In this document: positions 1 through 64,000 of the stretch, piece by piece
Layout: each line of letters starts with the position of its first letter
Position numbering within the stretch: the stretch's first letter is position 1
Assembly (NCBI GenBank): GCA_029240795.1
Contig: JARDZP010000002.1
Span: 1 to 64,000 of the forward strand
Reading direction: 5' to 3'
Length of the DNA stretch: 64,000 nucleotides
Source: Haloplasmataceae bacterium
GTDB lineage: Bacteria > Bacillota_I > Bacilli_A > Haloplasmatales > Haloplasmataceae
Position numbers and translations under genes: made by a program
Notes under the pieces: model-generated
Database searches by the model: none
Seen by the model: only the letters and a program-made list of their open reading frames with translations
Told to the model about the DNA's origin: nothing

Positions 1-9
1 CATTTTTAA

Positions 10-603
10 TTACTTTTTATAATAAAATAAATAATATTCTAAAGTAACATTGATTGAACTCATGGGTTCTTTACCTGGCATTAATTCACCTTGTTGTTTA
101 TAGGTAAAATTACCAAAATAAACTGAACGTTGACTTGCATATAACTCATTAATATAATCATACAAAGGACCAATTTCTAAACCGGTTATTTCATCTTTTT
201 CAATTGTAAAATCAACAGTAATTTTCTTAGATCCAATATCTTTGGATAACAATAAATTAGTGGGTGCTCCGTCAGAAATATTGTAGTCATTTAATATTAA
301 ATCTAACATATATACAGGTCTTAATACATACTTTTGTTCAATTTCGTCAATATCTAAATTCAATGGAACCATCAATGATATTTCATTATTATTGTAAGTT
401 ATATTATTAAAGTTATTTAGTTGAGTTTCAAGTAATTTAATAGTTTGTTCAGTATCAATTTTCTTTTTAGACAAATTTTCAATTTGAGTATTTAAAGGTT
501 GTATTAAGAGTAATCGTAAATAAAAAGAACCAACTGATAATATTATTACTAATAACGCCCAAACTAATATCCTTGTAATGTATTTTCTATTCATTGGTTT
601 CAC
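10..603 (-). CDS. pilO: PilO-like type IV pilus inner-membrane protein
   Basis: Probable PilO, a bitopic protein that pairs with PilN to link the pilus motor to the pilus across the membrane. The 197 residues show a short basic N-terminus, one membrane helix (about 11-32), a coiled-coil-like stretch (about 36-65) and a compact C-terminal domain, the PilO/GspM plan. The identification rests on this architecture and its place as the last gene of the pilM-pilN-pilO order; sequence conservation in this family is weak. It overlaps the end of pilN by 17 bp, implying translational coupling. Any further pilus gene would lie left of the window. Confidence 0.72.
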   Translation of the reverse strand: MKPMNRKYITRILVWALLVIILSVGSFYLRLLLIQPLNTQIENLSKKKIDTEQTIKLLETQLNNFNNITYNNNEISLMVPLNLDIDEIEQKYVLRPVYMLDLILNDYNISDGAPTNLLLSKDIGSKKITVDFTIEKDEITGLEIGPLYDYINELYASQRSVYFGNFTYKQQGELMPGKEPMSSINVTLEYYLFYYKK

Positions 604-1195
604 CTACTTTGGGTGATAATTCAAGATCAATTTTGATACTAAAATACGTAGCCCAACGATCCATGCCTTCTGGAACGTCAATTGATTGTGGTTTATCAGT
701 AATGACTGATGAAACAAAATCGATTTTTTCTATATTATTTAGATCTTTTTCGTAAGTTCTTAAATAAGCTAGAGTGTCAAACTGCACATATATTTTATAT
801 GAATTAGATGCTTCGATATAAGATATATTTTCAATATAACTATGATATGGTAATAAATCAGTAAGATCACTGACTATTTGTTCATAATCAATATTTTTAC
901 TTTCTATTACTAATACTTCATTATTTTTCTTAATATTAACTAATTCTTTATCAATTCTAAAAATTTGATCATAAATATTTTGATACTCATTTTCTAAAAT
1001 ATTAAGTTCTCTACTTAATTTATTTATATCAGCTGTTAAATTTCGACCTGGTATAAATATTAAAAAGAAATTAGTAATGATAAAAACCAATATAATAATA
1101 AATGAAACCAAACGTAATATATAATCTCTTTTATTCTTTTCAGGAAGTAATTTTATTTTAATTTCATTAATTCCTCTATATTTTGTATTATTCAT
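587..1195 (-). CDS. pilN: PilN-like type IV pilus assembly protein
   Basis: Probable PilN, 202 residues, with a cytoplasmic N-terminus carrying the PilM-binding type of motif (NEIKIKLLPE), one membrane helix (about 27-49), a coiled coil (about 55-100) and a small periplasm-side domain. In the family the N-terminal peptide docks into PilM. I chose ATG 1195, preceded by AGGTGG eight bases upstream; a GTG at 1207 is possible but overlaps that ribosome-binding site. It lies between pilM and pilO, which supports the call more than its sequence does. Confidence 0.75.
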   Translation of the reverse strand: MNNTKYRGINEIKIKLLPEKNKRDYILRLVSFIIILVFIITNFFLIFIPGRNLTADINKLSRELNILENEYQNIYDQIFRIDKELVNIKKNNEVLVIESKNIDYEQIVSDLTDLLPYHSYIENISYIEASNSYKIYVQFDTLAYLRTYEKDLNNIEKIDFVSSVITDKPQSIDVPEGMDRWATYFSIKIDLELSPKVGETNE

Positions 1196-1207
1196 CTTTT
1201 CACCCAC

Positions 1208-2125
1208 CTAAAGACTCATAGAAATAGGTAAATAATATCTCATTAAATCGAAAGTACTTATTGATGTTTTAAATGGTAGATCACCAATAAATTCTACTTC
1301 AATATCAATTTTTTCTTTAATTAACGATTGTAAATCCTTATTAAATCTAATATCTGTGTAAATAACAATCTTTTCAACTTGTTCTTTATTCTTAGTGAAT
1401 TGATATTGAAAGAAGTGACAAATTCTTTCTAAAACATCAAGAATTTGTTCTATATAAAAATCTTCATCGTAATCATCAACTTCAAAAGTATCACGTAATG
1501 ATAAGATAGGAATTTCATTATCAAACACAGTTAAGATATGTGTATTTTCTCTTATTTGTGTAAACATGGTAAATCTTTGATCATTATTTCTTAAACGTTT
1601 AGAGTATAAGTATAATTTTCTAGTCATTAAAGGTGATAAATAAGAATCAATAACGTTTTTACGATGTTTTTGTATCACTTTAAGATATGAAACCATTATT
1701 TCTTTGGACGTTGTAAAGATAATGATATCTTTATCATCTTCATCATTAAAAACTTGATAATCAATAACATCAATAATTGGATCTTTAAAAGGTAATGATT
1801 GTAGAGATTCTTCTAATTCAAGTCTTAAATATTTTTTAAGGTCTTCACCTTTTAAATATTTAGGAACTCTCATTTTTTTTATAATTAAGTTTTGATCTGG
1901 AACCATTAACTTAACAAATGGTGTTTTTAATTTATATTTACGAAATATAGTTCCCAATATCTTAATCAATAGAGTTTCATCCATTATCTTACCTTGAACT
2001 ATAATCCCATTTTTTAATTTTACTTCCCCTATTTTCCTAACAGCTAAAGAACGCTCATCAACTAATGCGAATTTGATATAATTATCAGTAATTAATAAGT
2101 TAATCACTTCTTTTCTGAATATCAT
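1208..2125 (-). CDS. pilM: PilM-like actin-fold pilus assembly protein
   Basis: Probable PilM, the cytoplasmic actin/FtsA-like ATPase-fold protein that binds the PilN tail and connects it to the PilB motor. The 305 residues have the family's opening (strand-rich INLLITDNYIKFALVDE) and the Vxxxxxxx-(I/M)-RVP segment (KKMRVPKYL) followed by an acidic helix, but glycine-rich phosphate loops are weak, so nucleotide binding is uncertain. It lies between pilD and pilN on the same strand with short gaps, consistent with one transcript pilD-pilM-pilN-pilO. Confidence 0.78.
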   Translation of the reverse strand: MIFRKEVINLLITDNYIKFALVDERSLAVRKIGEVKLKNGIIVQGKIMDETLLIKILGTIFRKYKLKTPFVKLMVPDQNLIIKKMRVPKYLKGEDLKKYLRLELEESLQSLPFKDPIIDVIDYQVFNDEDDKDIIIFTTSKEIMVSYLKVIQKHRKNVIDSYLSPLMTRKLYLYSKRLRNNDQRFTMFTQIRENTHILTVFDNEIPILSLRDTFEVDDYDEDFYIEQILDVLERICHFFQYQFTKNKEQVEKIVIYTDIRFNKDLQSLIKEKIDIEVEFIGDLPFKTSISTFDLMRYYLPISMSL

Positions 2126-2139
2126 TCATTTCACCTTCT

Positions 2140-2937
2140 CTATACCAATAAATTAAAATACCAACTAATTAATTCAGGACCATAAAAATAAGAGATTAAA
2201 CTAGCTAAACAAATAAATGGTCCGAAAGGAACTGGCGTATCCTTTTTAATTACTTTTGTTTTAATGAATACTAACCCAACAAAACTTCCTAATAAAGACG
2301 CTAAAAATAAAGACAATAAAGTTAGTTTAAAACCTAATACTATTCCTAGTATACCATATAACTTAATGTCTCCGCCACCCATTACTTCTTTATTATACAC
2401 AATTTGTCCTATAAAACCGATCCAATATAATAAACCAAACCCGAATATTCCACCTATTAATGATTCTAATATTGGATGAAGAGAAAATGTAGTAAAATTG
2501 GGTGGTAAATCAATAAATAATCTACTCATAACTAACAAAACTAAAAAAATAACAAGAATAATATCTTCAATAATCATATACTCTAAATCTGATACAGATA
2601 TGATAACAAACAAGCTAACAACAAGTAATGCGACAATAAGTTCCATTGATAAACCTAACATTAAATAAGAGTAAACAAATAATAAAGCAGTCACAAGTTC
2701 AAAAATCATATATTTTGTCGAAATACGCGTTTTACACATTCGACATTTTCCACCAAGTAAAAAATAACTAAAAATAGGAATTAATTCCCAACCTTTAATT
2801 TCATGACCACACTTAGGACAACAGCTACCAGGACGTACAATAGACTTTCCTTCAGTAATTCTTAATCCAACAACATTATAAAATGATCCAAAGCATGCCC
2901 CTACTATAAATAAATACACATAAATAAGTATTTCCAT
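2140..2937 (-). CDS. pilD: Prepilin peptidase / N-methyltransferase
   Basis: Aspartic membrane protease that cleaves the prepilin leader after Gly and methylates the new N-terminus. The 265 residues show the cytoplasmic N-terminal domain with two CxxC pairs (CPKCGHEI and CRMCKTR, about 40-75), several membrane helices, and both catalytic aspartate motifs: SDLEY (about 116-120) and GGGDIKLYG (about 186-194). Full length for the family. Its substrates are the pilin at 3010-3474 and the minor pilins at 7.8-10.6 kb. A strong terminator lies between the pilin gene and this one, so it may be read at lower level than the pilin or from its own promoter. Confidence 0.95.
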   Translation of the reverse strand: MEILIYVYLFIVGACFGSFYNVVGLRITEGKSIVRPGSCCPKCGHEIKGWELIPIFSYFLLGGKCRMCKTRISTKYMIFELVTALLFVYSYLMLGLSMELIVALLVVSLFVIISVSDLEYMIIEDIILVIFLVLLVMSRLFIDLPPNFTTFSLHPILESLIGGIFGFGLLYWIGFIGQIVYNKEVMGGGDIKLYGILGIVLGFKLTLLSLFLASLLGSFVGLVFIKTKVIKKDTPVPFGPFICLASLISYFYGPELISWYFNLLV

Positions 2938-2961
2938 ATCCTCACCGCCTATTATAGATAT

Positions 2962-2989
2962 AAAAAACCAAGACCAATTGGTCTTGGTT
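2962..2989 (-). terminator. Terminator after the major pilin gene
   Basis: A perfect 24-bp palindrome (2966-2989: AACCAAGACC, AATT, GGTCTTGGTT) is followed on the minus strand by a run of T. It closes the pilin transcript just upstream of pilD and would keep pilin expression separate from the assembly genes. Confidence 0.85.
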
Positions 2990-3009
2990 ACTAGATGTAA
3001 TAAATATCT

Positions 3010-3474
3010 TTATGCAACGTCAATAACATGACTTCTATTAAAAATTTGTGGTACAGATGCTGCTACATATGTAATTTCATAGTCTGCATTTTTATATGTT
3101 ATAGATTTAATTGATGTAGTACCATCTTCTTGAACATTGATAACAACTTCAGCTGTTACTAAATTAGTATTATCAATATCTCCAGATATATCAAAATCAT
3201 AATCATTTAAAGGATCGTCTGTACCAATAGCATAGTAAGTAAAATCAACACCAGCGCCTGCAATTTCTTCTGTTATACCAACTGTTGTATAGTAACTTAC
3301 AGCTTCGGTTATTGCTGTTTGAGCAAATAAATTTGCGTTTGATGAAAATGTGTCTTTTTTTGCATTGTTAAGTAAATTATTGACTGTTGGGAATGTAATC
3401 GCAGCCACGATACCTAGAATTACGATAACTGCAAGTAGTTCAAATAGGGTCATCCCTTTTTTGTTTAATTTCAT
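3010..3474 (-). CDS. Major type IV pilin-like protein
   Basis: Class III-type prepilin, 154 residues. The leader MKLNKKG ends in Gly and is followed by MTLFELLAVIVIL, giving the expected Glu at mature position 5 and a long hydrophobic helix; the remainder is a short acidic globular domain. It is the best candidate for the main pilus subunit: it has its own strong promoter (3523-3551), an AGGAGG ribosome-binding site and a dedicated strong terminator. There are no cysteines in the globular part. Whether the pilus serves DNA uptake, adhesion or twitching cannot be told from sequence; no pilT was seen here. Confidence 0.9.
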   Translation of the reverse strand: MKLNKKGMTLFELLAVIVILGIVAAITFPTVNNLLNNAKKDTFSSNANLFAQTAITEAVSYYTTVGITEEIAGAGVDFTYYAIGTDDPLNDYDFDISGDIDNTNLVTAEVVINVQEDGTTSIKSITYKNADYEITYVAASVPQIFNRSHVIDVA

Positions 3475-3522
3475 AAAAAATTCCTCCTATATATATAAAA
3501 TTGTTAGCCTATAGCTGAATTC

Positions 3523-3551
3523 ATTATATCACGAAATATTTTGTAGTACAA
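3523..3551 (-). promoter_or_regulatory. Sigma-A-type promoter for the pilin gene
   Basis: On the minus strand TTGTAC (3546-3551) and TATAAT (3523-3528) are separated by exactly 17 bases. The start would give a leader of about 45 nt carrying AGGAGG before the pilin ATG. Confidence 0.8.
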
Positions 3552-3574
3552 TAATATTTTCGTAAATTTCTTTG

Positions 3575-4795
3575 TTAACCAGCAAGTCCTCCACCCATAC
3601 TACCAAACATAGGCAACATAATGGAAAGAACTAATATTCCAACTACACCAGCTAATATAACAATCATAATGGGTTCCATCATTTTCTTTAATTTATCTAC
3701 GGCAATATCCATTTCATTATTGTAGTATTCTGAGATACTTCCTAACATTTCAAATAGTGTTGCGGTTTCTTCACCAATTGCCATCATGCTTGAAAATACA
3801 GGATCAACAGCCCAATGTTTTTCAAATGCTTTACTCATTGGTATCCCGTTTTGGACATTTATTAATGCTTTATCAATAATATCTTTATAAATAACATTAC
3901 CTAAAATAGCCTTTGTAATTTCTAATCCTTGAATCGCATTGACTGAGTTTTTTAATAAAGTAGAATAGGTTTGCGAAATTTTAACTAAATTAGACTTACG
4001 ATTTATATTTTTAAATATGGGTAGTTTTAAGGTAAATTTACTATATAGTAACTTACCTTTTGGTGTGGTACCAAAATATATGAAGTATGCGATTGATAAT
4101 ACAATCCCAATTAATACATGAAAAATATAATTTTGAAAGAATTTACTCCCAGCTATGACGAATTTTGTAATTACAGGTAATTCTTTACCCATATCCGCAA
4201 ATTGTGATTCAAAGGATGGAATTACAAACAACATTAATGCAACAGTAACACTGAAAGTTGCTATTAATAAGAATATTGGGTACACCATAGCTCCTTTAAT
4301 TTCACTTGCTGTTTTTGCTTGTTTTTTATAATAATGATGTAAATCAACGACAACCCCTTCAAGATTACCAATAACCTCCCCTACTTTAATCATTTCAACC
4401 AATAATTTTGGGAAGACACGTTTTTGTTTACCTAGGGAAAAATAAAAAGAGTTACCATTACGAATATCTTGAAGAATATTAATAAGATATTTTTTCAAAT
4501 ATTTATTTTGCGTTTGATCAATAATAATTTTCAAGCAATCGATAATCCCAAGTCCTGCATGTAGTAAATTATGTAACTGTGATAAAAAGAAAACTAAATC
4601 TTGCTTACTAACCCCTGATGTTAAAGTGAAATCTTTGCTCTTCATTAAACCAGTTACTATAATCTCTGTAACATCTAAAGGAACCATATCATTTTTCTTT
4701 AATTTTCTTACCGCATCACCTTTATCGATAGCTTCGATAATATCTGAAACAATATATTTATCGCGATTTCGCGCTTTATATCGATAAAAAGGCAT
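3575..4795 (-). CDS. pilC: Type IV pilus inner-membrane platform protein
   Basis: PilC/GspF family, the integral membrane platform on which the PilB ATPase acts. The 406 residues hold two T2SSF domains (about 70-195 and 270-395), each a cytoplasmic helical bundle followed by a membrane segment, with a third helix about 220-240. The family motif near GVSKQDLVFFLSQLHNLLHAG is clear. It follows pilB by 14 bp and lacks only an independent promoter, so pilB-pilC are co-transcribed. Confidence 0.95.
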   Translation of the reverse strand: MPFYRYKARNRDKYIVSDIIEAIDKGDAVRKLKKNDMVPLDVTEIIVTGLMKSKDFTLTSGVSKQDLVFFLSQLHNLLHAGLGIIDCLKIIIDQTQNKYLKKYLINILQDIRNGNSFYFSLGKQKRVFPKLLVEMIKVGEVIGNLEGVVVDLHHYYKKQAKTASEIKGAMVYPIFLLIATFSVTVALMLFVIPSFESQFADMGKELPVITKFVIAGSKFFQNYIFHVLIGIVLSIAYFIYFGTTPKGKLLYSKFTLKLPIFKNINRKSNLVKISQTYSTLLKNSVNAIQGLEITKAILGNVIYKDIIDKALINVQNGIPMSKAFEKHWAVDPVFSSMMAIGEETATLFEMLGSISEYYNNEMDIAVDKLKKMMEPIMIVILAGVVGILVLSIMLPMFGSMGGGLAG

Positions 4796-4809
4796 TTTTG
4801 TTCCCCCCT

Positions 4810-6462
4810 CTAAATAGATGTAACACGTAATACTTCTTCAGTAGTAGTTAAGCCTTGAATTACTTTTTCAAATCCGTCTTGAATTAAGAACTTAGTTCCT
4901 AATTTAATCGCAAGATCACGAATCTCTAATTCTGTACTTTCACGATTAATCATATCTTTAATTTGATCATTTACTTCTAATATTTCAAAAATAGCCACAC
5001 GGCCTGAATAACCTTTAAAGTTACATGTTGGACAACCTTTTGGCACAAACACTTTACTAATTGACATTCCTACGTGATTAAAGAGTTTCTTTTCTCGTTC
5101 AGTTGGTTCTTTCCATTCACCACATTCTTTACAAGTTCTTCTTACAAGTCGCTGAGCAACTACTCCAACAAGTGATGAAGCAACTAAGAATGGATCAATT
5201 CCCATATCAACAAGACGAGTAACCGTACCAATTGAATCATTAGTATGGATTGTACTTAAAACCACGTGTCCTGTTAGTGACGCTCTGACCGCAATTTGTG
5301 CTGTTTCCATGTCACGAATTTCCCCAATCATAATGATATTAGGGTCTTGACGTAAAATAGAACGTAGACCAGCTGCGAATGTTAGTCCAATATCAGGGTT
5401 AACTTGAACTTGATTAATGCCCTTTATCTGTAACTCAACTGGGTCTTCAACCGTAACGATATTTACATCTTCCTTATTCAATTCACTTAATACCGCGTAA
5501 AGCGTAGATGATTTACCAGAACCAGTTGGACCAGAAACAAGAATAATCCCATTTGGATGCTTAATTAACTTAGCAAATTTATTTAAATTCTCTTGATTCA
5601 TTCCTAACTTAGAAACACTTCCCAAATTATTCTTTAAACTTAATAAACGCAAAACCATCTTCTCGCCATTTACAGTTGGAAGTGTCGCTACACGTAAATC
5701 AAGTTGCGTATTCTCTATAACCATTTTAATACGACCATCTTGAGGACGTCTGTTTTCGGTAATATCCAAACCAGAAATAATTTTGAAACGTGAGACTAAT
5801 TGTTTCTCCATGATCTTTGGGAATCTTTTTTCTATGCTTAGAATCCCATCCACACGTAAACGAACAACGACTTCATTTTCTTGTGGATCAATATGAATAT
5901 CGGATGCACCTTGTTTAATAGCACTTAATAATAATTGGTTAACCAACCGAATAAGTGGAGTATCATCAGATTCGTTTCCACCTTCTTCAGCATTTTCATT
6001 ATAATTTAAAATAATTTGGTCAAGTGATCGATTGATCCCATAATGACGTGATATTGCTGTTTCAATTTCACCTTTAGAGGCCATAACCAACTTAATATTA
6101 TAACCAGTAATCAATCGTAAATCATCAATAATATAATAATTTAATGGGTCAGCAACTGCAACAATTAGCTTTCCTTCTTCAAAAATTACCGGAACAACTA
6201 AATTCTCACGTGCATATTCTTCTGAAATTAATCTCAAAATAGATTCATTTAATTTATAATCAAATAAAGAAACCTTTTTAACACCTAATTGTAACTCCAA
6301 AGCTTCCATTACTTGATTTTCAGTAACATAACCCACTCTAATTAAAGTGTCCCCTAATTTTTCTTGTGCTTCCTTCACTGAAATAGCCATTTCAATTTGT
6401 TCTTTAGAAATTAAACCAGCGTCAATTAAGATATCTCCAATACGTTTTTTAACTCTCTTCAT
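4810..6462 (-). CDS. pilB: Type IV pilus extension ATPase
   Basis: Hexameric motor ATPase that powers pilus assembly. The 550 residues contain an N-terminal MshEN/T2SSE_N domain (about 1-150), Walker A GPTGSGKSST (about 310), an Asp box, Walker B IIMIGEIRD (about 375), a His box (STIHTNDS) and a tetracysteine zinc motif (CKECGEW and CPTCNFKG, about 440-480). All catalytic elements are intact. ATG preceded by AGGTGGT. Operon: VanW-like gene, pilB, pilC. Confidence 0.96.
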   Translation of the reverse strand: MKRVKKRIGDILIDAGLISKEQIEMAISVKEAQEKLGDTLIRVGYVTENQVMEALELQLGVKKVSLFDYKLNESILRLISEEYARENLVVPVIFEEGKLIVAVADPLNYYIIDDLRLITGYNIKLVMASKGEIETAISRHYGINRSLDQIILNYNENAEEGGNESDDTPLIRLVNQLLLSAIKQGASDIHIDPQENEVVVRLRVDGILSIEKRFPKIMEKQLVSRFKIISGLDITENRRPQDGRIKMVIENTQLDLRVATLPTVNGEKMVLRLLSLKNNLGSVSKLGMNQENLNKFAKLIKHPNGIILVSGPTGSGKSSTLYAVLSELNKEDVNIVTVEDPVELQIKGINQVQVNPDIGLTFAAGLRSILRQDPNIIMIGEIRDMETAQIAVRASLTGHVVLSTIHTNDSIGTVTRLVDMGIDPFLVASSLVGVVAQRLVRRTCKECGEWKEPTEREKKLFNHVGMSISKVFVPKGCPTCNFKGYSGRVAIFEILEVNDQIKDMINRESTELEIRDLAIKLGTKFLIQDGFEKVIQGLTTTEEVLRVTSI

Positions 6463-6470
6463 TTTACCAC

Positions 6471-7667
6471 CTACTCTTCTTCACTAGGATTTTTAATCGT
6501 TATGACATAACTTGGCATATAAACATCTTCATTTATAATAAAAGTTTTTGAAATTCCATTAAAATCGAGGATAGTACGAGTCACAAAAGTTCTATTTCCC
6601 ATATGAGAACCTGGACAAACATTATTTCCACTACTAGGGTTGCCATTAGGACAAATATCTACATATCTAATAACTGATTCTTTAGAAGTAAAATCAACCG
6701 ACTCAGAAATACTTGTAGTGATCTCATCTAAAAACGGAAGACCAACTAATGTAAAAGTTAGGCGATTTGGTAGTGCTTCACTATAACTAATTTTAACTGT
6801 ATATATATAAGAGTTAGGATTATAAAAAGTTAAGTCTTTATTTTTTTCTACATCTATTAATGTTTCATATCCATATAAATCTTTAGTACTAGAAACTTTT
6901 AAATAACTTGGTAAGTCTTCACCAATATGTTTATTAATACTATTAAAATTTGAATTTAATATTAATTGATATAGACCACTAGCTACAATACTATAATCAC
7001 TATTATCTAAGCTATTTTCAGTACTCTCAATATAAGGTTTTAAAGATTCTAATAATGAAAACTTTTTTGGTTTAATTGCTATCTCTTTAATTATCTGTGC
7101 GATATAGGCTGCCGCATTATTTTCAATATTGTTAACATTAATCGAATACACATCGACTTGATTACTTTGATAACGACCTAAATCAATATTAATATTATAT
7201 TTTAGTAAAGCGACTTGATAAATTAAATCCCTTTTAATTTTATCAGTATCAAATTGAAGATTTACAATCGCTTTTTCTTTAAATAATTCATCATTCATTA
7301 ATGTTTCGATTACTAAATCGCTATTCAAGTATTCAACTAAAAGTGTATTAGAAGTTCCATTTTTAACTTTTTCAATTGATTTATCAACATTAAATTCAAA
7401 CTCTTCTGTATCTATATTAATTACGTAATCTTGTAGTACAAAATTAACACTTGCTTCGCTTGTCCATTTTACGGTTTCATTATTCAATTCTCTTTCAGCT
7501 TGATCACCAAATAATCCACTAATATTTAAGTTTGCGATTTTGGTATTTGCTGAATAAGTAGTGAACTTTGTAATATTGTAAGCAAAATAAATTAACCCTA
7601 CTGTTACCCCTGCTAAAACCAAAAATAATATGATAATAAAACTCAACATTTTTTTGCTATTAGTCAT
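6471..7667 (-). CDS. Degenerate VanW-like membrane-anchored protein in pilus operon
   Basis: 398 residues: an uncleaved N-terminal membrane anchor (about 7-30), then a region resembling the peptidoglycan-binding-like domain found upstream of VanW (pattern I-A-N-L-N-I-S-G-L then alternating strands, about 42-105), then a VanW-like core (starting at PKKFSLLES, about 200). The usual GGGVCQ signature is replaced by SIVASGLYQ, so the conserved Cys is lost. The tail carries two cysteines (CPNG and CPGS). First gene of the pilB-pilC operon, 8 bp before pilB, so a role in passing the pilus through the envelope is plausible but inferred. The VanW assignment is moderate. Confidence 0.55.
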   Translation of the reverse strand: MTNSKKMLSFIIILFLVLAGVTVGLIYFAYNITKFTTYSANTKIANLNISGLFGDQAERELNNETVKWTSEASVNFVLQDYVINIDTEEFEFNVDKSIEKVKNGTSNTLLVEYLNSDLVIETLMNDELFKEKAIVNLQFDTDKIKRDLIYQVALLKYNINIDLGRYQSNQVDVYSINVNNIENNAAAYIAQIIKEIAIKPKKFSLLESLKPYIESTENSLDNSDYSIVASGLYQLILNSNFNSINKHIGEDLPSYLKVSSTKDLYGYETLIDVEKNKDLTFYNPNSYIYTVKISYSEALPNRLTFTLVGLPFLDEITTSISESVDFTSKESVIRYVDICPNGNPSSGNNVCPGSHMGNRTFVTRTILDFNGISKTFIINEDVYMPSYVITIKNPSEEE

Positions 7668-7774
7668 ATCTACACCTACTTTTCTATCCTGATTTATGAT
7701 ATAATTTAAATAATCATAATATTCATATTATACAATAATTTTCAGATAAATTCTAGTTAAAGTAGGTGGGATAG

Positions 7775-8362
7775 GTGGGAAAAATAATAAAAAACAAACA
7801 CGGTGCATCTTTAATCGAAATTGTTGCAACTGTTGCTATTGTTGCCATTTCCTTAACAATGATTTTTAGTGTCTTGGATTTTAGCGTCAGACAAAATGGA
7901 GTTAATCAAGATAAATCAATTAATATTAATGTTGCAAATGGCGTATTAAATTATATCCGAAACACTGATTATGACTTACTAAATACTTATCTATATCCAG
8001 AAGAAACTGCTACATATGGTTATGTTTTAATAAGTGACTTACGCTGTAACGATATTTATAGTTATGACCAAAACATCTGTAGCATTACACTAGCACCTAC
8101 TATAAATAATCGAAAATATAATCATGATAATTTAAAAGTTTTTTTATTACCATTTAATGACTTCACAACTCTTAATGATCTTAAAGCGACTCCTCCCGTT
8201 GAGTTTCCTCAAATTTTAATCAACCATCTTGGTTCAATTAATACAGAATCTGGTGGTTCAGGAACACGAAACATTATTCGAATAGTTGTTATTGTCGAAT
8301 CTAGTATTAACTCAAAACATGATATTTTATTAGAGGGGGTAATCACAAATGACAATGAATAA
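7775..8362 (+). CDS. Minor pilin (type IV prepilin N-terminus)
   Basis: 195-residue prepilin. The leader ends KNKHG and is followed by ASLIEIVATVAIVAI, giving Glu at mature position 5 and the hydrophobic helix. The globular part contains two cysteines (RCNDIYS and NICSITL) that could form a disulfide. It starts at GTG with AGGTGGG upstream; no better ATG exists. First gene of the rightward minor-pilin operon, divergent from the VanW-like/pilB operon, and overlapping the next gene by 14 bp. By position comparable to PilV/GspI-type minor pilins. Confidence 0.83.
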   Translation: MGKIIKNKHGASLIEIVATVAIVAISLTMIFSVLDFSVRQNGVNQDKSININVANGVLNYIRNTDYDLLNTYLYPEETATYGYVLISDLRCNDIYSYDQNICSITLAPTINNRKYNHDNLKVFLLPFNDFTTLNDLKATPPVEFPQILINHLGSINTESGGSGTRNIIRIVVIVESSINSKHDILLEGVITNDNE

Positions 8363-8921
8363 AAAAGGTATCACACTCATGGAATTACTCGCTTATCTTG
8401 CTTTAGTCGGTATCGTTGTTACTTTACTTACCGGCACATTTTCCTATGCATTACAAGCTTATGATCGAATTAATGGACAGGGCGCAGTAGTTTCAGAAGC
8501 TAACTTTATTATGAGTAACCTCATCACGCAAACCAACGCCGTTAATCCGGCCTATGTTAAATCCTGTGGTGAAAATTGTATTGAATTAGTTATAGACAAA
8601 GAACGGAAAATTGATCCTGAATTAGGCATCATTGTCGAAGATAATGTGAACAAAATCGTCCGAATTCGAATAGATGATCTAAACACTGAAGATGACGAAT
8701 TAGTTGGCAATATTTACATTGCCAACATGCAGTTAAATAATAGTTCATTTGGTGTTGATGTAGCTGAAAGTTCGATTAGTTTTGAATGCTATGACGATGA
8801 TTTTGACAACAGTTGTCAAAAATCAGTCTTAAGCATCAAATTAGCGATTTCTAAAATCAACAAAAATGGCGAAAGAATATCTGATCATAACTTTATATTT
8901 GAAAATCGATTCACTTTCTAG
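8349..8921 (+). CDS. Minor pilin, PilW/ComGF-like position
   Basis: 190-residue prepilin: leader MTMNKKG, then ITLMELLAYLALVGIVVTLL with Glu at mature position 5 and the usual helix. The globular part has four cysteines (SCGENCIEL and later CYDDDF/SCQKS), consistent with disulfides outside the membrane. It overlaps the previous gene by 14 bp and is followed 16 bp later by the large pseudopilin, the usual minor-pilin cluster order. Confidence 0.85.
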   Translation: MTMNKKGITLMELLAYLALVGIVVTLLTGTFSYALQAYDRINGQGAVVSEANFIMSNLITQTNAVNPAYVKSCGENCIELVIDKERKIDPELGIIVEDNVNKIVRIRIDDLNTEDDELVGNIYIANMQLNNSSFGVDVAESSISFECYDDDFDNSCQKSVLSIKLAISKINKNGERISDHNFIFENRFTF

Positions 8922-8937
8922 AGAAAGGTATATATTT

Positions 8938-10620
8938 ATGAATAAAAATGGTTATGTACTTGTTTATGCTTTAGGAGTCATCACTGTGTTAATGATTCTT
9001 GCTGCATCGTTATCAAATATCACAATGAATAGATCAATTTGGTCTAATCGTAATGTTTATAATATTAAAGAAAGAACAAAAGCAATTTCAACAGTTGAAG
9101 CTGCTGCTAGTGATTTAGCTTTAAAATTTGATGATTTAAATAATTCATCTACAAGCTATAAATATTTATCTGAGTTATCAGTTAATTTCACTTCTTATTT
9201 CGATATTATTGAATCAAATTACGGAGTCACAATCAGAAATGTCTCTAAAGAAACTTGTCCTGACCAAACAAAGCCGTCATGTTACTTATATACGAATGAA
9301 TATGAAATTATCTATGAAGCGAAAGAATTTACCGCAACTAAAAGATTCTTTCTCTCAATGATTCCTTCATTTTTATACTTTGCATTAGGTTCCAACTCTG
9401 ATATAACTTTTAATGGTGGTGCATATATCGATGGTGATACTTACGTTAAAAACAACCTCTTTCTAACCGATGTGACCAATTATAGTCGAAACAATACATT
9501 ATTTACGCAAATGAGTAATTTTTTAACTGTTGCACCTAATCGTTCAATATATATTGATCACTCTTTATATTCTTGTAGTAAAGGTAGTGTAGTAGATTGC
9601 TACAGTATTAATAGTGATAATAATCGTTTCTTGAGAAATAGTAGTAATTTTAGACAAGTGACTGACGAAACCTTTTATTCTACTACTTTTACAAATACTC
9701 CACCTAGTTTGATGAAGTATTCTGATCATTTTCTAAATGTAAATTTTGATGCTTCCTATCAATATTATTTAAACGAAGCTACTAACGATCATGATATAGA
9801 TGGAATTGATATTAATAATATAAGTACTGAAATTAATACTTATATTACAAACGGCTGGTTAACTCCCGTATCATCGGTTTCAGATTTAACTGACAAAACA
9901 GGTTCAGTAGTATTTAATAGTGACACAGTAATTTCTGATCATCTAAATTATAATAAGGACGAATGGATTATCATCAATGGTAATTTAACCATTGAAGAAA
10001 AAGACATTGAAACAATCACCATTGATGCTAATATATTAGTGACTGGTAATATCACAATTACCGGAAACATTGCTTTTGATAGTACAATATATGCCTTAGG
10101 TATAGGAAACATAATAAATGCGGCGATTAGTGGTCTTGATACAAATTCACTTGTATTACTCACCAAGGAGAATCTAAACTTCACTGCTATTAACGCCTTT
10201 AGAAACAACTTCAACGATCACGTGATATACTTTCCTAATACCGGCTTAAGTACTGTAACACCACATATTAGGGGTTTCTTTTACACAGATGCAAATGCTC
10301 AAGTATATGCTGCTGCTTCATATATTGTAATTGAAGGTGGACTCTTTACTAATGATCGTAATAATCAAAGTAAACTTCCAACAAACATTAATGATTATGA
10401 TGATACTTATACTTATGTATATGAAACGAATGCGATTGGTTTAGTCATTAATAGTTTTAGAGGATCTGTCACAAACGATTTTGATTTTACAAGTTCAAGA
10501 CGTGTAGAACAATCACGTTTTGTGATAAAGCATAGTCTCGATACCATCAGAAATCAACCTAAAGGTTTACCGATCAATACACAATTCAATTACATTTTTG
10601 AAGGTGTAATTATCAAATAA
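8938..10620 (+). CDS. Large PilX-like pseudopilin with strand-rich C-terminal domain
   Basis: 560 residues. The N-terminus MNKNG then YVLVYALGVITVLMILA resembles PilX/GspK-type prepilins but has Tyr, not Glu, at mature position 5, as in the tip subunit class. The rest is a long extracellular region rich in Asn, Thr and Ile with short repeated strand patterns (about 320-480: INGNLTI, ILVTGNITITGNI), suggesting a parallel beta-helix or stack. Start chosen at ATG 8938 (GAAAGG upstream) rather than an earlier in-frame ATG inside the previous gene. Likely the tip or adhesin component of the pilus; this is inference. Confidence 0.7.
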   Translation: MNKNGYVLVYALGVITVLMILAASLSNITMNRSIWSNRNVYNIKERTKAISTVEAAASDLALKFDDLNNSSTSYKYLSELSVNFTSYFDIIESNYGVTIRNVSKETCPDQTKPSCYLYTNEYEIIYEAKEFTATKRFFLSMIPSFLYFALGSNSDITFNGGAYIDGDTYVKNNLFLTDVTNYSRNNTLFTQMSNFLTVAPNRSIYIDHSLYSCSKGSVVDCYSINSDNNRFLRNSSNFRQVTDETFYSTTFTNTPPSLMKYSDHFLNVNFDASYQYYLNEATNDHDIDGIDINNISTEINTYITNGWLTPVSSVSDLTDKTGSVVFNSDTVISDHLNYNKDEWIIINGNLTIEEKDIETITIDANILVTGNITITGNIAFDSTIYALGIGNIINAAISGLDTNSLVLLTKENLNFTAINAFRNNFNDHVIYFPNTGLSTVTPHIRGFFYTDANAQVYAAASYIVIEGGLFTNDRNNQSKLPTNINDYDDTYTYVYETNAIGLVINSFRGSVTNDFDFTSSRRVEQSRFVIKHSLDTIRNQPKGLPINTQFNYIFEGVIIK

Positions 10621-10635
10621 TAAGAGGTTTTTAAA

Positions 10636-11160
10636 ATGTTAACAAAAAGACTTGAAGTACAAGATGAATTAATCCTCAGCACACTAGACGAATTAGTTCC
10701 CGAAGATCATTTAGTAAGAAAACTAGACGAATTAGATTTTACATTTATTTATGATTTAGTTACACCCTATTACTCATTAGATGGTAGACCCAGTGTAGAC
10801 CCCATTGTAATCATTAAGATTATGTTAATTAAACAACTCTTTAATATGAATTCAATCAAAAAAACGATGAAAGAAATTGAAGTAAATGTTGCTTACCGTT
10901 GGTTTTTAAAAATCCCAATGAGTTTAAAAATTCCCCACTATACAGTCATTTATGATAACTTTAAAAATCGTTTTAATAAAGACTTAATTTTTGAAAGAAT
11001 CTTTAAACAAATCTTACAAGAAGCATTAGATAAAAAAATTATTTCTGAAAAAGAATGTAATATAAAAAATTTAAATCTAATCATTACTAAAAATAAAACA
11101 TCTAACAAAGTAAAAGTAATCATTAATGATCTAAGTTTATATAATGAAACTTTAGTATAA
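10636..11160 (+). CDS. N-terminal fragment of IS1182-type transposase (DUF772)
   Basis: 174 residues. Residues 1-135 match the N-terminal helical DUF772 domain of IS1182-family transposases (patterns VPEDHLVRKLD and YSLDGRPSVDPIVIIKIMLIKQLF). The catalytic DDE domain is absent: where the first catalytic Asp normally appears (after the EALDKK segment) the sequence turns into KNLNLIITKNK and stops at TAA. No second half lies downstream; a terminator follows at once. It has a ribosome-binding-like AGAGG and follows the pseudopilin by 15 bp. Either a decayed insertion or a fragment retained in the pilus operon. Confidence 0.75.
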   Translation: MLTKRLEVQDELILSTLDELVPEDHLVRKLDELDFTFIYDLVTPYYSLDGRPSVDPIVIIKIMLIKQLFNMNSIKKTMKEIEVNVAYRWFLKIPMSLKIPHYTVIYDNFKNRFNKDLIFERIFKQILQEALDKKIISEKECNIKNLNLIITKNKTSNKVKVIINDLSLYNETLV

Positions 11161-11161
11161 A

Positions 11162-11190
11162 AATAAGCCTATCTTATTAATAGGCTTATT
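11162..11190. terminator. Bidirectional terminator
   Basis: AATAAGCCTAT and ATAGGCTTATT form an 11-bp perfect stem with T runs on the right and A runs on the left, placed between two convergent genes (transposase fragment and lipoprotein). Confidence 0.85.
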
Positions 11191-11196
11191 TTTATA

Positions 11197-12657
11197 CTAT
11201 TTTTTTATAAATTCTAGATTATATTCACCTGTATAATTAGATGCATAAACTACTAAATATTGGTTCACTTGGTTATTTTCATTAATTTGTATTGTATCAC
11301 TATTAAGTAATTCATATTCTAAATGATCCTCATATTGTTTTACTACGATTAAATTGACATTTTCTATTTTAGGATTCTTGATTTCATAATTATTGTCAGA
11401 TAAAGCATATACATCCATATCACCATTGTATTCTAATTCATTAGGATCTATATTCGTATTGTTAATTTCAATCATTTCAATTCCTTGTTCAATATTTAAT
11501 TTAATTACACTCGAAAACTTATCTTTTATCGATATATTTAAATCATAGTTACCTACGTGACTAGATTTTATAGCGATATAGTAGCGACCAGGTTCAAATT
11601 CTTTTACATAGTTTAAATCAGTTTTAATTGGAGAATCTACGGAATTGTCATTCATCTCATTTGTGACAAGATAAGTAAAAGGTACATCTGAATTTACTTC
11701 TACATTAACTAACGCTTGAACGGGTATCACGAAACTATAAATATCCACATCATTTTCAAAATCTAAGTGTCCACTATTTATAATACCATCATCTAATTCT
11801 TTATAAAAATCGTTAATTCTATTACTAAAATAAAATATATAATTTTTAAATGTATCTGGTGCGTCATCTAAAGTAAATTCGTCTTGATATGGAAAATACA
11901 CATTATCATCATTATAGTTAGATAAATCGATTTGATATTTGAAATGAGTTGCTTCGAAATCTAAATTTAATGTATTTATTAATTGAGTTAAATCAAAATT
12001 AATCATTTTAAATGTCTGATCATGATTATCAATCACAATTTCTTCACTAATTTCAACATTATATAATTCCTCATCAAGTGGTCCAATGACATAATGATAT
12101 AGAATATCATCAAACATTGTTTTATAATCTGATGTACTTAAATTAAACGTTCTTTTATAAGTAGTATAATCTTTACCACTTATTTTAACATAATCACTTT
12201 CGTTATTCATGAGGTAATTTAACACCTTATTATTACCTACTCCTAAAACAAAATCACTATTCAGTTCATATTTAACATGATTATTTCCTACTTGATCTTC
12301 AGGATATACAACATAATGATTAGCTTCTTTTACTATGTAAACTGTGTTATTATTAGTATTTTTATTTCCATATATTTTCATTAATCCTTTTGTATTAGAC
12401 AGATTTGTTTCATAAAAGATATTATTATTGTAAGTGAGATCATTTTGTTCATAACTTAGTAATAAGTTTTCATTATAAGTTATACTTGAAACATTTTTAA
12501 GTGTATTTTGTGCTTCTTTAAATAATGTTTTAGGTACAGGTAATGTTGTTGTAATTGTATTTGTGATTGGCGAAATATTTGATATTGTTGTTTTTTTACC
12601 ACAACCAACCATCATGGTAAGCATTATTGCGAACATTATTAATTTAAATATTTTCAT
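11197..12657 (-). CDS. Lipoprotein with PPC-like beta-sandwich domain
   Basis: 486 residues. The N-terminus has a signal peptide with lipobox MVGC (Cys at about 19), so the protein should be lipid-anchored outside the membrane. Residues about 40-240 resemble the general lipoprotein plan of strand-rich domains; residues about 285-375 match the pre-peptidase C-terminal (PPC) pattern (NDVDIYSFVIP ... EFEPGRYYIAIKSS ... NYDLNI). A second, weaker copy may follow (about 395-486). No catalytic motif. It lies next to the MORN giant on the same strand but is separated by a terminator. Function unknown; a cell-surface role is inferred. Confidence 0.6.
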   Translation of the reverse strand: MKIFKLIMFAIMLTMMVGCGKKTTISNISPITNTITTTLPVPKTLFKEAQNTLKNVSSITYNENLLLSYEQNDLTYNNNIFYETNLSNTKGLMKIYGNKNTNNNTVYIVKEANHYVVYPEDQVGNNHVKYELNSDFVLGVGNNKVLNYLMNNESDYVKISGKDYTTYKRTFNLSTSDYKTMFDDILYHYVIGPLDEELYNVEISEEIVIDNHDQTFKMINFDLTQLINTLNLDFEATHFKYQIDLSNYNDDNVYFPYQDEFTLDDAPDTFKNYIFYFSNRINDFYKELDDGIINSGHLDFENDVDIYSFVIPVQALVNVEVNSDVPFTYLVTNEMNDNSVDSPIKTDLNYVKEFEPGRYYIAIKSSHVGNYDLNISIKDKFSSVIKLNIEQGIEMIEINNTNIDPNELEYNGDMDVYALSDNNYEIKNPKIENVNLIVVKQYEDHLEYELLNSDTIQINENNQVNQYLVVYASNYTGEYNLEFIKK

Positions 12658-12761
12658 TTAATTTACCTTCCTTAATATATTAATTACCTTTATTTCTATT
12701 ATTTGGAAGGTTTTTCCATTTTATACAAAATATGGAAGAATATTGAAATATATATAAAAAA

Positions 12762-12785
12762 GGATACTAATTTTTATTAGTATCC
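12762..12785 (-). terminator. Terminator of the MORN-repeat protein gene
   Basis: Perfect stem GGATACTAAT / ATTAGTATCC with a four-base loop, followed on the minus strand by a T run (12755-12761 are A on the plus strand). Confidence 0.85.
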
Positions 12786-12797
12786 CAATTTCTAATT

Positions 12798-15700
12798 TTA
12801 AAAATTTCCAGTTCCACCATTTATTGTAATCACTACTGAATCATTTACTACTTTGTCTTCACCATCAGGAATAATTTGAGTGATTGTTACTGTTAACTTT
12901 ACTGTTATCGATTCAAAATCGGCAATTGTTACAATCATTTCATTATTTTCATTAATATTTACTGTTCCATTACCTTTTAGTATTTCAGAAGTAAATACAT
13001 ATGAAACAGTATTAGGATCAATGTTGAATATTCTCATAAAGTTTTCAAGATTGTAAGTATAATTATCATATAAATTACGATTTTGAAGTTTTTCATCATC
13101 AAAGCCAGAAGCATCAGAGATAAAATCAGATACTTTAACTAAGATTTGAGCAGTATCATTATTTGGTAATTTACCTTCAATAATCGCATAACCAGCTTTA
13201 GTTGTCGCATGAATTAAACCAAATGCATCAACAGTTGCGATTGTTTGATCACTAGAAGTCCATGTGATATCAGCAAATGTACAACCAGTAACAAGCGTAC
13301 ATTCACTTAAATCAACGATATCATTTAAGTTGAATGTTCCATTTATAAATAATGGAATATATTTATAATTTTTATTAAATTGAAGTGAACTAGGTTCTTT
13401 AACGATAATTACTCCCGTTTCAGTAATTTGATTACCTTGATAATCATAACCAGTAAAGGTAACTTCTGCAGAGCCTGTTCTTAATGCTTTAATATAATAT
13501 AAACCCTCTTCTTGACAATAAATTATTTCAATGACAGGGTCGGTTGATGTAGTATTTAGATTTCTTACTGTATATTGTAAGCTATCTTTAAACTTAAGTG
13601 GAATTTGATTATTTAAGATAAGTACTTCTTGATTTATATAAAGTGAAAAATTATTTATATTGATTGAATGTACTGGTTCATATGACATGACAGTAAATAC
13701 TTTTTGAACTTCTTTACCAAAGATATCTTTAACAACCACTTCAACTTGCGATATTCCAATTGCTTTAGCCGTTAAATTATTAGTTGAACTATTAAATTCA
13801 AACTTATTATCTTCACCCAATACATTGAAATGGATTGAAGTTATTCTAATATCAGGATCAATTGAAATCATTTCAGGTAGATAAGCATAATTGCTTCCAG
13901 TTGGATTAAATGGTATAAATAAATATTCATTGAAATTAAATCTTACTAAAGTATCATCTAATACTTTAACTACGTCAAACTCTACATTTCCTAAAGTTAA
14001 ATGATCAACGTCAGTCGTTATACCATTAACTGATACAGTTCCTTGGTTTATATTATATGTGCCTACACTCGTAACTTTGATTGGAATCGTAATGGTTAAA
14101 TTATTATTAATACTAGGTACATATTTTCCATTAACGTAATTTAAAGTAACATTAGGTAATGTTTTTGTTATAACAGTTTCATTATTTTCATTTTTTACCA
14201 CATTAAATGAACTGTCTAAGTTTTGAACAGCTATATTAGCAGGGAGAATTTCTTTAAATTGAATGTCATTTAATATAAGTGTTTGAGGTAAATTATTATT
14301 ATTTAAATTTGTAAAATCAAGATTTAAGAAATTAAGATTATATTTAAGATTATATAAACTATTAACTCCAATTTGATTATCAATAATGCTCGTATCAGTA
14401 ACATTTAATGATTGAGTCACATTTAAATAATTTTGAATATTAGCTACATAAACTTTAAATCCATAATCATAGATTTGACGATTTTCTGAATCAGTTATTT
14501 CTATTGAAATATAAGCTTCAGTCACTTCATTAACATTAGGATTTGCGATATTTGCTAAAATAACATTTTGGTTTACGTTTTTAAGTAGATCTCCTTCAAT
14601 AACAATATTTGAACCTATTTTAACCAAATAGTGATAAGTTTCATCAACAGTTAAATTTGTTAATATCGTAAAATCAAAGTTAATAGGATCAGTAACATTA
14701 ATTAAAGCATTATTATAATCTTCAGATAAATTAATAGAGAAATAATCTTGTAATTCAGCTTGTTTTGCGTTTCTTTCTACAAACAAATTACTAATTGCAT
14801 TAGCTAATAATTTGTGTTCAATGTCTTTATATGTTTTATAAGAGTTATTACCAATATTCAAATAAACTACATTATTCGCTTGCATATAATAGAAATTATT
14901 ATATGCATCAAATCGATCTAGATTATAAGGTGTGTCTTTATACATATTAAGTAATGGTACTAATTCAATTTCTTCTAAATTCAATTGAAAATTTTCATTG
15001 AATGCATAATTCAAATCTTCTGGAACGATTAAGTCTTCTTTAACAATATTAAATGGATAAGAATTATAACTATTAATATTCATAACTTGTAAACGATTTG
15101 CATTATTAATCTTATATGAATCCGTGCGATAATCAGCTAATAATAATTCATCAGAGAAATAATCTTGCCATTTTTCTTTACCTTTTGTGATAGAACTTGT
15201 AAAGATTAATGGTTTTCCGCCATCTACATACGCTTGAATTGAATTATATGTGGGAGTGTTTAAATTTTTGTCAAAGATGTCTTGACCTAATAGAACGACA
15301 TCGATAGAGCTATTATTAAGATCAAATATTTTTGAATGTGAACAATTATTTTTTTTATCATTATTTCCTAAATCTTTAACATTACAACTGATTATGTTAA
15401 TATTGTAATCACCATTATTCTTAAAGTATAGGTCAACTAAATCATTATTTAATAGATTATTTTTATTAAATACCATTTCTGAAACAATATTAACTACGTT
15501 AATTGTCCTATTTTCGCCTTTTACTCTAATAGTACCGTCATATTTAGATAATAATCCATCTTCTTCAACAACTATTTGATACTTTAATAAACCTGACATG
15601 ACTTGAGGTAATTCAAAGTCAAATAGATTATTACCTTTTAAAAGTACTTTAGAATCAGCTATTTCATTTTTTTCTATAACATTATTCTGATTTATATCAA

Positions 15701-17066
15701 TATAAAAGTACATAGAAGCTCTTTCTTTATTTGTTAACTCAAATTTAAAATTAAGAACATCAGTCGCTTTATATGTATTTGTTTCGTTTGTATAATAATC
15801 AATTGGTTTTATTTCAAAATCTAGATATGGTTTAGTAGATAATACTTCTGTAGTTGTCATTATTGCTAATGTCTCAAGTAGACTCATGTTATTATTATCT
15901 AAACTCACAGGATACTTTAAACTAAATACATTATTTGGATATTGAGTACTTAAATTTTTGAAATAGGTATTAAAGTTACTATTTTCGTAATGAAATACAT
16001 CTTCGTGGATAAAGACTGGTAAGCCTTTCTTTACAAAATGATCAATTACTTCATTCGCTTTTAGTGCTGTAATATCATTTAGCAAATCAAGTGAAGTTTG
16101 AGTTGGTTGTTTAACATTGTCAATCCAATAGCCTTCATAATCAAAATTACCATTTTGATCATAAGATGTTCCATAACCATTTCTCAAATCATCTTGCCAT
16201 TTACCTTCATAATTTAAGCGGCCATTTTGATCATAAATCTTGCCATAACATTCTTTTTTTCCGTTATCCCAGCCACCTGAATAGATGAGAACTCCGTTTT
16301 GATTGTATAAATCACCTTTTCCGTGATATATACCATTATTAAATTGACCATTATAGGTTATTTGACTATTTTGGTCATATACTTTACCTTTACCATGGTA
16401 TTGATCACCTAGAAAATAACCCTCGTAGCGTAATTTATTATTTCCATCATAAATTCGCTTGTATTCAAGTTGACTTAAATCATAGCTAAATGTACAACTT
16501 ATTTGTTCCCCAGGATTATAGTTTTCTGAACCAGTAAAGACAATAGCATCGTAAACTCCACTTAATTCATCACGATTTGCTACAAATTCTTTAATAGTCA
16601 TTAGTTGGACTTCAAATTTAGGCATGTTTGATAAAACAAATCTATCTGTGAAGTTATTGGCTAAGACTTTAGTTGCGTAAATTGACTTAATTGTTTCTAA
16701 GTTATTATACAAATCACTAACAGTTGAAAAGTTATTTTCGTTATTTGGATCACCTAAATAACTTCTCGGAGTAACTTCTAATATTTTGTAAGAATTACTT
16801 CCTTTAACTGTTGATCCAAACGTTAAAGGATCAACATTAAAATTAGGATAATAATAGTTAATAACTGTTAGCATGTCTTGATAATACTTAGACATATCCT
16901 CATCTGTATTATCAACGCTACTTAAATAACTAATAAATTGTTCTGCACTATTGTCTTGAACAACATCGATGTTCTCAATTGCTCCTACATTAAATGTGTT
17001 AAGAGTAAATGTCAGTAATGTAAAAATTACTGTAGTAAAAAATATAATACTAATTTTTTTCCCCAC
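12798..17066 (-). CDS. Giant secreted protein with MORN repeats and Ig-like domains
   Basis: 1422 residues with a signal peptide (about 1-30). Residues about 90-190 resemble the DUF5057-type start of large surface proteins (YKILEVTP, then YDAIVFTGS). Residues about 205-320 contain about five MORN-type repeats (YEGYFLGDQYHGKGKVYDQN and relatives: G-Y/W-x(6-8)-G-x-G-x-x-Y-D-Q-N-G). The middle (about 340-900) has alternating strand segments and a Cys pair (SCNVKD ... NNCSH); about 1230-1320 matches a BIG2-type bacterial Ig fold (WTSSDQTIATVDAFGLI). No C-terminal sortase motif or membrane anchor was seen, so it is probably released or bound non-covalently. It sits 26 bp after the ankyrin gene on the same strand, suggesting co-expression. 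Role unknown. Confidence 0.7.
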   Translation of the reverse strand: MGKKISIIFFTTVIFTLLTFTLNTFNVGAIENIDVVQDNSAEQFISYLSSVDNTDEDMSKYYQDMLTVINYYYPNFNVDPLTFGSTVKGSNSYKILEVTPRSYLGDPNNENNFSTVSDLYNNLETIKSIYATKVLANNFTDRFVLSNMPKFEVQLMTIKEFVANRDELSGVYDAIVFTGSENYNPGEQISCTFSYDLSQLEYKRIYDGNNKLRYEGYFLGDQYHGKGKVYDQNSQITYNGQFNNGIYHGKGDLYNQNGVLIYSGGWDNGKKECYGKIYDQNGRLNYEGKWQDDLRNGYGTSYDQNGNFDYEGYWIDNVKQPTQTSLDLLNDITALKANEVIDHFVKKGLPVFIHEDVFHYENSNFNTYFKNLSTQYPNNVFSLKYPVSLDNNNMSLLETLAIMTTTEVLSTKPYLDFEIKPIDYYTNETNTYKATDVLNFKFELTNKERASMYFYIDINQNNVIEKNEIADSKVLLKGNNLFDFELPQVMSGLLKYQIVVEEDGLLSKYDGTIRVKGENRTINVVNIVSEMVFNKNNLLNNDLVDLYFKNNGDYNINIISCNVKDLGNNDKKNNCSHSKIFDLNNSSIDVVLLGQDIFDKNLNTPTYNSIQAYVDGGKPLIFTSSITKGKEKWQDYFSDELLLADYRTDSYKINNANRLQVMNINSYNSYPFNIVKEDLIVPEDLNYAFNENFQLNLEEIELVPLLNMYKDTPYNLDRFDAYNNFYYMQANNVVYLNIGNNSYKTYKDIEHKLLANAISNLFVERNAKQAELQDYFSINLSEDYNNALINVTDPINFDFTILTNLTVDETYHYLVKIGSNIVIEGDLLKNVNQNVILANIANPNVNEVTEAYISIEITDSENRQIYDYGFKVYVANIQNYLNVTQSLNVTDTSIIDNQIGVNSLYNLKYNLNFLNLDFTNLNNNNLPQTLILNDIQFKEILPANIAVQNLDSSFNVVKNENNETVITKTLPNVTLNYVNGKYVPSINNNLTITIPIKVTSVGTYNINQGTVSVNGITTDVDHLTLGNVEFDVVKVLDDTLVRFNFNEYLFIPFNPTGSNYAYLPEMISIDPDIRITSIHFNVLGEDNKFEFNSSTNNLTAKAIGISQVEVVVKDIFGKEVQKVFTVMSYEPVHSININNFSLYINQEVLILNNQIPLKFKDSLQYTVRNLNTTSTDPVIEIIYCQEEGLYYIKALRTGSAEVTFTGYDYQGNQITETGVIIVKEPSSLQFNKNYKYIPLFINGTFNLNDIVDLSECTLVTGCTFADITWTSSDQTIATVDAFGLIHATTKAGYAIIEGKLPNNDTAQILVKVSDFISDASGFDDEKLQNRNLYDNYTYNLENFMRIFNIDPNTVSYVFTSEILKGNGTVNINENNEMIVTIADFESITVKLTVTITQIIPDGEDKVVNDSVVITINGGTGNF

Positions 17067-17092
17067 AAACTCACCACCATTTTAAATTTTTT

Positions 17093-18034
17093 TTATAATC
17101 TATTTATGTATACTAAATACTCTGGAAACTCATCTTTTAACTCTATCGCATAATCTTTTGCAGTTTTGCCATCTTTATCAGTAATATTTTTATCAATGTT
17201 TGATAATTCAACTAAATATTCTATTCCCATAAAGTTAGTGTACAGTACGGCGATATGTAAAGCTGTTTGACCATCATCATTTTTCAAATTAACATTAATA
17301 TTAGTTTCAGTTAATAAGTAATAGATAACTTCAGGTTGTTCATACCTTAATATATTTATTAAACAAGTATTACCATCATCTTTTTGTAGGTTTACATCTG
17401 CACCCTTATCAACTAATAATTTAATCATTTCTAAATCTGCTTCACCACTTAAACAAGCAAAACTAAAAGCGGATTCACCATTATATATGCGATTTATATC
17501 AGAAATATACTTTAAAATTTCTTCTACTAAATGATAATTATTTGTTTCTACTGCATTAATTAATAATGAATAACCATATGTATCTTCATTTTCTATTTCA
17601 TCTTTAATTTGTTCGACTAATTGAATCGCAATTTGATCAATCGATTCAAAACCAATTAATTCGTTACGGGCTAATATTGCAGTAACTGTGTCAATATGAT
17701 TATTATTTACTAAAGTTAAATCAAAACCATTTTCCATTAACTCTACAGCACTTAAAATATCATTTTGCTCTATTAATAACTCTAATGGAGTCGTTTTATC
17801 ATTGAAAGCAAAACTTAATTTTTTTCCATCATCTAAATATTTTCCATATCCATCTAGATTACCATTCATTATTAAATTATAAATATCTTCCTTCTCGTCA
17901 TTTGAATATTGTTCTACGACTTCAGATGGATCGTTTCGGTATAATAAATAATATGTTACATAAGCTGATGATGCTAATAGTACAACACTTAAAAATACAA
18001 TAACAATTTTATCTAGATTCTTTCTCATTTTCAC
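17093..18034 (-). CDS. Membrane-anchored ankyrin-repeat protein
   Basis: 313 residues: basic start, one membrane helix (about 9-29), then ankyrin repeats from about 60 to 310 (clear units: NNHIDTVTAILARNELIGF, GYSLLINAVETNNYHLVEEIL, GESAFSFACLSGEADLEMIKLLVDKGADVNLQ, GNTCLINILRYEQPEVIYYLL, GQTALHIAVLYTNFMGIEYLV, DGKTAKDYA). Topology by the positive-inside rule puts the repeats outside. Ankyrin units bind proteins; the partner may be the secreted MORN protein encoded just downstream (gap 26 bp), which is inference. Confidence 0.82.
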   Translation of the reverse strand: MKMRKNLDKIVIVFLSVVLLASSAYVTYYLLYRNDPSEVVEQYSNDEKEDIYNLIMNGNLDGYGKYLDDGKKLSFAFNDKTTPLELLIEQNDILSAVELMENGFDLTLVNNNHIDTVTAILARNELIGFESIDQIAIQLVEQIKDEIENEDTYGYSLLINAVETNNYHLVEEILKYISDINRIYNGESAFSFACLSGEADLEMIKLLVDKGADVNLQKDDGNTCLINILRYEQPEVIYYLLTETNINVNLKNDDGQTALHIAVLYTNFMGIEYLVELSNIDKNITDKDGKTAKDYAIELKDEFPEYLVYINRL

Positions 18035-18088
18035 ACCTACCTAATCTTAGTAGATTTATAATTATATACTCACTAAAGTATATATAAA

Positions 18089-18130
18089 ATAAGGTTAATT
18101 TACAACCATATTTATGTAAATTAACCTTAT
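18089..18130. terminator. Terminator of the nfo/cshB transcript
   Basis: ATAAGGTTAATTTAC and its exact complement GTAAATTAACCTTAT form a 15-bp stem, with T-rich sequence on both outer sides. It ends the leftward cshB-nfo operon before the divergently unrelated ankyrin gene promoter region. Confidence 0.85.
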
Positions 18131-18135
18131 TTTTA

Positions 18136-19029
18136 TTAAAGATATTTTAAATTTCCAATTCTATTGAATTCTTGTTTACGAAAATTACATATTTCATCAA
18201 AATATGGAGGAAAAGATTGTTCTTCACTCACTCTAATATAGGGGGTTTCCAAAATTTTCGGTATTTCTATAAATTGCTTATGGTTTACGATGTAGTTTAA
18301 GGCATCAAAGCCAATAAAACCAAAACCAATATTTTCATGCCGATCTTTTCTCGCACCTTGTAAATTTTTACTATCATTGATGTGAAATACAGAAATGCGA
18401 TCGATACCGACGGTTTTATCAAAGTGATCTATGACACCGTCAAAATTATTATTAATTTCATAGCCAAAGTCATGAGTATGACAAGTATCAAAACAGACTG
18501 ACAAACGTTCATTATGGGTTACACCACTAATTATGGTCGCCAATTCCTCAAATGTCTTCCCTACTTCTGTACCTTTGCCTGCCATTGTTTCTAAAGCAAT
18601 ACGGACATCATTATTTACATTTGTAAAAACTTCGTTGATTCCTCTAATAATTTGATTTAATGCCAGATCTTCACCTGTCCCAACATGAGCTCCAGGATGA
18701 AGCACGATTTGTTTTGCACCAATCGCATGGGTTCTTTCAATTTCATTAGATAAGAAATCGACCGCAAATTGATACTTACTAGGATCAGGATTAGCTAGAT
18801 TCATAATATAGGGTGCATGGACAATTACATGATCTAATGATAATTGATGTTTGTCCATCAGTTCATGCATTTCATTTATTTTTAATTTTTCAAGTCCTGA
18901 TCTACGTGTGTTTTGAGGAGCCCCTGTATAAATCATAAATGCATTAGCTTCATATGATAAAGCTTCTAAGACAGACCCAACTAACATATCTTTGGAATTC
19001 ATTGAAACATGAGATCCAATTTTTAACAT
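18136..19029 (-). CDS. nfo: Deoxyribonuclease IV (AP endonuclease)
   Basis: Endonuclease IV of the xylose-isomerase-like TIM-barrel family, cutting DNA 5' of abasic sites in base-excision repair using three zinc ions. The 297 residues are family length. Metal-ligand motifs are present: [11 protein letters not shown] (about 68), QIVLHPGAH (about 107), ALETMAGKG (about 143), [13 protein letters not shown] (about 176), FHINDSKN (about 214) and DRHENIG (about 228). It follows cshB by 8 bp as in B. subtilis (yqfR-yqfS). Confidence 0.97.
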
Positions 19030-19037
19030 CTAATCAC

Positions 19038-20333
19038 CTACTTTTTATATTTTCGTGGTTCATAACTTTTCTTTTGTATATCGACTTGTTCTTTCATTTT
19101 TTTCTTGTAGTTAGGACTTACTTTTTTTGGTTTAGTAACGATTACTTTTTTCTTATTATCGATCTCTTTTACATATTTTTTTCTAAAGTTACGATCTTTT
19201 GCTTCGACAAACTGATTATCCTTTATTTCTTTATATTCAAATTTAATGTTTTTATTTTCAAGTTTTTGTAAATAAGTATCATCATCTAAATCATATAAAG
19301 ATATAACTATTCCAGTTGTATTTTTACGAGAAGTTCTACCTGCACGGTGAATATAAAACCCAGAGTCAGCTGGTAAACTAAAGTTTATAATATGCGATAT
19401 GCCTTCAATATCGATACCTCTAGAAGCAATATCAGTTGCTACTACATAAGTATACTTCAATTCACGGACATCGCGCATCATTTTTGCTCTTTCACGACTT
19501 TCTAAATCACCATGGATTTCTCCAACTTGATAGTTACTTGAACGCAAGAAATTAGCGATATCAATAACTTCTTTTTTCGTATTCGCAAAAATAAAGCAAA
19601 GATATGGATTAATCGAACTCATTACTTTTAGTAATAAATTATATTTATCTTTATATTTTGTTTTAATTAAAAAATGTTCTAATTTTACTGGTGTCGCATT
19701 AAATTTAGTCAAATTAACAGATTCAGGATTTTCCATATACTTACGTAAAAATGGTTTTAATTGTTCAGGTATTGTCGCTGAAAAGACACACATTTGTAAA
19801 TCTTTTACCATTGTAGAAGCTATACTATCAATTTCTTTTAAGAATCCTGTATCAAGCGTCATATCTGCTTCGTCAACAATAAAATATTTTGCTTGATGCA
19901 CAAGTAATTTACGTTCTTTAATTGCTAAATCCCAAACACGACCTGGTGTACCGATGACAATATCAGGTTGATTATGATTTAACCACTCAAGTTCACGTTC
20001 ACGATCTTTACCACCTACGTATAAACGAATCTTAAATGGTACATCACTAAAACCACTTATTTGCGATGCGACATCATATAGTTGCTTAGCTAGTTCTCTC
20101 GTCGGAGATGTAACCACTAATTGAACTTTATTAATAGAGGGTTCAATTTTATTAAATAGAGGTAATAAAAACGCATGTGTTTTACCTGAACCAGTCTCAG
20201 ATTGACCTATTACACTTTTATTATTTAATATTAAAGGAATAACTTCTTCTTGTATTGGGGTAGGTTTTTGAAATTTTAAATCATTTAATGCTTTATATAT
20301 AAATTCTTTAAAACGATATTGTTCAAAACTCAT
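19038..20333 (-). CDS. cshB: DEAD-box RNA helicase CshB-like
   Basis: ATP-dependent RNA helicase for ribosome and mRNA remodelling, 431 residues. Motifs in order: Q motif (PTPIQEEVIP), I GQSETGSGKT (about 38), Ia TSPTRELA, Ib GTPGRVWD, II DEAD (about 155), III SAT, IV FANTKKEV, V VATDIASRGID, VI HRAGRTSR (about 320), then a short, very basic tail (about 385-431, KKYVKEIDNKKK and later) that would bind RNA. Synteny with nfo and ispH identifies it as the CshB orthologue. Start ATG preceded by AAGGAG; a TATAAT box lies upstream on the minus strand (about 20373-20378). Confidence 0.93.
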   Translation of the reverse strand: MSFEQYRFKEFIYKALNDLKFQKPTPIQEEVIPLILNNKSVIGQSETGSGKTHAFLLPLFNKIEPSINKVQLVVTSPTRELAKQLYDVASQISGFSDVPFKIRLYVGGKDRERELEWLNHNQPDIVIGTPGRVWDLAIKERKLLVHQAKYFIVDEADMTLDTGFLKEIDSIASTMVKDLQMCVFSATIPEQLKPFLRKYMENPESVNLTKFNATPVKLEHFLIKTKYKDKYNLLLKVMSSINPYLCFIFANTKKEVIDIANFLRSSNYQVGEIHGDLESRERAKMMRDVRELKYTYVVATDIASRGIDIEGISHIINFSLPADSGFYIHRAGRTSRKNTTGIVISLYDLDDDTYLQKLENKNIKFEYKEIKDNQFVEAKDRNFRKKYVKEIDNKKKVIVTKPKKVSPNYKKKMKEQVDIQKKSYEPRKYKK

Positions 20334-20517
20334 TATTAAAAACTCCTTATATCCAATTTTTAGACAAATTATATCTTATCTTATTATTTGAAAAAAAGCA
20401 AGTTATATTACAAATATTATATTTATAAGTTATTCAAAAATGAAAATTATCTAAAATAGTAAATCAACTATAAAGGTAATAAAGAAAATAAAAATACGAC
20501 ATCTATTACTATATTCT

Positions 20518-20545
20518 TTGTAAAAAACTAAAAATCTAGTATAAT
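20518..20545 (+). promoter_or_regulatory. Promoter of ispH
   Basis: TTGTAA (20518-20523) and TATAAT (20540-20545) with a 16-base spacer, ending 16 bases before the ispH ATG. The transcript leader would therefore be only about 10 nt and include the GGTGATAA ribosome-binding site. Confidence 0.65.
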
Positions 20546-20561
20546 ATAAGTGGTGATAAAC

Positions 20562-21512
20562 ATGAATGTTATTAAAATAACTCCAAGAGGCTTTTGTTCT
20601 GGTGTTGTAAATGCCCTAAAAATTGCAGTTGATGCAGCACAAGATCAGACATTACCTAAACCTATTTATGTATTAGGAAATATTGTTCATAATCATTTTA
20701 TCTCTGAAGCATTAAATGATCTAGGCTTAATCACAATTGATGATAAAAAGAAAACACGGATTGAATTACTTGATTTAATTGAATCTGGTACAGTAATTTT
20801 AACAGCTCATGGTGTTTCTAAACAAGTAATAGAAAAAGCGAAAGCAAAAAATCTTTATCTAATAAATGCAACCTGTAAGTATGTAGATAAAACCAATGAT
20901 TATATAGCCAAAAAAATTGAACAAGGTTTTGATGTCATCTATATCGGAAAGAAAAATCATCCGGAACCAGAAAGTGCCGTAGGTGTTGATCCCAATCGAG
21001 TTCACTTAGTTGAAAATATGGATGATATTAGGCATCTTTATTTAAAAAATCCCAAGATAGCGATTACTAATCAAACTACCATGAGTTATTGGGATATTGA
21101 AGCAATAGCGAAGGAAATTCTTACAATTTACCCTCAGAGTGAATTTATGAATGAAATATGTAATGCGACACAAATTCGTCAAGAAGGTGTATTAAAAAAA
21201 GCAATAAATGCTGATTTAACAATCGTCGTTGGCGATCCGTTTAGTAATAATTCAAACAAACTTGTTCAAATTTCAGAATCAATGGCTAACACCAAATCAC
21301 ATTTAATTGAAAATGTTGAAGGAATTAAGATGGAATGGTTAAAAGATTGTGAAACAGTGGCAGTTACTTCTGGTGCATCTACGCCGACTGCTATCACGAG
21401 TGAAGTTATTGATTTCCTTGAAAAATTTGATTATAATGATCAAGCAACTCACATGACTATATCAAAGTTAACCAATAAAGATATTTTAGGATCATTGGTA
21501 AAAAAAATATAA
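20562..21512 (+). CDS. ispH: 4-hydroxy-3-methylbut-2-enyl diphosphate reductase
   Basis: IspH (LytB), last enzyme of the MEP isoprenoid pathway, reducing HMBPP to IPP and DMAPP with a [4Fe-4S] cluster. 316 residues. The three cluster cysteines are visible: GFCSGV (about 10), NATCKYV (about 100) and EICNATQIRQ (about 197). Supporting motifs are GNIVHNHF, LTAHGVS and VGDPFSNNS. The usual DATCP is NATCKY here, a slight deviation. Start at ATG 20562, preceded by GGTGATAA; an upstream GTG (20550) overlaps the ribosome-binding site. Position next to cshB matches B. subtilis yqfP. Its presence suggests a MEP pathway elsewhere. Confidence 0.94.
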   Translation: MNVIKITPRGFCSGVVNALKIAVDAAQDQTLPKPIYVLGNIVHNHFISEALNDLGLITIDDKKKTRIELLDLIESGTVILTAHGVSKQVIEKAKAKNLYLINATCKYVDKTNDYIAKKIEQGFDVIYIGKKNHPEPESAVGVDPNRVHLVENMDDIRHLYLKNPKIAITNQTTMSYWDIEAIAKEILTIYPQSEFMNEICNATQIRQEGVLKKAINADLTIVVGDPFSNNSNKLVQISESMANTKSHLIENVEGIKMEWLKDCETVAVTSGASTPTAITSEVIDFLEKFDYNDQATHMTISKLTNKDILGSLVKKI

Positions 21513-21526
21513 TGTTACCATAAAAT

Positions 21527-21554
21527 AACGCAATACCAAATTTGATATTGCGTT
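21527..21554 (+). terminator. Terminator of ispH
   Basis: AACGCAATA and TATTGCGTT form a 9-bp stem around a ten-base loop, followed by TTTAG; it lies 15 bp after the ispH stop. Confidence 0.75.
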
Positions 21555-21559
21555 TTAGC

Positions 21560-21935
21560 TATTTACACCACTCGATTCAATAATGCATATACATAGGTAT
21601 AAACCATCTTGGCTCTCCATTACTATCCTTTTTAAAATAAACTTTTGTAAAAGCAATCCAACACGTCTCATATTTAGGCGCTCAAGCAACTTCCAAGAAT
21701 GGTCATTCTTTGGGCTAAAGATGGCGATAATACTCATAGTCAAGTCATGTCTTTGAACCCTCTGTGATAACCTTTACCTTGATACTTTTTAGCCTAATTT
21801 CTATGTATCAAAGTCTCCTATTAGCTTTCCACTTACTTATAAGTAAACTGCATAGAAAAATTCATTATTCGCTCTAATGATTACTTCTTCTTTTGCCTGA
21901 TTTTCTATATTAATCGATCTATTACGATATTTTCC
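21560..21935 (-). pseudogene. Decayed GNAT acetyltransferase
   Basis: No intact frame, but pieces of a RimJ/RimL-type GNAT N-acetyltransferase can be read across frames on the minus strand. An ATG near 21935 is preceded by GGTGG. Then come LIIENQAKEEVIIRANNEFFY-like codons with stops, the segment GYHRGFKDM-like around the acetyl-CoA loop, AIFSPKNDHSWKLLERLNMRRVG (the N-S/P-S-x-x-L-L-E-x-L-x-x-R-R acetyl-CoA helix), and a C-terminal KDSNGEPRWF piece in another frame. At least three frameshifts and several stops. It lies immediately after the GH18 gene on the same strand. Confidence 0.6.
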
Positions 21936-21958
21936 ATTTGACCACCATTATAATTTTT

Positions 21959-22960
21959 TTATTTAGAACATTTATCGATTGCGTTAACTAATTCTCCTGT
22001 TTCGTCACCCTTAAATTGCCAGAAGAAGACACCAGCTAAATGATGTTCTTTAACGTAATTAACTTTTGCTTCTACCGATTGTGGATCGTCATATGAAACG
22101 AATATATCACCATTAAAAATATAGTGTGTTTTAGCTTCTTCATCCCAATATTTTTGATAGCTGCGATCAGTTAACAATTCATTACGAATTTTTGTATAGG
22201 AAAAGGCCATGCGGTTTGGATTTGAAAGTACCGCCATTAAACCATCTTGATCACTGACTACTCTTCCACCTCGACCATAAAAAGCAATTCCAAAGGCTAA
22301 CTTTTCACTTGGTACTCCATTTTGAAGATATCGTTCAATATATGTTGCTCCACCAAATTGATTGGGAACTTTGCTTGTAGTAAATAAGTTTGTATGATGA
22401 CTTGCATAGCCCCAATTTTCCATATCATATGTCATCACATTTAAAAAATCTAAATATTTAATAATTTCAGTTAATTCAGTATTTTTCCCATCACTCATAG
22501 AGCCACTGACCGCAATCGTTAATAAATACTTAGGATTTAATTTATTTAAATCTTCACGACATTGTTTAAGCATTAAAGTGAAGTTTTTTTTATCATCTGG
22601 ACTTGCAGAAATACCACCGCCTGGTACACAAGGATATTCCCAGTCAATGTCTAATCCATCAAATCCGTATTTAACCATTATTTCAATAGCTGTTTTAGAA
22701 AAGTTTTTACGGGATTCATTGGTTGCAGCTGCTTCAGAGAAGTGATCTGCACCCCATCCACCAATTGATAGACATACTTTGATATGTGGATTATTCGCTT
22801 TCAATAAACGAATTTGATCAGCGCGTTGAAACTTTTCAATTACTTTACCTAATTGATCACCAACTACCGCAAAAGCATAATGAAGGTGTGTTAACTTTTT
22901 AAATCCTGGTTCATTAACCTTCCAATCTGTTCCATCGACTAAATAACCTAATTTTATCAT
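21959..22960 (-). CDS. Glycoside hydrolase family 18 (chitinase-like)
   Basis: TIM-barrel GH18 enzyme, 333 residues, with SIGGWG (about 85) and the catalytic DGLDIDWEYP (about 128-137, Glu as acid/base), MTYDMEN (about 190) and a C-terminal FFWQFKGDETG. All GH18 catalytic residues are present. There is no signal peptide: the protein starts directly with MIKLGYLVDGTDW, so it is probably cytoplasmic and acts on imported chito-oligosaccharides or glycopeptides, as in small LysM-free GH18s. It interrupts the trmK-ispH neighbourhood of Bacilli, occupying the place of yqfO, so it was probably inserted there. Confidence 0.88.
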   Translation of the reverse strand: MIKLGYLVDGTDWKVNEPGFKKLTHLHYAFAVVGDQLGKVIEKFQRADQIRLLKANNPHIKVCLSIGGWGADHFSEAAATNESRKNFSKTAIEIMVKYGFDGLDIDWEYPCVPGGGISASPDDKKNFTLMLKQCREDLNKLNPKYLLTIAVSGSMSDGKNTELTEIIKYLDFLNVMTYDMENWGYASHHTNLFTTSKVPNQFGGATYIERYLQNGVPSEKLAFGIAFYGRGGRVVSDQDGLMAVLSNPNRMAFSYTKIRNELLTDRSYQKYWDEEAKTHYIFNGDIFVSYDDPQSVEAKVNYVKEHHLAGVFFWQFKGDETGELVNAIDKCSK

Positions 22961-23029
22961 ATTATTTCCTCCCTAATTCGTCTATATAATCTTATTTTAC
23001 GCACTTATATAAGTAAAATCAACAAAAAA

Positions 23030-23044
23030 AGCACCAAAGGGTGC
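23030..23044 (-). terminator. Terminator of the yqf/rpoD transcript
   Basis: AGCACC, AAA, GGTGCT hairpin followed on the minus strand by seven T. It lies directly after the trmK stop, so it ends the leftward dnaG-rpoD-trmK transcript. Confidence 0.85.
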
Positions 23045-23046
23045 TT

Positions 23047-23718
23047 TTATTTTAATATTGATTCAATTTCATCAATTTCTAATTGAATTAATTTTTTATT
23101 TTCATGATATTCCGGTACCTTTAAATAAACTCGTTTTTTATAATTCAATAAGTTTTGATACTTTTTGATAAATAACTCATTTTTTTCTTTTAACAATATA
23201 GGTCCATATTTAATTTCTAGTTTATTTAATTGATATTTATCAATACATTTATCAGCAACAATAATTTCATAAAAAATATTTTCATCTTCAATATTTAATT
23301 CTGATACAATTTCATAATGATTCTCACATAACCATTTTCTAACATAATCTACATCTATGTTTGCTTGTAAAACTAATCGTTTATTCAAATGCATAATATG
23401 ATTTCCCGTTTCAAGAATCTCGGCAATTAACTTACCACCCATTCCAGCAATTATAATGCATTCACATAAATCATTTGTGGTAATAGTACTTAAACCGTTT
23501 CCCAATCTGATTTCTATTTTGTTTAAAAAACCATATGCTTCAATACTTCTCTTTGCTTCTTCAAATGGACCAACTTTCACATCTGTTCCAATTGCGTAAT
23601 CAATTAAATTATTAAGCAATAAATAAATCGGCACAAAACAATGATCAGTTCCTACATCAACAATAAATCGATATGGTAAAACACAGTTAGCAATAGTTCT
23701 AAGTCTTCCCGATAACAT
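23047..23718 (-). CDS. trmK: tRNA m1A22 methyltransferase
   Basis: TrmK (YqfN), SAM-dependent Rossmann methyltransferase that makes m1A at position 22 of tRNAs. 223 residues: the opening LSGRLRTIANCV, motif I VDVGTDHCFVPIYLL (about 20-35), ATDVKVGP (here IGTDVKVGPFEEA) and the catalytic-loop IIAGMGGKLI (about 90-99) are typical. A C-terminal coiled-coil hairpin follows (about 160-223). It is 3 bp downstream of rpoD, the conserved Bacilli order. Confidence 0.93.
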   Translation of the reverse strand: MLSGRLRTIANCVLPYRFIVDVGTDHCFVPIYLLLNNLIDYAIGTDVKVGPFEEAKRSIEAYGFLNKIEIRLGNGLSTITTNDLCECIIIAGMGGKLIAEILETGNHIMHLNKRLVLQANIDVDYVRKWLCENHYEIVSELNIEDENIFYEIIVADKCIDKYQLNKLEIKYGPILLKEKNELFIKKYQNLLNYKKRVYLKVPEYHENKKLIQLEIDEIESILK

Positions 23719-23721
23719 TTA

Positions 23722-24972
23722 TTATTCATCCATAAAATCACGTAATTTTTTACTTCTTGAAGGATGTCTTAGTTTACGCAATGCTTTTGCTTCGATTTGT
23801 CTTATCCGTTCTCTAGTAACCCCGAATTCTTTTCCAACTTCTTCAAGTGTTCTTGTTCTTCCATCATCTAAACCAAAACGTAATCGTAAAACTCTTTCTT
23901 CACGATCAGTTAAAGTTTCTAAGACATCATTAAGTTCTTCTTTTAATAATTCATTTGATGCAAATTCATCTGGTGATATAGCGTCTGCATCTGGAATAAA
24001 ATCACCTAAATTTGAGTCATCTTCTTCACCGACTGGTGATTCTAAAGAGATGGGTTCTTGAGATATTTTTAATATTTCTCTTACTTTTTCAGGTGTAGTA
24101 TCCATTTTTACTGCTATTTCATCAGGTAAAGGTTCACGTCCTAATTCTTGTGTTAGTTGACGTTGAAATCTTACTAATTTATTAATTGTTTCTACCATAT
24201 GAACTGGTATACGAATCGTACGTGCTTGATCTGCGATTGCACGCGTAATCGCTTGTCTAATCCACCATGTTGCATAAGTAGAAAATTTAAAACCTTTAGC
24301 ATAGTCGAATTTATCGACAGCTTTCATTAATCCCATATTTCCTTCTTGGATTAAGTCTAAAAATAACATCCCTCTACCAACATGACGTTTCGCAATCGAA
24401 ACAACTAACCTTAGGTTAGCCTCAACTAAACGTTGTTTTGCTAATTCACCACGGTAAATTGCTGATTCATAATCATCAATTTCTTGTGCTGATAAAGATT
24501 CTCTTTTTCCTAACTGTTCAGATGCAAATTTACCATATTCAATCACTCTAGCTAAATCTGTTTCATCATCACCAGATAATAATTCAACTTTACCTATTTC
24601 TTTCAAATACATCCTAACAGGGTCATTAATTTTAACACTAGAAGGTAATGTTATATCTTCAGTCGCGTAATGAGTTTCTAAATCAATATCGATATCTAAG
24701 TAAGGATCATCCAAGTCAACTATGACTTCATCATCAGCCACGATATCGACTGGTTCTACAACATCATCAACATCAACATCAACTGGAGCATCAATTATAT
24801 CGATATTTTCTTCTTTAAATAAATCTAGGATTTTTTCGAATCCATCTTCATCAATATCAAAACTATGTAATTTTTCTACTAACTCTTCATTATACAAAGA
24901 ACCATTTTTTTTGCCTTTTTCAATTAGATCATTTATAACTTTTTGATATTCGTTGTATTCGATATGTACCAT
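23722..24972 (-). CDS. rpoD: Primary sigma factor SigA/RpoD
   Basis: Housekeeping sigma-70 factor that directs RNA polymerase to the TTGACA/TATAAT promoters seen in this window. 416 residues: region 1.1 (about 1-60), an unusually acidic Val/Asp-rich linker (about 62-105), region 1.2 ([16 protein letters not shown]), region 2 with [27 protein letters not shown] and the -10-reading [15 protein letters not shown], region 3, and region 4.2 [25 protein letters not shown] near the end. Order dnaG-rpoD-trmK as in Bacilli. Ribosome-binding site AGGTGGT. Confidence 0.98.
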
Positions 24973-24989
24973 AATACCACCTCGTCTTA

Positions 24990-26798
24990 TTATTTTGTTG
25001 CCTTTATTATTTTATATTGATCAATTATTTTTTGATACAACATTAATGCTTCATTTTCATCACTTGTAAGTTTGATTTGATTTTTTAATTTTTTTACATA
25101 AAGCGCAATTAATTCCGTTTTAATAACCGCAATACATTGTTTTAAGCTTACATCAGTATAATTTTCTATTTTTTGATTTGTATATTTTAAATACACCTCA
25201 TTAAAGAAATTTTGTAATGATTCATCATGATTAACATAATTTTTTTGAAATACGTCTAAATCAAATACTTCATAGAGATTATAATAATCATTTATATGAT
25301 AAAATAATTTTCTAAACATAGGATCAGGAATACTTATACTTTGATCATTAGCGATTAATACACAGTTTTTCCGATCTAAAATGCACATATAGATAATTAT
25401 TTCGTGCGCTTCTAACAATTTTTTCGCAGCTGGTCGAGTTTTTTCAATTTTTTTATAGATGATTTCTTGATTCACTATATCATCATCACTGGGATGATAT
25501 TTATTGATTGCTTTAGGAAATTTATTATAATCAAAATTAAGTGTTGATACACTGACTCCAATATCATTACTTAATTTATTGATAAATAATTCTTTTTCAG
25601 TAGGAGATGATAATTGTATCATCCTAAATACTGCCTTTTTAAAGTTTTCAATGCTGGAGATATTATTTATATTAACATTTTTATAAAATTCTTGATAATA
25701 ATATTCTTTTAAACTTTTAACCATATTATTAACAAACTCTATATATTTATCAGTTCCATACTTTTTAACATATTCATCAGGGTCAAGACCTTCAGGTAAT
25801 TGAATGACCGAGGTATTAACCATGTGTTTATTTAATATTTCAATTGCTCGTTTTGTCGCTTCGATACCTGCGTGATCACCGTCATAACAAATAATAAAAT
25901 TATTTGTATATTTCTTTAAGATCTGAACGTGCGAATCTGTTAATGCCGTTCCCATTGATGCTACTGACTCTAATAAATGACTATTTACAGAAGCAATGAC
26001 ATCCATAAATCCTTCAAATAAATAAACTTTATTATTTTGTTTGATGAACTTTTTCGCTTGATCCAAATTATATAAAATATTACTTTTTTTGAATATCGGA
26101 GTTTCTTGGGTATTTATATATTTGGGTTCATTTTTATTATCCTGTATATATAGTCTTCCACTAAAACCAACTATATTGCCCATTTCATCACTAATTGGAA
26201 ACATTATCCGACTTTTAAACTTATCATAGTATCGATCATTTGATTTATTGACATGACCAAGTTCTAAAATCGCAATATCTGTAAAATTATTCGACTTTAA
26301 GGCTTGATATAATGAATCAACACTATCTGGAGCTAAACCTATTTTAAATCGTTTAATGGTTTCTTCAGATATATTACGTTTATTCAAATACTCTATTGCT
26401 ATTTTACCTTCTACAGTATTTAGTAAAGTAAATTGATAATATTCAGAAACAAACTTATTTAATTCATAATATCGTAAAAATTCATCATCTTTATTATAGT
26501 CAATAAATTCATCTAACTTTATATTAACTTTATATGCAAGTTTTTTAATTGCTTCAGTCTGTGATAAATTGTCAATTTTCGACATGAAGTGTAATACATT
26601 ACCGCCTTCACCACAACTAAAACAGTGAAAAATCTGTTTTTCTGGCGAAACGGAAAATGAGGGCGTTTTTTCACTATGAAATGGACATAAGCCGAAGTAA
26701 TTCTTACCGCGCTTTTCTATTTTCACATATTCGCTAACAACATTCACGATATCATTTTTCGCAATAATTTGATCGAGAATATGACTAGGAATCTTCAC
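24990..26798 (-). CDS. dnaG: DNA primase
   Basis: DnaG, RNA primer synthase for replication, 602 residues. N-terminal zinc finger ([11 protein letters not shown] and HCFSCGEGG, about 37-65), TOPRIM core ([15 protein letters not shown], about 255-270; [10 protein letters not shown], about 300-310) and a C-terminal helicase-binding region (about 430-602). GTG start at 26798 chosen because GGAGGTGG lies seven bases upstream; an upstream TTG (26813) would overlap that site. Between glyS and rpoD, as in B. subtilis. Confidence 0.97.
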
Positions 26799-26831
26799 TT
26801 TGTCCACCTCCAATTTTAGTTTCTCATTTTA

Positions 26832-28214
26832 TTAAAATTTTAAACGTGCGCTTATATATTCAATTAAATCATCAATTTTGACACGTGTTTGTGCCATTGT
26901 ATCTCTTTCTCTAATTGTTACAGTTTGGTTATTTAATGTATCGTAGTCAATCGTAACACAGAACGGTGTTCCAATTGCGTCTTGACGACGATATCTTTTA
27001 CCAATATTACCTGTAGTATCATAGTCTGTCATAAATTCTTTCGTAAGTTTTTCATATACTTCCATCGATTGATCTTCTAATTTTTTAACAAGAGGTAATA
27101 CAGCAACTTTATATGGAGCTAAAGCTGGATGCAATCTTAAAACTTCTCTTGTTTCATTATTTTCTAATACTTCTTCTACATATGCATCGGTAAAAACTGT
27201 TAAAAATAATCTTTCTACCCCAACTGATGGTTCAATACAATAAGGAATATATTTTTCATTTGTAGTCGGATCTAAATATTCAAGCTTTTGACCAGAATGA
27301 TTAGAATGAGCAGTTAAATCGTAGTCTGTACGGTCAGCGATACCCCATAATTCACCCCAACCAAATGGGAATAAATATTCAATATCTGCCGTTCCTTTAC
27401 TATAATGGCTTAATTCTTCTTTTTCATGTTCACGTAAACGTAAATTTTCTGCTTTAACACCTAATGATTTTACGAAATTAAAGCAATAATTACGCCAATA
27501 TCCATACCACTCTAAATCTTTTCCTGGTTCACAGAAAAATTCTAATTCCATTTGTTCAAATTCACGTGTACGAAAGATAAAATTACCTGGAGTAATTTCA
27601 TTACGGAATGATTTACCGATTTGTCCAACCCCAAAAGGTAATTTTTTACGAGTTGTTCTAGCAATATTTTTAAAATTAACGAAAATACCTTGTGCAGTTT
27701 CAGGTCTTAAATAAACTACAGATTTATCATCTTGAATAACGCCTTGATGTGTTTTAAACATTAATTCGAATTGTCTAATTTCGGTATAATTTAATTTACC
27801 ACAATTAGGACAAACGATATGATGTTCTTTAATATATTCTTCCATTTTTTGATTTGACCAACCACCTGGATTAACTTCATTATGTGTATGTTCTTCTATT
27901 AATTTATCAGCTCGGTGACGGGTTTTACATTCTTTACAATCCATTAATGGGTCACTAAAGCCCCCAATATGTCCACTAGCTACCCAAGTTTGTGGATTCA
28001 TTAAGATTGCAGAGTCTAATCCAATATTATACTTTGACTCTTGAACGAACTTTTTCCACCAAGCTTTTTTAAGGTTATTTTTTAATTCAACTCCAAGCGG
28101 ACCATAATCCCAAGTATTTGATAGACCACCATAAATTTCAGAACCTTGATAAACAAATCCTAATGTTTTAGCGTAGTTAACAATTTTTTCCATAGTTAAA
28201 ATAGTTTTATCCAT
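26832..28214 (-). CDS. glyS: Glycyl-tRNA synthetase (dimeric, eukaryote/mollicute type)
   Basis: Class II alpha2-type glycine-tRNA ligase, 460 residues, single polypeptide. Motifs: [16 protein letters not shown] (about 25), a zinc-binding CKECKTRHR and CPNCGK (about 85-140), motif 2 [25 protein letters not shown] (split here by its conserved positions: FRNEI, RTREF), [21 protein letters not shown] (motif 3) and a C-terminal anticodon-binding domain (about 360-460). Start ATG 28214 with GGAGG upstream; upstream ATG/TTG codons overlap that site. Bacillus uses the two-gene alpha2beta2 form, so the dimeric type here is notable. Controlled by the T-box leader upstream. Confidence 0.97.
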
Positions 28215-28243
28215 TGTTTTTTCCTCCATGTTCAATAAAAGCC

Positions 28244-28461
28244 AAAAAAAATCCTCTTCTTACACTTTTTAAAAAAGTATAGAGACGAGAATATCCCGCG
28301 GTTCCACTCTATTTATCATATTAAACATATGATCTCTTTCTTTACATTACTCAGGAGTTCCTTCATCAATAAAATAATTATCTAGCTCTCACTATCCTAG
28401 ATTCGCTTTAAATATTATTATTAATTACTCTTCACCATCAAAGTAAGATATATAATATTCC
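28244..28461 (-). promoter_or_regulatory. T-box leader controlling glyS
   Basis: Leader RNA that senses uncharged tRNA-Gly. On the minus strand: the Stem I start GATGGTGAAGAGTA (about 28428-28441), the GCGAATC ... GATAGTGAGAGC apical motif, a likely specifier GGA at 28359-28361 (context GAAGGAACTCC), the T-box AGAGTGGAACCGCGG at 28296-28310 and a long terminator hairpin (28252-28293) followed by eight T (28244-28251). GGA would be read by the UCC anticodon. The specifier is my best guess; the T-box and terminator are clear. Confidence 0.9.
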
Positions 28462-28467
28462 AAATAT

Positions 28468-28496
28468 ATTATATTTGATTTATTAAAATATGTCAA
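28468..28496 (-). promoter_or_regulatory. Consensus promoter of the glyS T-box transcript
   Basis: TTGACA (28491-28496) and TATAAT (28468-28473) at a 17-base spacing on the minus strand, starting just upstream of the T-box leader. It overlaps the 3' edge of recO (stop at 28504). Confidence 0.9.
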
Positions 28497-28503
28497 TTGT
28501 TTT

Positions 28504-29238
28504 TTATGAAAAATACTTCATTGAGTTTGTTTTAATACCTAAATGTGAATAATAATAATCATTTAATAATAATCGTAACTCTTTGATGTTCGTTTCGTTA
28601 GGCAATATCATATCATTTATATTTAAAACATTATAATAATACAGTGTTCTTATCAAGAATAACGTATCTAATGAAAATTGCCTACTACGAAAGTCTTGAC
28701 AATTTTTACAAACATATCCACCTTTATTCACATCAAAATTAACAATATTTCCAATACTTCCACATTCTACGCAATGATCTATTTGTGGACTAATACCTAA
28801 AAAATATAATAATTTAGTTTCTAGTAACATCGCTAATGTTTCTATTTTTAATATATTATCTGTTAAATTTATTTCTGTTAAAACAAGGATTAATAAATCA
28901 TATAAATATTCTGAAGCTATATGTTGTTCTAATGTTTTTAACAAAAGTTCAAAGAGATGAAAAACATAGACATTTTTATTAAAGTCACTTTTTATCGAAC
29001 TAAACGAATTTAATAAATCTCCAGTGAATGAACTACTTAATCCACCTGCATGATATGAAATATTAAAAAGAGCATGCGTAATCGGTTGAGCTATTAAATA
29101 ATTTTTATTTTTATAGTCACTAGCTCCCTTCAAATATACACCAATTAATCCATGCTCTTTAGTAAACAATTGTATAATCTTACTTTTTTCTTGATAATCA
29201 CTATTTTTTAGAACTATCCCTTCCATTGCTTTGATCAC
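28504..29238 (-). CDS. recO: DNA repair protein RecO
   Basis: RecO loads RecA on gapped DNA together with RecR. 244 residues: an N-terminal OB fold (EGIVLKNSDYQEKSKIIQLFTKEHGLI, conserved KxxDYxExSxIxxxFT pattern), a helical middle and a four-cysteine zinc finger (CVECGSIGN and CKNCQDFRS, about 158-185). Starts at GTG 29238 with GAGGG upstream; an in-frame ATG at 29226 is also possible. It overlaps yqzL by 38 bp. Confidence 0.93.
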   Translation of the reverse strand: MIKAMEGIVLKNSDYQEKSKIIQLFTKEHGLIGVYLKGASDYKNKNYLIAQPITHALFNISYHAGGLSSSFTGDLLNSFSSIKSDFNKNVYVFHLFELLLKTLEQHIASEYLYDLLILVLTEINLTDNILKIETLAMLLETKLLYFLGISPQIDHCVECGSIGNIVNFDVNKGGYVCKNCQDFRSRQFSLDTLFLIRTLYYYNVLNINDMILPNETNIKELRLLLNDYYYSHLGIKTNSMKYFS

Positions 29239-29383
29239 AATTATCCCTCTTACTATTCTTAATGATTACTTCTGTACCCATTTCGTTTAAATATTTTTTT
29301 TGTCGATTTTTGTAATCCAGGTAGTCTTCTACGTTACCTGTGTTTAAAAATTTGTCCCATGATTCTTTTTTCATTTTGACCAT
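29201..29383 (-). CDS. yqzL: YqzL-like small protein
   Basis: 60-residue protein. The pattern SWDKFLNTGNVEDYLDYKN matches the YqzL family signature (W-x-x-F-x-x-T-G-x-[IV]-x-x-Y-[LI]-x-[YF]-[KR]), and YqzL is encoded between era and recO in Bacilli, exactly as here. The C-terminal third overlaps recO by 38 bp in another frame, so the tail is probably unconserved. Function is unknown in the family. The gene is easy to miss because of size and overlap. Confidence 0.8.
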   Translation of the reverse strand: MVKMKKESWDKFLNTGNVEDYLDYKNRQKKYLNEMGTEVIIKNSKRDNCDQSNGRDSSKK

Positions 29384-29447
29384 CCTTTCTCCTTCTTGAT
29401 ATTATTAGGATAGTCAAAATTCAAAAAATTATTTATCAATTTATCGT

Positions 29448-30353
29448 TTAATAGTCATTTTCACGATATCCAAAATCGTGTAATGAACTACGTTTATTCC
29501 GCCAGTCTTCTACCACTTTTACCCATAATTCAAGATATACTTTACTGCCTAATAAATTTTGAATATCGCGGCGAGCAAGAGTACCAACATCCTTCAACAT
29601 TTGGCCACCTTTACCTATGATGATCCGTTTTTGTGAGTCTCTTTCGATTATAATTGTCGCAAAAACATCAATAACTTCTGCATCATCTCGTTTTTTCACT
29701 TCATCAATTACTACAGCAACTGAATGTGGTATCTCTTCACGTGTTTTTATAAGGACTTTTTCTCGAATAAGTTCACTAATAACAAACTTTTCTGGGTGAT
29801 CGGTGATGATATCACTTGGATAATATTGTGGACCAACTGGTAAATATTTTTTAAGTGTATCCACTAAATGATCAACATTATTATTTGTAAGTGCAGAAAT
29901 AGGAATAATTTCCGCAAATTCAAATTCTTTTTGATATTCATCCATCGTTGCCAAAATATTTTCTTTTTTCATAATATCGATTTTATTGATAATTAAAAAG
30001 ACAGGTTGATTTGTATGTTTAAAAGTCTCCATAATAAAACGATTTCCTGTGCTTAATGATTCACTTCCATCAATCATAAAAAGCACAATGTCAACTTGTT
30101 TCATCGCATTAAGAGCTACTTTATTCATAAATTCACCTAATTTATGCTTAGGTTTATGTACACCAGGTGTATCAATAAAGATAATTTGCGCATCACTTGT
30201 TGTATATACGGCTTGTATTTTATTTCTAGTTGTTTGTGGTTTATCACTTACAATCGCAATTTTTTGTTTCAAAACTTGATTAATAAATGTCGACTTACCT
30301 GCATTTGGTCGTCCGACAATTGTGATAAATCCTGATTTAAATTTTTCTTCCAT
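29448..30353 (-). CDS. era: GTPase Era
   Basis: Ribosome-associated GTPase needed for 16S rRNA/30S maturation. 301 residues: G1 GRPNAGKST (about 14), G2 TTRNKIQ, G3 DTPGVHKPKHKLG (about 62), G4 NKID (about 124), G5 ISALTNNN, and a C-terminal KH domain with IIGKGGQMLKDVG (about 243-255). Family length. Follows cdd by 8 bp as in many Firmicutes. Confidence 0.97.
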   Translation of the reverse strand: MEEKFKSGFITIVGRPNAGKSTFINQVLKQKIAIVSDKPQTTRNKIQAVYTTSDAQIIFIDTPGVHKPKHKLGEFMNKVALNAMKQVDIVLFMIDGSESLSTGNRFIMETFKHTNQPVFLIINKIDIMKKENILATMDEYQKEFEFAEIIPISALTNNNVDHLVDTLKKYLPVGPQYYPSDIITDHPEKFVISELIREKVLIKTREEIPHSVAVVIDEVKKRDDAEVIDVFATIIIERDSQKRIIIGKGGQMLKDVGTLARRDIQNLLGSKVYLELWVKVVEDWRNKRSSLHDFGYRENDY

Positions 30354-30361
30354 GTTTTCTC

Positions 30362-30775
30362 CTATTCTAAATCTTTACTTGTAAAACTAAATGGTAATAA
30401 TGCATGTTTATCTAAAATTTTAATATCACCTTTTAAGTTAGATAAGATTATTTGTGTGTTATCATTTACTAATTCAATAATCACTTGTCTACATGCCCCA
30501 CATGGTGAAATAAATTGTTCAGTATCACCTACAACCGCAAGGGCCACGATATCATCGCCCCGATATCCTTGTGAGAATGCCGAAAAAAGTGCGCTACGTT
30601 CGGCACAATTGGTCAAACCGAAGGAAGCATTTTCAATATTTGATCCCATCACAATTTCACCATTTTTTAATAATACGGCACAACCTACATTAAACTTTGA
30701 ATAAGGTGTGTAAGCATTCGATCTCGCAACAATCGCCTTCTCCACTAAACGATTCACATCAATCACATTATTCAC
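30362..30775 (-). CDS. cdd: Cytidine deaminase
   Basis: Homotetrameric zinc cytidine deaminase in pyrimidine salvage, 137 residues. The zinc-site motifs NCAERSAL (about 56-63) and SPCGACRQV (about 89-97) and substrate-binding KFNVGCAVLL / GSNIENASFG are intact. Start is GTG at 30775 and the gene overlaps ybeY by 8 bp. ybeY-cdd-era order is conserved in Bacilli (a dgkA gene usually in between is missing). Confidence 0.95.
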   Translation of the reverse strand: MNNVIDVNRLVEKAIVARSNAYTPYSKFNVGCAVLLKNGEIVMGSNIENASFGLTNCAERSALFSAFSQGYRGDDIVALAVVGDTEQFISPCGACRQVIIELVNDNTQIILSNLKGDIKILDKHALLPFSFTSKDLE

Positions 30776-31235
30776 TCACTCTCTTAAGATTAATACTATT
30801 TAAAATGTCATCTTGTTTTGTAAACATCTTAATTTCATCTTCTTCATTATTATGATCAAATCCTAGTAAATGAAGCAAACCATGACAAGCTAAAAAGCCT
30901 ATTTCTCGTTCTAATGAATGTCCATAATCTTCTGCTTGCAGGATGGCTTTATCGATGCAGATAAATATATCACCTAAAGTTGTGATTAACTCTTTTTCAA
31001 CAATTTCATCATCACTATCTAAAAGAGCGAATGAAATGACGTCAGTCACTTTATCAATATTACGGTAGTCTTTATTTATTTGTTGAATTCGTTCTTTCGA
31101 TACAAATACTACACTAACTTCATAATACTTGTCAATTCCTTGGGTCTTAAATGTTTGTTCAAATACTTTACCTATTAATTCTTCAAATTTATTACTTTCA
31201 TGTTCAGTTTCATTTATAAATGCGATATCTATCAT
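30768..31235 (-). CDS. ybeY: Endoribonuclease YbeY (rRNA maturation factor)
   Basis: Zinc metalloprotein involved in 16S rRNA 3' processing and ribosome quality control. 155 residues, with the signature HGLLHLLGFDH (about 119-129; three His ligands) and the conserved VTDVISFAL (about 62-70). It is 3 bp downstream of phoH and overlaps cdd. Confidence 0.96.
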   Translation of the reverse strand: MIDIAFINETEHESNKFEELIGKVFEQTFKTQGIDKYYEVSVVFVSKERIQQINKDYRNIDKVTDVISFALLDSDDEIVEKELITTLGDIFICIDKAILQAEDYGHSLEREIGFLACHGLLHLLGFDHNNEEDEIKMFTKQDDILNSINLKRVSE

Positions 31236-31238
31236 TCT

Positions 31239-32222
31239 TTATACATTCCTTTTTTCTTCATATTTTTCGTATCTTTCGATCACTTTTTGGACTAATGGAT
31301 GACGAATAACGTCAGAAACATCAAATTTACATATTTCCACATTGGGAATATTTTCTAATATATTTAACACTGTTACTAAACCTGATCTAATTCCTCTAGG
31401 TAAGTCAACTTGTGAAATATCACCTGTTACGACCATTTTAGAATTAAAACCTAAACGAGTTAAAAACATTTTCATTTGTTGATCAGTAGTATTTTGTGCT
31501 TCATCTAATATCACGAATGCATCATCAAGTGTACGACCACGCATATAAGCGAGTGGTGCAATCTCAATTGTCCCTTTTTCAATTAAACTTTCTGTATTTT
31601 CAAGTCCTAAAGTGTCATGTAATGCATCATATAATGGTCTTAAATAGGGATCGACTTTTTCCTTTAAATCACCTGGTAAGAAACCTAAACTTTCGCCAGC
31701 TTCAACAGCGGGTCTAGTTAATATAATCCGTTTTACGTCTTGTTGTTTTAATAAAGCAACGCCTTTAACAACAGCTAAGTAAGTTTTACCAGTACCCGCA
31801 GGACCTACACCAAAGACTAAATCGCTATTTTCAATCGCTTTCACATAATTTTTTTGATTAAATGTTTTAGCATTAATTGGCTTTCCTAAAAAGGTTTTAC
31901 CAATTAATACTTTATTGCTATAAATACCGATCAACTCGTCTAATTTATTGCTTTCTAACATTTTAAAACAATATAATATATCACGTTCATTGATATTATT
32001 TTCATATTTAAGAATTTGTTTTAAAGTATTTATCACTTGAATTAATTGATTCCTTTTAGGTTCATTAATATCTGGAGTTACATATATTGAATCTCCTCTT
32101 GTGATAATTTTAGTATCAAAATAAGTTTCTAATAGTTTTAGATTTTTGTCATGTGTTCCAATAATAGCGATTGATTCTTCCATACTGCTAAAATTAATCT
32201 CAAGATTTATTAAATTACTCAT
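31239..32222 (-). CDS. phoH: PhoH-like ATPase
   Basis: Cytoplasmic PhoH family P-loop protein, 327 residues, probably an RNA helicase/ATPase linked to YbeY. An N-terminal KH-like region (about 1-95) precedes the ATPase core: Walker A GPAGTGKTYLA (about 140), RPAVEAGESLGFLPGDL (about 173), Walker B VILDEAQNTT (about 236) and GDISQVDLP. Conserved pairing phoH-ybeY; the yqfF gene that separates them in Bacillus is missing. Confidence 0.96.
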   Translation of the reverse strand: MSNLINLEINFSSMEESIAIIGTHDKNLKLLETYFDTKIITRGDSIYVTPDINEPKRNQLIQVINTLKQILKYENNINERDILYCFKMLESNKLDELIGIYSNKVLIGKTFLGKPINAKTFNQKNYVKAIENSDLVFGVGPAGTGKTYLAVVKGVALLKQQDVKRIILTRPAVEAGESLGFLPGDLKEKVDPYLRPLYDALHDTLGLENTESLIEKGTIEIAPLAYMRGRTLDDAFVILDEAQNTTDQQMKMFLTRLGFNSKMVVTGDISQVDLPRGIRSGLVTVLNILENIPNVEICKFDVSDVIRHPLVQKVIERYEKYEEKRNV

Positions 32223-32225
32223 TCA

Positions 32226-33380
32226 TTATCTCCTTTGAAAAAATGCGATATCCTCGTATGTTTTTACTAAAAATCCATAAGTATACTTATCATCATCTTC
32301 ACTATTCGTGATTAAATTAATTTCAAGTATTTTATCATCCTTATCAAAATTACGATTTAAATCATGGACTATTGATGAATAGGCAAAATCATATGATGTT
32401 TTTTGATTATATACATTTATTATATCATCTTTTTCCAAATAATGGGATTCTTTTATACCAATTGGTATATTAAAATTAAAGATTTTTATATTATTAAAAT
32501 CTTCTTCCATCTCATAATCAGTATACCGTTCATCGTATTTTTTGAATTTAAGTTCCATTCCAAATAATGATAAACTTTTTTCTGTAAAGAGTTTACCAGA
32601 CAATTGTGAATCAACTTGTTTTTTTGAAACTTCAATTGTGACCGTTTCCCATACCTCCGCGTATACTTTACCTGTAGCTGGTACATAATATCCACCTTGT
32701 TTTAAATCTTTAATTCGTAAGTTACCTGATACTAATATATCTCCTTGTTTCACGTACATATTTTCATCGATTAAAGGTACACCATGACTTACTTTGAAAA
32801 ATTTAATGACTCCACTTTTAGTCGCAATTAAATCGCCAAAGCCCTCAATATGTTCAACCTGTTTATTTATAGTGCTAGGTTGTAATATATTAACTGATAA
32901 ATTACTACCTTGCTTTTCTACACTAATCCATTCGAAATGACTAAATTCTTTACGTAACAATAGGTTTATATCATTAATATCAGTATTTAAAATATCGACA
33001 CCATAATAAGATTTAAAGTTACTTTTAATCAATTCTTCAATTTTTTGATTATCTTTAGTATATGTAGAAAAACTAATTTCTTTTATTGTTAGTGTATTAA
33101 AATATAATAATAAAGTAAAAATGATGATTCCAATAAAAATAGTAACATTTTTTCTGATTAAATTCATGAAGTGTTTTAATCCTTGATAACTCACAATTTT
33201 GTATTCTATACCTGAGTTGTCTAGCAACGTTAAATCACTTTCTAAAATTTTAAGATTAAAGTAATTATTATCGTATTTCACAACTTTTACTTTATAGTTA
33301 AATAGTTTATTAATCCTAACAATTTGTTTTTTTTCTAGTTTGATCACCACTGTAAACAAGTCATTTCGATTTTTACTCAT
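32226..33380 (-). CDS. yqfD: Sporulation protein YqfD
   Basis: YqfD family (sporulation stage IV protein in Bacillus), 384 residues. N-terminal domain (about 1-90), one membrane helix (about 94-115), then a large extracytoplasmic domain with family motifs: SFSTYTKDNQKIEELI-type FtsQ-like start (about 120), VSVEKQGSNLSVNI-like IIRW pattern, KSGVIKFFKVSHGVPLIDENMYVKQGDILVSG (conserved V-x-x-GD-x-L-V-S-G) and WETVTIEV. Overlaps yqfC by 8 bp, as a yqfC-yqfD pair. In Bacillus the pair acts in the mother cell during coat/cortex formation; whether spores are made here is unknown. Confidence 0.88.
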   Translation of the reverse strand: MSKNRNDLFTVVIKLEKKQIVRINKLFNYKVKVVKYDNNYFNLKILESDLTLLDNSGIEYKIVSYQGLKHFMNLIRKNVTIFIGIIIFTLLLYFNTLTIKEISFSTYTKDNQKIEELIKSNFKSYYGVDILNTDINDINLLLRKEFSHFEWISVEKQGSNLSVNILQPSTINKQVEHIEGFGDLIATKSGVIKFFKVSHGVPLIDENMYVKQGDILVSGNLRIKDLKQGGYYVPATGKVYAEVWETVTIEVSKKQVDSQLSGKLFTEKSLSLFGMELKFKKYDERYTDYEMEEDFNNIKIFNFNIPIGIKESHYLEKDDIINVYNQKTSYDFAYSSIVHDLNRNFDKDDKILEINLITNSEDDDKYTYGFLVKTYEDIAFFQRR

Positions 33381-33648
33381 CTTTAATCGCTCCTAAAAAA
33401 ACATCGCTAATATTACCATTAACTTCTAAAAAATATTTACTAATACCAACAATTTTCAAATTCTTACCCTTAATCACTAATCTACTAAGTCGAATCTCAT
33501 TTTCTTTAATTTCAATTATTTCATTATAATTTTGAATGTATACTTTTTCTCTGTCTACAATCGTAATTTTTTCTACATTTTCAAATAATTGATCATTATA
33601 GTGTTTAATATTTGAAAAGATTTTTCCCATATTCTTCATTTTTATCAC
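33373..33648 (-). CDS. yqfC: Sporulation protein YqfC
   Basis: YqfC family, 91 residues: the pattern ITIVDREKVYIQNYNEIIEIKENEIRL and the C-terminal LVIKGKNLKIVGISKYFLEVNGNISDV match the strand-rich YabP/YqfC fold seen with yqfD. It heads the conserved leftward cluster yqfC-yqfD-phoH-ybeY-cdd-era. In Bacillus sporangia YqfC is made under mother-cell sigma control; no sigma-E-like box was identified upstream here, which may be a limit of reading by eye. Confidence 0.85.
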   Translation of the reverse strand: MIKMKNMGKIFSNIKHYNDQLFENVEKITIVDREKVYIQNYNEIIEIKENEIRLSRLVIKGKNLKIVGISKYFLEVNGNISDVFLGAIKDE

Positions 33649-33906
33649 CTATGTAATTATATGATGAATATGAACTAGATAAAACTTATAATTTAAAAAG
33701 TTTAGTTAAATGAAAAATATTACGATATTAGACATATATTTACAAAAAATGAATAAAAACTTTTGAAGTATTTAACTAATGAATTTATAACAAGATTGAT
33801 ATGTAAAAACAACTACAAATGTAATTTATTCTTATTTATAGAAAAATTGACTTTCTGTGGATGAATCATATTTATTGAATAATTAAAAAAAGGATTATAT
33901 TTTTCA

Positions 33907-33927
33907 TCGCACAGTTTATTGATAAAA
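33907..33927 (+). repeat. Left arm of 21-bp inverted repeat
   Basis: TCGCACAGTTTATTGATAAAA pairs in inverted orientation with 34830-34850 (19 of 21 positions; the first ten, TCGCACAGTT, are perfect). Weaker similarity continues inward for about 15 bases. The two arms frame a 944-bp unit containing the copZ-like gene. Confidence 0.75.
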
Positions 33928-34073
33928 AAATGATGTTTTTGATAGTAAATCTCACATCAAATCACTAATCGTATACCAAAAAGTTTGTTTAAAAATAAAG
34001 TACTTTACAAATATAGGGAAGTATTTTATTGTTGTGATTATGAAGCATTGACTATATAAAAATAAGCAGAAAA

Positions 34074-34104
34074 AATACCCCCTAAAATCAAATTAGGGAG
34101 TATT
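34074..34104 (-). terminator. Terminator of the copZ-like gene
   Basis: AATACTCCCTAA and TTAGGGGGTATT form a stem with a short loop, followed on the minus strand by TTTT. It lies 28 bp after the stop codon. Confidence 0.78.
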
Positions 34105-34131
34105 TAAGTATCGCATCACGCTTTAATATAA

Positions 34132-34590
34132 TCATTTATTGTTCATTATTTTAAGCAAATCATTTATTTGTCTACTACAACATTTACCTGTTGGACTATT
34201 TACTACACAATTACTTATTTTCATAGCGTTTGTATTTGCGACAACCTCTTTAACTGTTTTACAATTTTTAGTTTTAATTGCATCAATTATTTCTTCTTCG
34301 GTTACTTTACTACAATAGCAAATAGTTTTAGGATTTGCATCTTTCTTATACCAAATTGGAACTTTAACTTCGGATTTTAAAACAATATCATTTGAATCAT
34401 TAAAATAAGCAACATCACAGTCTGAATTTAAACATAAATAATAAGTTTTATCTTTTTGTAAATTTCTATCTATTATTAATAAACCTTCTATAGTTTTTGT
34501 ATTGACCCTTTCTCCTTGAAAATTACATATTGGACAAATATTTGAAACACTTGTGTTTGTATTTGATCTACAACAATCCATAGAATTCAC
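34132..34590 (-). CDS. CopZ-like zinc/[2Fe-2S] metallochaperone domain protein
   Basis: 152 residues resembling the N-terminal domain of Archaeoglobus-type CopZ: an N-terminal zinc-ribbon-like part (CPICNFQG, about 19; YLCLNSDCDVAYF, about 51-63) and a BFD-like [2Fe-2S] part (CYCSKVTEEEIIDAI, about 91-105, and CVVNSPTGKCC, about 128-138). The heavy-metal-associated domain that follows in full CopZ is absent, so this is a standalone chaperone half. Eleven cysteines in a short protein. It stands alone between its own terminator and a leader containing an inverted repeat; no copper ATPase was seen next to it. Confidence 0.8.
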   Translation of the reverse strand: MNSMDCCRSNTNTSVSNICPICNFQGERVNTKTIEGLLIIDRNLQKDKTYYLCLNSDCDVAYFNDSNDIVLKSEVKVPIWYKKDANPKTICYCSKVTEEEIIDAIKTKNCKTVKEVVANTNAMKISNCVVNSPTGKCCSRQINDLLKIMNNK

Positions 34591-34732
34591 CTCTTTATAT
34601 GATAAACCGTAAATTTCTGTAAAATTAATTATGTTTACATTAATATATCAAAATGTAACTAAAGTGGTTTTTAAGCCACGCTATTTTCTTATACATTTCT
34701 GAAAAGTATCATATGAAATCACATATCTAATC

Positions 34733-34760
34733 ACAGTGGTCATAAAGTTATAACCACAGT
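34733..34760. promoter_or_regulatory. Imperfect palindrome upstream of copZ-like gene
   Basis: ACAGTGGTCATAA and its near complement TTATAACCACAGT form an inverted repeat with 11 of 14 pairs matching. It could be an operator for a metal-responsive repressor or, since TTTTT follows on the plus strand, a terminator. Neither can be decided from sequence. Confidence 0.35.
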
Positions 34761-34829
34761 TTTTATTGTATGGTTGTATATGTTATTGGCTATGTTATTT
34801 GACTTTAATTTTATAACCAAATCACATAA

Positions 34830-34850
34830 TTTTACCAATGAACTGTGCGA
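34830..34850 (+). repeat. Right arm of 21-bp inverted repeat
   Basis: TTTTACCAATGAACTGTGCGA, inverted copy of 33907-33927 with two mismatches. No obvious target-site duplication was found beside the arms. Confidence 0.75.
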
Positions 34851-34927
34851 CATATTAAAATTTAACCCTTTTAACTTGTAGCGATTGGAATATTAGACTA
34901 ACTTATATACTTATTATTATATTAGAC

Positions 34928-36061
34928 TTATTTTATTCCAAATGTGATATTTAAAATGATAAATATCATATAAAATATAGCCGCAATTATTCGGTGGATT
35001 CTACTACCATTATCAGCATCAGGTACTCCAATAATAAATGACGTAACAAAGCCACCAATTAATGCACCAATCATTGAATAAATTACGGTATAATCAAGTA
35101 CTGCGAGAAATATGATAAAGAAAAAAGAGATTAAAAATAACACTCGTTTTATGGTAAATGCGAGAAATCTTCTAAAAAGAAGGAAAACATAAATAAATGA
35201 ACTAATTAATGTATAGATAATTGGAGTAAATCCAATTATCATATCATGATAATCGAAAGCAAAAACAAGTGTATTTGAAAATATTACACTTAATAAGATA
35301 ATTAATAGGTATCTAAAAGTACCATATATTTTTTCGATTCTTACACCTAATGTAAGTAATAAAAAGATGCTTAATATTAATGAAAATGGACTCATTTCAT
35401 AAAATGTTGTGGTTAAAAAGGTAAAATAGTAATTGTTTACGATATGATTTCTAGATAAGATAAAATATTGATTTAATTCATAAAAAAACAGATTTAAAAA
35501 GAAAGATAATATTAAGAATCCAATTAAAAAGATATTTCCAATTACTTTCTTTTTATTAAAAATTTTACTGACTTTTTTCGCATATTCAATATTTAACATA
35601 TTTATTTTAAAAGTTAATGTTTCAAATGATAAATCTAAATGATATTCCAATATTTCACTAAAGACATCACTTATAATTTCATCTTTAAACAACATTTCTT
35701 TTTCAGTAGCATTAACAAAATCAATGTTTTTCGGTAATTCAAAAAAATCTTTTTTTAGAGTACAATTTGTCGCTATAATTAAGATATTTGCATGAATGAC
35801 TAAAAATTTACTAAGTAGATTCTTTTTAATAATCATTAGTTTTTCTAATAATACATCTATATTGACATCATTGTGTATTGGGCTAGAATAGACAATCACA
35901 ATATTATAATAGGGGTGATTAAAATTTTCTAAAATCTTTTCTTCAAAATTAAATATTGAATAATTATGAACATCAAGAAAGAAATGAACCAAGTTCATTG
36001 AATAATTTTCTAATTCAGTATTTTCAATCACAAAAGATTTCGCAACTCTTTCCATTTGCAT
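34928..36061 (-). CDS. Catalytically inactive rhomboid-family membrane protein
   Basis: 377 residues: an N-terminal soluble domain (about 1-170) and six or seven membrane helices from about 180. The helix pattern and the segment LTLGVRIEKIYGTFRYLLIILLSVIF correspond to rhomboid L-x-x-G-x-x-x-E-x-x-x-G. The catalytic GxSG is GFTP (no Ser), and the catalytic His of the AHxxG helix is replaced (YSMIGALIGGF). So it should be a pseudoprotease. Between rluD (8 bp) and the copZ-like unit; it follows rluD's transcript upstream on the minus strand. Confidence 0.75.
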   Translation of the reverse strand: MQMERVAKSFVIENTELENYSMNLVHFFLDVHNYSIFNFEEKILENFNHPYYNIVIVYSSPIHNDVNIDVLLEKLMIIKKNLLSKFLVIHANILIIATNCTLKKDFFELPKNIDFVNATEKEMLFKDEIISDVFSEILEYHLDLSFETLTFKINMLNIEYAKKVSKIFNKKKVIGNIFLIGFLILSFFLNLFFYELNQYFILSRNHIVNNYYFTFLTTTFYEMSPFSLILSIFLLLTLGVRIEKIYGTFRYLLIILLSVIFSNTLVFAFDYHDMIIGFTPIIYTLISSFIYVFLLFRRFLAFTIKRVLFLISFFFIIFLAVLDYTVIYSMIGALIGGFVTSFIIGVPDADNGSRIHRIIAAIFYMIFIILNITFGIK

Positions 36062-36069
36062 CTAATCAC

Positions 36070-36984
36070 CTACTTGTATTTTTTTCGTAAATTATTTAAA
36101 AACTTTTCAAAGTATTCAGGTAATGGTGAAGTAAATTCTAAATATTCATTTGTTTTAGGATGAACAAAACCTAATTTAGCAGCATGTAGAAACTGACCTT
36201 GGTCACCTATTACCTTTTTAGGTCCATAACGATCATCACCAACTAATGGAAAACCGATATAACTCATATGAACTCTGATTTGATGAGTTCTACCAGTTTC
36301 TAATTTGCATTTTACATAAGTGAATTCACCTAAATGTTCTAAAACTTCAAAATGTGTAACAGCGTGTCTTCCACCTGCAACTACCGCCATTTTTTTGCGT
36401 TCATTAGGGTCTCTTCCAATTGGCGCATCAACTGTGCCTTTTAGATGGTTGATACAACCGTGACACAATGCAAAATATTCCCTAACTGTCGTTTTTTCTT
36501 TAAATTGTTCAGCTAGAGAATTATGTGCTTGATCATTTTTCGCCATAATAATAAGTCCTGATGTATCTTTATCAATACGATGAACAACGCCTGGTCTACA
36601 TACACCATTAATACCAGATAAATCATCACTATGAGCCAGTACCGCATTTACAAGCGTTCCCGTATAGTGTCCATTAGCAGGATGAACAACCATCCCACTT
36701 GGTTTATTTATAACGATAACGTCTTCATCTTCATAGTAAATATCTAAGGGGATGTCTTCAGGAATGATTTCAGCCACTTCCGGATCTTTTACCATAACAG
36801 AAATAACGTCACCCCATTTTACTTTATAACTGGCTTTTTCTAACTTTTTATTTACGAATACTAAGTCTTCGTCCATCATTTTTTTAATTTGATTACGTGA
36901 AAAATCAGAAAATTTAGTAGAAACTAATTTATCTAATCGTTCACTTGTTTCCTCTTCTTGTACAATATATATTAGTGTTTCCAT
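36070..36984 (-). CDS. rluD: 23S rRNA pseudouridine synthase RluD-like
   Basis: RluA-family pseudouridine synthase, 304 residues: N-terminal S4 domain (RLDKLVSTKFSDFSRNQIKKMM, about 14-35), catalytic HRIDKDTSGL (about 132-141, Asp catalytic), GRTHQIRVHM (about 228-237). Start ATG 36984 with AGGTGG upstream rather than a further upstream in-frame Met inside lspA. In B. subtilis the lspA-ylyB pair is the same, so target positions in 23S rRNA helix 69 are likely but not proven. Confidence 0.94.
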   Translation of the reverse strand: METLIYIVQEEETSERLDKLVSTKFSDFSRNQIKKMMDEDLVFVNKKLEKASYKVKWGDVISVMVKDPEVAEIIPEDIPLDIYYEDEDVIVINKPSGMVVHPANGHYTGTLVNAVLAHSDDLSGINGVCRPGVVHRIDKDTSGLIIMAKNDQAHNSLAEQFKEKTTVREYFALCHGCINHLKGTVDAPIGRDPNERKKMAVVAGGRHAVTHFEVLEHLGEFTYVKCKLETGRTHQIRVHMSYIGFPLVGDDRYGPKKVIGDQGQFLHAAKLGFVHPKTNEYLEFTSPLPEYFEKFLNNLRKKYK

Positions 36985-36994
36985 ATTTCCACCT

Positions 36995-37453
36995 TTATAC
37001 TTGCTTAGTAAACAATAAAACAGCAGCGAAGCCAACTGTCCCTACTGATAAAAGCATGTCAGCTACATTAAATATAGGGAAATCATAACCAAATGGGAAG
37101 AATTGTAGAAAATCAACAACATAGTGACGCATTAAACGGTCGATAAAGTTACCAATAGTTCCAGCGATCATCATTAATAATGAAATAGTTAAGAGTTTTT
37201 TATTAGTAATATCTCCTTCAGTTATTAGGAGATATACAAAGATTCCTAAAGCGATTACTGTAACAAGGTAAAATAAATTCATTTTACCTTCAAACATGCT
37301 CCATGCTGCCCCAGTATTTTCTGTGTAAGTTATGTTAAAAAAGTCAGGGATGATTTCGATCGCTTTTTTGCCCATAATATTTTGAATAACAATGTATTTT
37401 GTAAATTGATCAAGCGCCACAAGCCCTACAATTACTAGAATATATAGTATCAT
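36995..37453 (-). CDS. lspA: Lipoprotein signal peptidase
   Basis: Aspartic membrane peptidase that cleaves lipoprotein leaders after diacylglyceryl addition; 152 residues, four membrane helices. Catalytic motifs: NTGAAWSMF (about 45-53), GTIGNFIDRL (about 105-114, Asp) and VVDFLQFF ... FPIFNVADM (about 118-135, second Asp). Start at ATG 37453, GGAGG upstream. Needed for lipoproteins such as the one at 11.2-12.7 kb. Confidence 0.96.
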   Translation of the reverse strand: MILYILVIVGLVALDQFTKYIVIQNIMGKKAIEIIPDFFNITYTENTGAAWSMFEGKMNLFYLVTVIALGIFVYLLITEGDITNKKLLTISLLMMIAGTIGNFIDRLMRHYVVDFLQFFPFGYDFPIFNVADMLLSVGTVGFAAVLLFTKQV

Positions 37454-37465
37454 AATTTCCTCCAA

Positions 37466-38509
37466 TTATTTTTTGTATTCTTTAAGAAATTTAACTGCTT
37501 CCGCGAATGTTTTAACTGGTACTATTTCAATATCTGAATTTTTTATTCTTTTTGCTTCTAATGCTAACATGTATAAATTATTGCCACTACTATCTTCGAT
37601 ATTTGGTGCGATATAAATATCCATATCATTTTTAATCGCGCCAAAAACTTTCTGTTTAATTCCGGCTATCGGTAAAACAGCACCATTTATATCGATCACA
37701 CCAGTACCGGCGATTTGTAAACCATGAGTAAGATCTTCATCGATTAATGCGTTATAAATACTTAACGTTTGCATTAAGCCAGCTGAAGAGCCATACCCTT
37801 CGGTATCACCCCAGTCAAATTTAGGATTACCAACAAAATTTGTATAATAACTATATAAATTAAGTCCTAATTTACAATTTGATTCATAAATTGTTTTATT
37901 TGTGGTAATGTCCATTATTTTATTATTCCTTAAAATGGTAAAGTTTATATCTATATTACATCCAATATTTACAGTTTTTAGTTGAAATTCAGCTTTATTC
38001 TTGATTGTTTCTCCATTTACAGCAGTAATGAGATCTCCTATTCGAAAATCATCAAAAGCATCAAACATGGGTGCTCGGTAAGAAATAATGACTCCAGATT
38101 CATCATAGGTAAGATCTTTACCTGCTTCTCTATATGCGACGATGATTGAGGTATGAATGGAATATAATTTATCAATCTCACTTGATTTATTTATTTCATC
38201 AACAGATAATTGAGAAACACTTTTACTTAATTTTTCAATATCGGCTCCTCGATTAAATTTAGCTAAAACAAATTGAAATGTAGATGGCTTTGTAATTACT
38301 GAAACATAACTGGAATAAAATGCACCACTTTGAGGATTGCTGTCTTCAATAGTAATAATACGATTTGCTTCTTCTACACCACCTGGAAGTAAGACTTCAT
38401 AAGGTGTTGGATAGACAAAAAACATTAACAACAAAACATAAGATATCGCAAAAATAATTATTTGTTTTAAAGTTAATTTTTTTAATGATTGAATCATTTT
38501 ACTAAACAA
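37466..38509 (-). CDS. PDZ-Lon membrane protease (SepM/YlbL-like)
   Basis: 347 residues: one membrane helix near the N-terminus (about 16-33), a PDZ domain (about 128-205, MFDAFDDFRIGDLITAVNGE) and a C-terminal Lon-type S16 protease domain with the Ser/Lys dyad: GYGSSAGLMQTL (Ser) and PIAGIKQKVFGA (Lys). All catalytic residues intact. In streptococci SepM trims a competence peptide; in Bacillus YlbL acts in DNA-damage response. Substrate here unknown. TTG start at 38509 with AAGGTGAT upstream; ATG at 38497 is the alternative. Operon with lspA and rluD likely. Confidence 0.92.
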   Translation of the reverse strand: MFSKMIQSLKKLTLKQIIIFAISYVLLLMFFVYPTPYEVLLPGGVEEANRIITIEDSNPQSGAFYSSYVSVITKPSTFQFVLAKFNRGADIEKLSKSVSQLSVDEINKSSEIDKLYSIHTSIIVAYREAGKDLTYDESGVIISYRAPMFDAFDDFRIGDLITAVNGETIKNKAEFQLKTVNIGCNIDINFTILRNNKIMDITTNKTIYESNCKLGLNLYSYYTNFVGNPKFDWGDTEGYGSSAGLMQTLSIYNALIDEDLTHGLQIAGTGVIDINGAVLPIAGIKQKVFGAIKNDMDIYIAPNIEDSSGNNLYMLALEAKRIKNSDIEIVPVKTFAEAVKFLKEYKK

Positions 38510-38513
38510 TTTA

Positions 38514-38984
38514 TCACCTTCTCGTTACATTTACATCGATTTGATTAAATAAACGATATTTAACACCACTAGAATTAAACATTCTTTTTGACGCAATTAT
38601 AGAATCTGTTTCTTTATATTTGTCTTCCATATAAACTACTTCTTTAATTCCACTTTGAATAATTAATTTAGCACATTCATTACATGGGAATAATGTGACA
38701 TACATGATGCAATCTTTAAGTGATGAATTACTATTTAATATCGCATTTGGTTCTGCATGAACAACATAAGGATATTTAGTATCAAGCCATTCACCTTCAC
38801 GATTCCAAGGGTATTCGGAATCAGCACAACCAATTGGTAAGCCATTATAACCTAATCCTACAATCCGTTTGTCTTGATTAACAATACAAGCTCCAACTTG
38901 TGTGTTTTCATCTTTACTTCTATTTGCTGATAAAACTGCGATTCCCATGAAATATTCATCCCAGGAAAGATAATCTTTACGCAT
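38514..38984 (-). CDS. comEB: dCMP deaminase
   Basis: Zinc deaminase (ComEB family), converts dCMP to dUMP, 156 residues. Zinc and catalytic motifs [11 protein letters not shown] (about 83-93, His and Glu) and [12 protein letters not shown] (about 111-122, two Cys). It lies before the PDZ-Lon protease with 4 bp spacing. The ComE pilus-competence context of the family may be accidental, but a pilus locus is also present in this window. Confidence 0.95.
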
Positions 38985-39139
38985 ATTTAACTCCTCATAT
39001 AATCTTAATAAATAACATTAATATTATAACATAAATTGGAAATTTTAGAAAATATTTTACAAATTAACATAATTTACTTATTTTTATATAAAAAAAGGCT
39101 TGAAATTAAACCTTTTAATAACAATATTTATATTATAAC

Positions 39140-39400
39140 TTAAATACATTGAATTTGAATAACCACATACATAAACATATGACTCCACCTTCACCAATTT
39201 CTAGACCTCTAATAATAAATTAATTTTCTTTTGATTACTGTCACGCACTAGGATTTAATAATTTCTGTAACTACATATGTTTCAAATATTGCTTCTGCCA
39301 TATTAGTAATTTCCTAGGTTTTAGAATGCATATTGAAATTCATCGATAATAAAGGGTGGTTTGTATCTTTGTAGAATATATAATATTTGAAATGCATCTC
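39140..39400 (-). pseudogene. Remnant of AAA_14/DUF4143 ATPase
   Basis: Minus-strand pieces in shifted frames match an archaeal-type AAA ATPase with DUF4143: LQRYKPPFIIDEFQYA (Walker B region), then directly MAEAIFETYVVTEIIKS and RDSNQKKINLLLE near the C-terminus. The middle of the normal protein (over 100 residues) is missing and several stops interrupt, so only a deletion remnant is left. Confidence 0.6.
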
Positions 39401-39502
39401 CCTTTTACATAAATCATATTTGATTTCAATACCTTCACTGTTATATTTATAATATATGCAATAGATTATTATAAATAATTAATCTTTTTAATATATAAAA
39501 AA

Positions 39503-39521
39503 AAGTTGACTAAGTCAACTT
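39503..39521 (-). terminator. Terminator of the rnf operon
   Basis: AAGTTGAC, TAA, GTCAACTT hairpin followed on the minus strand by eight T. It lies 14 bp after the rnfB stop, so the short rnfB is the true end of the operon and not the result of a frameshift. Confidence 0.88.
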
Positions 39522-39534
39522 TTTTATTTATTTA

Positions 39535-39882
39535 TTATGCTTTTACTTGTGCTTGTGGTTTAGCAATAGGTGCAGTATTAACTACTTGATCAGGATCTTC
39601 TCCTCTAAGGATAGCTAAAACTTTAGCACGTGTTAAATCATTAGCTGGTTTACATCCCTTAACATCAGCATCACCGGCGATTAAGCCATTTGCCATACCA
39701 GAACATCCAGCATAACCACACATACCACAGTTTACACCAGGTAAATTTTTAACTAATAAATCATAACGAGGGTCTTCTGTTACTTGGAATACATTACTTG
39801 CAAAGGCAAGAATTAATCCAATAACCGCTCCAATAGCACCTACAATACCAGCAACGATTAACCCGTTATTTAATATTTCCAT
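39535..39882 (-). CDS. rnfB: Minimal RnfB without ferredoxin domain
   Basis: 115 residues: one membrane helix (about 6-28) and the single [4Fe-4S] domain (LPGVNCGMCGYAGCSGMANG, then GCKPANDL; Cys-x2-Cys-x4-Cys-x16-Cys). Normal RnfB is more than twice as long because of a C-terminal domain with two or more ferredoxin-type [4Fe-4S] clusters; that is absent and the protein ends in a PKPQAQVKA tail. In the Rnf complex RnfB accepts electrons from ferredoxin. Start ATG 39882 after AAGGTGA; overlaps the small upstream gene by 17 bp. Confidence 0.88.
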   Translation of the reverse strand: MEILNNGLIVAGIVGAIGAVIGLILAFASNVFQVTEDPRYDLLVKNLPGVNCGMCGYAGCSGMANGLIAGDADVKGCKPANDLTRAKVLAILRGEDPDQVVNTAPIAKPQAQVKA

Positions 39883-40111
39883 TATTTTCACCTTCTCCAC
39901 TATTAGTTTTAATACTTTGTTTTATTTCATCTTTAATTTCTTGAACACGATTCGATTCAGAATAACCACATGAAACAGATACACAGTGTTCACATTTCAT
40001 TGATGGTAATTCACACCCAGCAGGTATAGGGGTTTTTTTATTAAGGTACATTCCAATTGCTAAAAACGCAAATAATCCAATCAATAATAAAATTACATAT
40101 AGTTGTTGCAT
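39866..40111 (-). CDS. NqrM-like small membrane protein in Rnf operon
   Basis: 81 residues: one membrane helix (about 4-22) and a cytoplasmic cysteine motif PIPAGCELPSMKCEHCVSVSC (Cys-x7-Cys-x2-Cys-x4-Cys; first residues of the stretch given only). This resembles the small membrane protein NqrM, known from Na+-NQR biogenesis, where it helps insert iron into the NqrD/NqrE pair. RnfA and RnfE are the homologues of that pair and are encoded directly upstream. I propose an NqrM-type iron-delivery role for the Rnf complex; this is inference. Overlaps rnfB by 17 bp. Confidence 0.6.
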   Translation of the reverse strand: MQQLYVILLLIGLFAFLAIGMYLNKKTPIPAGCELPSMKCEHCVSVSCGYSESNRVQEIKDEIKQSIKTNSGEGENNGNIK

Positions 40112-40112
40112 T

Positions 40113-40697
40113 TTAACCTAATAACCCAGCAAATCCCATAAATGCGATTGCCATGATTCCAGTCGTAATAAATGCAATTGGAGTACCTTTGAATGCTTCA
40201 GGAATATCAGAATTTTCAAGTCTTTCACGCATTGTGGAGAAAACATAAATAATAAGTGTATAGCCGATTGAAATACCTAAACTATAAACGATAACTTCTG
40301 GATATCCCCAATTTTTATTTTCTGGGGCAACAACTGTTAATGCTACACCTAACACTGCACAGTTAGTTGTTATAAGTGGTAAATAAATACCTAACATTTT
40401 ATATATAAGTGGTGCTGCTTTTTTAATAAACATTTCAACAAATTGAACTACTCCTGAAATAACTAAAATATAAACGATCGTACGCATATAAATTAAATCA
40501 TTTGGATATAAAATAAATTTATCAATAGTAAATGTTAAAAGAGATGAAGTTAAAATTACGAATATAACTGCTAACCCCATTCCGATGGCTGATTGACTCT
40601 TTTTAGAAACCCCAATATATGAACATATACCCAAAAATTGTGATAAAATAACATTTTGGATTAAAATAGACGAGATTCCCAATATAATTAAATTCAT
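40113..40697 (-). CDS. rnfA: Rnf complex membrane subunit RnfA
   Basis: 194 residues, six membrane helices. The signature segments QNVILSQFLGICSYIG (about 14-29) and LPLITTNCAVLGVAL (about 108-122) each carry the conserved Cys that together with RnfE hold an iron site in the middle of the membrane. Homologous to NqrE. Followed by the NqrM-like gene with no gap. Confidence 0.95.
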   Translation of the reverse strand: MNLIILGISSILIQNVILSQFLGICSYIGVSKKSQSAIGMGLAVIFVILTSSLLTFTIDKFILYPNDLIYMRTIVYILVISGVVQFVEMFIKKAAPLIYKMLGIYLPLITTNCAVLGVALTVVAPENKNWGYPEVIVYSLGISIGYTLIIYVFSTMRERLENSDIPEAFKGTPIAFITTGIMAIAFMGFAGLLG

Positions 40698-40711
40698 TTT
40701 TTTCCTCCTAA

Positions 40712-41329
40712 CTACTTATTTTCCACAGTTTTTTTATTACGTTTTGCTACAATCACATTAATTAAAGCTAATAAGAATCCTAACGTTATAAAAGCACCTG
40801 GTGCTAAAATAAAGATAGTAGCTGGTTCAAATAAATTAAATGGTATAATATTAAATCCAAGTAACTCACCTGAGCCAAGAATTTCTCTTATTGAAGCTAC
40901 TATTGCTATTGCTATAGTATATCCAAGACCCATACCTAATGCATCAATAGCAGAATCAACTACACCATTTTTACTTGCATATGCTTCTGCACGTCCTAAA
41001 ACAACACAGTTTACTACGATTAACGGAATAAAAATTCCTAATTCTTCATACAAGCTGAATGTAAATGCATTCATTACCATATCAACAATTGTAACTAAAG
41101 TTGCTATAACAACGATATACGCAGGAATACGAATATCATTTGGTATTAACTTACGAATTAAAGAGATTAAGATGTTTGATAAAATAAGAACTACAGTAAA
41201 AGCTGCCCCCATACCTAATGCATTTAACAATGAAGTTGTAACACCTAGTACCGGACACATCCCAAGTATTAAAACAAATACTGGGTTTTCCTGAAAAATA
41301 CCTTTTAATAGATTTTGTTTTTTTGTCAT
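40712..41329 (-). CDS. rnfE: Rnf complex membrane subunit RnfE
   Basis: 205 residues, six membrane helices, homologue of NqrD. Signature NPVFVLILGMCPVLGVT (about 15-31) and IPLIVVNCVVLGRAEAYA (about 100-117) with the two Cys that complete the membrane iron centre shared with RnfA. Follows rnfG by 14 bp. Confidence 0.95.
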   Translation of the reverse strand: MTKKQNLLKGIFQENPVFVLILGMCPVLGVTTSLLNALGMGAAFTVVLILSNILISLIRKLIPNDIRIPAYIVVIATLVTIVDMVMNAFTFSLYEELGIFIPLIVVNCVVLGRAEAYASKNGVVDSAIDALGMGLGYTIAIAIVASIREILGSGELLGFNIIPFNLFEPATIFILAPGAFITLGFLLALINVIVAKRNKKTVENK

Positions 41330-41343
41330 TTTCGTACTCCTCT

Positions 41344-41922
41344 CTACTTATTTTTTAAATTAGCATTAAAATAATCTAAAGCTGATTGAACACTATTCTT
41401 TACAGCAGTAGAACTAAATGTTGCTCCTGAAACTGAATCTATATCCTTATCAATTAATAACTTGGCAATATGACTTGTGTCTGTTATATTTAGAAAATAA
41501 TTTATAAAATCAGGTTCTTCAACTCTTGAACCAACTCCTGGTGTTTCTCCTAACGCTAAATAGGATAATCCAACTACTTTACCTTCAGTATTAATACCTA
41601 CTAATACAGTTAATTTCCCATTATAACTACCTGGAGCTAATACTTTTACAGCATATCCTAATAAATTACCAGCTGTATCTTTAATAATATAGTATTCTTT
41701 TAATTCTTCATAATCTTCATCAACAATACTTACTGTATTATTTGCATCATTTAAACTAAGTGGATCTATATTAGGGAAAATTTCTTTAATTCCTTTAGAT
41801 AGCTTTTCAGCATTAGCGGCCTTAATTGGTTCAGCAGTAAATTCATTTACAACTCCTAAGATAAGTCCACTAAATGCTGAAATAATAAATAGTATTAATA
41901 CTAATTGTATATATTTTTTCAT
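41344..41922 (-). CDS. rnfG: Rnf complex flavoprotein subunit RnfG
   Basis: 192 residues: N-terminal membrane helix (about 5-25) and an FMN-binding domain outside the membrane. The flavinylation motif DSVSGATFSST (about 165-175) has the Thr to which ApbE attaches FMN. LGETPGVGSRVEE-type segment conserved. Overlaps rnfD by one base. No apbE gene in the window. Confidence 0.95.
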   Translation of the reverse strand: MKKYIQLVLILFIISAFSGLILGVVNEFTAEPIKAANAEKLSKGIKEIFPNIDPLSLNDANNTVSIVDEDYEELKEYYIIKDTAGNLLGYAVKVLAPGSYNGKLTVLVGINTEGKVVGLSYLALGETPGVGSRVEEPDFINYFLNITDTSHIAKLLIDKDIDSVSGATFSSTAVKNSVQSALDYFNANLKNK

Positions 41923-43100
41923 TAGAATGAACCTCCTAATCTAAAACCTGCATAAATTGTTATTATTACGATTAATGCCACTGTAACGATCCAAAATACT
42001 ATTTCTTTTACAGAAGTTCCTTTACGTTGTCCCATAAACGCATTATCGATTAATGGAGAGAACATATTCATTAATAATATTGCATACATAACGCCTTCAG
42101 GTGCATTTCCTAACATACGGATAGCAAATGTAATGATAGCAGCGTATACAGCAAATACTGCACGACCGCGATTTGTAATGGGTGAAGTAACTGGTTCAGT
42201 TGCCATAAATACGGCACCAAATAATAATCCACCAGATAACACTTGGAATAATGGAAAATAAATTGCGAGTGTTCCTAATCCATCACCTGTACTTAATCCA
42301 GTCATTAGAGCAACAGCCCAAGACATAACAAATACTAAACCTACATAAATAACTGGAACAAACCAGTTGATTGTTTTCTTAATTGATAAATAGATGAATG
42401 CTCCTATAATCCAGAATGATAAACTTTCACCTAATGCACTAGGATATAATCCTAAAAATAACTTCCAAAAAGATCCATAAATTGCTTTAAATGAAGAATA
42501 TGATAATAAACCTTCATTAAGAGATCCTAAAGGTGAAGCTGAAGCAATAGCATCTGTTGAACTTCCAAAGATATTTGGAAATACTTCAGTATAATTAACT
42601 GCTCCACCTATCAATGAAGCGAAAGCAATTGTAATAAATGCACGACCGACTAAAGCCGGGTTGAAAATATTTTGCCCAACACCACCAAAAATTGTTTTAC
42701 CAACTATTGTTGCTACGAAACCACCGATAAGTACTACGTAAAGTGGTGTTCCGATTGGTAAAGCTAAGGCATATAACATACCTGTAATTGAAGGGTATGT
42801 GGTAGCCATTATTCTAAACCAACCTGCGAAATCATTATATTTTTTACCTACAAAATACCACCAAATTGACTCAGCGGCAATACACGAGAAAACTCCCGTA
42901 AATAACACTAAAGCTGCTCTTAATGCAACGATTAAACCATCAGCAAAAGAAGCTCCTAATATTGTTGTTGCGAAAATGAATTGAATTAATACTGCAACTA
43001 CAGCCATAGGGTATGTTGTAATTGGTAAGTCAAACATATACTTATGAGCTGAATTGCCACTATGTATATGTGGATGTGAATCTACTTGTATTTTTGCCAT
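41922..43100 (-). CDS. rnfD: Rnf complex membrane flavoprotein RnfD
   Basis: 392 residues, about ten membrane helices, homologue of NqrB. The conserved GQNIFNPALVGRAF (about 145-158) and GPVTSPITNRGR-like EPVTSPITNRGRAVF (about 310) are present. At the covalent-FMN site, normally D-x-x-S-S/G-A-T-P-L, this protein reads DAIASASPLG (about 187-196), so the acceptor Thr is Ser. Fourth gene after rnfC in the leftward operon. Confidence 0.94.
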   Translation of the reverse strand: MAKIQVDSHPHIHSGNSAHKYMFDLPITTYPMAVVAVLIQFIFATTILGASFADGLIVALRAALVLFTGVFSCIAAESIWWYFVGKKYNDFAGWFRIMATTYPSITGMLYALALPIGTPLYVVLIGGFVATIVGKTIFGGVGQNIFNPALVGRAFITIAFASLIGGAVNYTEVFPNIFGSSTDAIASASPLGSLNEGLLSYSSFKAIYGSFWKLFLGLYPSALGESLSFWIIGAFIYLSIKKTINWFVPVIYVGLVFVMSWAVALMTGLSTGDGLGTLAIYFPLFQVLSGGLLFGAVFMATEPVTSPITNRGRAVFAVYAAIITFAIRMLGNAPEGVMYAILLMNMFSPLIDNAFMGQRKGTSVKEIVFWIVTVALIVIITIYAGFRLGGSF

Positions 43101-43123
43101 AACTATTCTCCTTCCCTAATCAC

Positions 43124-44533
43124 TTACTTTTTAATTTTGTTTTTATTTCTAACTAAGAAATATGCTTTACCCTTTTTAATAGCATCATTAACACTGATGT
43201 GTGAAGGACAAACATATGCACATGTACCACAATTGATACATTCTGTAACATCTAATTTAACTAACAATTCTTCATTTTTATTTAATGAAGCGAATCTTAA
43301 TAATGTAGGTTGTAATCCTGCAGGACAATGTCTAACGCAATTACCACAACGTACACAAGCTTGCTCATCTTTTTCAAAATGGAAATGATCATGTTCAGTA
43401 AAATGTAAAACGTTTAATAATACTTCTCCTACTGGTTGACCATGAGGAATTTGATATGTATGGAATCCAGGTAATACAACAATTCCATTTAATGCGCGTG
43501 TAATCACAAATTCTTCTTGTTTTTGTGCAACACCTGTCATTGGTCCACCAGCGATTATGCGTAAGTCACCTAAGTCTGTAGCTAAACCACCTGATAATTT
43601 AATTAAATCAGTTGATAATGTACCAATTCTCACTAAGTAATTTTTAGGATGTAGAATACCTTCACCTGTTACAGTTAGAATACGATCGATCACTGGTCTT
43701 CCATCACGAACTGCTTTTGAAACTGCTACTGCGGTACTAACGTTATTTACAATAACACCACATTCATTAGGATATTGTTTATATGAACGTTTTAATGTTC
43801 TATATACAACTTGTCTTTCCCATCCAGCAGGATATTCGTCAGGTAATTCTATAACTTTAATGTTTTCATGTTTGCTTGTTGCTTCTACTAATTTTGTAAA
43901 TACTTCTTTTTTACCCTTTTTAATAACGATAATACCATTATTAGCACTAGCAGCTTTCATCATGATCACAAGCCCATCAACTACACGGTCTGTTTCTTCT
44001 AACATAACACGGTAATCAGATGTAACATAGGGTTCACATTCAGCACCATTTAAAATAACAGTATCGATATCTGCTTTATCTTTATATTTCAAATATGTTG
44101 GAAAACCAGCCCCACCAAGTCCTACAACTCCTGATTCAGACATGATATCCCATAATTTGGTATTATCTAATGTGTCTAAATTCTCAACTGGTTTACATTC
44201 ATCTGATAAAGTATCTAAGAAGTCGTTTTTAATTTTAATACATACAAAAGGCAAACCTGTTCTATGTGTTTTCTTATCTGTAATACTAACTACTTCTCCA
44301 CTAACTGTAGCATGTTTAACAATTGGTAATCCTTTTGCTTCAACACGTCTAGCAATTTTTTGACCTAATTTAACTTTATCTCCGGGTTTTACATATATTT
44401 CGAAGTCAGAACCTTTGATAGAAAGAGGTATAAAAACAAAATCAGGTGTTACAAATTTTTCTGAATGTAACACTGATGTATCATTTTTATGACCAGGTAT
44501 ATGTAAACCTTTATTAGCCTTAAATAGCTTCAT
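43124..44533 (-). CDS. rnfC: Rnf complex NADH-binding iron-sulfur subunit RnfC
   Basis: 469 residues: N-terminal barrel-sandwich (VKPGDKVKLGQKIAR, about 50), a Rossmann-type NADH/FMN fold (GVVGLGGAGFPTYLKY, about 134; LNGAECEPYVT, about 161), SLBB, and two ferredoxin-type clusters near the C-terminus: CVRCGNCVRHCPAGLQP (about 388) and CINCGTCAYVCPSH (about 428). All eight Cys are present. First gene of the operon, with its own promoter. The complex moves Na+ or H+ while passing electrons between ferredoxin and NAD+. Confidence 0.96.
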   Translation of the reverse strand: MKLFKANKGLHIPGHKNDTSVLHSEKFVTPDFVFIPLSIKGSDFEIYVKPGDKVKLGQKIARRVEAKGLPIVKHATVSGEVVSITDKKTHRTGLPFVCIKIKNDFLDTLSDECKPVENLDTLDNTKLWDIMSESGVVGLGGAGFPTYLKYKDKADIDTVILNGAECEPYVTSDYRVMLEETDRVVDGLVIMMKAASANNGIIVIKKGKKEVFTKLVEATSKHENIKVIELPDEYPAGWERQVVYRTLKRSYKQYPNECGVIVNNVSTAVAVSKAVRDGRPVIDRILTVTGEGILHPKNYLVRIGTLSTDLIKLSGGLATDLGDLRIIAGGPMTGVAQKQEEFVITRALNGIVVLPGFHTYQIPHGQPVGEVLLNVLHFTEHDHFHFEKDEQACVRCGNCVRHCPAGLQPTLLRFASLNKNEELLVKLDVTECINCGTCAYVCPSHISVNDAIKKGKAYFLVRNKNKIKK

Positions 44534-44570
44534 CCTAACACTCCTTTATATAAAATACTATCCTCTTGAG

Positions 44571-44599
44571 ATTATACCCCTTATAATAATTAAAGTAAA
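44571..44599 (-). promoter_or_regulatory. Promoter of the rnf operon
   Basis: TTTACT (44594-44599) and TATAAT (44571-44576) with a 17-base spacer on the minus strand; leader of about 30 nt with AGGAG before the rnfC ATG. Confidence 0.7.
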
Positions 44600-44719
44600 T
44601 AAAAGTTAATTTTTTCACAAATAAAATAATGCATAATTCTTGATTTTTCTATAAAAATATAAAGTTATAAAAAAAAAGAAAAAATTGATCATAATACTAT
44701 GATAAATTCTTTCTATAAG

Positions 44720-45328
44720 TTAAAATAATGACTTAATAGCTAAAATTAACAAAATAATCCCGCCAAACAAGTTAGCATATTTTCCAATCTTATTTTTAAT
44801 CTTAAAGCCAATTGAAGCACCAATATAAGCAAGAACAAGTGTAATAAGACCAATTGAAAGAGAGGATGTTAATGTTTGTGAATTATCATTAGTCAATCGA
44901 TAAGAAACACCTGCCGCAAAAGCATCAATACTAGTCGCAATTCCAAAGATCAGTAATAGTTTAGAAGTTAAATAACGATATTGTCCTGTTCGATCACATT
45001 TTCTTTTATTACAGTCTAGACCTAAACATACGTTATGGTGACAATTATTAGCATCTTCACTATACACTTCTTTAATCATTTTAATACCTAAAATCGCTAA
45101 TAAAGCAGCGGCAATATAAGAATTAAAAGCTGTGTATTTGTGTCCAAACAGTGAAATTGATAAATAACCTAAAGTAAATAATCCTGCTTGAAAAATTCCA
45201 AACGTGAAAGCAATTTTCAGTCGATTACTTATATTTCTTGCTAAACCTGACATTCCAAGTGATATTGCTACCGCAAAAGCATCCATAGCTAAGGCAATTG
45301 ACAACATTACAATAGTGATTATTTCCAT
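44720..45328 (-). CDS. mntP: Manganese efflux pump MntP
   Basis: MntP (DUF204), six-helix Mn2+ exporter, 202 residues. The two halves each carry the family aspartate motif: ALAMDAFAVAISLG (about 12-25) and ATSIDAFAAGVSYR (about 131-144). A Cys/His-rich loop between the halves (NNCHHNVCLGLDCNKRKCDRTG, about 95-116, with two His and four Cys nearby) is unusual. Expression is under the manganese riboswitch just upstream, which fits the function. Confidence 0.95.
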   Translation of the reverse strand: MEIITIVMLSIALAMDAFAVAISLGMSGLARNISNRLKIAFTFGIFQAGLFTLGYLSISLFGHKYTAFNSYIAAALLAILGIKMIKEVYSEDANNCHHNVCLGLDCNKRKCDRTGQYRYLTSKLLLIFGIATSIDAFAAGVSYRLTNDNSQTLTSSLSIGLITLVLAYIGASIGFKIKNKIGKYANLFGGIILLILAIKSLF

Positions 45329-45340
45329 TTTATTATCCCT

Positions 45341-45398
45341 TTCTTAAATAGAAAAGACTTTTAATATAAAAGCAAAAAAGCTTAAATATTAAAAGTCT
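45341..45398 (-). terminator. Riboswitch-controlled terminator before mntP
   Basis: AGACTTTTAATAT (45386-45398) and its complement ATATTAAAAGTCT (45355-45367) form a 13-bp stem followed by TTTTCTATTT. The first arm contains the 3' strand of the riboswitch P1 (AGACTTTTAA), so forming the aptamer would prevent the terminator: a metal-ON switch. Confidence 0.82.
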
Positions 45399-45493
45399 CA
45401 CCTGATAATAATATAATATCATGATAAAGCCAGGTTTAAAACCAGCATGTTGACTTTATCTTCCGTTAGGATGGCTACTCCCTTTTTAATACA
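45386..45493 (-). promoter_or_regulatory. yybP-ykoY manganese riboswitch
   Basis: Read on the minus strand: TTAAAAAGGGAGTAGC at the 5' end and GGTGAGACTTTTAA at the 3' end form P1 around the conserved GGGAGTAG and GAGAC loops; between them GATAAAGTCAACATGC and GGTTTTAAACC/GGCTTTATC form the second hairpin. These match the yybP-ykoY class, which senses Mn2+. It sits directly before mntP, a classic target of this class. Confidence 0.9.
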
Positions 45494-45501
45494 ACGTTTA
45501 A

Positions 45502-45530
45502 AGTATAAAATATTTGTCGTTATTTGTCAA
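45502..45530 (-). promoter_or_regulatory. Promoter of the mntP riboswitch transcript
   Basis: TTGACA (45525-45530) and TATACT (45502-45507) with a 17-base spacer on the minus strand. The -35 lies inside the last codons of the yczE-like gene. Confidence 0.88.
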
Positions 45531-46185
45531 CATCCATTTTCAACAATTTTCGCCATTGTTTAGAAGTATAACCAACGATCATTCCGACAAACATTGTCGT
45601 TAATATCGTACCTATACCAATATTATAAAATGGATGACCACCCATAATGCTGACAATAATCGCAATGATTAAAACCATAACTTCAGTCATGGTTTTAGAA
45701 ACGGTATAGTTTAATTTGAATCTATGAACTAAACTAAGCATTAAGATATCTGGAGGAGTTGGTGGAAGTTTAGTTAAAACTAAAAGTGAAATTCCACTCC
45801 CTAAGAATAGTAATGCGATTGAAAAAATAATTAATTGTAGATATATATTTGTAGGAATATTGAATATTTCATACTCAAGGATACTAGAAAAAAAATCAAT
45901 GAATTTTCCATTTATTAGGCTTGAAATTATGGCTAAATAACTTCTAAATGTAAACTTAAAAATTAATGAAATCGTAACAGTAACAATCCCAATTAGAAAT
46001 ACCCAAGTTCCTACAGATAAGGAAAATACCCATGTTCCAAGTGTTATAGTTGGCATGACATAACTTAAATTACTATGTAAGACATCCCATGCTCCTACAC
46101 CAATTCCAGCTTTCAAATATAATGCGATGCCAAATCCCATCATTAATAAAGCAATAAAATAGTATACAATATTTTTAAATCTCAT
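45520..46185 (-). CDS. YczE/YyaS/YitT-family membrane protein
   Basis: 221 residues, five or six membrane helices, with the family opening GFGIALYLKAGIGVGAWDVLH (G-x-x-L-x-x-x-A-x-x-G-x-x-x-W-D) and LTKLPPTPPDILML. YczE-type proteins are membrane proteins of unknown mechanism, sometimes tied to export of secondary metabolites. Start ATG 46185; an upstream TTG (46203) is less likely. Its 3' end carries the -35 box of the mntP promoter. Confidence 0.85.
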   Translation of the reverse strand: MRFKNIVYYFIALLMMGFGIALYLKAGIGVGAWDVLHSNLSYVMPTITLGTWVFSLSVGTWVFLIGIVTVTISLIFKFTFRSYLAIISSLINGKFIDFFSSILEYEIFNIPTNIYLQLIIFSIALLFLGSGISLLVLTKLPPTPPDILMLSLVHRFKLNYTVSKTMTEVMVLIIAIIVSIMGGHPFYNIGIGTILTTMFVGMIVGYTSKQWRKLLKMDVDK

Positions 46186-46273
46186 AAAATCACTCTTTTT
46201 CAAAAAATAAGATGCCTAATAATATTATCATACATTATTTCAAAAATAAAATAAAATTCAAAAAATAAAAATA

Positions 46274-47104
46274 TTATTCAATATCAACATCACCAGTTAT
46301 TGTGTCAATAGTAACACTATTTGTCGCATTTTTCCCGATAATTCCATCAACATCATTTTCCCTTTGAGTTCCAACAAAACTGTTTATTAGAGAAATATCA
46401 CCTGTTGTAGTTTCAATCTTCACACTACTATTATCTATATTTTGTAAAAATACGTCTCCTGTAGTAGTACTTATATTTAATTCAAAGGTTTCTTCAACAG
46501 ATACATCTATATCACCTGTAGTACTTTTAATATCATAATTACCGGATAAAAAGTTCGCATCTATATCACCGGTTGTCGTAGTTAAATTACCTTTATCTGT
46601 TGTAATTGTTTTCAAATAAACATCACCAGTTGTAGAATATATACCTAATTCGGCAAAATTTCTCTCACTTAGATTAATATCACCAGTTGCTGTATTTATA
46701 TGAATCTTGTTACTATAATTAACAGGTAAATAAATATTGAGTTCAAGTTCTGATGAAAAAACAAATAATCCTATTGTTTGTGTTAAGGCTTTAATATCTA
46801 ATTTATTATCATCTATAGAAGTAACTAATTCATTATCTATTTTATAAAATAAACCATTTAAGCTTCCCACTAAATTAATTTTAATTTCATTATTATCAGT
46901 ATTAATAAAATTAATATCTGTTGTTGTTGTTTCGATGTTTATTTCTGTTACATTTTCGATATCTTCATATATTGCTTCTTTATTGATTTCATAATTATTT
47001 TTATTGATCGCTTTAACGCCACCCGTATTATATAAAATAATTCCTGAAGTAATGAATGATGCTAACATTATAATTAATAATATAATCACTGTTTTTTTAA
47101 TCAT
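46274..47104 (-). CDS. DUF4097 beta-helix membrane-anchored protein
   Basis: 276 residues: N-terminal membrane helix (about 5-24) and an external beta-helix of repeated T-T-G-D-[IV] turns (TATGDINLS, STTGDVYLK, TTTGDIDAN, STTGDIDVS, TTTGDVFLQ, TTTGDISLI, TITGDVDI). DUF4097/LiaG-like. Translationally coupled to the DUF1700 gene (8-bp overlap) and regulated with it by the PadR gene. Confidence 0.88.
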   Translation of the reverse strand: MIKKTVIILLIIMLASFITSGIILYNTGGVKAINKNNYEINKEAIYEDIENVTEINIETTTTDINFINTDNNEIKINLVGSLNGLFYKIDNELVTSIDDNKLDIKALTQTIGLFVFSSELELNIYLPVNYSNKIHINTATGDINLSERNFAELGIYSTTGDVYLKTITTDKGNLTTTTGDIDANFLSGNYDIKSTTGDIDVSVEETFELNISTTTGDVFLQNIDNSSVKIETTTGDISLINSFVGTQRENDVDGIIGKNATNSVTIDTITGDVDIE

Positions 47105-47687
47105 TTTGATTTCTCCTATTTAAAATAATATTTAAATTTAATTTTAAATATTTAATCGTTAATTGATAAAATAATTTTATTAAATAACTAAATCCAATAA
47201 TCCATAAAATACCAAATGCGATCAATCCAATTCCTGAGGTAATGAGTACTGCAGGATGAATCGATAGATAATTTTCTAAATTAGGAATAATATTTGCTAA
47301 GAAAGGTGCAATTATTAAAGCTATTCCTGAAATGGCGATTGCTATTCCAGAAACAAGTAGAGCGAACAGTGTTCCGACAATACCCATAAATGGTCCTAAT
47401 ACAAATACTAAATTTAAGAAACCTAATCCAAATATCGCAAGTAATGCACTAAAGGTATTTGTTAAATTATAAGATTGTTCAGCTTTGTTGATCATATGAT
47501 TGGCATTTATTTCTTTTGCGATCACACTTGGATTTCCAAGTGAAGCCGCAATTTCACTTTCTTTTCGACCTTCTTTAATGCCTATTGTAAAATGTTCATT
47601 ATAATCATAGAGTATATCGGCTCTTTCACTTTCAGGAATTTTAATGAGTTGACTTTTTAAACTATTTAAAAATTCATTTCTATTCAA
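47097..47687 (-). CDS. DUF1700 (HAAS) membrane protein
   Basis: 196 residues: N-terminal cytoplasmic HAAS domain (about 1-65; [29 protein letters not shown], then GKSEAE-like [21 protein letters not shown]) and four membrane helices. HAAS proteins are usually encoded after a PadR repressor and before a DUF4097 protein, as here; they may sense membrane state. TTG start overlaps the PadR stop by 8 bp. Confidence 0.9.
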
Positions 47688-48009
47688 TTAATTCACCTTC
47701 TTTAATTATATTATTAACACCAGCTATAAATGTAATCCACTCTTGTTTTAATTCATTATAAAACAACTTTCCCGTTTTCGTTAGTTGATAATACTTTCTT
47801 GGAGGACCTTCTTGTGATTCTTCTAAATAGGTAGTCACAAAACCCTCACTCTTTAGTCTACTCAGAAGTGGATATATCGTCCCTTCGGAAATCGCAAAAC
47901 TGTTTGAAATATCATGAACCAACTCATAACCATAACAGTTTTTTTTATGTAGTATTGCTAGTACACACAATTCTAATACACCTTTTTTAAATTGGATATT
48001 CAAAATCAT
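47680..48009 (-). CDS. PadR-family transcriptional repressor
   Basis: 109-residue winged-helix regulator: [61 protein letters not shown]. Likely autoregulates the operon with DUF1700 and DUF4097. Start ATG 48009 or TTG 48003 (the latter has better spacing to AGAGGTGAT). Confidence 0.92.
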
Positions 48010-48168
48010 CACCTCTTTGATTACATTGTAACACATAGTATCTTTTAATGCAAGGTACTAATTTAAAAATTATATTAAATTTTATAAATTACATTTACCT
48101 ATTTTTACTAATAATTAATTAATGTAATTAAGGCAAAATAAAAGTGAATAACGAAAGGAAGAATTATT

Positions 48169-49047
48169 ATGCAAAAAAATTATCCGGATCCAAATTTTTA
48201 TCAAGATATACCTCCACAAAGTCAAAATCACCAACCTGGTTTTGAGTATGAAATGAATCCAAAACCAATATTCGAACATTCACTTTATAATAAAACCCAC
48301 AGATTAAATCAAAAAGTAGCAATTATAACAGGTGGTGATTCAGGAATTGGAAGAGCTGTTTCCGTCGCATTTGCTATAGAAGGAGCAAGTGTAGTTATTG
48401 TTTATTATAATGAAAATCAAGATGCCATTGATACTAAAGAGATCATCGAAAAAAATAGTGGCGTTTGTACTTTAATAAAAGGTGATCTTAGTGAAGAAAA
48501 ATTTTGTATAGATGTAATTGATAAAACAATAAAACAATTTAACCATCTAGACATTTTAGTTAATAATGCAGCATATCAATGTTCACAAAATGATATTACT
48601 CAAATTGATGCTAAACAACTTGAAAGAACCTTTAAAATTAATGTTTTTGCTCCATTCTACTTAATAAAAGCTGCAATGCCACACTTTAAAGCGGGTAGCT
48701 CTATTATAAATACAACATCTGTTACTGCTTATAAAGGTTCTGAGACATTACTAGATTATTCAAGCACAAAAGGTGCATTAACCTCATTAACACGATCACT
48801 TTCAAAAGGTTTAGCTCCCAAAGGAATAAGAGTAAATGCAGTAGCTCCAGGTCCAATTTGGACACCTTTTATTCCATCAACATCAGTTGCTGATCAAATA
48901 CCTCAATTTGGTAAAGACACTCCCATGGGTAGACCTGGACAACCCGTTGAATTAGCTGGCGCATATGTTTATTTAGCATCTGATGATGCCTCATATGTTT
49001 CAGGACAAACTATCCATGTTAATGGAGGAGACATCGTAAATGGCTAA
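48169..49047 (+). CDS. SDR oxidoreductase, general-stress type
   Basis: NAD(P)-dependent short-chain dehydrogenase, 292 residues, with the ~45-residue N-terminal extension (PDPNFYQDIPPQSQ ... PGFEYEMNPKP) typical of the YhdF/YdaD general-stress subgroup. TGGDSGIGRAV (cofactor loop), NNAAYQ, catalytic Ser at NTTSVTAY, YSSTKGAL (Tyr-x3-Lys) and C-terminal YVSGQTIHVNGG. Monocistronic, own terminator. Substrate unknown. Confidence 0.95.
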   Translation: MQKNYPDPNFYQDIPPQSQNHQPGFEYEMNPKPIFEHSLYNKTHRLNQKVAIITGGDSGIGRAVSVAFAIEGASVVIVYYNENQDAIDTKEIIEKNSGVCTLIKGDLSEEKFCIDVIDKTIKQFNHLDILVNNAAYQCSQNDITQIDAKQLERTFKINVFAPFYLIKAAMPHFKAGSSIINTTSVTAYKGSETLLDYSSTKGALTSLTRSLSKGLAPKGIRVNAVAPGPIWTPFIPSTSVADQIPQFGKDTPMGRPGQPVELAGAYVYLASDDASYVSGQTIHVNGGDIVNG

Positions 49048-49078
49048 TAAATTAAGTAATCATATATTATAAAGTAAA

Positions 49079-49114
49079 AGAACAGGTCATACCAATTTTG
49101 ATATGACCTGTTCT
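49079..49114. terminator. Bidirectional terminator
   Basis: AGAACAGGTCATA and TATGACCTGTTCT form a 13-bp perfect stem between convergent SDR and protease genes. Confidence 0.88.
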
Positions 49115-49119
49115 TTGTT

Positions 49120-49692
49120 CTACTTAAGAAAAATTTTAAAGATTTCAAATGGTTTATCGGTTGAATCATCAAAGTCAGCTGCTGCTTCTAGACCTATTTT
49201 CGCAATATCTTCAGCTGTTAAATGATCTTGATCATACACAGCGTGCATTGCACCTAACGCATATCTAAAGCCACTACCATATGAATAAAATTTCGCATAT
49301 TCTTCTACGTACCGGTATGAATCAATTCCAAAAATGCCAGAAGCATTTGCGATTAAACATTCAAATTGTGAAGTTTCGTAATCATCTTCTTGGTCACCTT
49401 CAGGTCTAATAAAATATTCATCTTTTAATGCTTTATGTAATTTATTCGCTACACCAAAGATATCTTCAATTGACTTAAACTTAGGTTTTTCTTCTAATTT
49501 AGTAAAATAATTTTTTAGTACTTGATTAGTTACCGCATTACCACATGTAGCAATATACGTATCATTTAACTTTATTATTTTTGAAAAATTTTTTACCATT
49601 TGCGATTTTATTTTTGTTGATCCGTACACAGTTAATGTATCAGCACCAATCACAATTTGATTTTCTTTTCTTACTACCACAATTGTTGACAT
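49120..49692 (-). CDS. Stand-alone proteasome-like Ntn-hydrolase (HslV/BPH-type)
   Basis: 190 residues. The start MSTIVVVRKENQIVIGADTLT and the middle TYIATCGNAVTNQVLKNYF, GIFGIDSYRYVEEYAKFYSYGSGFRYALGAMHAVYD and C-terminal GLEAAADFDDSTD match the single-gene proteasome-type peptidases (HslV-like, of the kind described as betaproteobacterial proteasome homologue), which form self-compartmented rings without an ATPase. The residue after the initiator Met is Ser, followed by Thr; relatives have Thr-Thr. If Met is removed, Ser would be the nucleophile. No hslU beside it. Confidence 0.8.
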   Translation of the reverse strand: MSTIVVVRKENQIVIGADTLTVYGSTKIKSQMVKNFSKIIKLNDTYIATCGNAVTNQVLKNYFTKLEEKPKFKSIEDIFGVANKLHKALKDEYFIRPEGDQEDDYETSQFECLIANASGIFGIDSYRYVEEYAKFYSYGSGFRYALGAMHAVYDQDHLTAEDIAKIGLEAAADFDDSTDKPFEIFKIFLK

Positions 49693-49720
49693 ATTATCAC
49701 CTTTTTACATATAAAATAAA

Positions 49721-49750
49721 AACTTGTAGCTTTATTATAAACCACAAGTT
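49721..49750 (-). terminator. Hairpin between M23 peptidase and protease genes
   Basis: AACTTGT and ACAAGTT arms with an irregular loop and flanking A/T runs; a weak terminator candidate for the leftward protease transcript or its leader. Confidence 0.45.
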
Positions 49751-49777
49751 ATTTTTATTCAACATAATCATTTTAGA

Positions 49778-50761
49778 TTACTTTAATCTTATTCTTTCCC
49801 ATCTTCTTAAATACGAATAAGGATTAAAACTCCACTCTTTCCTTCCATCAAATTTATAAAAACCATAATGTAAATGTGGTGGAAACTTCCCACTTGTCCC
49901 TTCTTTACCATATCCTGTTGAACCGACATAACCAATGACTTGCCCAGGTTCAACAATATCACCTAATTTCAAATCTTTAGAGTAATAATTTAAGTGTGCA
50001 TAATATTGATAAGTATTATACATATCACGAATTCCCATTCGATATCCACCATAATTATTCCACCCCATTATTTCTATCACACCATAGGAAGTAGACACTA
50101 CAGGTGTACCATAAAACGCAAAAATATCGACTCCTTCATGACTTCTTGCTCCACCCCATGATCTACCAGTTCCAAAGTTATTTGAATAATCAGCACGATA
50201 GTGTTTAGGGATAGGGAATACTCTTTTTGAAAGTTCAATTGATTCATATTTACTAAATAAACTAGAGATTTGATAGATAATTTGTATACCTTTTTCGGAA
50301 TTATAATAATCCATCAAAGTCTTCTTTAGATATTCTTCATCGTTACCATTTTGAGTTACATAATTTAAAATAGTAGCTAATCGGTCAAGGGGATTTGTTC
50401 GGTCTGCATAGCCATCATCGTCACCATCAATGCCAATACCATAAAAAAGTTCGATAGTATAGGGATTACGATCTTCCTTAAAAGGATTGTTGAAGCCACT
50501 CCAACGTTTTGGTTCAATACAAATTGAAATAACTTCTTCTTCTTTAGGACAATAATCCCGATAATTTTTAGTATTACGCTCGTATTGATCAATAGCTCCA
50601 ACAATATACCAAGGTATACCTGATCTTACCGAATACTCTCGATATAAATCCATTCTATAACTTAGTTGATCTTTTACTCTATTCTCTTCAGCATGAATGG
50701 CTAATGACGATAAACACATAAATAAAATTAATAAGATTAAAAATCCAATCTTTTTTTTCAT
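49778..50761 (-). CDS. Secreted M23 peptidase (LytH/YunA-like)
   Basis: 327 residues with a signal peptide (about 1-24). An N-terminal helical region (about 30-175, GIPWYIVGAIDQYERN) resembles the lysozyme-like domain that precedes M23 in some Bacilli proteins, followed by an M23 metallopeptidase domain: SHEGVDIFAFYGTPV (His-x3-Asp), GYRMGIRD, and PPHLHYGFYKF (His-x-His) supply the zinc and catalytic residues. It should cut peptide bonds in peptidoglycan. LytH of Bacillus is a sporulation cortex enzyme of this type; the match is by architecture. Start ATG 50761. Confidence 0.85.
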   Translation of the reverse strand: MKKKIGFLILLILFMCLSSLAIHAEENRVKDQLSYRMDLYREYSVRSGIPWYIVGAIDQYERNTKNYRDYCPKEEEVISICIEPKRWSGFNNPFKEDRNPYTIELFYGIGIDGDDDGYADRTNPLDRLATILNYVTQNGNDEEYLKKTLMDYYNSEKGIQIIYQISSLFSKYESIELSKRVFPIPKHYRADYSNNFGTGRSWGGARSHEGVDIFAFYGTPVVSTSYGVIEIMGWNNYGGYRMGIRDMYNTYQYYAHLNYYSKDLKLGDIVEPGQVIGYVGSTGYGKEGTSGKFPPHLHYGFYKFDGRKEWSFNPYSYLRRWERIRLK

Positions 50762-50953
50762 ACTTTTCACTCCACTTTTATTTTAAACTTTCTTAGTTTT
50801 ATTATTTGAAAATTTAAGTGTTTTCAAACAGAAATAAATTTAAGAAAATTATGGAATTTAAAAATAAATTATAATCTATTTTTTTAAAAAGTAGTTAAAG
50901 AAATAGTAATATAATATAAAAATTAATATAATACAATGAACGGAGAGAGAAAT

Positions 50954-51310
50954 ATGAAAAAATTAATACAATGGTTAAAAGCTAATAAAGTGACTTTGTC
51001 GGGACTAATTACACTTTTAGTTTTCTTCCTTGATGAAGTATTTAACTGTATCGGTTTTAATCAAATGCCAGATGGATTATATTATTTTATTATTACAGCT
51101 TTATATGTATTTGTAGGCTATTCAATTAAAGGTAGAGGAATGGAAACAATTAAGCAATATGAAGAAATTATGAAAAGCAAAGCAAATTTAAAATCAAAAA
51201 AATCATTAATAGAATTCATACTATACTTATTTGAAATCCTATTTATAAAAGAAACACCAACAGATAAGACAAATGAGAAAATAATAGAAAAAAAAGACGA
51301 CCCTAAATAA
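50954..51310 (+). CDS. Small two-helix membrane protein
   Basis: 118 residues, basic start, two membrane helices (about 12-32 and 38-55) and a charged cytoplasmic tail (about 58-118, KETPTDKTNEKII). Size and topology recall phage holins but no phage genes are near; not recognised. Start at ATG 50954 with GGAGAG upstream; an earlier ATG (50936) has no ribosome-binding site. Monocistronic, with its own terminator. Confidence 0.55.
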   Translation: MKKLIQWLKANKVTLSGLITLLVFFLDEVFNCIGFNQMPDGLYYFIITALYVFVGYSIKGRGMETIKQYEEIMKSKANLKSKKSLIEFILYLFEILFIKETPTDKTNEKIIEKKDDPK

Positions 51311-51318
51311 TTAACAAA

Positions 51319-51342
51319 AATAGATGGCACAGCCATCTATTT
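51319..51342 (+). terminator. Terminator of the small membrane protein gene
   Basis: AATAGATGGC, ACA, GCCATCTATT hairpin followed by TTTT on the plus strand. Confidence 0.85.
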
Positions 51343-51403
51343 TTTATTAAATATATTTTCATAATCAAGTTTGATTCAGAAACAAATTTATCTCATTTTT
51401 TGA

Positions 51404-51997
51404 TCATTTAAAATAATTCTGTTTTCTTGGCACAAATATCTTGGTTTCTTTTCCATTATCTTGTACTAAAGCCTCATTTGGCAATTTAATGAGTGTATAT
51501 ACTTGAAAATAATCTCCTGCAGCACTTGCAAAATTTAGAATTTCAACAATATAAAGGCTCAAAAAGAAATATGTTGGTAAAAAGTTCATCAGTAGTATTA
51601 ATGCAGCTCCAATTTTAACAACTGGTGCTAAAGCTATAATGATAAAACTTATCTTATTAAAATATACATTACTTCCAGTGCATAGAAAAGGTAATCGAAT
51701 AAAGAAAGTTGGTTTTGACTTCGATAGAATTCTAATAAACAGTCCATGTGTTAATTCATGTAATGCCATATAGATTATACACATAAATACTGTGATTAGA
51801 ATCGTTAGCCCTGAACTCCAACTGGTATTTAGTGGAAAATTTAACCATTTTGCCAACCCAATCATAAGAGCAACTACTAAAACAGCTAATATTTGGATAA
51901 AAATATTTGTTTTTTTATCCATCTTTAAATTGATTTTTTTATGAAATACATAATATGACGGTAAATATATATTGTTTTTTAAAAACCTATTATTCAC
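51404..51997 (-). CDS. DUF3267-family membrane metalloprotease-like protein
   Basis: 197 residues, four membrane helices. The motif ALHELTHGLFIRIL (about 78-91; His-Glu-x2-His) is a gluzincin-like zinc site inside a helix, and a downstream ALAPVVKIGAALILLMNFL follows, as in DUF3267. Related by motif to site-2-type proteases; substrate unknown. The gene ends at TGA, one of the few TGA stops in the window. Confidence 0.78.
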   Translation of the reverse strand: MNNRFLKNNIYLPSYYVFHKKINLKMDKKTNIFIQILAVLVVALMIGLAKWLNFPLNTSWSSGLTILITVFMCIIYMALHELTHGLFIRILSKSKPTFFIRLPFLCTGSNVYFNKISFIIIALAPVVKIGAALILLMNFLPTYFFLSLYIVEILNFASAAGDYFQVYTLIKLPNEALVQDNGKETKIFVPRKQNYFK

Positions 51998-52154
51998 TTA
52001 TTCCTTATATATTCAAATAACAGTTAATTTGAATAAATCTCCTCTCAATTATTATTTTTTTCATTCCCGTTAATACTTTTCATTATATCATGGAAATCTA
52101 ATTTAATTATCTTTATTTAAATATATTTAAAAATTTAATGAATAGAGGTCTAGT

Positions 52155-53021
52155 TTAAATAATATTTTTATGGTAAATTTCATTTATTTTAGGCATTTCA
52201 GTCAATTTAAAATTAGATGAGTTTATCTTATATGAAAATGAACCATCTAGTTCTCTTTTTTCAGGATTAGTAAAGTATAATTCAGAAATACCTTTGACTA
52301 CTACACCTAATAAACTAGTAACTTTAATTCTTATTTTGATTTTTGAAAAATCATTTAATTGTTCTGGATTAAAAAAAACACTTTCTTTAGAAAATATTAC
52401 ATTCATAATAGTATTATTACGATGAGTAAACTCATTATATAAAATAAAAGACTGGGCATCTTTTTGTGATTCAAGTGGAATAAACCGATAACTCAAACCA
52501 TTTCTTTCAAACTTCATTGTTTCAAACGCTATATCAGCTACTACTTTTCCTTCTAATAATTTAAATGGTATTCTAAGTGTAATAAAATAATATTTACTAG
52601 GATTATCAATGATATCATTAAGCGATAAATTTTCATCCATCATATGAAATAACGTTGTTTTTTTTGAAGTAAATCGTTCAATATAACGAGGTGATTCGTT
52701 ATAAATTAACATGCGATCAAAAAACTCAATGATCGAGTAATTAGTTGAAGCAAATTGCAACTCCCGAAATAGTTCTGCGCGTTTATTGGCATCATCGTTT
52801 GCTTTTCGAGCGGTGCGATTATGTATATAGATTAAATAACTAAACGTTGAAGTAGAACCAAATGAAGCATACGCAACAATTAAAGTCGCAATCCGAATAC
52901 CAATCACATTAAACATTGTTTCTAGTTGATCACCGTATATTAATGAAAAAAATGAAATGATAAATACTAATGCACTTACCATTATTAAAATTAATAAAAC
53001 TTCAAACTTATTGTTTCTCAT
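52155..53021 (-). CDS. Two-helix membrane protein with cytoplasmic domain
   Basis: 288 residues, two N-terminal membrane helices (about 8-30 and 42-65), a basic coiled-coil-like link (IHNRTARKANDDANKRAELFREL, about 67-90) and a beta-rich C-terminal domain (about 130-288). Not recognised. Preceded by weak Shine-Dalgarno. Neighbour to the ferritin-like gene on the same strand but separated by a terminator. Confidence 0.5.
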   Translation of the reverse strand: MRNNKFEVLLILIMVSALVFIISFFSLIYGDQLETMFNVIGIRIATLIVAYASFGSTSTFSYLIYIHNRTARKANDDANKRAELFRELQFASTNYSIIEFFDRMLIYNESPRYIERFTSKKTTLFHMMDENLSLNDIIDNPSKYYFITLRIPFKLLEGKVVADIAFETMKFERNGLSYRFIPLESQKDAQSFILYNEFTHRNNTIMNVIFSKESVFFNPEQLNDFSKIKIRIKVTSLLGVVVKGISELYFTNPEKRELDGSFSYKINSSNFKLTEMPKINEIYHKNII

Positions 53022-53093
53022 AACTCATCCATCCCCATTTATAGTAATTATTATTATAATCTAAAATCTCGTTAGTTACAATTAAAATGAAAG

Positions 53094-53115
53094 GGATAAT
53101 CAATTTTGATTATCC
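53094..53115 (-). terminator. Terminator of the ferritin-like gene
   Basis: GGATAATC, AATTTT, GATTATCC hairpin with A-rich sequence on the T-run side of the minus strand. The same stem recurs at 54201-54226. Confidence 0.75.
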
Positions 53116-53124
53116 AATAAAAAT

Positions 53125-53619
53125 TTATCTATGACAATTTTCACTATATAAGTAATTATATAAGTTTGCATGTCGTAATTCGTCAGTGATTATTTCGGTA
53201 ATCATATTAATATGAATACGATTTTGCATCGCAAATAGTATTTGACGATATCTTTGAACAGCAGCTAGTTCACCTTTTAAAGCTCTTGTAATACCTTCAC
53301 AAAATGATTTTGGTGTTACAAAATTACTCATTAAAGCTTGAGTTAAGACTTGATTTGTCAATTGATAATAAATTGTTCTAAACATTTTATTATGTTTCAT
53401 TTCATCGTCTCTAATTCCTACTATAATTTCTTTAACTTCATGAGTTGGAGCTAAACTAATTAAATAATTGTAAAATAATTCATCTTCTCTTTCGCCCTCA
53501 ACTGCTCCTTTTATTAATTCTAATGCATTATTTAAATTTTGTGGATATGTATATATATCTAATTGACTCAACATCAATTCCTGGTCATTACGTAAATTAT
53601 AAAATGGATAATATTCCAA
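53125..53619 (-). CDS. Ferritin-like di-iron protein
   Basis: 164-residue four-helix-bundle protein. The metal motifs E(x)nDExxH occur twice: GIRDDEMKHNKMF (about 72-84) and IITDELRHANLYNYLY (about 141-156), with Glu on GAVEGEREDELFYNYL (about 37-52) and GELAAVQRYRQIL (about 115-127). Related to the ferritin-like proteins encoded near spore-coat genes in Bacilli (YhjR-like). Ferroxidase or peroxide defence is likely; not tested. Divergent from the coat-like gene. Confidence 0.8.
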   Translation of the reverse strand: MEYYPFYNLRNDQELMLSQLDIYTYPQNLNNALELIKGAVEGEREDELFYNYLISLAPTHEVKEIIVGIRDDEMKHNKMFRTIYYQLTNQVLTQALMSNFVTPKSFCEGITRALKGELAAVQRYRQILFAMQNRIHINMITEIITDELRHANLYNYLYSENCHR

Positions 53620-53734
53620 AATATCCCTCCTTCCTAATTTATATATTATATGCTTAAAATATGTTACTGTTATTAGTTAATTCAAAGCATAGTTTTGAAA
53701 TATAATGCAATTCTATAAATAAGGAGGAATTTAT

Positions 53735-54193
53735 ATGAATAATTTAACTCAAAAAGAAATATTTTTACTTAACGATCAAAAAGGGCATGAAGAATTATGT
53801 ATTAAAAAGTATGCAAAATATGCATCAGAAGCACAAGATCAAGTTTTAAAAACAATGTTTACAAAACATGGTTCGCAAGAAGAACAACATTTAAATACAT
53901 TAAATCAAATTTTAGGTGGAAAAGTACCTAATACGAACCAAAGTCAACAACAACGAAATCAACAAACACAATTTACAAGCCAACCAGGCAATTACATTCA
54001 ACAAGATGTTGATTTATGTTATGATTTATTAGCCACAGAAAAGTATGTATCATCTTCTTATAATATCGCTATTTTTGAATTTAATGATCACAATATTCGT
54101 CAAGCATTAAATCATATTCAAAAAGAAGAACAAGAACATGGTGAAGATTTATTTAATTACTTAAGTGGTGTAGGAGCTTATAAAGTTCAATAA
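53735..54193 (+). CDS. Spore-coat CotF-like protein
   Basis: 152 residues: two four-helix-type halves joined by a Gln/Asn/Ser-rich linker (about 66-85, QSQQQRNQQTQFTSQ). Patterns LTQKEIFLLNDQKGHEELCIKKYAKYASEAQD and DVDLCYDLLATEKYVSSSYNIAIFEF with E-x2-H (EEQEHGEDLF) match the Coat_F family (CotF). In Bacillus these are spore-coat proteins, but the family also occurs in non-spore-formers. AAGGAGG ribosome-binding site. Divergently placed to the ferritin-like gene. Confidence 0.8.
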   Translation: MNNLTQKEIFLLNDQKGHEELCIKKYAKYASEAQDQVLKTMFTKHGSQEEQHLNTLNQILGGKVPNTNQSQQQRNQQTQFTSQPGNYIQQDVDLCYDLLATEKYVSSSYNIAIFEFNDHNIRQALNHIQKEEQEHGEDLFNYLSGVGAYKVQ

Positions 54194-54200
54194 AAGGAAA

Positions 54201-54226
54201 AGGATAATCAAATTTTTGATTATCCT
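54201..54226. terminator. Bidirectional terminator
   Basis: AGGATAATCAAA, TTTTTG... and GATTATCCT form a hairpin (stem AGGATAATC / GATTATCCT) with T runs both ways, between convergent coat-like and pepF genes. Confidence 0.82.
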
Positions 54227-54237
54227 TTAAAATTTAA

Positions 54238-55932
54238 TTAGAAATTAGAATCATCGACACTGTCAAGGTATTCAACAATTTTTGGCATAATAGCTTTAAT
54301 ACATCCGTCTTCAAATGGATTTTTTAAACCAGCTTGTTTTACTAATTCAACAAATGATTTACTTCCGCCTGTTTGACATAATTTAATATAACTTTGCCAA
54401 GCCTCATCATGATTTTCTTGATCTTTAACCCAATATTGTAAAGCACAAACTTGTGCTAATGTGTAATCAATATAATAGAAAGGACTTGAGAAGATATGTC
54501 CTTGTCTAAACCAATAGCCGCCTCTTTCTAAGAAATCATTACCTTCATAATCTTTATAAGGTAAATATTTTCTTTCGATTTCGCGCCATTTTGCTTTTCT
54601 TTGATTAGGCGTTGCTTCTGGATTTTCATAAACAAAGTGTTGGAATTCATCAACAGTTACACCATAAGGAATGAAAGTAATTGCGCCAGCTAAATGAGAG
54701 AATTTATATTTTGGTTCATCTTCTTTAAAGAATAAGTTCATCCATGGCCAAGCAAAAAATTCCATACTCATTGAATGAATTTCACAAGCTTCAAGTGTTG
54801 GCCATAAATATTCGGGAACTTCATATTTACGACTAGAATAAACTTGGAATGCATGACCTGCTTCATGAGTTAAGACATCAACATCTCCACTAGTACCATT
54901 AAAATTAGAGAAAATAAATGGTGATTTATAGTCATTAATATATGTACAATAACCTCCACCTTGTTTACCTTTTTTAGAAATTAAGTCTAAAAGTCCGTTA
55001 TCAACCATATAATTAAAGAATTCATCAGTTTCTTTAGATAATTCTTTATACATTTTTTTCGCTTTTTCAATTAAGAATGGTTCATCACCTTTAGGTTTCG
55101 CATTACCAGTTAGATATTCAAGTGGTAAATCGTAATATTTAAGATCATTGACACCTAAACGTTTCTTTTGTTTATCAACTAATTTTCCGGCAACAGGTAC
55201 TAAATCCTCATAAACTTGATTACGATAATTCGCAACCATTTTTGAATCATAGTCAGTGCGGTTAAAACGTGCATAACCTAAATCAACGAAGTTATTAAAG
55301 CCTAATTTTTTAGCGATAACTGTCCGTACTTTTACCATTTCGTCATAAATACGATCAATTTCAGCTTCGTTATCTGTAAAGAATTTAGTAGTTGCGATTT
55401 GTGCTGCTTTTCTTACTTCACGATCTTTTGATTGTGAAAATGGAGTCATTTGTGATAAGTTTCTTTCTTCACCTTCAAACATAATTTTTGCTGAAGACAC
55501 TAATTTACCATATTGACTTACTAATTTATTCTCTTTTTGTAAATCTTCAATAATAACAGGTGAGAATGTTTTTAATGTAATTTCAGCTAAATCAAATAAA
55601 TGTTTACCCCATTTAGCTTCTAAATCTTTTCTAAATTTGGAATTAACTAAAGCTTTATAATATTTACTAATTAATTCTTGGTATTTAGGTGATATTTCGT
55701 CTATAAAATCATTTTCTTTATCATAAAATTCATCGGTTGTATCAATTGAATGACGAATTGAAACAAGGGTCGCTTGAGTTTCAAAATAATTTCTAATTTC
55801 AATTATTTCTTTCATAGCTAAGTCTTGTTTTTCAAAACTTTTGGCGTTAGAAAAATGTTCTAGTAATCCATTAAATTTTTCCCCAACTTCTTCAAAATTG
55901 GGTCTTTCGTATTTAAATTCTTTAAATCCCAT
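54238..55932 (-). CDS. pepF: Oligoendopeptidase F-like M3 metallopeptidase
   Basis: Cytoplasmic M3B metallopeptidase, 564 residues, breaking short peptides. N-terminal helical lid (about 1-200) and catalytic domain with HEAGHAFQ (about 367-374, His-Glu-x2-His) and the downstream third ligand Glu in EACEIHSMSMEFF (about 395-407). GTSGDVDVLTHEAGH is intact. Family length. Monocistronic with AAGGAGG. Confidence 0.93.
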   Translation of the reverse strand: MGFKEFKYERPNFEEVGEKFNGLLEHFSNAKSFEKQDLAMKEIIEIRNYFETQATLVSIRHSIDTTDEFYDKENDFIDEISPKYQELISKYYKALVNSKFRKDLEAKWGKHLFDLAEITLKTFSPVIIEDLQKENKLVSQYGKLVSSAKIMFEGEERNLSQMTPFSQSKDREVRKAAQIATTKFFTDNEAEIDRIYDEMVKVRTVIAKKLGFNNFVDLGYARFNRTDYDSKMVANYRNQVYEDLVPVAGKLVDKQKKRLGVNDLKYYDLPLEYLTGNAKPKGDEPFLIEKAKKMYKELSKETDEFFNYMVDNGLLDLISKKGKQGGGYCTYINDYKSPFIFSNFNGTSGDVDVLTHEAGHAFQVYSSRKYEVPEYLWPTLEACEIHSMSMEFFAWPWMNLFFKEDEPKYKFSHLAGAITFIPYGVTVDEFQHFVYENPEATPNQRKAKWREIERKYLPYKDYEGNDFLERGGYWFRQGHIFSSPFYYIDYTLAQVCALQYWVKDQENHDEAWQSYIKLCQTGGSKSFVELVKQAGLKNPFEDGCIKAIMPKIVEYLDSVDDSNF

Positions 55933-56089
55933 TTTTTTCCTCCTTGATAATTTAATTTATTATAATCTTCATTCCATCTTATGTCAATAATAAGGCTGTA
56001 ATACTAGCAAATTCATCATTCCAGAAATAGTGTGATGATTTGATACAAGTATAGTATATGATTATTAATTATTATTTAAAATAAAAAAG

Positions 56090-56114
56090 CCTAAATTACA
56101 CTAAGTAATTTAGG
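56090..56114 (-). terminator. Terminator of typA
   Basis: CCTAAATTAC and GTAATTTAGG form a ten-bp stem with a five-base loop; T-rich on the minus-strand outlet (56083-56089 are A on the plus strand). Confidence 0.82.
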
Positions 56115-56126
56115 TTTAAATTTATA

Positions 56127-57959
56127 TTAATCTAATTCTTCTTCAATAACACCTTTATGATTTCTTCTACGTTCAAGTTCAGTTAAAAATCTTTTTCTTA
56201 AACGAATATCGACTGGTGTAACTTCAACTAACTCATCATCATTTATGAATTCTAGAGCTTCTTCAATTGTAAATGTTCTTGCAGTAGATAAACGCATAGC
56301 TTCATCAGTACCTGAAGAACGCATATTAGACATTTTTTTATTTTTACATGCATTAACAGTTAAATCATTATTACGGTTATTCATACCTACAATCATACCT
56401 TCGTATAATTTAGTTCCTGGAGTAACGAATAATATTCCTCTTTCACTGATATTGAAAAGACCATAGGTCATTGCTTCACCAGTTTCTTTAGAGATTAATG
56501 CTCCATTTGCTCTTTGTGGTATTTCACCTTTATAATCATCATATCCTTCGATATGTCTTATTAAAGTTCCTTCTCCACGTGTATCATTAATAAATTCACT
56601 TCTAAATCCGATTAATCCTCTAGTAGGTACATTATATTCAATTCTAGAATATCCATTTTCGATATTCATTGTAATCATAGTACCTTTTCTTAAAGTTAAT
56701 TTAGTAATAATTGTTCCACTATAGTGATCAGGAGAAATCGTAATTACACGTTCAATTGGTTCTTGAATTTTTCCATTATGTCTATGTAAAATAACTTCTG
56801 GTTTTGATATAGCTAGTTCGAATCCTTCTCTACGCATATTTTCAATTAAAATAGATAGATGAAGTTCACCACGACCTGAAACTTTATATCCTTCAACATC
56901 ATCAAGAGGTTCTACTCTTAACCCTACGTTTACTTCAAGTTCTTTTTCTAATCTTGATTTTAAATGTCTAGTAGTTAAAAATTTACCAGATTTACCAGCA
57001 AACGGTGACTTATTAACTAAAAAGTTCATTGATAGTGTTGGTTCTTCAATTTTAATTAATTCCATTGGTTGAACATTAAATTCATCACAAATTGTTTCAC
57101 CAATTGAAATATCACTAATACCAGAAAGAACAACAATGTCACCACTAACAGCTTCTTTTACAGAAACACGTTTTAAACCATTATAGACAAAGACTTGAGA
57201 TATTTTTTGTTTAACGATCTTACCATCATGTCTAGAAACAGATACAATTTGTCCTTCTTTAATTTTACCTTTATAAATACGCCCAATTCCAAGTCTACCA
57301 ATGTAATCATCATATCCTAGTGTTGATACTTGCATTTGCAAGGGTTCATTAGTTAAATCTGGGTATGGTTGTACATGTTTGATAATTGTTTCAAATAATG
57401 GAGCGATACTATTACTATCATCTTCCATTTCATATTTAACAATTCCTTCACGAGCTACACCATATAAAATTGGGAAGTTTAATTGTTCATCATTTGCCTT
57501 TAAATCGACGAATAAGTCAAATACTAAGTCAACAACTTCCTCAGCACGTTGATCTTTCTTATCAATTTTATTAATTAATAAAATTGGTCTTAATCCTAAT
57601 TCTAATGATTTATGTAAAACAAAGCGTGTTTGAGGCATTGGTCCTTCGCTAGAGTCAACTAACAAAACAACAGTATCTACTGTTTTAATGATTCTTTCAA
57701 CTTCAGAAGAAAAATCGGCATGCCCAGGTGTATCTACTATATTTATTTTATAGTCTTTATACATAATTGAACAGTTTTTAGAATAGATAGTAATGCCTCT
57801 TTCTCTTTCTAAGTCGTTACTATCCATTACCTGTTCTACAACATCTTCATTTTCGCGAAAAACACCACTTTGCGATAAAAAAGCGTCGACAAGTGTTGAT
57901 TTACCAGCATCAACATGGGCAATTACCGCAATGTTGATTATTTTACTTTTATTTTCCAT
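56127..57959 (-). CDS. typA: Ribosome-associated GTPase TypA/BipA
   Basis: Translational GTPase that binds 70S ribosomes and assists subunit assembly under cold or stress. 610 residues: G1 AHVDAGKST (about 10), G2 ERERGITIYSKNCSI, G3 DTPGHADF (about 72), G4 NKIDKKDQR (about 128), domain II, EF-G-like domains III and V (GRGELHLSILIENMRREGFE, about 360), and the BipA-specific C-terminal domain (about 490-600). Start ATG 57959, preceded by AGGTGGT. Confidence 0.97.
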   Translation of the reverse strand: MENKSKIINIAVIAHVDAGKSTLVDAFLSQSGVFRENEDVVEQVMDSNDLERERGITIYSKNCSIMYKDYKINIVDTPGHADFSSEVERIIKTVDTVVLLVDSSEGPMPQTRFVLHKSLELGLRPILLINKIDKKDQRAEEVVDLVFDLFVDLKANDEQLNFPILYGVAREGIVKYEMEDDSNSIAPLFETIIKHVQPYPDLTNEPLQMQVSTLGYDDYIGRLGIGRIYKGKIKEGQIVSVSRHDGKIVKQKISQVFVYNGLKRVSVKEAVSGDIVVLSGISDISIGETICDEFNVQPMELIKIEEPTLSMNFLVNKSPFAGKSGKFLTTRHLKSRLEKELEVNVGLRVEPLDDVEGYKVSGRGELHLSILIENMRREGFELAISKPEVILHRHNGKIQEPIERVITISPDHYSGTIITKLTLRKGTMITMNIENGYSRIEYNVPTRGLIGFRSEFINDTRGEGTLIRHIEGYDDYKGEIPQRANGALISKETGEAMTYGLFNISERGILFVTPGTKLYEGMIVGMNNRNNDLTVNACKNKKMSNMRSSGTDEAMRLSTARTFTIEEALEFINDDELVEVTPVDIRLRKRFLTELERRRNHKGVIEEELD

Positions 57960-58011
57960 TAAGCTACCACCTTTTTTTAAGTCCACATTACATTTTAAAC
58001 TTATATTATAA

Positions 58012-58270
58012 TAATTACAACATTTATTTACACAAAAACGCTTTTATTATATTTTTTACATATTTAACAATTTAAATTATAAATTAGTTAAAAATAATAA
58101 TGGAAAAAAATGAAAATTTTATTAAAATAAAATTAAATTTATGAATTTATCAAATAATATAAAGCAAATATAAAAAAAATGAAAATTTTTTCAATAAAAG
58201 TTGAGAATTATGAAAAAATAGATTAAAATTAAAATGTTATAAAATTAAAAAAATGAAAGGTTGATATTTA
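58012..58270. other. Extremely AT-rich upstream region of the yebC-like gene
   Basis: About 260 bp almost without G or C, with spaced A-tracts (AAAAAAATGAAAATTTT occurring twice, about 58104 and 58175). Nothing coding. Likely a curved promoter region for the divergent typA and yebC-like genes. Confidence 0.5.
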
Positions 58271-58990
58271 ATGGGAAGAGCATTTGAAGTACGTAAAGCA
58301 TCTATGGCTAAAACTAATGCTGTAAAAACTAAAATTTATTCTCGCTATGGGAAAGAAATTTATTTAGCAGCTAAAGCAGGAGTTCCTGACCCGGATATGA
58401 ATCTTACTTTAAAAAGAGTAATCGAGAAAGCCAAAAAGGCTCAAGTACCCAGTGATATTATAAAACGTAATATTGACAAAGCAAGTAGTGGAGCTGGTGA
58501 ATCATACACAGCAGTAAGATATGAAGGCTTTGGTCCTGGTGCAGCAACAATCATCGTGGACTGCTTAACAGATAATGTAAATCGTACAGTTGGTGATGTT
58601 CGTAATTGTTTTACGAAAACAAAAAATAAAATGGGTGTCAGTGGTTCAGTATCATTTATGTTTAATAATATTTCAATTGTAAGTTTTAGCGGCTTAAACG
58701 AAGAAGAAGTTTTAGAAGCCTTAGTAACAGCTGAAGTTGATGTTAATGATATTGAAGTCGAAGAAGACACAGTAACACTTTATGGTGCTGCGACAGACCT
58801 TCATAAAATTAGAGGAGCTATTGAAACTTTTAAACCAGAAATCGAAATTGATATCGATGAAATCACAATGCTTCCAATGAACTATACTAAACTTGAAGGT
58901 GAAGAATTAGAAAACTTCAATCGTTTATTAACTATGTTAGATGAACTTGATGATGTTCAAGAAGTTTATCATAATGTTGAATTAGAATAA
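58271..58990 (+). CDS. YebC/PmpR-family protein (YeeN type)
   Basis: 239 residues. Start MGRAFEVRKASMAKTNAVKTKIYSRYGKEIYLAAKAG (first segments only shown) and KKAQVPSDIIKRNIDKASSG, GFGPGAATIIVDCLTDNVNRT are typical; YebC-family proteins act as transcriptional regulators and have recently been tied to relieving ribosome stalling. YeeN subtype by length and the SYTAVRYEGFGP segment. Monocistronic with a clear terminator. Confidence 0.93.
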   Translation: MGRAFEVRKASMAKTNAVKTKIYSRYGKEIYLAAKAGVPDPDMNLTLKRVIEKAKKAQVPSDIIKRNIDKASSGAGESYTAVRYEGFGPGAATIIVDCLTDNVNRTVGDVRNCFTKTKNKMGVSGSVSFMFNNISIVSFSGLNEEEVLEALVTAEVDVNDIEVEEDTVTLYGAATDLHKIRGAIETFKPEIEIDIDEITMLPMNYTKLEGEELENFNRLLTMLDELDDVQEVYHNVELE

Positions 58991-59000
58991 TAAAAATTAA

Positions 59001-59022
59001 GAGATGCAAAAAATTGCATCTC
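59001..59022 (+). terminator. Terminator of the yebC-like gene
   Basis: GAGATGC, AAAAAATT, GCATCTC hairpin followed by TTTTATTTTTT. Confidence 0.85.
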
Positions 59023-59031
59023 TTTTATTTT

Positions 59032-59704
59032 TTATGATACTTCTCTTAAATTTTCAAACTCTAAATGATGAGGGTTTTCATTACTAAAGTCTGTAATATA
59101 ATTTAGTATACAGTTTCGGACATGATGTCACTTTTACCTTGGTACCGTAATACAGCAAAGCAAGCATATGGTGCAACTTTTTAAGAATAGTATTAATATA
59201 AGCCAGTAGGTCTTAAAATACTTTAAGGACCCCTCGGAGGTGGCCATGGCCACTCGCTAATGTGTGCTAAAAATAAATTTTCAGGAACATTTAGATTTTC
59301 TTCTTTAAATTTACAGTACTTTAATCAGTTATCTTATTGAATTTTAACGAATGTAACTCTTTTTTCATCATATTCAGCTAAACTATACTTCTTAACTACT
59401 TGATCATAAAAGTCTTCAAATTCGATTTTTGGAACTTGATAATATCGAATAAGGGGTTATGACTTTTTATATTTCTTCATCCCCACGCCCACCTGCGATA
59501 AACACATCACAAATATAAACATCATCTACTGTTAATTTATAAGGTCCAGCTGAACTTTTAGGAGTCAAAAAAGTAAACAACTCCCCTCTTTTTATTTCCA
59601 CAACTTCATCACAAAATTAAATTTTCACAATAGAGCTATTACTACTCCCCCAAATAGGAATGTTTCAATTTCGTTGTAAAAATTGCTGCTCATTTTAAAC
59701 TCAT
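59032..59704 (-). pseudogene. Decayed sialate O-acetylesterase
   Basis: Minus-strand frames broken by several stops and shifts still read: GSSNSSIVKI and GPYKLTVDDVYICDVFIAGG (the strand-rich N-terminal domain of sialate O-acetylesterases), then IRYYQVPKIEFEDFYDQVV (family pattern [IV]-R-x-[YF]-x-V-P) and VLRYQGKSDIMSETVYTKLYYRL (family W-Y-Q-G-E-S/N block). Frame changes occur at about 59465 and again downstream; no intact start. GC-rich island at 59230-59260 (a short GGACCCCTCGGAGGTGGCCATG piece) stands out from the AT background. No longer a gene. Confidence 0.65.
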
Positions 59705-59813
59705 GATTTTCTCCCTTTATAAAAATATTCTTTATACATTTATTATTTTATAATATAATTAAATATAATTCAAATAATAAAAAAGATTAATATATAAAAA
59801 TAGGAGTGAGAAT

Positions 59814-60539
59814 ATGGGATTTTATGAAGAAATTTCCAAATATTATGATTATATCTTTCCAACTGGTAATGAGCAAATAAAGTTTATTATAAATTCAACT
59901 AACAAAGAAAATAAAAAAATTCTTGATATTGCCTGTGGTTCAGGTGGTTATGCGGTAGAACTGGCAAAACAAGGATTTATATTATCAGCTGTTGATTTAG
60001 ATCAAACAATGATTAACTTAACAAAAGGAAAAGCTAAAGGTTTAAATATTACTCTAAAAACATATTTAGCTGATATGCTTAATATCGATATTATTGAAGA
60101 TTCTAAGTTTAATGTGATATACTGTATTGGTAATTCATTAGCACATTTAAATGATTTAATTGAAGTAAATACTTTTCTTAAAAAAACCTATGGGCTTCTA
60201 GCTGATGAGGGTTATTTAATTGTCCAAATCATCAATTTTGACCGGGTATTAGAAAAAGGAATCAGTGAGTTACCGACAATTACTAATAATGAAATTGGTT
60301 TAACATTTGAAAGAAAGTATATTCACAAAGAAAATAAAATTTTATTTAATACAATCCTTAAAGTAAATGACAAACTATTAGATAATAATATTCCTTTATT
60401 ACCAATAAAAAGTGATGAGATATTAAAATTACTTTCAAATAATAACTATCAAGATATTGAAACATTTGGTGACTTTAAACAAACAAAATATGATCCTTTA
60501 GAATCCTATCATCTCGTCATAAAGGCAAAAAAGAAATAA
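59814..60539 (+). CDS. SAM-dependent methyltransferase
   Basis: 241 residues, class I methyltransferase fold: motif I ILDIACGSGGYAVELAKQGF (about 37-56), DLDQTMINLTKGKAKG (about 61-76), VIYCIGNSLAHLND (about 100-113, post I/II). Substrate not identifiable. ATG with AGGAGTG upstream; monocistronic. Confidence 0.85.
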   Translation: MGFYEEISKYYDYIFPTGNEQIKFIINSTNKENKKILDIACGSGGYAVELAKQGFILSAVDLDQTMINLTKGKAKGLNITLKTYLADMLNIDIIEDSKFNVIYCIGNSLAHLNDLIEVNTFLKKTYGLLADEGYLIVQIINFDRVLEKGISELPTITNNEIGLTFERKYIHKENKILFNTILKVNDKLLDNNIPLLPIKSDEILKLLSNNNYQDIETFGDFKQTKYDPLESYHLVIKAKKK

Positions 60540-60587
60540 AATAACTATAAAAAGATTACTTCTTTATCAGGTTCTTCCTTAAGTTAG

Positions 60588-60659
60588 GGTATTGTATTAA
60601 TGATAAATGGCTATTCGCTTGATTTTCGAATAGCCATTATTGTTTATACAATTTTTAAC
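60588..60659 (+). repeat. Direct repeat copy 1 with hairpin
   Basis: 72 bp: GGTATTGTATTAATGATAAATGG start, a 12-bp-stem hairpin AATGGCTATTCG / CGAATAGCCATT (60606-60638), and the end TACAATTTTTAAC. A second copy is at 61297-61367. Similarity continues weakly to about 60690 (GTTATCCAA ... TCAAGA). The hairpin may terminate the methyltransferase or the leftward GyrI-like transcript. Confidence 0.78.
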
Positions 60660-60718
60660 TTCAACAAGGTCAGTTATCCAATTTCAAGATATTTCCTTAA
60701 AGTTCCCTTTAATGTTTA

Positions 60719-61159
60719 CTATTTTATTTTTATTGGTACATAATAATCCATTTGCTCATATCCGAGAGCTTTACTAGCTGATGGTGGAGTAGGGATATTG
60801 CCTAAATATGTACGAGAGGAATCTTCCTCAAAACAGCTTTTTTCTTTAATGAAATTTTTTATCACACTGATCACTTCGGTAGAATCATTTCCATCTATTT
60901 CAGAAGCAACAGCATATAAGCCACCAGGGAAGTCTATAATATGGAAATCATCTGGTACATTCATTCCGTCGTCGTACATGTAATACCATACAAATCCTCC
61001 TTTCTCACTGTCAAACCACATAAAATCTTTAGGAAACATTTTTCTTGGCAAAGTACTGAACCATTCATTAAATTGTTCAAGTTTACCATCACCAAACATA
61101 CCACATGGAGAGGATACCATTTTACAAGTAGGGATTTCATAAATACGAACATTTTCCAT
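60719..61159 (-). CDS. GyrI-like small-molecule-binding protein
   Basis: 146 residues matching the effector-binding/GyrI-like domain found alone or in AraC-type regulators: ENVRIYEIPTCKMVSS, FPGGLYAVASEIDG, YYVPIK. Such stand-alone proteins bind drug-like ligands; function unknown. ATG with AAGGAG. It lies between two copies of a 72-bp repeat and is a likely accessory gene. Confidence 0.82.
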   Translation of the reverse strand: MENVRIYEIPTCKMVSSPCGMFGDGKLEQFNEWFSTLPRKMFPKDFMWFDSEKGGFVWYYMYDDGMNVPDDFHIIDFPGGLYAVASEIDGNDSTEVISVIKNFIKEKSCFEEDSSRTYLGNIPTPPSASKALGYEQMDYYVPIKIK

Positions 61160-61296
61160 TTCATTCTCCTTATAAATTAATTATAATAGCGTAATTTTTA
61201 TCTTGTTAGTTTTATTATAATTTTTCAACAAGAAAAGTAAATAAAAACTAACTATATAATAAAAAATTAGCTTTTTAAGTATCCTCCTTATGCTAA

Positions 61297-61367
61297 GGTA
61301 TTATATGAATGATAAATGGCTATTCGTTTGATATCGAATAGCCTTTATTTATTATACAATTTTTAAC
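61297..61367 (+). repeat. Direct repeat copy 2 with hairpin
   Basis: 71 bp: GGTATTATATGAATGATAAATGG, hairpin AATGGCTATTCG / CGAATAGCC (61315-61343), and TACAATTTTTAAC. Direct copy of 60588-60659, 709 bp away. Similarity weakly extends to GTTATCCAAAGTCAAGA near 61400. Confidence 0.78.
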
Positions 61368-61494
61368 CGATTATTTATTCAAATAGGACTGTTATCCAAA
61401 GTCAAGAAAGAACCCTTTATCAAAGTAATCTTTTTAAATATTTTAAGTAATCAATAACAACTTCAAAATACATAGATGCAATCATGTTATCTAT

Positions 61495-61740
61495 TTAAAT
61501 GATAAATCCATCTTCAACTCTTTCTATTGTTAAAAGTTCATTTCTAGTACCTGTTTTACTTAATGCATATACATTACATGCTTTATATTTAGTTGGAAAA
61601 AAAAGTGAGCCATAAATTTGTTCAATTCGTACCGGACCAGTACCTACATCTTTTAAAACATGTCCTTTCCCAAACCTTGATCATTAACACATTCACCAAT
61701 CGTTGTTATTAAAATTGGTAACACTTTTTATATATAAATT
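61495..61740 (-). pseudogene. C-terminal fragment of an unknown, possibly carbohydrate-active, protein
   Basis: A minus-strand open stretch of about 58 codons without a start (GHVLKDVGTGPVRIEQIYGS ... KACNVYALSKTGTRNELL ... VEDGFII) ends at TAA (61495-61497). Upstream, in another frame, LITTIGECVNDQGLGK reads on, so a frameshift separates the pieces. The VYALSKTGTR pattern resembles the C-terminal beta domain of some glycoside hydrolases. Low confidence. Confidence 0.35.
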
Positions 61741-61964
61741 ATGGTATTCAAATATTTACAATAATAAGAGTGACTACTTGATAGGGAGCAGTTCACAGGA
61801 GGTATAATTTCTATTTTTGATTTTTAATCCATTTTCATCACATCATTTTTTATTGATTTATTAGCACTATCTAAACATTTTTACCAACCGGAAAAGAAAA
61901 GATCCCAGTGGTTAACCCGAGCTCAGTCTTTGTAAGGTTTTGTTATTTAAAATAATGAGTCATT

Positions 61965-62570
61965 TTATATTTTGTTGTTCAATTGATGTAATACTATTCC
62001 AATATTTTTATCATATTCTTTCTTATCTGATAAATTAAATGATAATAAAATCTTACTTCTTTTCAAATAATAAATCTCAACACTCTTACTATCATCATTT
62101 TCTAAAAAGGTATTGTAAATTATTTTTCGTTTTTCTAATGACATTATTAATCGAACAAACTGCTTTTCATTAGAATCGTTAAGAAAATATATCTTAAATC
62201 TATCAACTATCTTGTCTTTAGGATAAAATTTCGCAACATTACTGTGACCAAGCCATCCTGACCAAGAATTTTCAATTTTAAAATCATTTATCTTTACTGT
62301 TTGTTTTATTACGTCACTTTTTTTCATATCAATAAACTCTAAAATTGCTAGTCCATAATGTAAGAATATAGCTAGTAAGAAATAAACAACAGTAAATAAA
62401 ATGGTAAATAAAACATACTGTCCATTTTCATAAATGAGACAAAAGTATAAAAGCCAAATCAATCCCAATAACACTAAATCAATTGTAAAAGCTCTTATTG
62501 CTTCTTTAAAATACGCCTGTATATTGCCTTTAGCAAATTCGTTCTTGAAATTATTTACCATGTAGTCCAC
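61965..62570 (-). CDS. Two-helix membrane protein of unknown function
   Basis: 201 residues with two membrane helices (about 28-46 and 50-72) near the N-terminus and a cytoplasmic basic domain (about 80-201) rich in Lys and Ser. Not recognised. Precedes the DUF1877 gene's downstream gap on the same strand by 47 bp and may be co-transcribed with it. Confidence 0.5.
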   Translation of the reverse strand: MDYMVNNFKNEFAKGNIQAYFKEAIRAFTIDLVLLGLIWLLYFCLIYENGQYVLFTILFTVVYFLLAIFLHYGLAILEFIDMKKSDVIKQTVKINDFKIENSWSGWLGHSNVAKFYPKDKIVDRFKIYFLNDSNEKQFVRLIMSLEKRKIIYNTFLENDDSKSVEIYYLKRSKILLSFNLSDKKEYDKNIGIVLHQLNNKI

Positions 62571-62617
62571 CTTATATATTCTTTCATATTTCCTCCCAAA
62601 CTGAAATTTATTATAAA

Positions 62618-63103
62618 TTAACTTAAATAAAGCAATACCGCTTCATGATTTTCTGCTGCTTTATTATAAAAGTTCACTAATAATACATAGTATTCAATCA
62701 AATATTCTAAATCTTCTTCTTCATCCCAAACATCAGGATAAATATGTTTTTTTATAAACTTCTTAGGATTATATTTTTTCTTTAATTTATCAATACTTAT
62801 CTTATTCAAATATCTCGCCAATACAACCACTTGATCAATTGTTAAATAACGGGCAGGTCCATAACCTATTTCATCACCAATTGCGGTTCCACCCAATACA
62901 GCATTAAATAATGGTTTTCTCCCACGCCATACTTTTCCATTTAATAAATAGTGAATACCGTGCCACGCTTTGTCAATATCAAAAAAACTTTCATCGTAGT
63001 GATCATCATCAGGATATATTATATCTTCAATGAATGATGGATCAAGGATAATTTTATTTAAATCGTGTTGCGTGATTCTTTTGTAACAACCTACCATTGA
63101 CAT
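62618..63103 (-). CDS. DUF1877 (YfbM) family protein
   Basis: 161 residues. The pattern FFDIDKAWHGIHYLLNGKVWRG and GPARYLTIDQVVVLARYL match DUF1877 (YfbM), a family of unknown function common in bacteria with many small accessory genes. Ends with the hydrophilic AAENHEAVLLYLS tail. A ribosome-binding GGTGGG precedes the start. Confidence 0.85.
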   Translation of the reverse strand: MSMVGCYKRITQHDLNKIILDPSFIEDIIYPDDDHYDESFFDIDKAWHGIHYLLNGKVWRGRKPLFNAVLGGTAIGDEIGYGPARYLTIDQVVVLARYLNKISIDKLKKKYNPKKFIKKHIYPDVWDEEEDLEYLIEYYVLLVNFYNKAAENHEAVLLYLS

Positions 63104-63261
63104 ATTTATCCCACCTTTTTTTTATATCATATTATAACATATTTAATATCTTTTAATGTAAAAACATGCGAAATATGTTGACATATTTTTACTTTTTTTA
63201 TATTGACAATTTACAAGCGATAAATGATAATAAACTTGAAGTCTGAATGAGGAGAAGTTAT

Positions 63262-64000
63262 ATGGAAAATCCTAATAAAAATATTAGGTTAAGAAGAGTT
63301 GTAAGTATTGGGGGATTTATAACACTTATTTTACTATTGGTTGTATTTGGAAGTATAAGTTACGTTATGAATGGACCAATCAATATGATTAATACATTTA
63401 TAAATACTGCTTATGATTTATTAATAACTACCGTCTTTAAAATTATGGCTATTACGGTTATAGTTGGTGCACTAGGAGCTTTTTTATCTGAATTTGGTGT
63501 AGTCGCAATATTAAATAAAATGTTGTCATATGTTATGAAACCTATTTACAATTTACCCGGTGCTGCTGCACTAGGTGTTGTTACTACATTTCTATCAGAT
63601 AACCCTGCAATCCTAACTCTCGCTAAAGAAAAAGACTTTCGAAAATATTTCAAGAAATATCAACTACCTGCATTAACAAATCTTGGAACTGCTTATGGAA
63701 TGGGGCTCATTGTTATTACAGTAATGATATCATTATCATCTATGGCTAATCAAAATTTCTTTTTACCTGCAATGGTTGGTTTAGTTGGTGCCATTATTGG
63801 TAGTATTATTAGTGTTCGACTCATGTTACATTATTCAAAAAAATTATATGGAGATGAAGAATTAAACATTGTAGATGATTCACAATATGATTTTCTACAA
63901 TATCGTGAAATAAGGCAGGGTACTTTTTTACAACGAGCCCTTGATTCAATTCTTGAAGGTGGCAAGTCTGGAGTTGAAATGGGTATGGCGATTATTCCTG
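63262..64000 (+). CDS. Nucleoside-recognition-type membrane protein (partial)
   Basis: The gene starts at ATG 63262 (GAGGAGAAG upstream) and runs off the window; about 246 residues are visible. Several membrane helices: first about 14-36, then TAYDLLITTVFKIMAITVIV, LSYVMKPIYNLPGAAALGVV, SDNPAILTLAKE (family pattern of the Gate/nucleoside-recognition domain) and TNLGTAYGMGLIVITVMISL. Relatives are annotated as YjiH/SpmA-like membrane proteins; one group occurs with sporulation genes. Function unknown. Confidence 0.75.
   Translation, partial: MENPNKNIRLRRVVSIGGFITLILLLVVFGSISYVMNGPINMINTFINTAYDLLITTVFKIMAITVIVGALGAFLSEFGVVAILNKMLSYVMKPIYNLPGAAALGVVTTFLSDNPAILTLAKEKDFRKYFKKYQLPALTNLGTAYGMGLIVITVMISLSSMANQNFFLPAMVGLVGAIIGSIISVRLMLHYSKKLYGDEELNIVDDSQYDFLQYREIRQGTFLQRALDSILEGGKSGVEMGMAIIP

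Follow-up and report, generated by a model that had tools for sequence, protein, structure and literature searches.

The Rnf complex, a main energy converter of anaerobes, probably has in class Bacilli a near-obligate seventh component, a membrane metalloprotein that either matures, or is part of, a pump with a one-cluster RnfB, and that would be the first dedicated Fe-S assembly or accessory factor for Rnf. The candidate is an 81-aa protein encoded between rnfA and rnfB, provisionally named Sml here, which was found in all 90 genomes counted as carrying a short-RnfB Rnf and in one of the 205 other genomes of the class sample. The favored reading, to which a probability of roughly 55% is assigned, is that Sml is a membrane-anchored factor dedicated to the Rnf of class Bacilli that delivers iron or a cluster and is NqrM-like in its working. 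Sml is a single concrete gene whose presence and absence across the class follow those of one Rnf lineage. Should it prove to be a maturation factor, producing Bacilli-type Rnf in a foreign host will depend on it; a subunit role could account for electron uptake by a pump with a one-cluster RnfB.

Sml represents a new, unnamed family of recognizable kind, and annotation overlooks it because it has no Pfam or NCBIfam name. A literature search, with subscription papers mostly outside its reach, returned no description of a Sml-like gene, and the accessible part of a 2025 review mentions NqrM as serving NQR and ApbE as serving flavins, and lists no iron factor that serves Rnf (PMC12174285).

The Sml gene and its operon

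In the window, the whole stretch of 64,000 nucleotides from a Haloplasmataceae bacterium that was analyzed, Pfam and NCBIfam family matches give the operon order rnfC-D-G-E-A-Sml-B (Table 1). The listed open reading frame of Sml starts one base past the rnfA stop and overlaps rnfB at its 3' end; the rnfB start is the GTG as listed, an ATG at 39882 being possible too. Sml is not a chance reading frame, because a homologue of 62% identity is encoded at the corresponding point of the rnf operon in a Haloplasmataceae genome, and orthologues lie between rnfA and rnfB in about 90 Rnf operons from some 20 families of the class. The preliminary description was right about a small membrane protein at this place, and the gene does recur, as it had suggested checking, in other Rnf operons of the class.

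Table 1. Features of the rnf region in the window
Feature	Position	Strand	Evidence and remarks
PDZ/Lon-type membrane protease-like gene	37466..38509	-	next in conserved order; named from sequence motifs
dCMP-deaminase-like gene	38514..38984	-	downstream of rnfB; named from sequence motifs
rnfB, short form	39535..39900	-	helix + single [4Fe-4S] FeS module; ferredoxin domains absent; Pfam FeS 5.7e-11
Sml	39866..40111	-	81-codon ORF; single-helix protein; predicted second helix 52-71
Sml codons Cys33 to Cys48	39968..40015	-	candidate motif for metal binding; final three Cys invariant among 29 aligned members
rnfA	40113..40697	-	TIGR01943 241 bits, above cut-off; C25, C113
rnfE	40712..41329	-	TIGR01948 262 bits, above cut-off; C25, C108
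rnfG	41344..41922	-	TIGR01947 112 bits, above cut-off
rnfD	41922..43100	-	PF03116 2.9e-74
rnfC	43124..44533	-	TIGR01945 351 bits, above cut-off

The protein begins with a hydrophobic helix (best 19-residue Kyte-Doolittle mean 2.5), followed by KK and then by the cysteine cluster, and its cysteine tail is probably cytoplasmic because basic residues come after the helix. In the AlphaFold model the helix at 2-26 is confident and a further one spans 52-71 (mean pLDDT 75.5; pTM 0.40 for Sml alone), two helices that offer nothing suited to a fold search. The NqrM-like plan proposed earlier, one helix and a short cysteine cluster, agrees with this model, and the four-cysteine cluster itself stands, with its first spacing corrected from x7 to x6 (C33-x6-C40-x2-C43-x4-C48). 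Among 29 aligned members, P30, C40, C43 and C48 are invariant and Cys33 is variable. The C-x2-C-x4-C spacing is kept in 80 of 99 members, the other 19 having a different one, and an upstream cysteine (up to 16 residues before) occurs in 76 and is absent from 23. The family further has a conserved linker, (N/H)KKTPxPxGC, and in family f10 it is reduced to minimal forms of 35-37 aa, such as MIGFVIVLLLFILTFILYRVNKTKEKCKGCDLCQL.

Its neighbor RnfB in the window matches RnfB entries of the PDB over the N-terminal ~100 residues only, and no trace of another RnfB FeS domain was found downstream of rnfB. This short form is general, as nearly all Rnf of class Bacilli have an RnfB of 89-192 aa made of a helix and one FeS module and devoid of ferredoxin-domain (Fer4) motifs; two FeS modules occur in some Haloplasmataceae (G001, G004, G005 and G006), and one in the window. 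In Clostridia and Fusobacterium, RnfB has 263-429 aa, and rnfB directly follows rnfA with no Sml in the operon. The sole clostridial-type Rnf with a long RnfB in the class sample, that of G078, is likewise found in a genome from which Sml is absent.

The presumptive client site lies in RnfA and RnfE, for which the preliminary description had claimed two conserved cysteines each. This holds, as those of the window (C25/C113 in RnfA, C25/C108 in RnfE) have the same numbers as the [2Fe-2S] ligands of the Acetobacterium woodii Rnf (PMC11889175). All four are present in 92 of 92 scored operons with Sml; they are also present in all scored Sml-less Rnf and NQR operons, bar three divergent pairs, so that these cysteines do not by themselves require Sml. 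No Sml was detected in the genomes of the three cluster-less pairs. At L234, L235 and L244, the cluster-less RnfA/RnfE-like pairs adjoin apparent multi-domain FMN-binding and ApbE-like proteins, and they are perhaps a cluster-less flavin electron-transfer system.

Co-occurrence of Sml with Rnf in class Bacilli

The class sample comprised 295 Bacilli genomes, with PF02508 in 100 and the Sml profile at E<=1e-5 in 87. Ten of the PF02508 genomes were excluded as not having a short-RnfB Rnf, leaving the 90 counted. These were genomes with NQR, to which the Pfam family is common with Rnf (G048, G072, G088, G263 and G276 by inspection, G095 by shared genus), genomes with divergent or isolated matches (cluster-less RnfA/RnfE-like pairs in G196 and G220; in G096, a single weak match adjoining an RnfD-like gene), and G078 with its clostridial-type operon and long RnfB. 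Automatic parsing recovered RnfB in 87 of the 90 genomes, and inspection by eye did so in the remaining three (104-107 aa). Sml was recognized by profile in 86 and as a positional orthologue missed by the profile in four (G016, G038, G065 and G261).

The association has a Fisher probability of 2e-68, based on profile calls and ignoring the kinship of genomes. Phylogenetically more telling than this class-wide figure is the concordance within families in a set of 100 relatives: f2, f5, f7, f9, f10, f11, f16 and f19 contain members with both Sml and Rnf and members with neither, and no discordant ones. Among these 100 relatives, Sml was found in 54 of 55 Rnf genomes, the lone miss being a 55%-complete genome, versus none of 45 without Rnf, where absence was called from a single-sequence search and, if a genome belonged to the class sample too, from the profile. 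The single-sequence search matched 42 of the 100 relatives, and most of the fetched loci lay exactly between rnfA and rnfB. A small protein dedicated to Rnf, as originally suggested, is thus borne out by a co-occurrence far beyond chance. The suggestion was to be given up if both a profile match to NqrM and co-occurrence with rnf were lacking; the former is indeed lacking and the latter is strong. The one exception in the class sample, G242 (96% complete), has Sml and no detected Rnf; its Sml gene (L091:4151-4387) lies downstream of that for a 1020-aa protein resembling a signaling (EAL-type) protein. No Sml homologue was found in a search of a plasmid collection.

The linkage to the operon is looser than that to the genome. 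Many short-RnfB operons are without a Sml of their own, and in several genomes rnfA and rnfB are adjacent and Sml is encoded elsewhere. Apart from rnf, Sml is found beside dCMP-deaminase-like and PDZ/Lon-protease-like genes in G009, G011, G021, G031, G062 and G093, and in other settings for a second copy in G021 and a copy in G097. As the same pair of genes follows rnfB in the window, one reading is that rnf perhaps moved away and Sml stayed. Copy numbers of Rnf and of clear Sml genes also differ, with three versus two in G018 and G075 and two versus one in G040. A second Sml copy of G001 lies downstream of rnfB (L108:3148-3348).

The NQR operons of class Bacilli contain no Sml, and in NQR-only Bacilli genomes neither Sml nor NqrM was detected. 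More generally, NqrM was not found in the 22 Bacilli genomes searched, which included the NQR-only ones, and a search beyond nqrF in six Bacilli NQR operons revealed no gene for a small cysteine-containing membrane protein. NQR operons of the class, with nqrF after nqrE, were observed at L092, L098, L100, L118, L122, L129 and L136, and NqrM was undetectable in the genomes tested.

Family identity of Sml

Scans against Pfam and NCBIfam gave nothing above cut-off for the window Sml and no consistent family for 29 relatives. The membership in NqrM/DUF539 for which a check was initially suggested is not supported. The corresponding profile, PF04400 (cut-off 22 bits), had no match to the window Sml at E<=1 and none to further relatives at E<=10, was absent among the matches listed (25 families) for 29 Sml members, and had no match in the whole genome. 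In a positive control, it gave 78.7 bits with the NqrM of Enterobacter; its sensitivity is limited, as it also missed a 53-aa protein encoded where NqrM would be expected in a Shinella nqr operon. The latter, NqrM-like and encoded after apbE (L219:10456-10617), has the motif GCEGL...CDGC. The NqrM of Vibrio harveyi, studied by Kostyrko et al. in 2016, reportedly has four conserved cysteines of which the first is essential. In Sml three are invariant among the 29 aligned members and the equivalent of the first is not conserved, and the genomic context differs as well, being rnf rather than an nqr operon with apbE.

The best Pfam hint for the window Sml is FeoB_associated (PF12669), at 16.8 bits and thus below its cut-off of 27 bits; in 12 of the 29 members it appears at E<=1, with a best E of 0.0018. 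The neighbors of Sml are rnf, or the deaminase and protease-like genes, and not feoB. PF04060, the RnfB FeS module, had no match to the window Sml, and a PDB sequence search with the Sml profile gave chance-level matches only. In hhalign comparisons of Sml with NqrM, FeoB-associated proteins and the RnfB N-terminus, all three scored similarly, the last highest, and all look related to Sml because all consist of a helix and CxxC. The profile-profile score of Sml with NqrM exceeded 99 of 100 shuffled-tail controls, and single-sequence decoys reached similar scores. Since these controls do not single out NqrM, no homology to it is claimed.

That Sml nevertheless descends from a true but very diverged NqrM, kept by or moved to Rnf, appears unlikely. 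Such a descent would account for the shared plan of helix, basic residues, (G)C(E/G)xL and then the cysteine cluster, for the resemblance to the Shinella protein, itself missed by PF04400, and for the margin over the shuffled tails; however, the FeoB-associated and RnfB N-terminal profiles score at least as well, decoys are similar, and the first cysteine is not conserved. As this descent is compatible with a delivery role, the probabilities of the readings are not exclusive shares.

Proposed role and comparison with known systems

In the favored reading of Sml as a delivery factor, the protein would be anchored by its one helix with the cysteine cluster on the cytoplasmic side, would most likely bind iron or a labile Fe-S cluster via C-x2-C-x4-C, joined by a fourth cysteine in roughly three of four members, and would hand the iron or cluster over during Rnf assembly. 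The intramembrane [2Fe-2S] site in RnfA/RnfE would be the likeliest client; alternatively, the factor could serve the [4Fe-4S] module of the short RnfB. Insertion of the NQR cluster by NqrM provides a precedent (PMC12174285). The co-occurrence with Rnf, the FeoB-associated profile hints, the invariable presence of the client cysteines in Sml operons and the lack of detected Sml in the genomes with the three cluster-less pairs are also counted in its favor. Maturation is preferred over a role as a subunit because Sml can lie away from rnf, its copy number is decoupled and its cysteine set is loose; this looseness, together with the minimal forms, is easier to reconcile with a delivery site than with a redox cluster held permanently. 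Against maturation, Sml tracks the short-RnfB lineage rather than the RnfA/RnfE cysteines, and clusters of this type can form without such a factor, given that Clostridia and Fusobacterium Rnf and Bacilli NQR have the cysteines without Sml and NQR-only genomes are without NqrM. The presence of Sml in G242 without detected Rnf and the fact that homology to NqrM is not demonstrable are likewise counted against it.

It is this tie to the short RnfB, with Sml missing from the long-RnfB operons of G078, Clostridia and Fusobacterium, that speaks for the main alternative, Sml as a small permanent subunit of Bacilli-type Rnf. It would offset the missing ferredoxin domains either by carrying a cluster on the route by which electrons enter, or as a docking site for ferredoxin or for the mobile RnfB module. 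The C-x2-C-x4-C spacing is that of the RnfB FeS module, whose N-terminal region gave the top profile-profile score of the three, and an extra Rnf subunit, RnfH, is found in Azotobacter vinelandii (PMC12174285). Yet many short-RnfB operons lack their own Sml, Rnf copies outnumber those of Sml in some genomes, and the fourth ligand is not conserved; moreover, the Rnf of Thermotoga maritima, with a 10.56-kDa RnfB and an operon reported as rnfCDGEAB, was active in purified form, and its description mentions no additional gene (PMC7414866; for the short RnfB and operon also PMC9588780), so a short RnfB alone does not seem to demand Sml. A subunit role is considered rather unlikely. Quite improbable is that Sml is a general membrane iron handler of the FeoB-associated type, linked to rnf and serving Rnf and other clients. 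The FeoB_associated hint, and a weak match of the Sml profile to a protein beside a FeoB-like gene in G232, would fit such a role, but the hint stays below cut-off throughout, Sml is missing from nearly all Rnf-less genomes of the class, which need iron too, and several Rnf genomes carry separate FeoB_associated proteins above cut-off.

Among known systems, NqrM resembles Sml in being small, with an N-terminal helix, basic residues after it and a cysteine cluster, and in being encoded with a pump, whose NqrD/NqrE are homologous to the RnfE/RnfA of the Sml pump. The NqrM gene, however, follows nqrF/apbE and that of Sml lies between rnfA and rnfB, and, unlike NqrM, Sml has C-x2-C-x4-C as its invariant cysteines, often no first cysteine, and Rnf rather than NQR as its partner. 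FeoB-associated cysteine-rich proteins, which are linked to iron (PMC8749426) and common in Firmicutes, share the short helix and the CxxC-type cluster; they go with feoB, whereas Sml goes with rnf, scores below their cut-off and has its own linker. The RnfB N-terminal region (PF04060), encoded by the adjoining gene, likewise combines an N-terminal helix with identical cysteine spacing, but Sml is without its LPGxNCGxCGxPGC context and distal fourth cysteine. RnfH of the A. vinelandii Rnf1 is, like Sml, an accessory protein confined to a single Rnf lineage; RnfH is cytoplasmic and without a cofactor (PMC12174285), whereas Sml is a cysteine-containing membrane protein.
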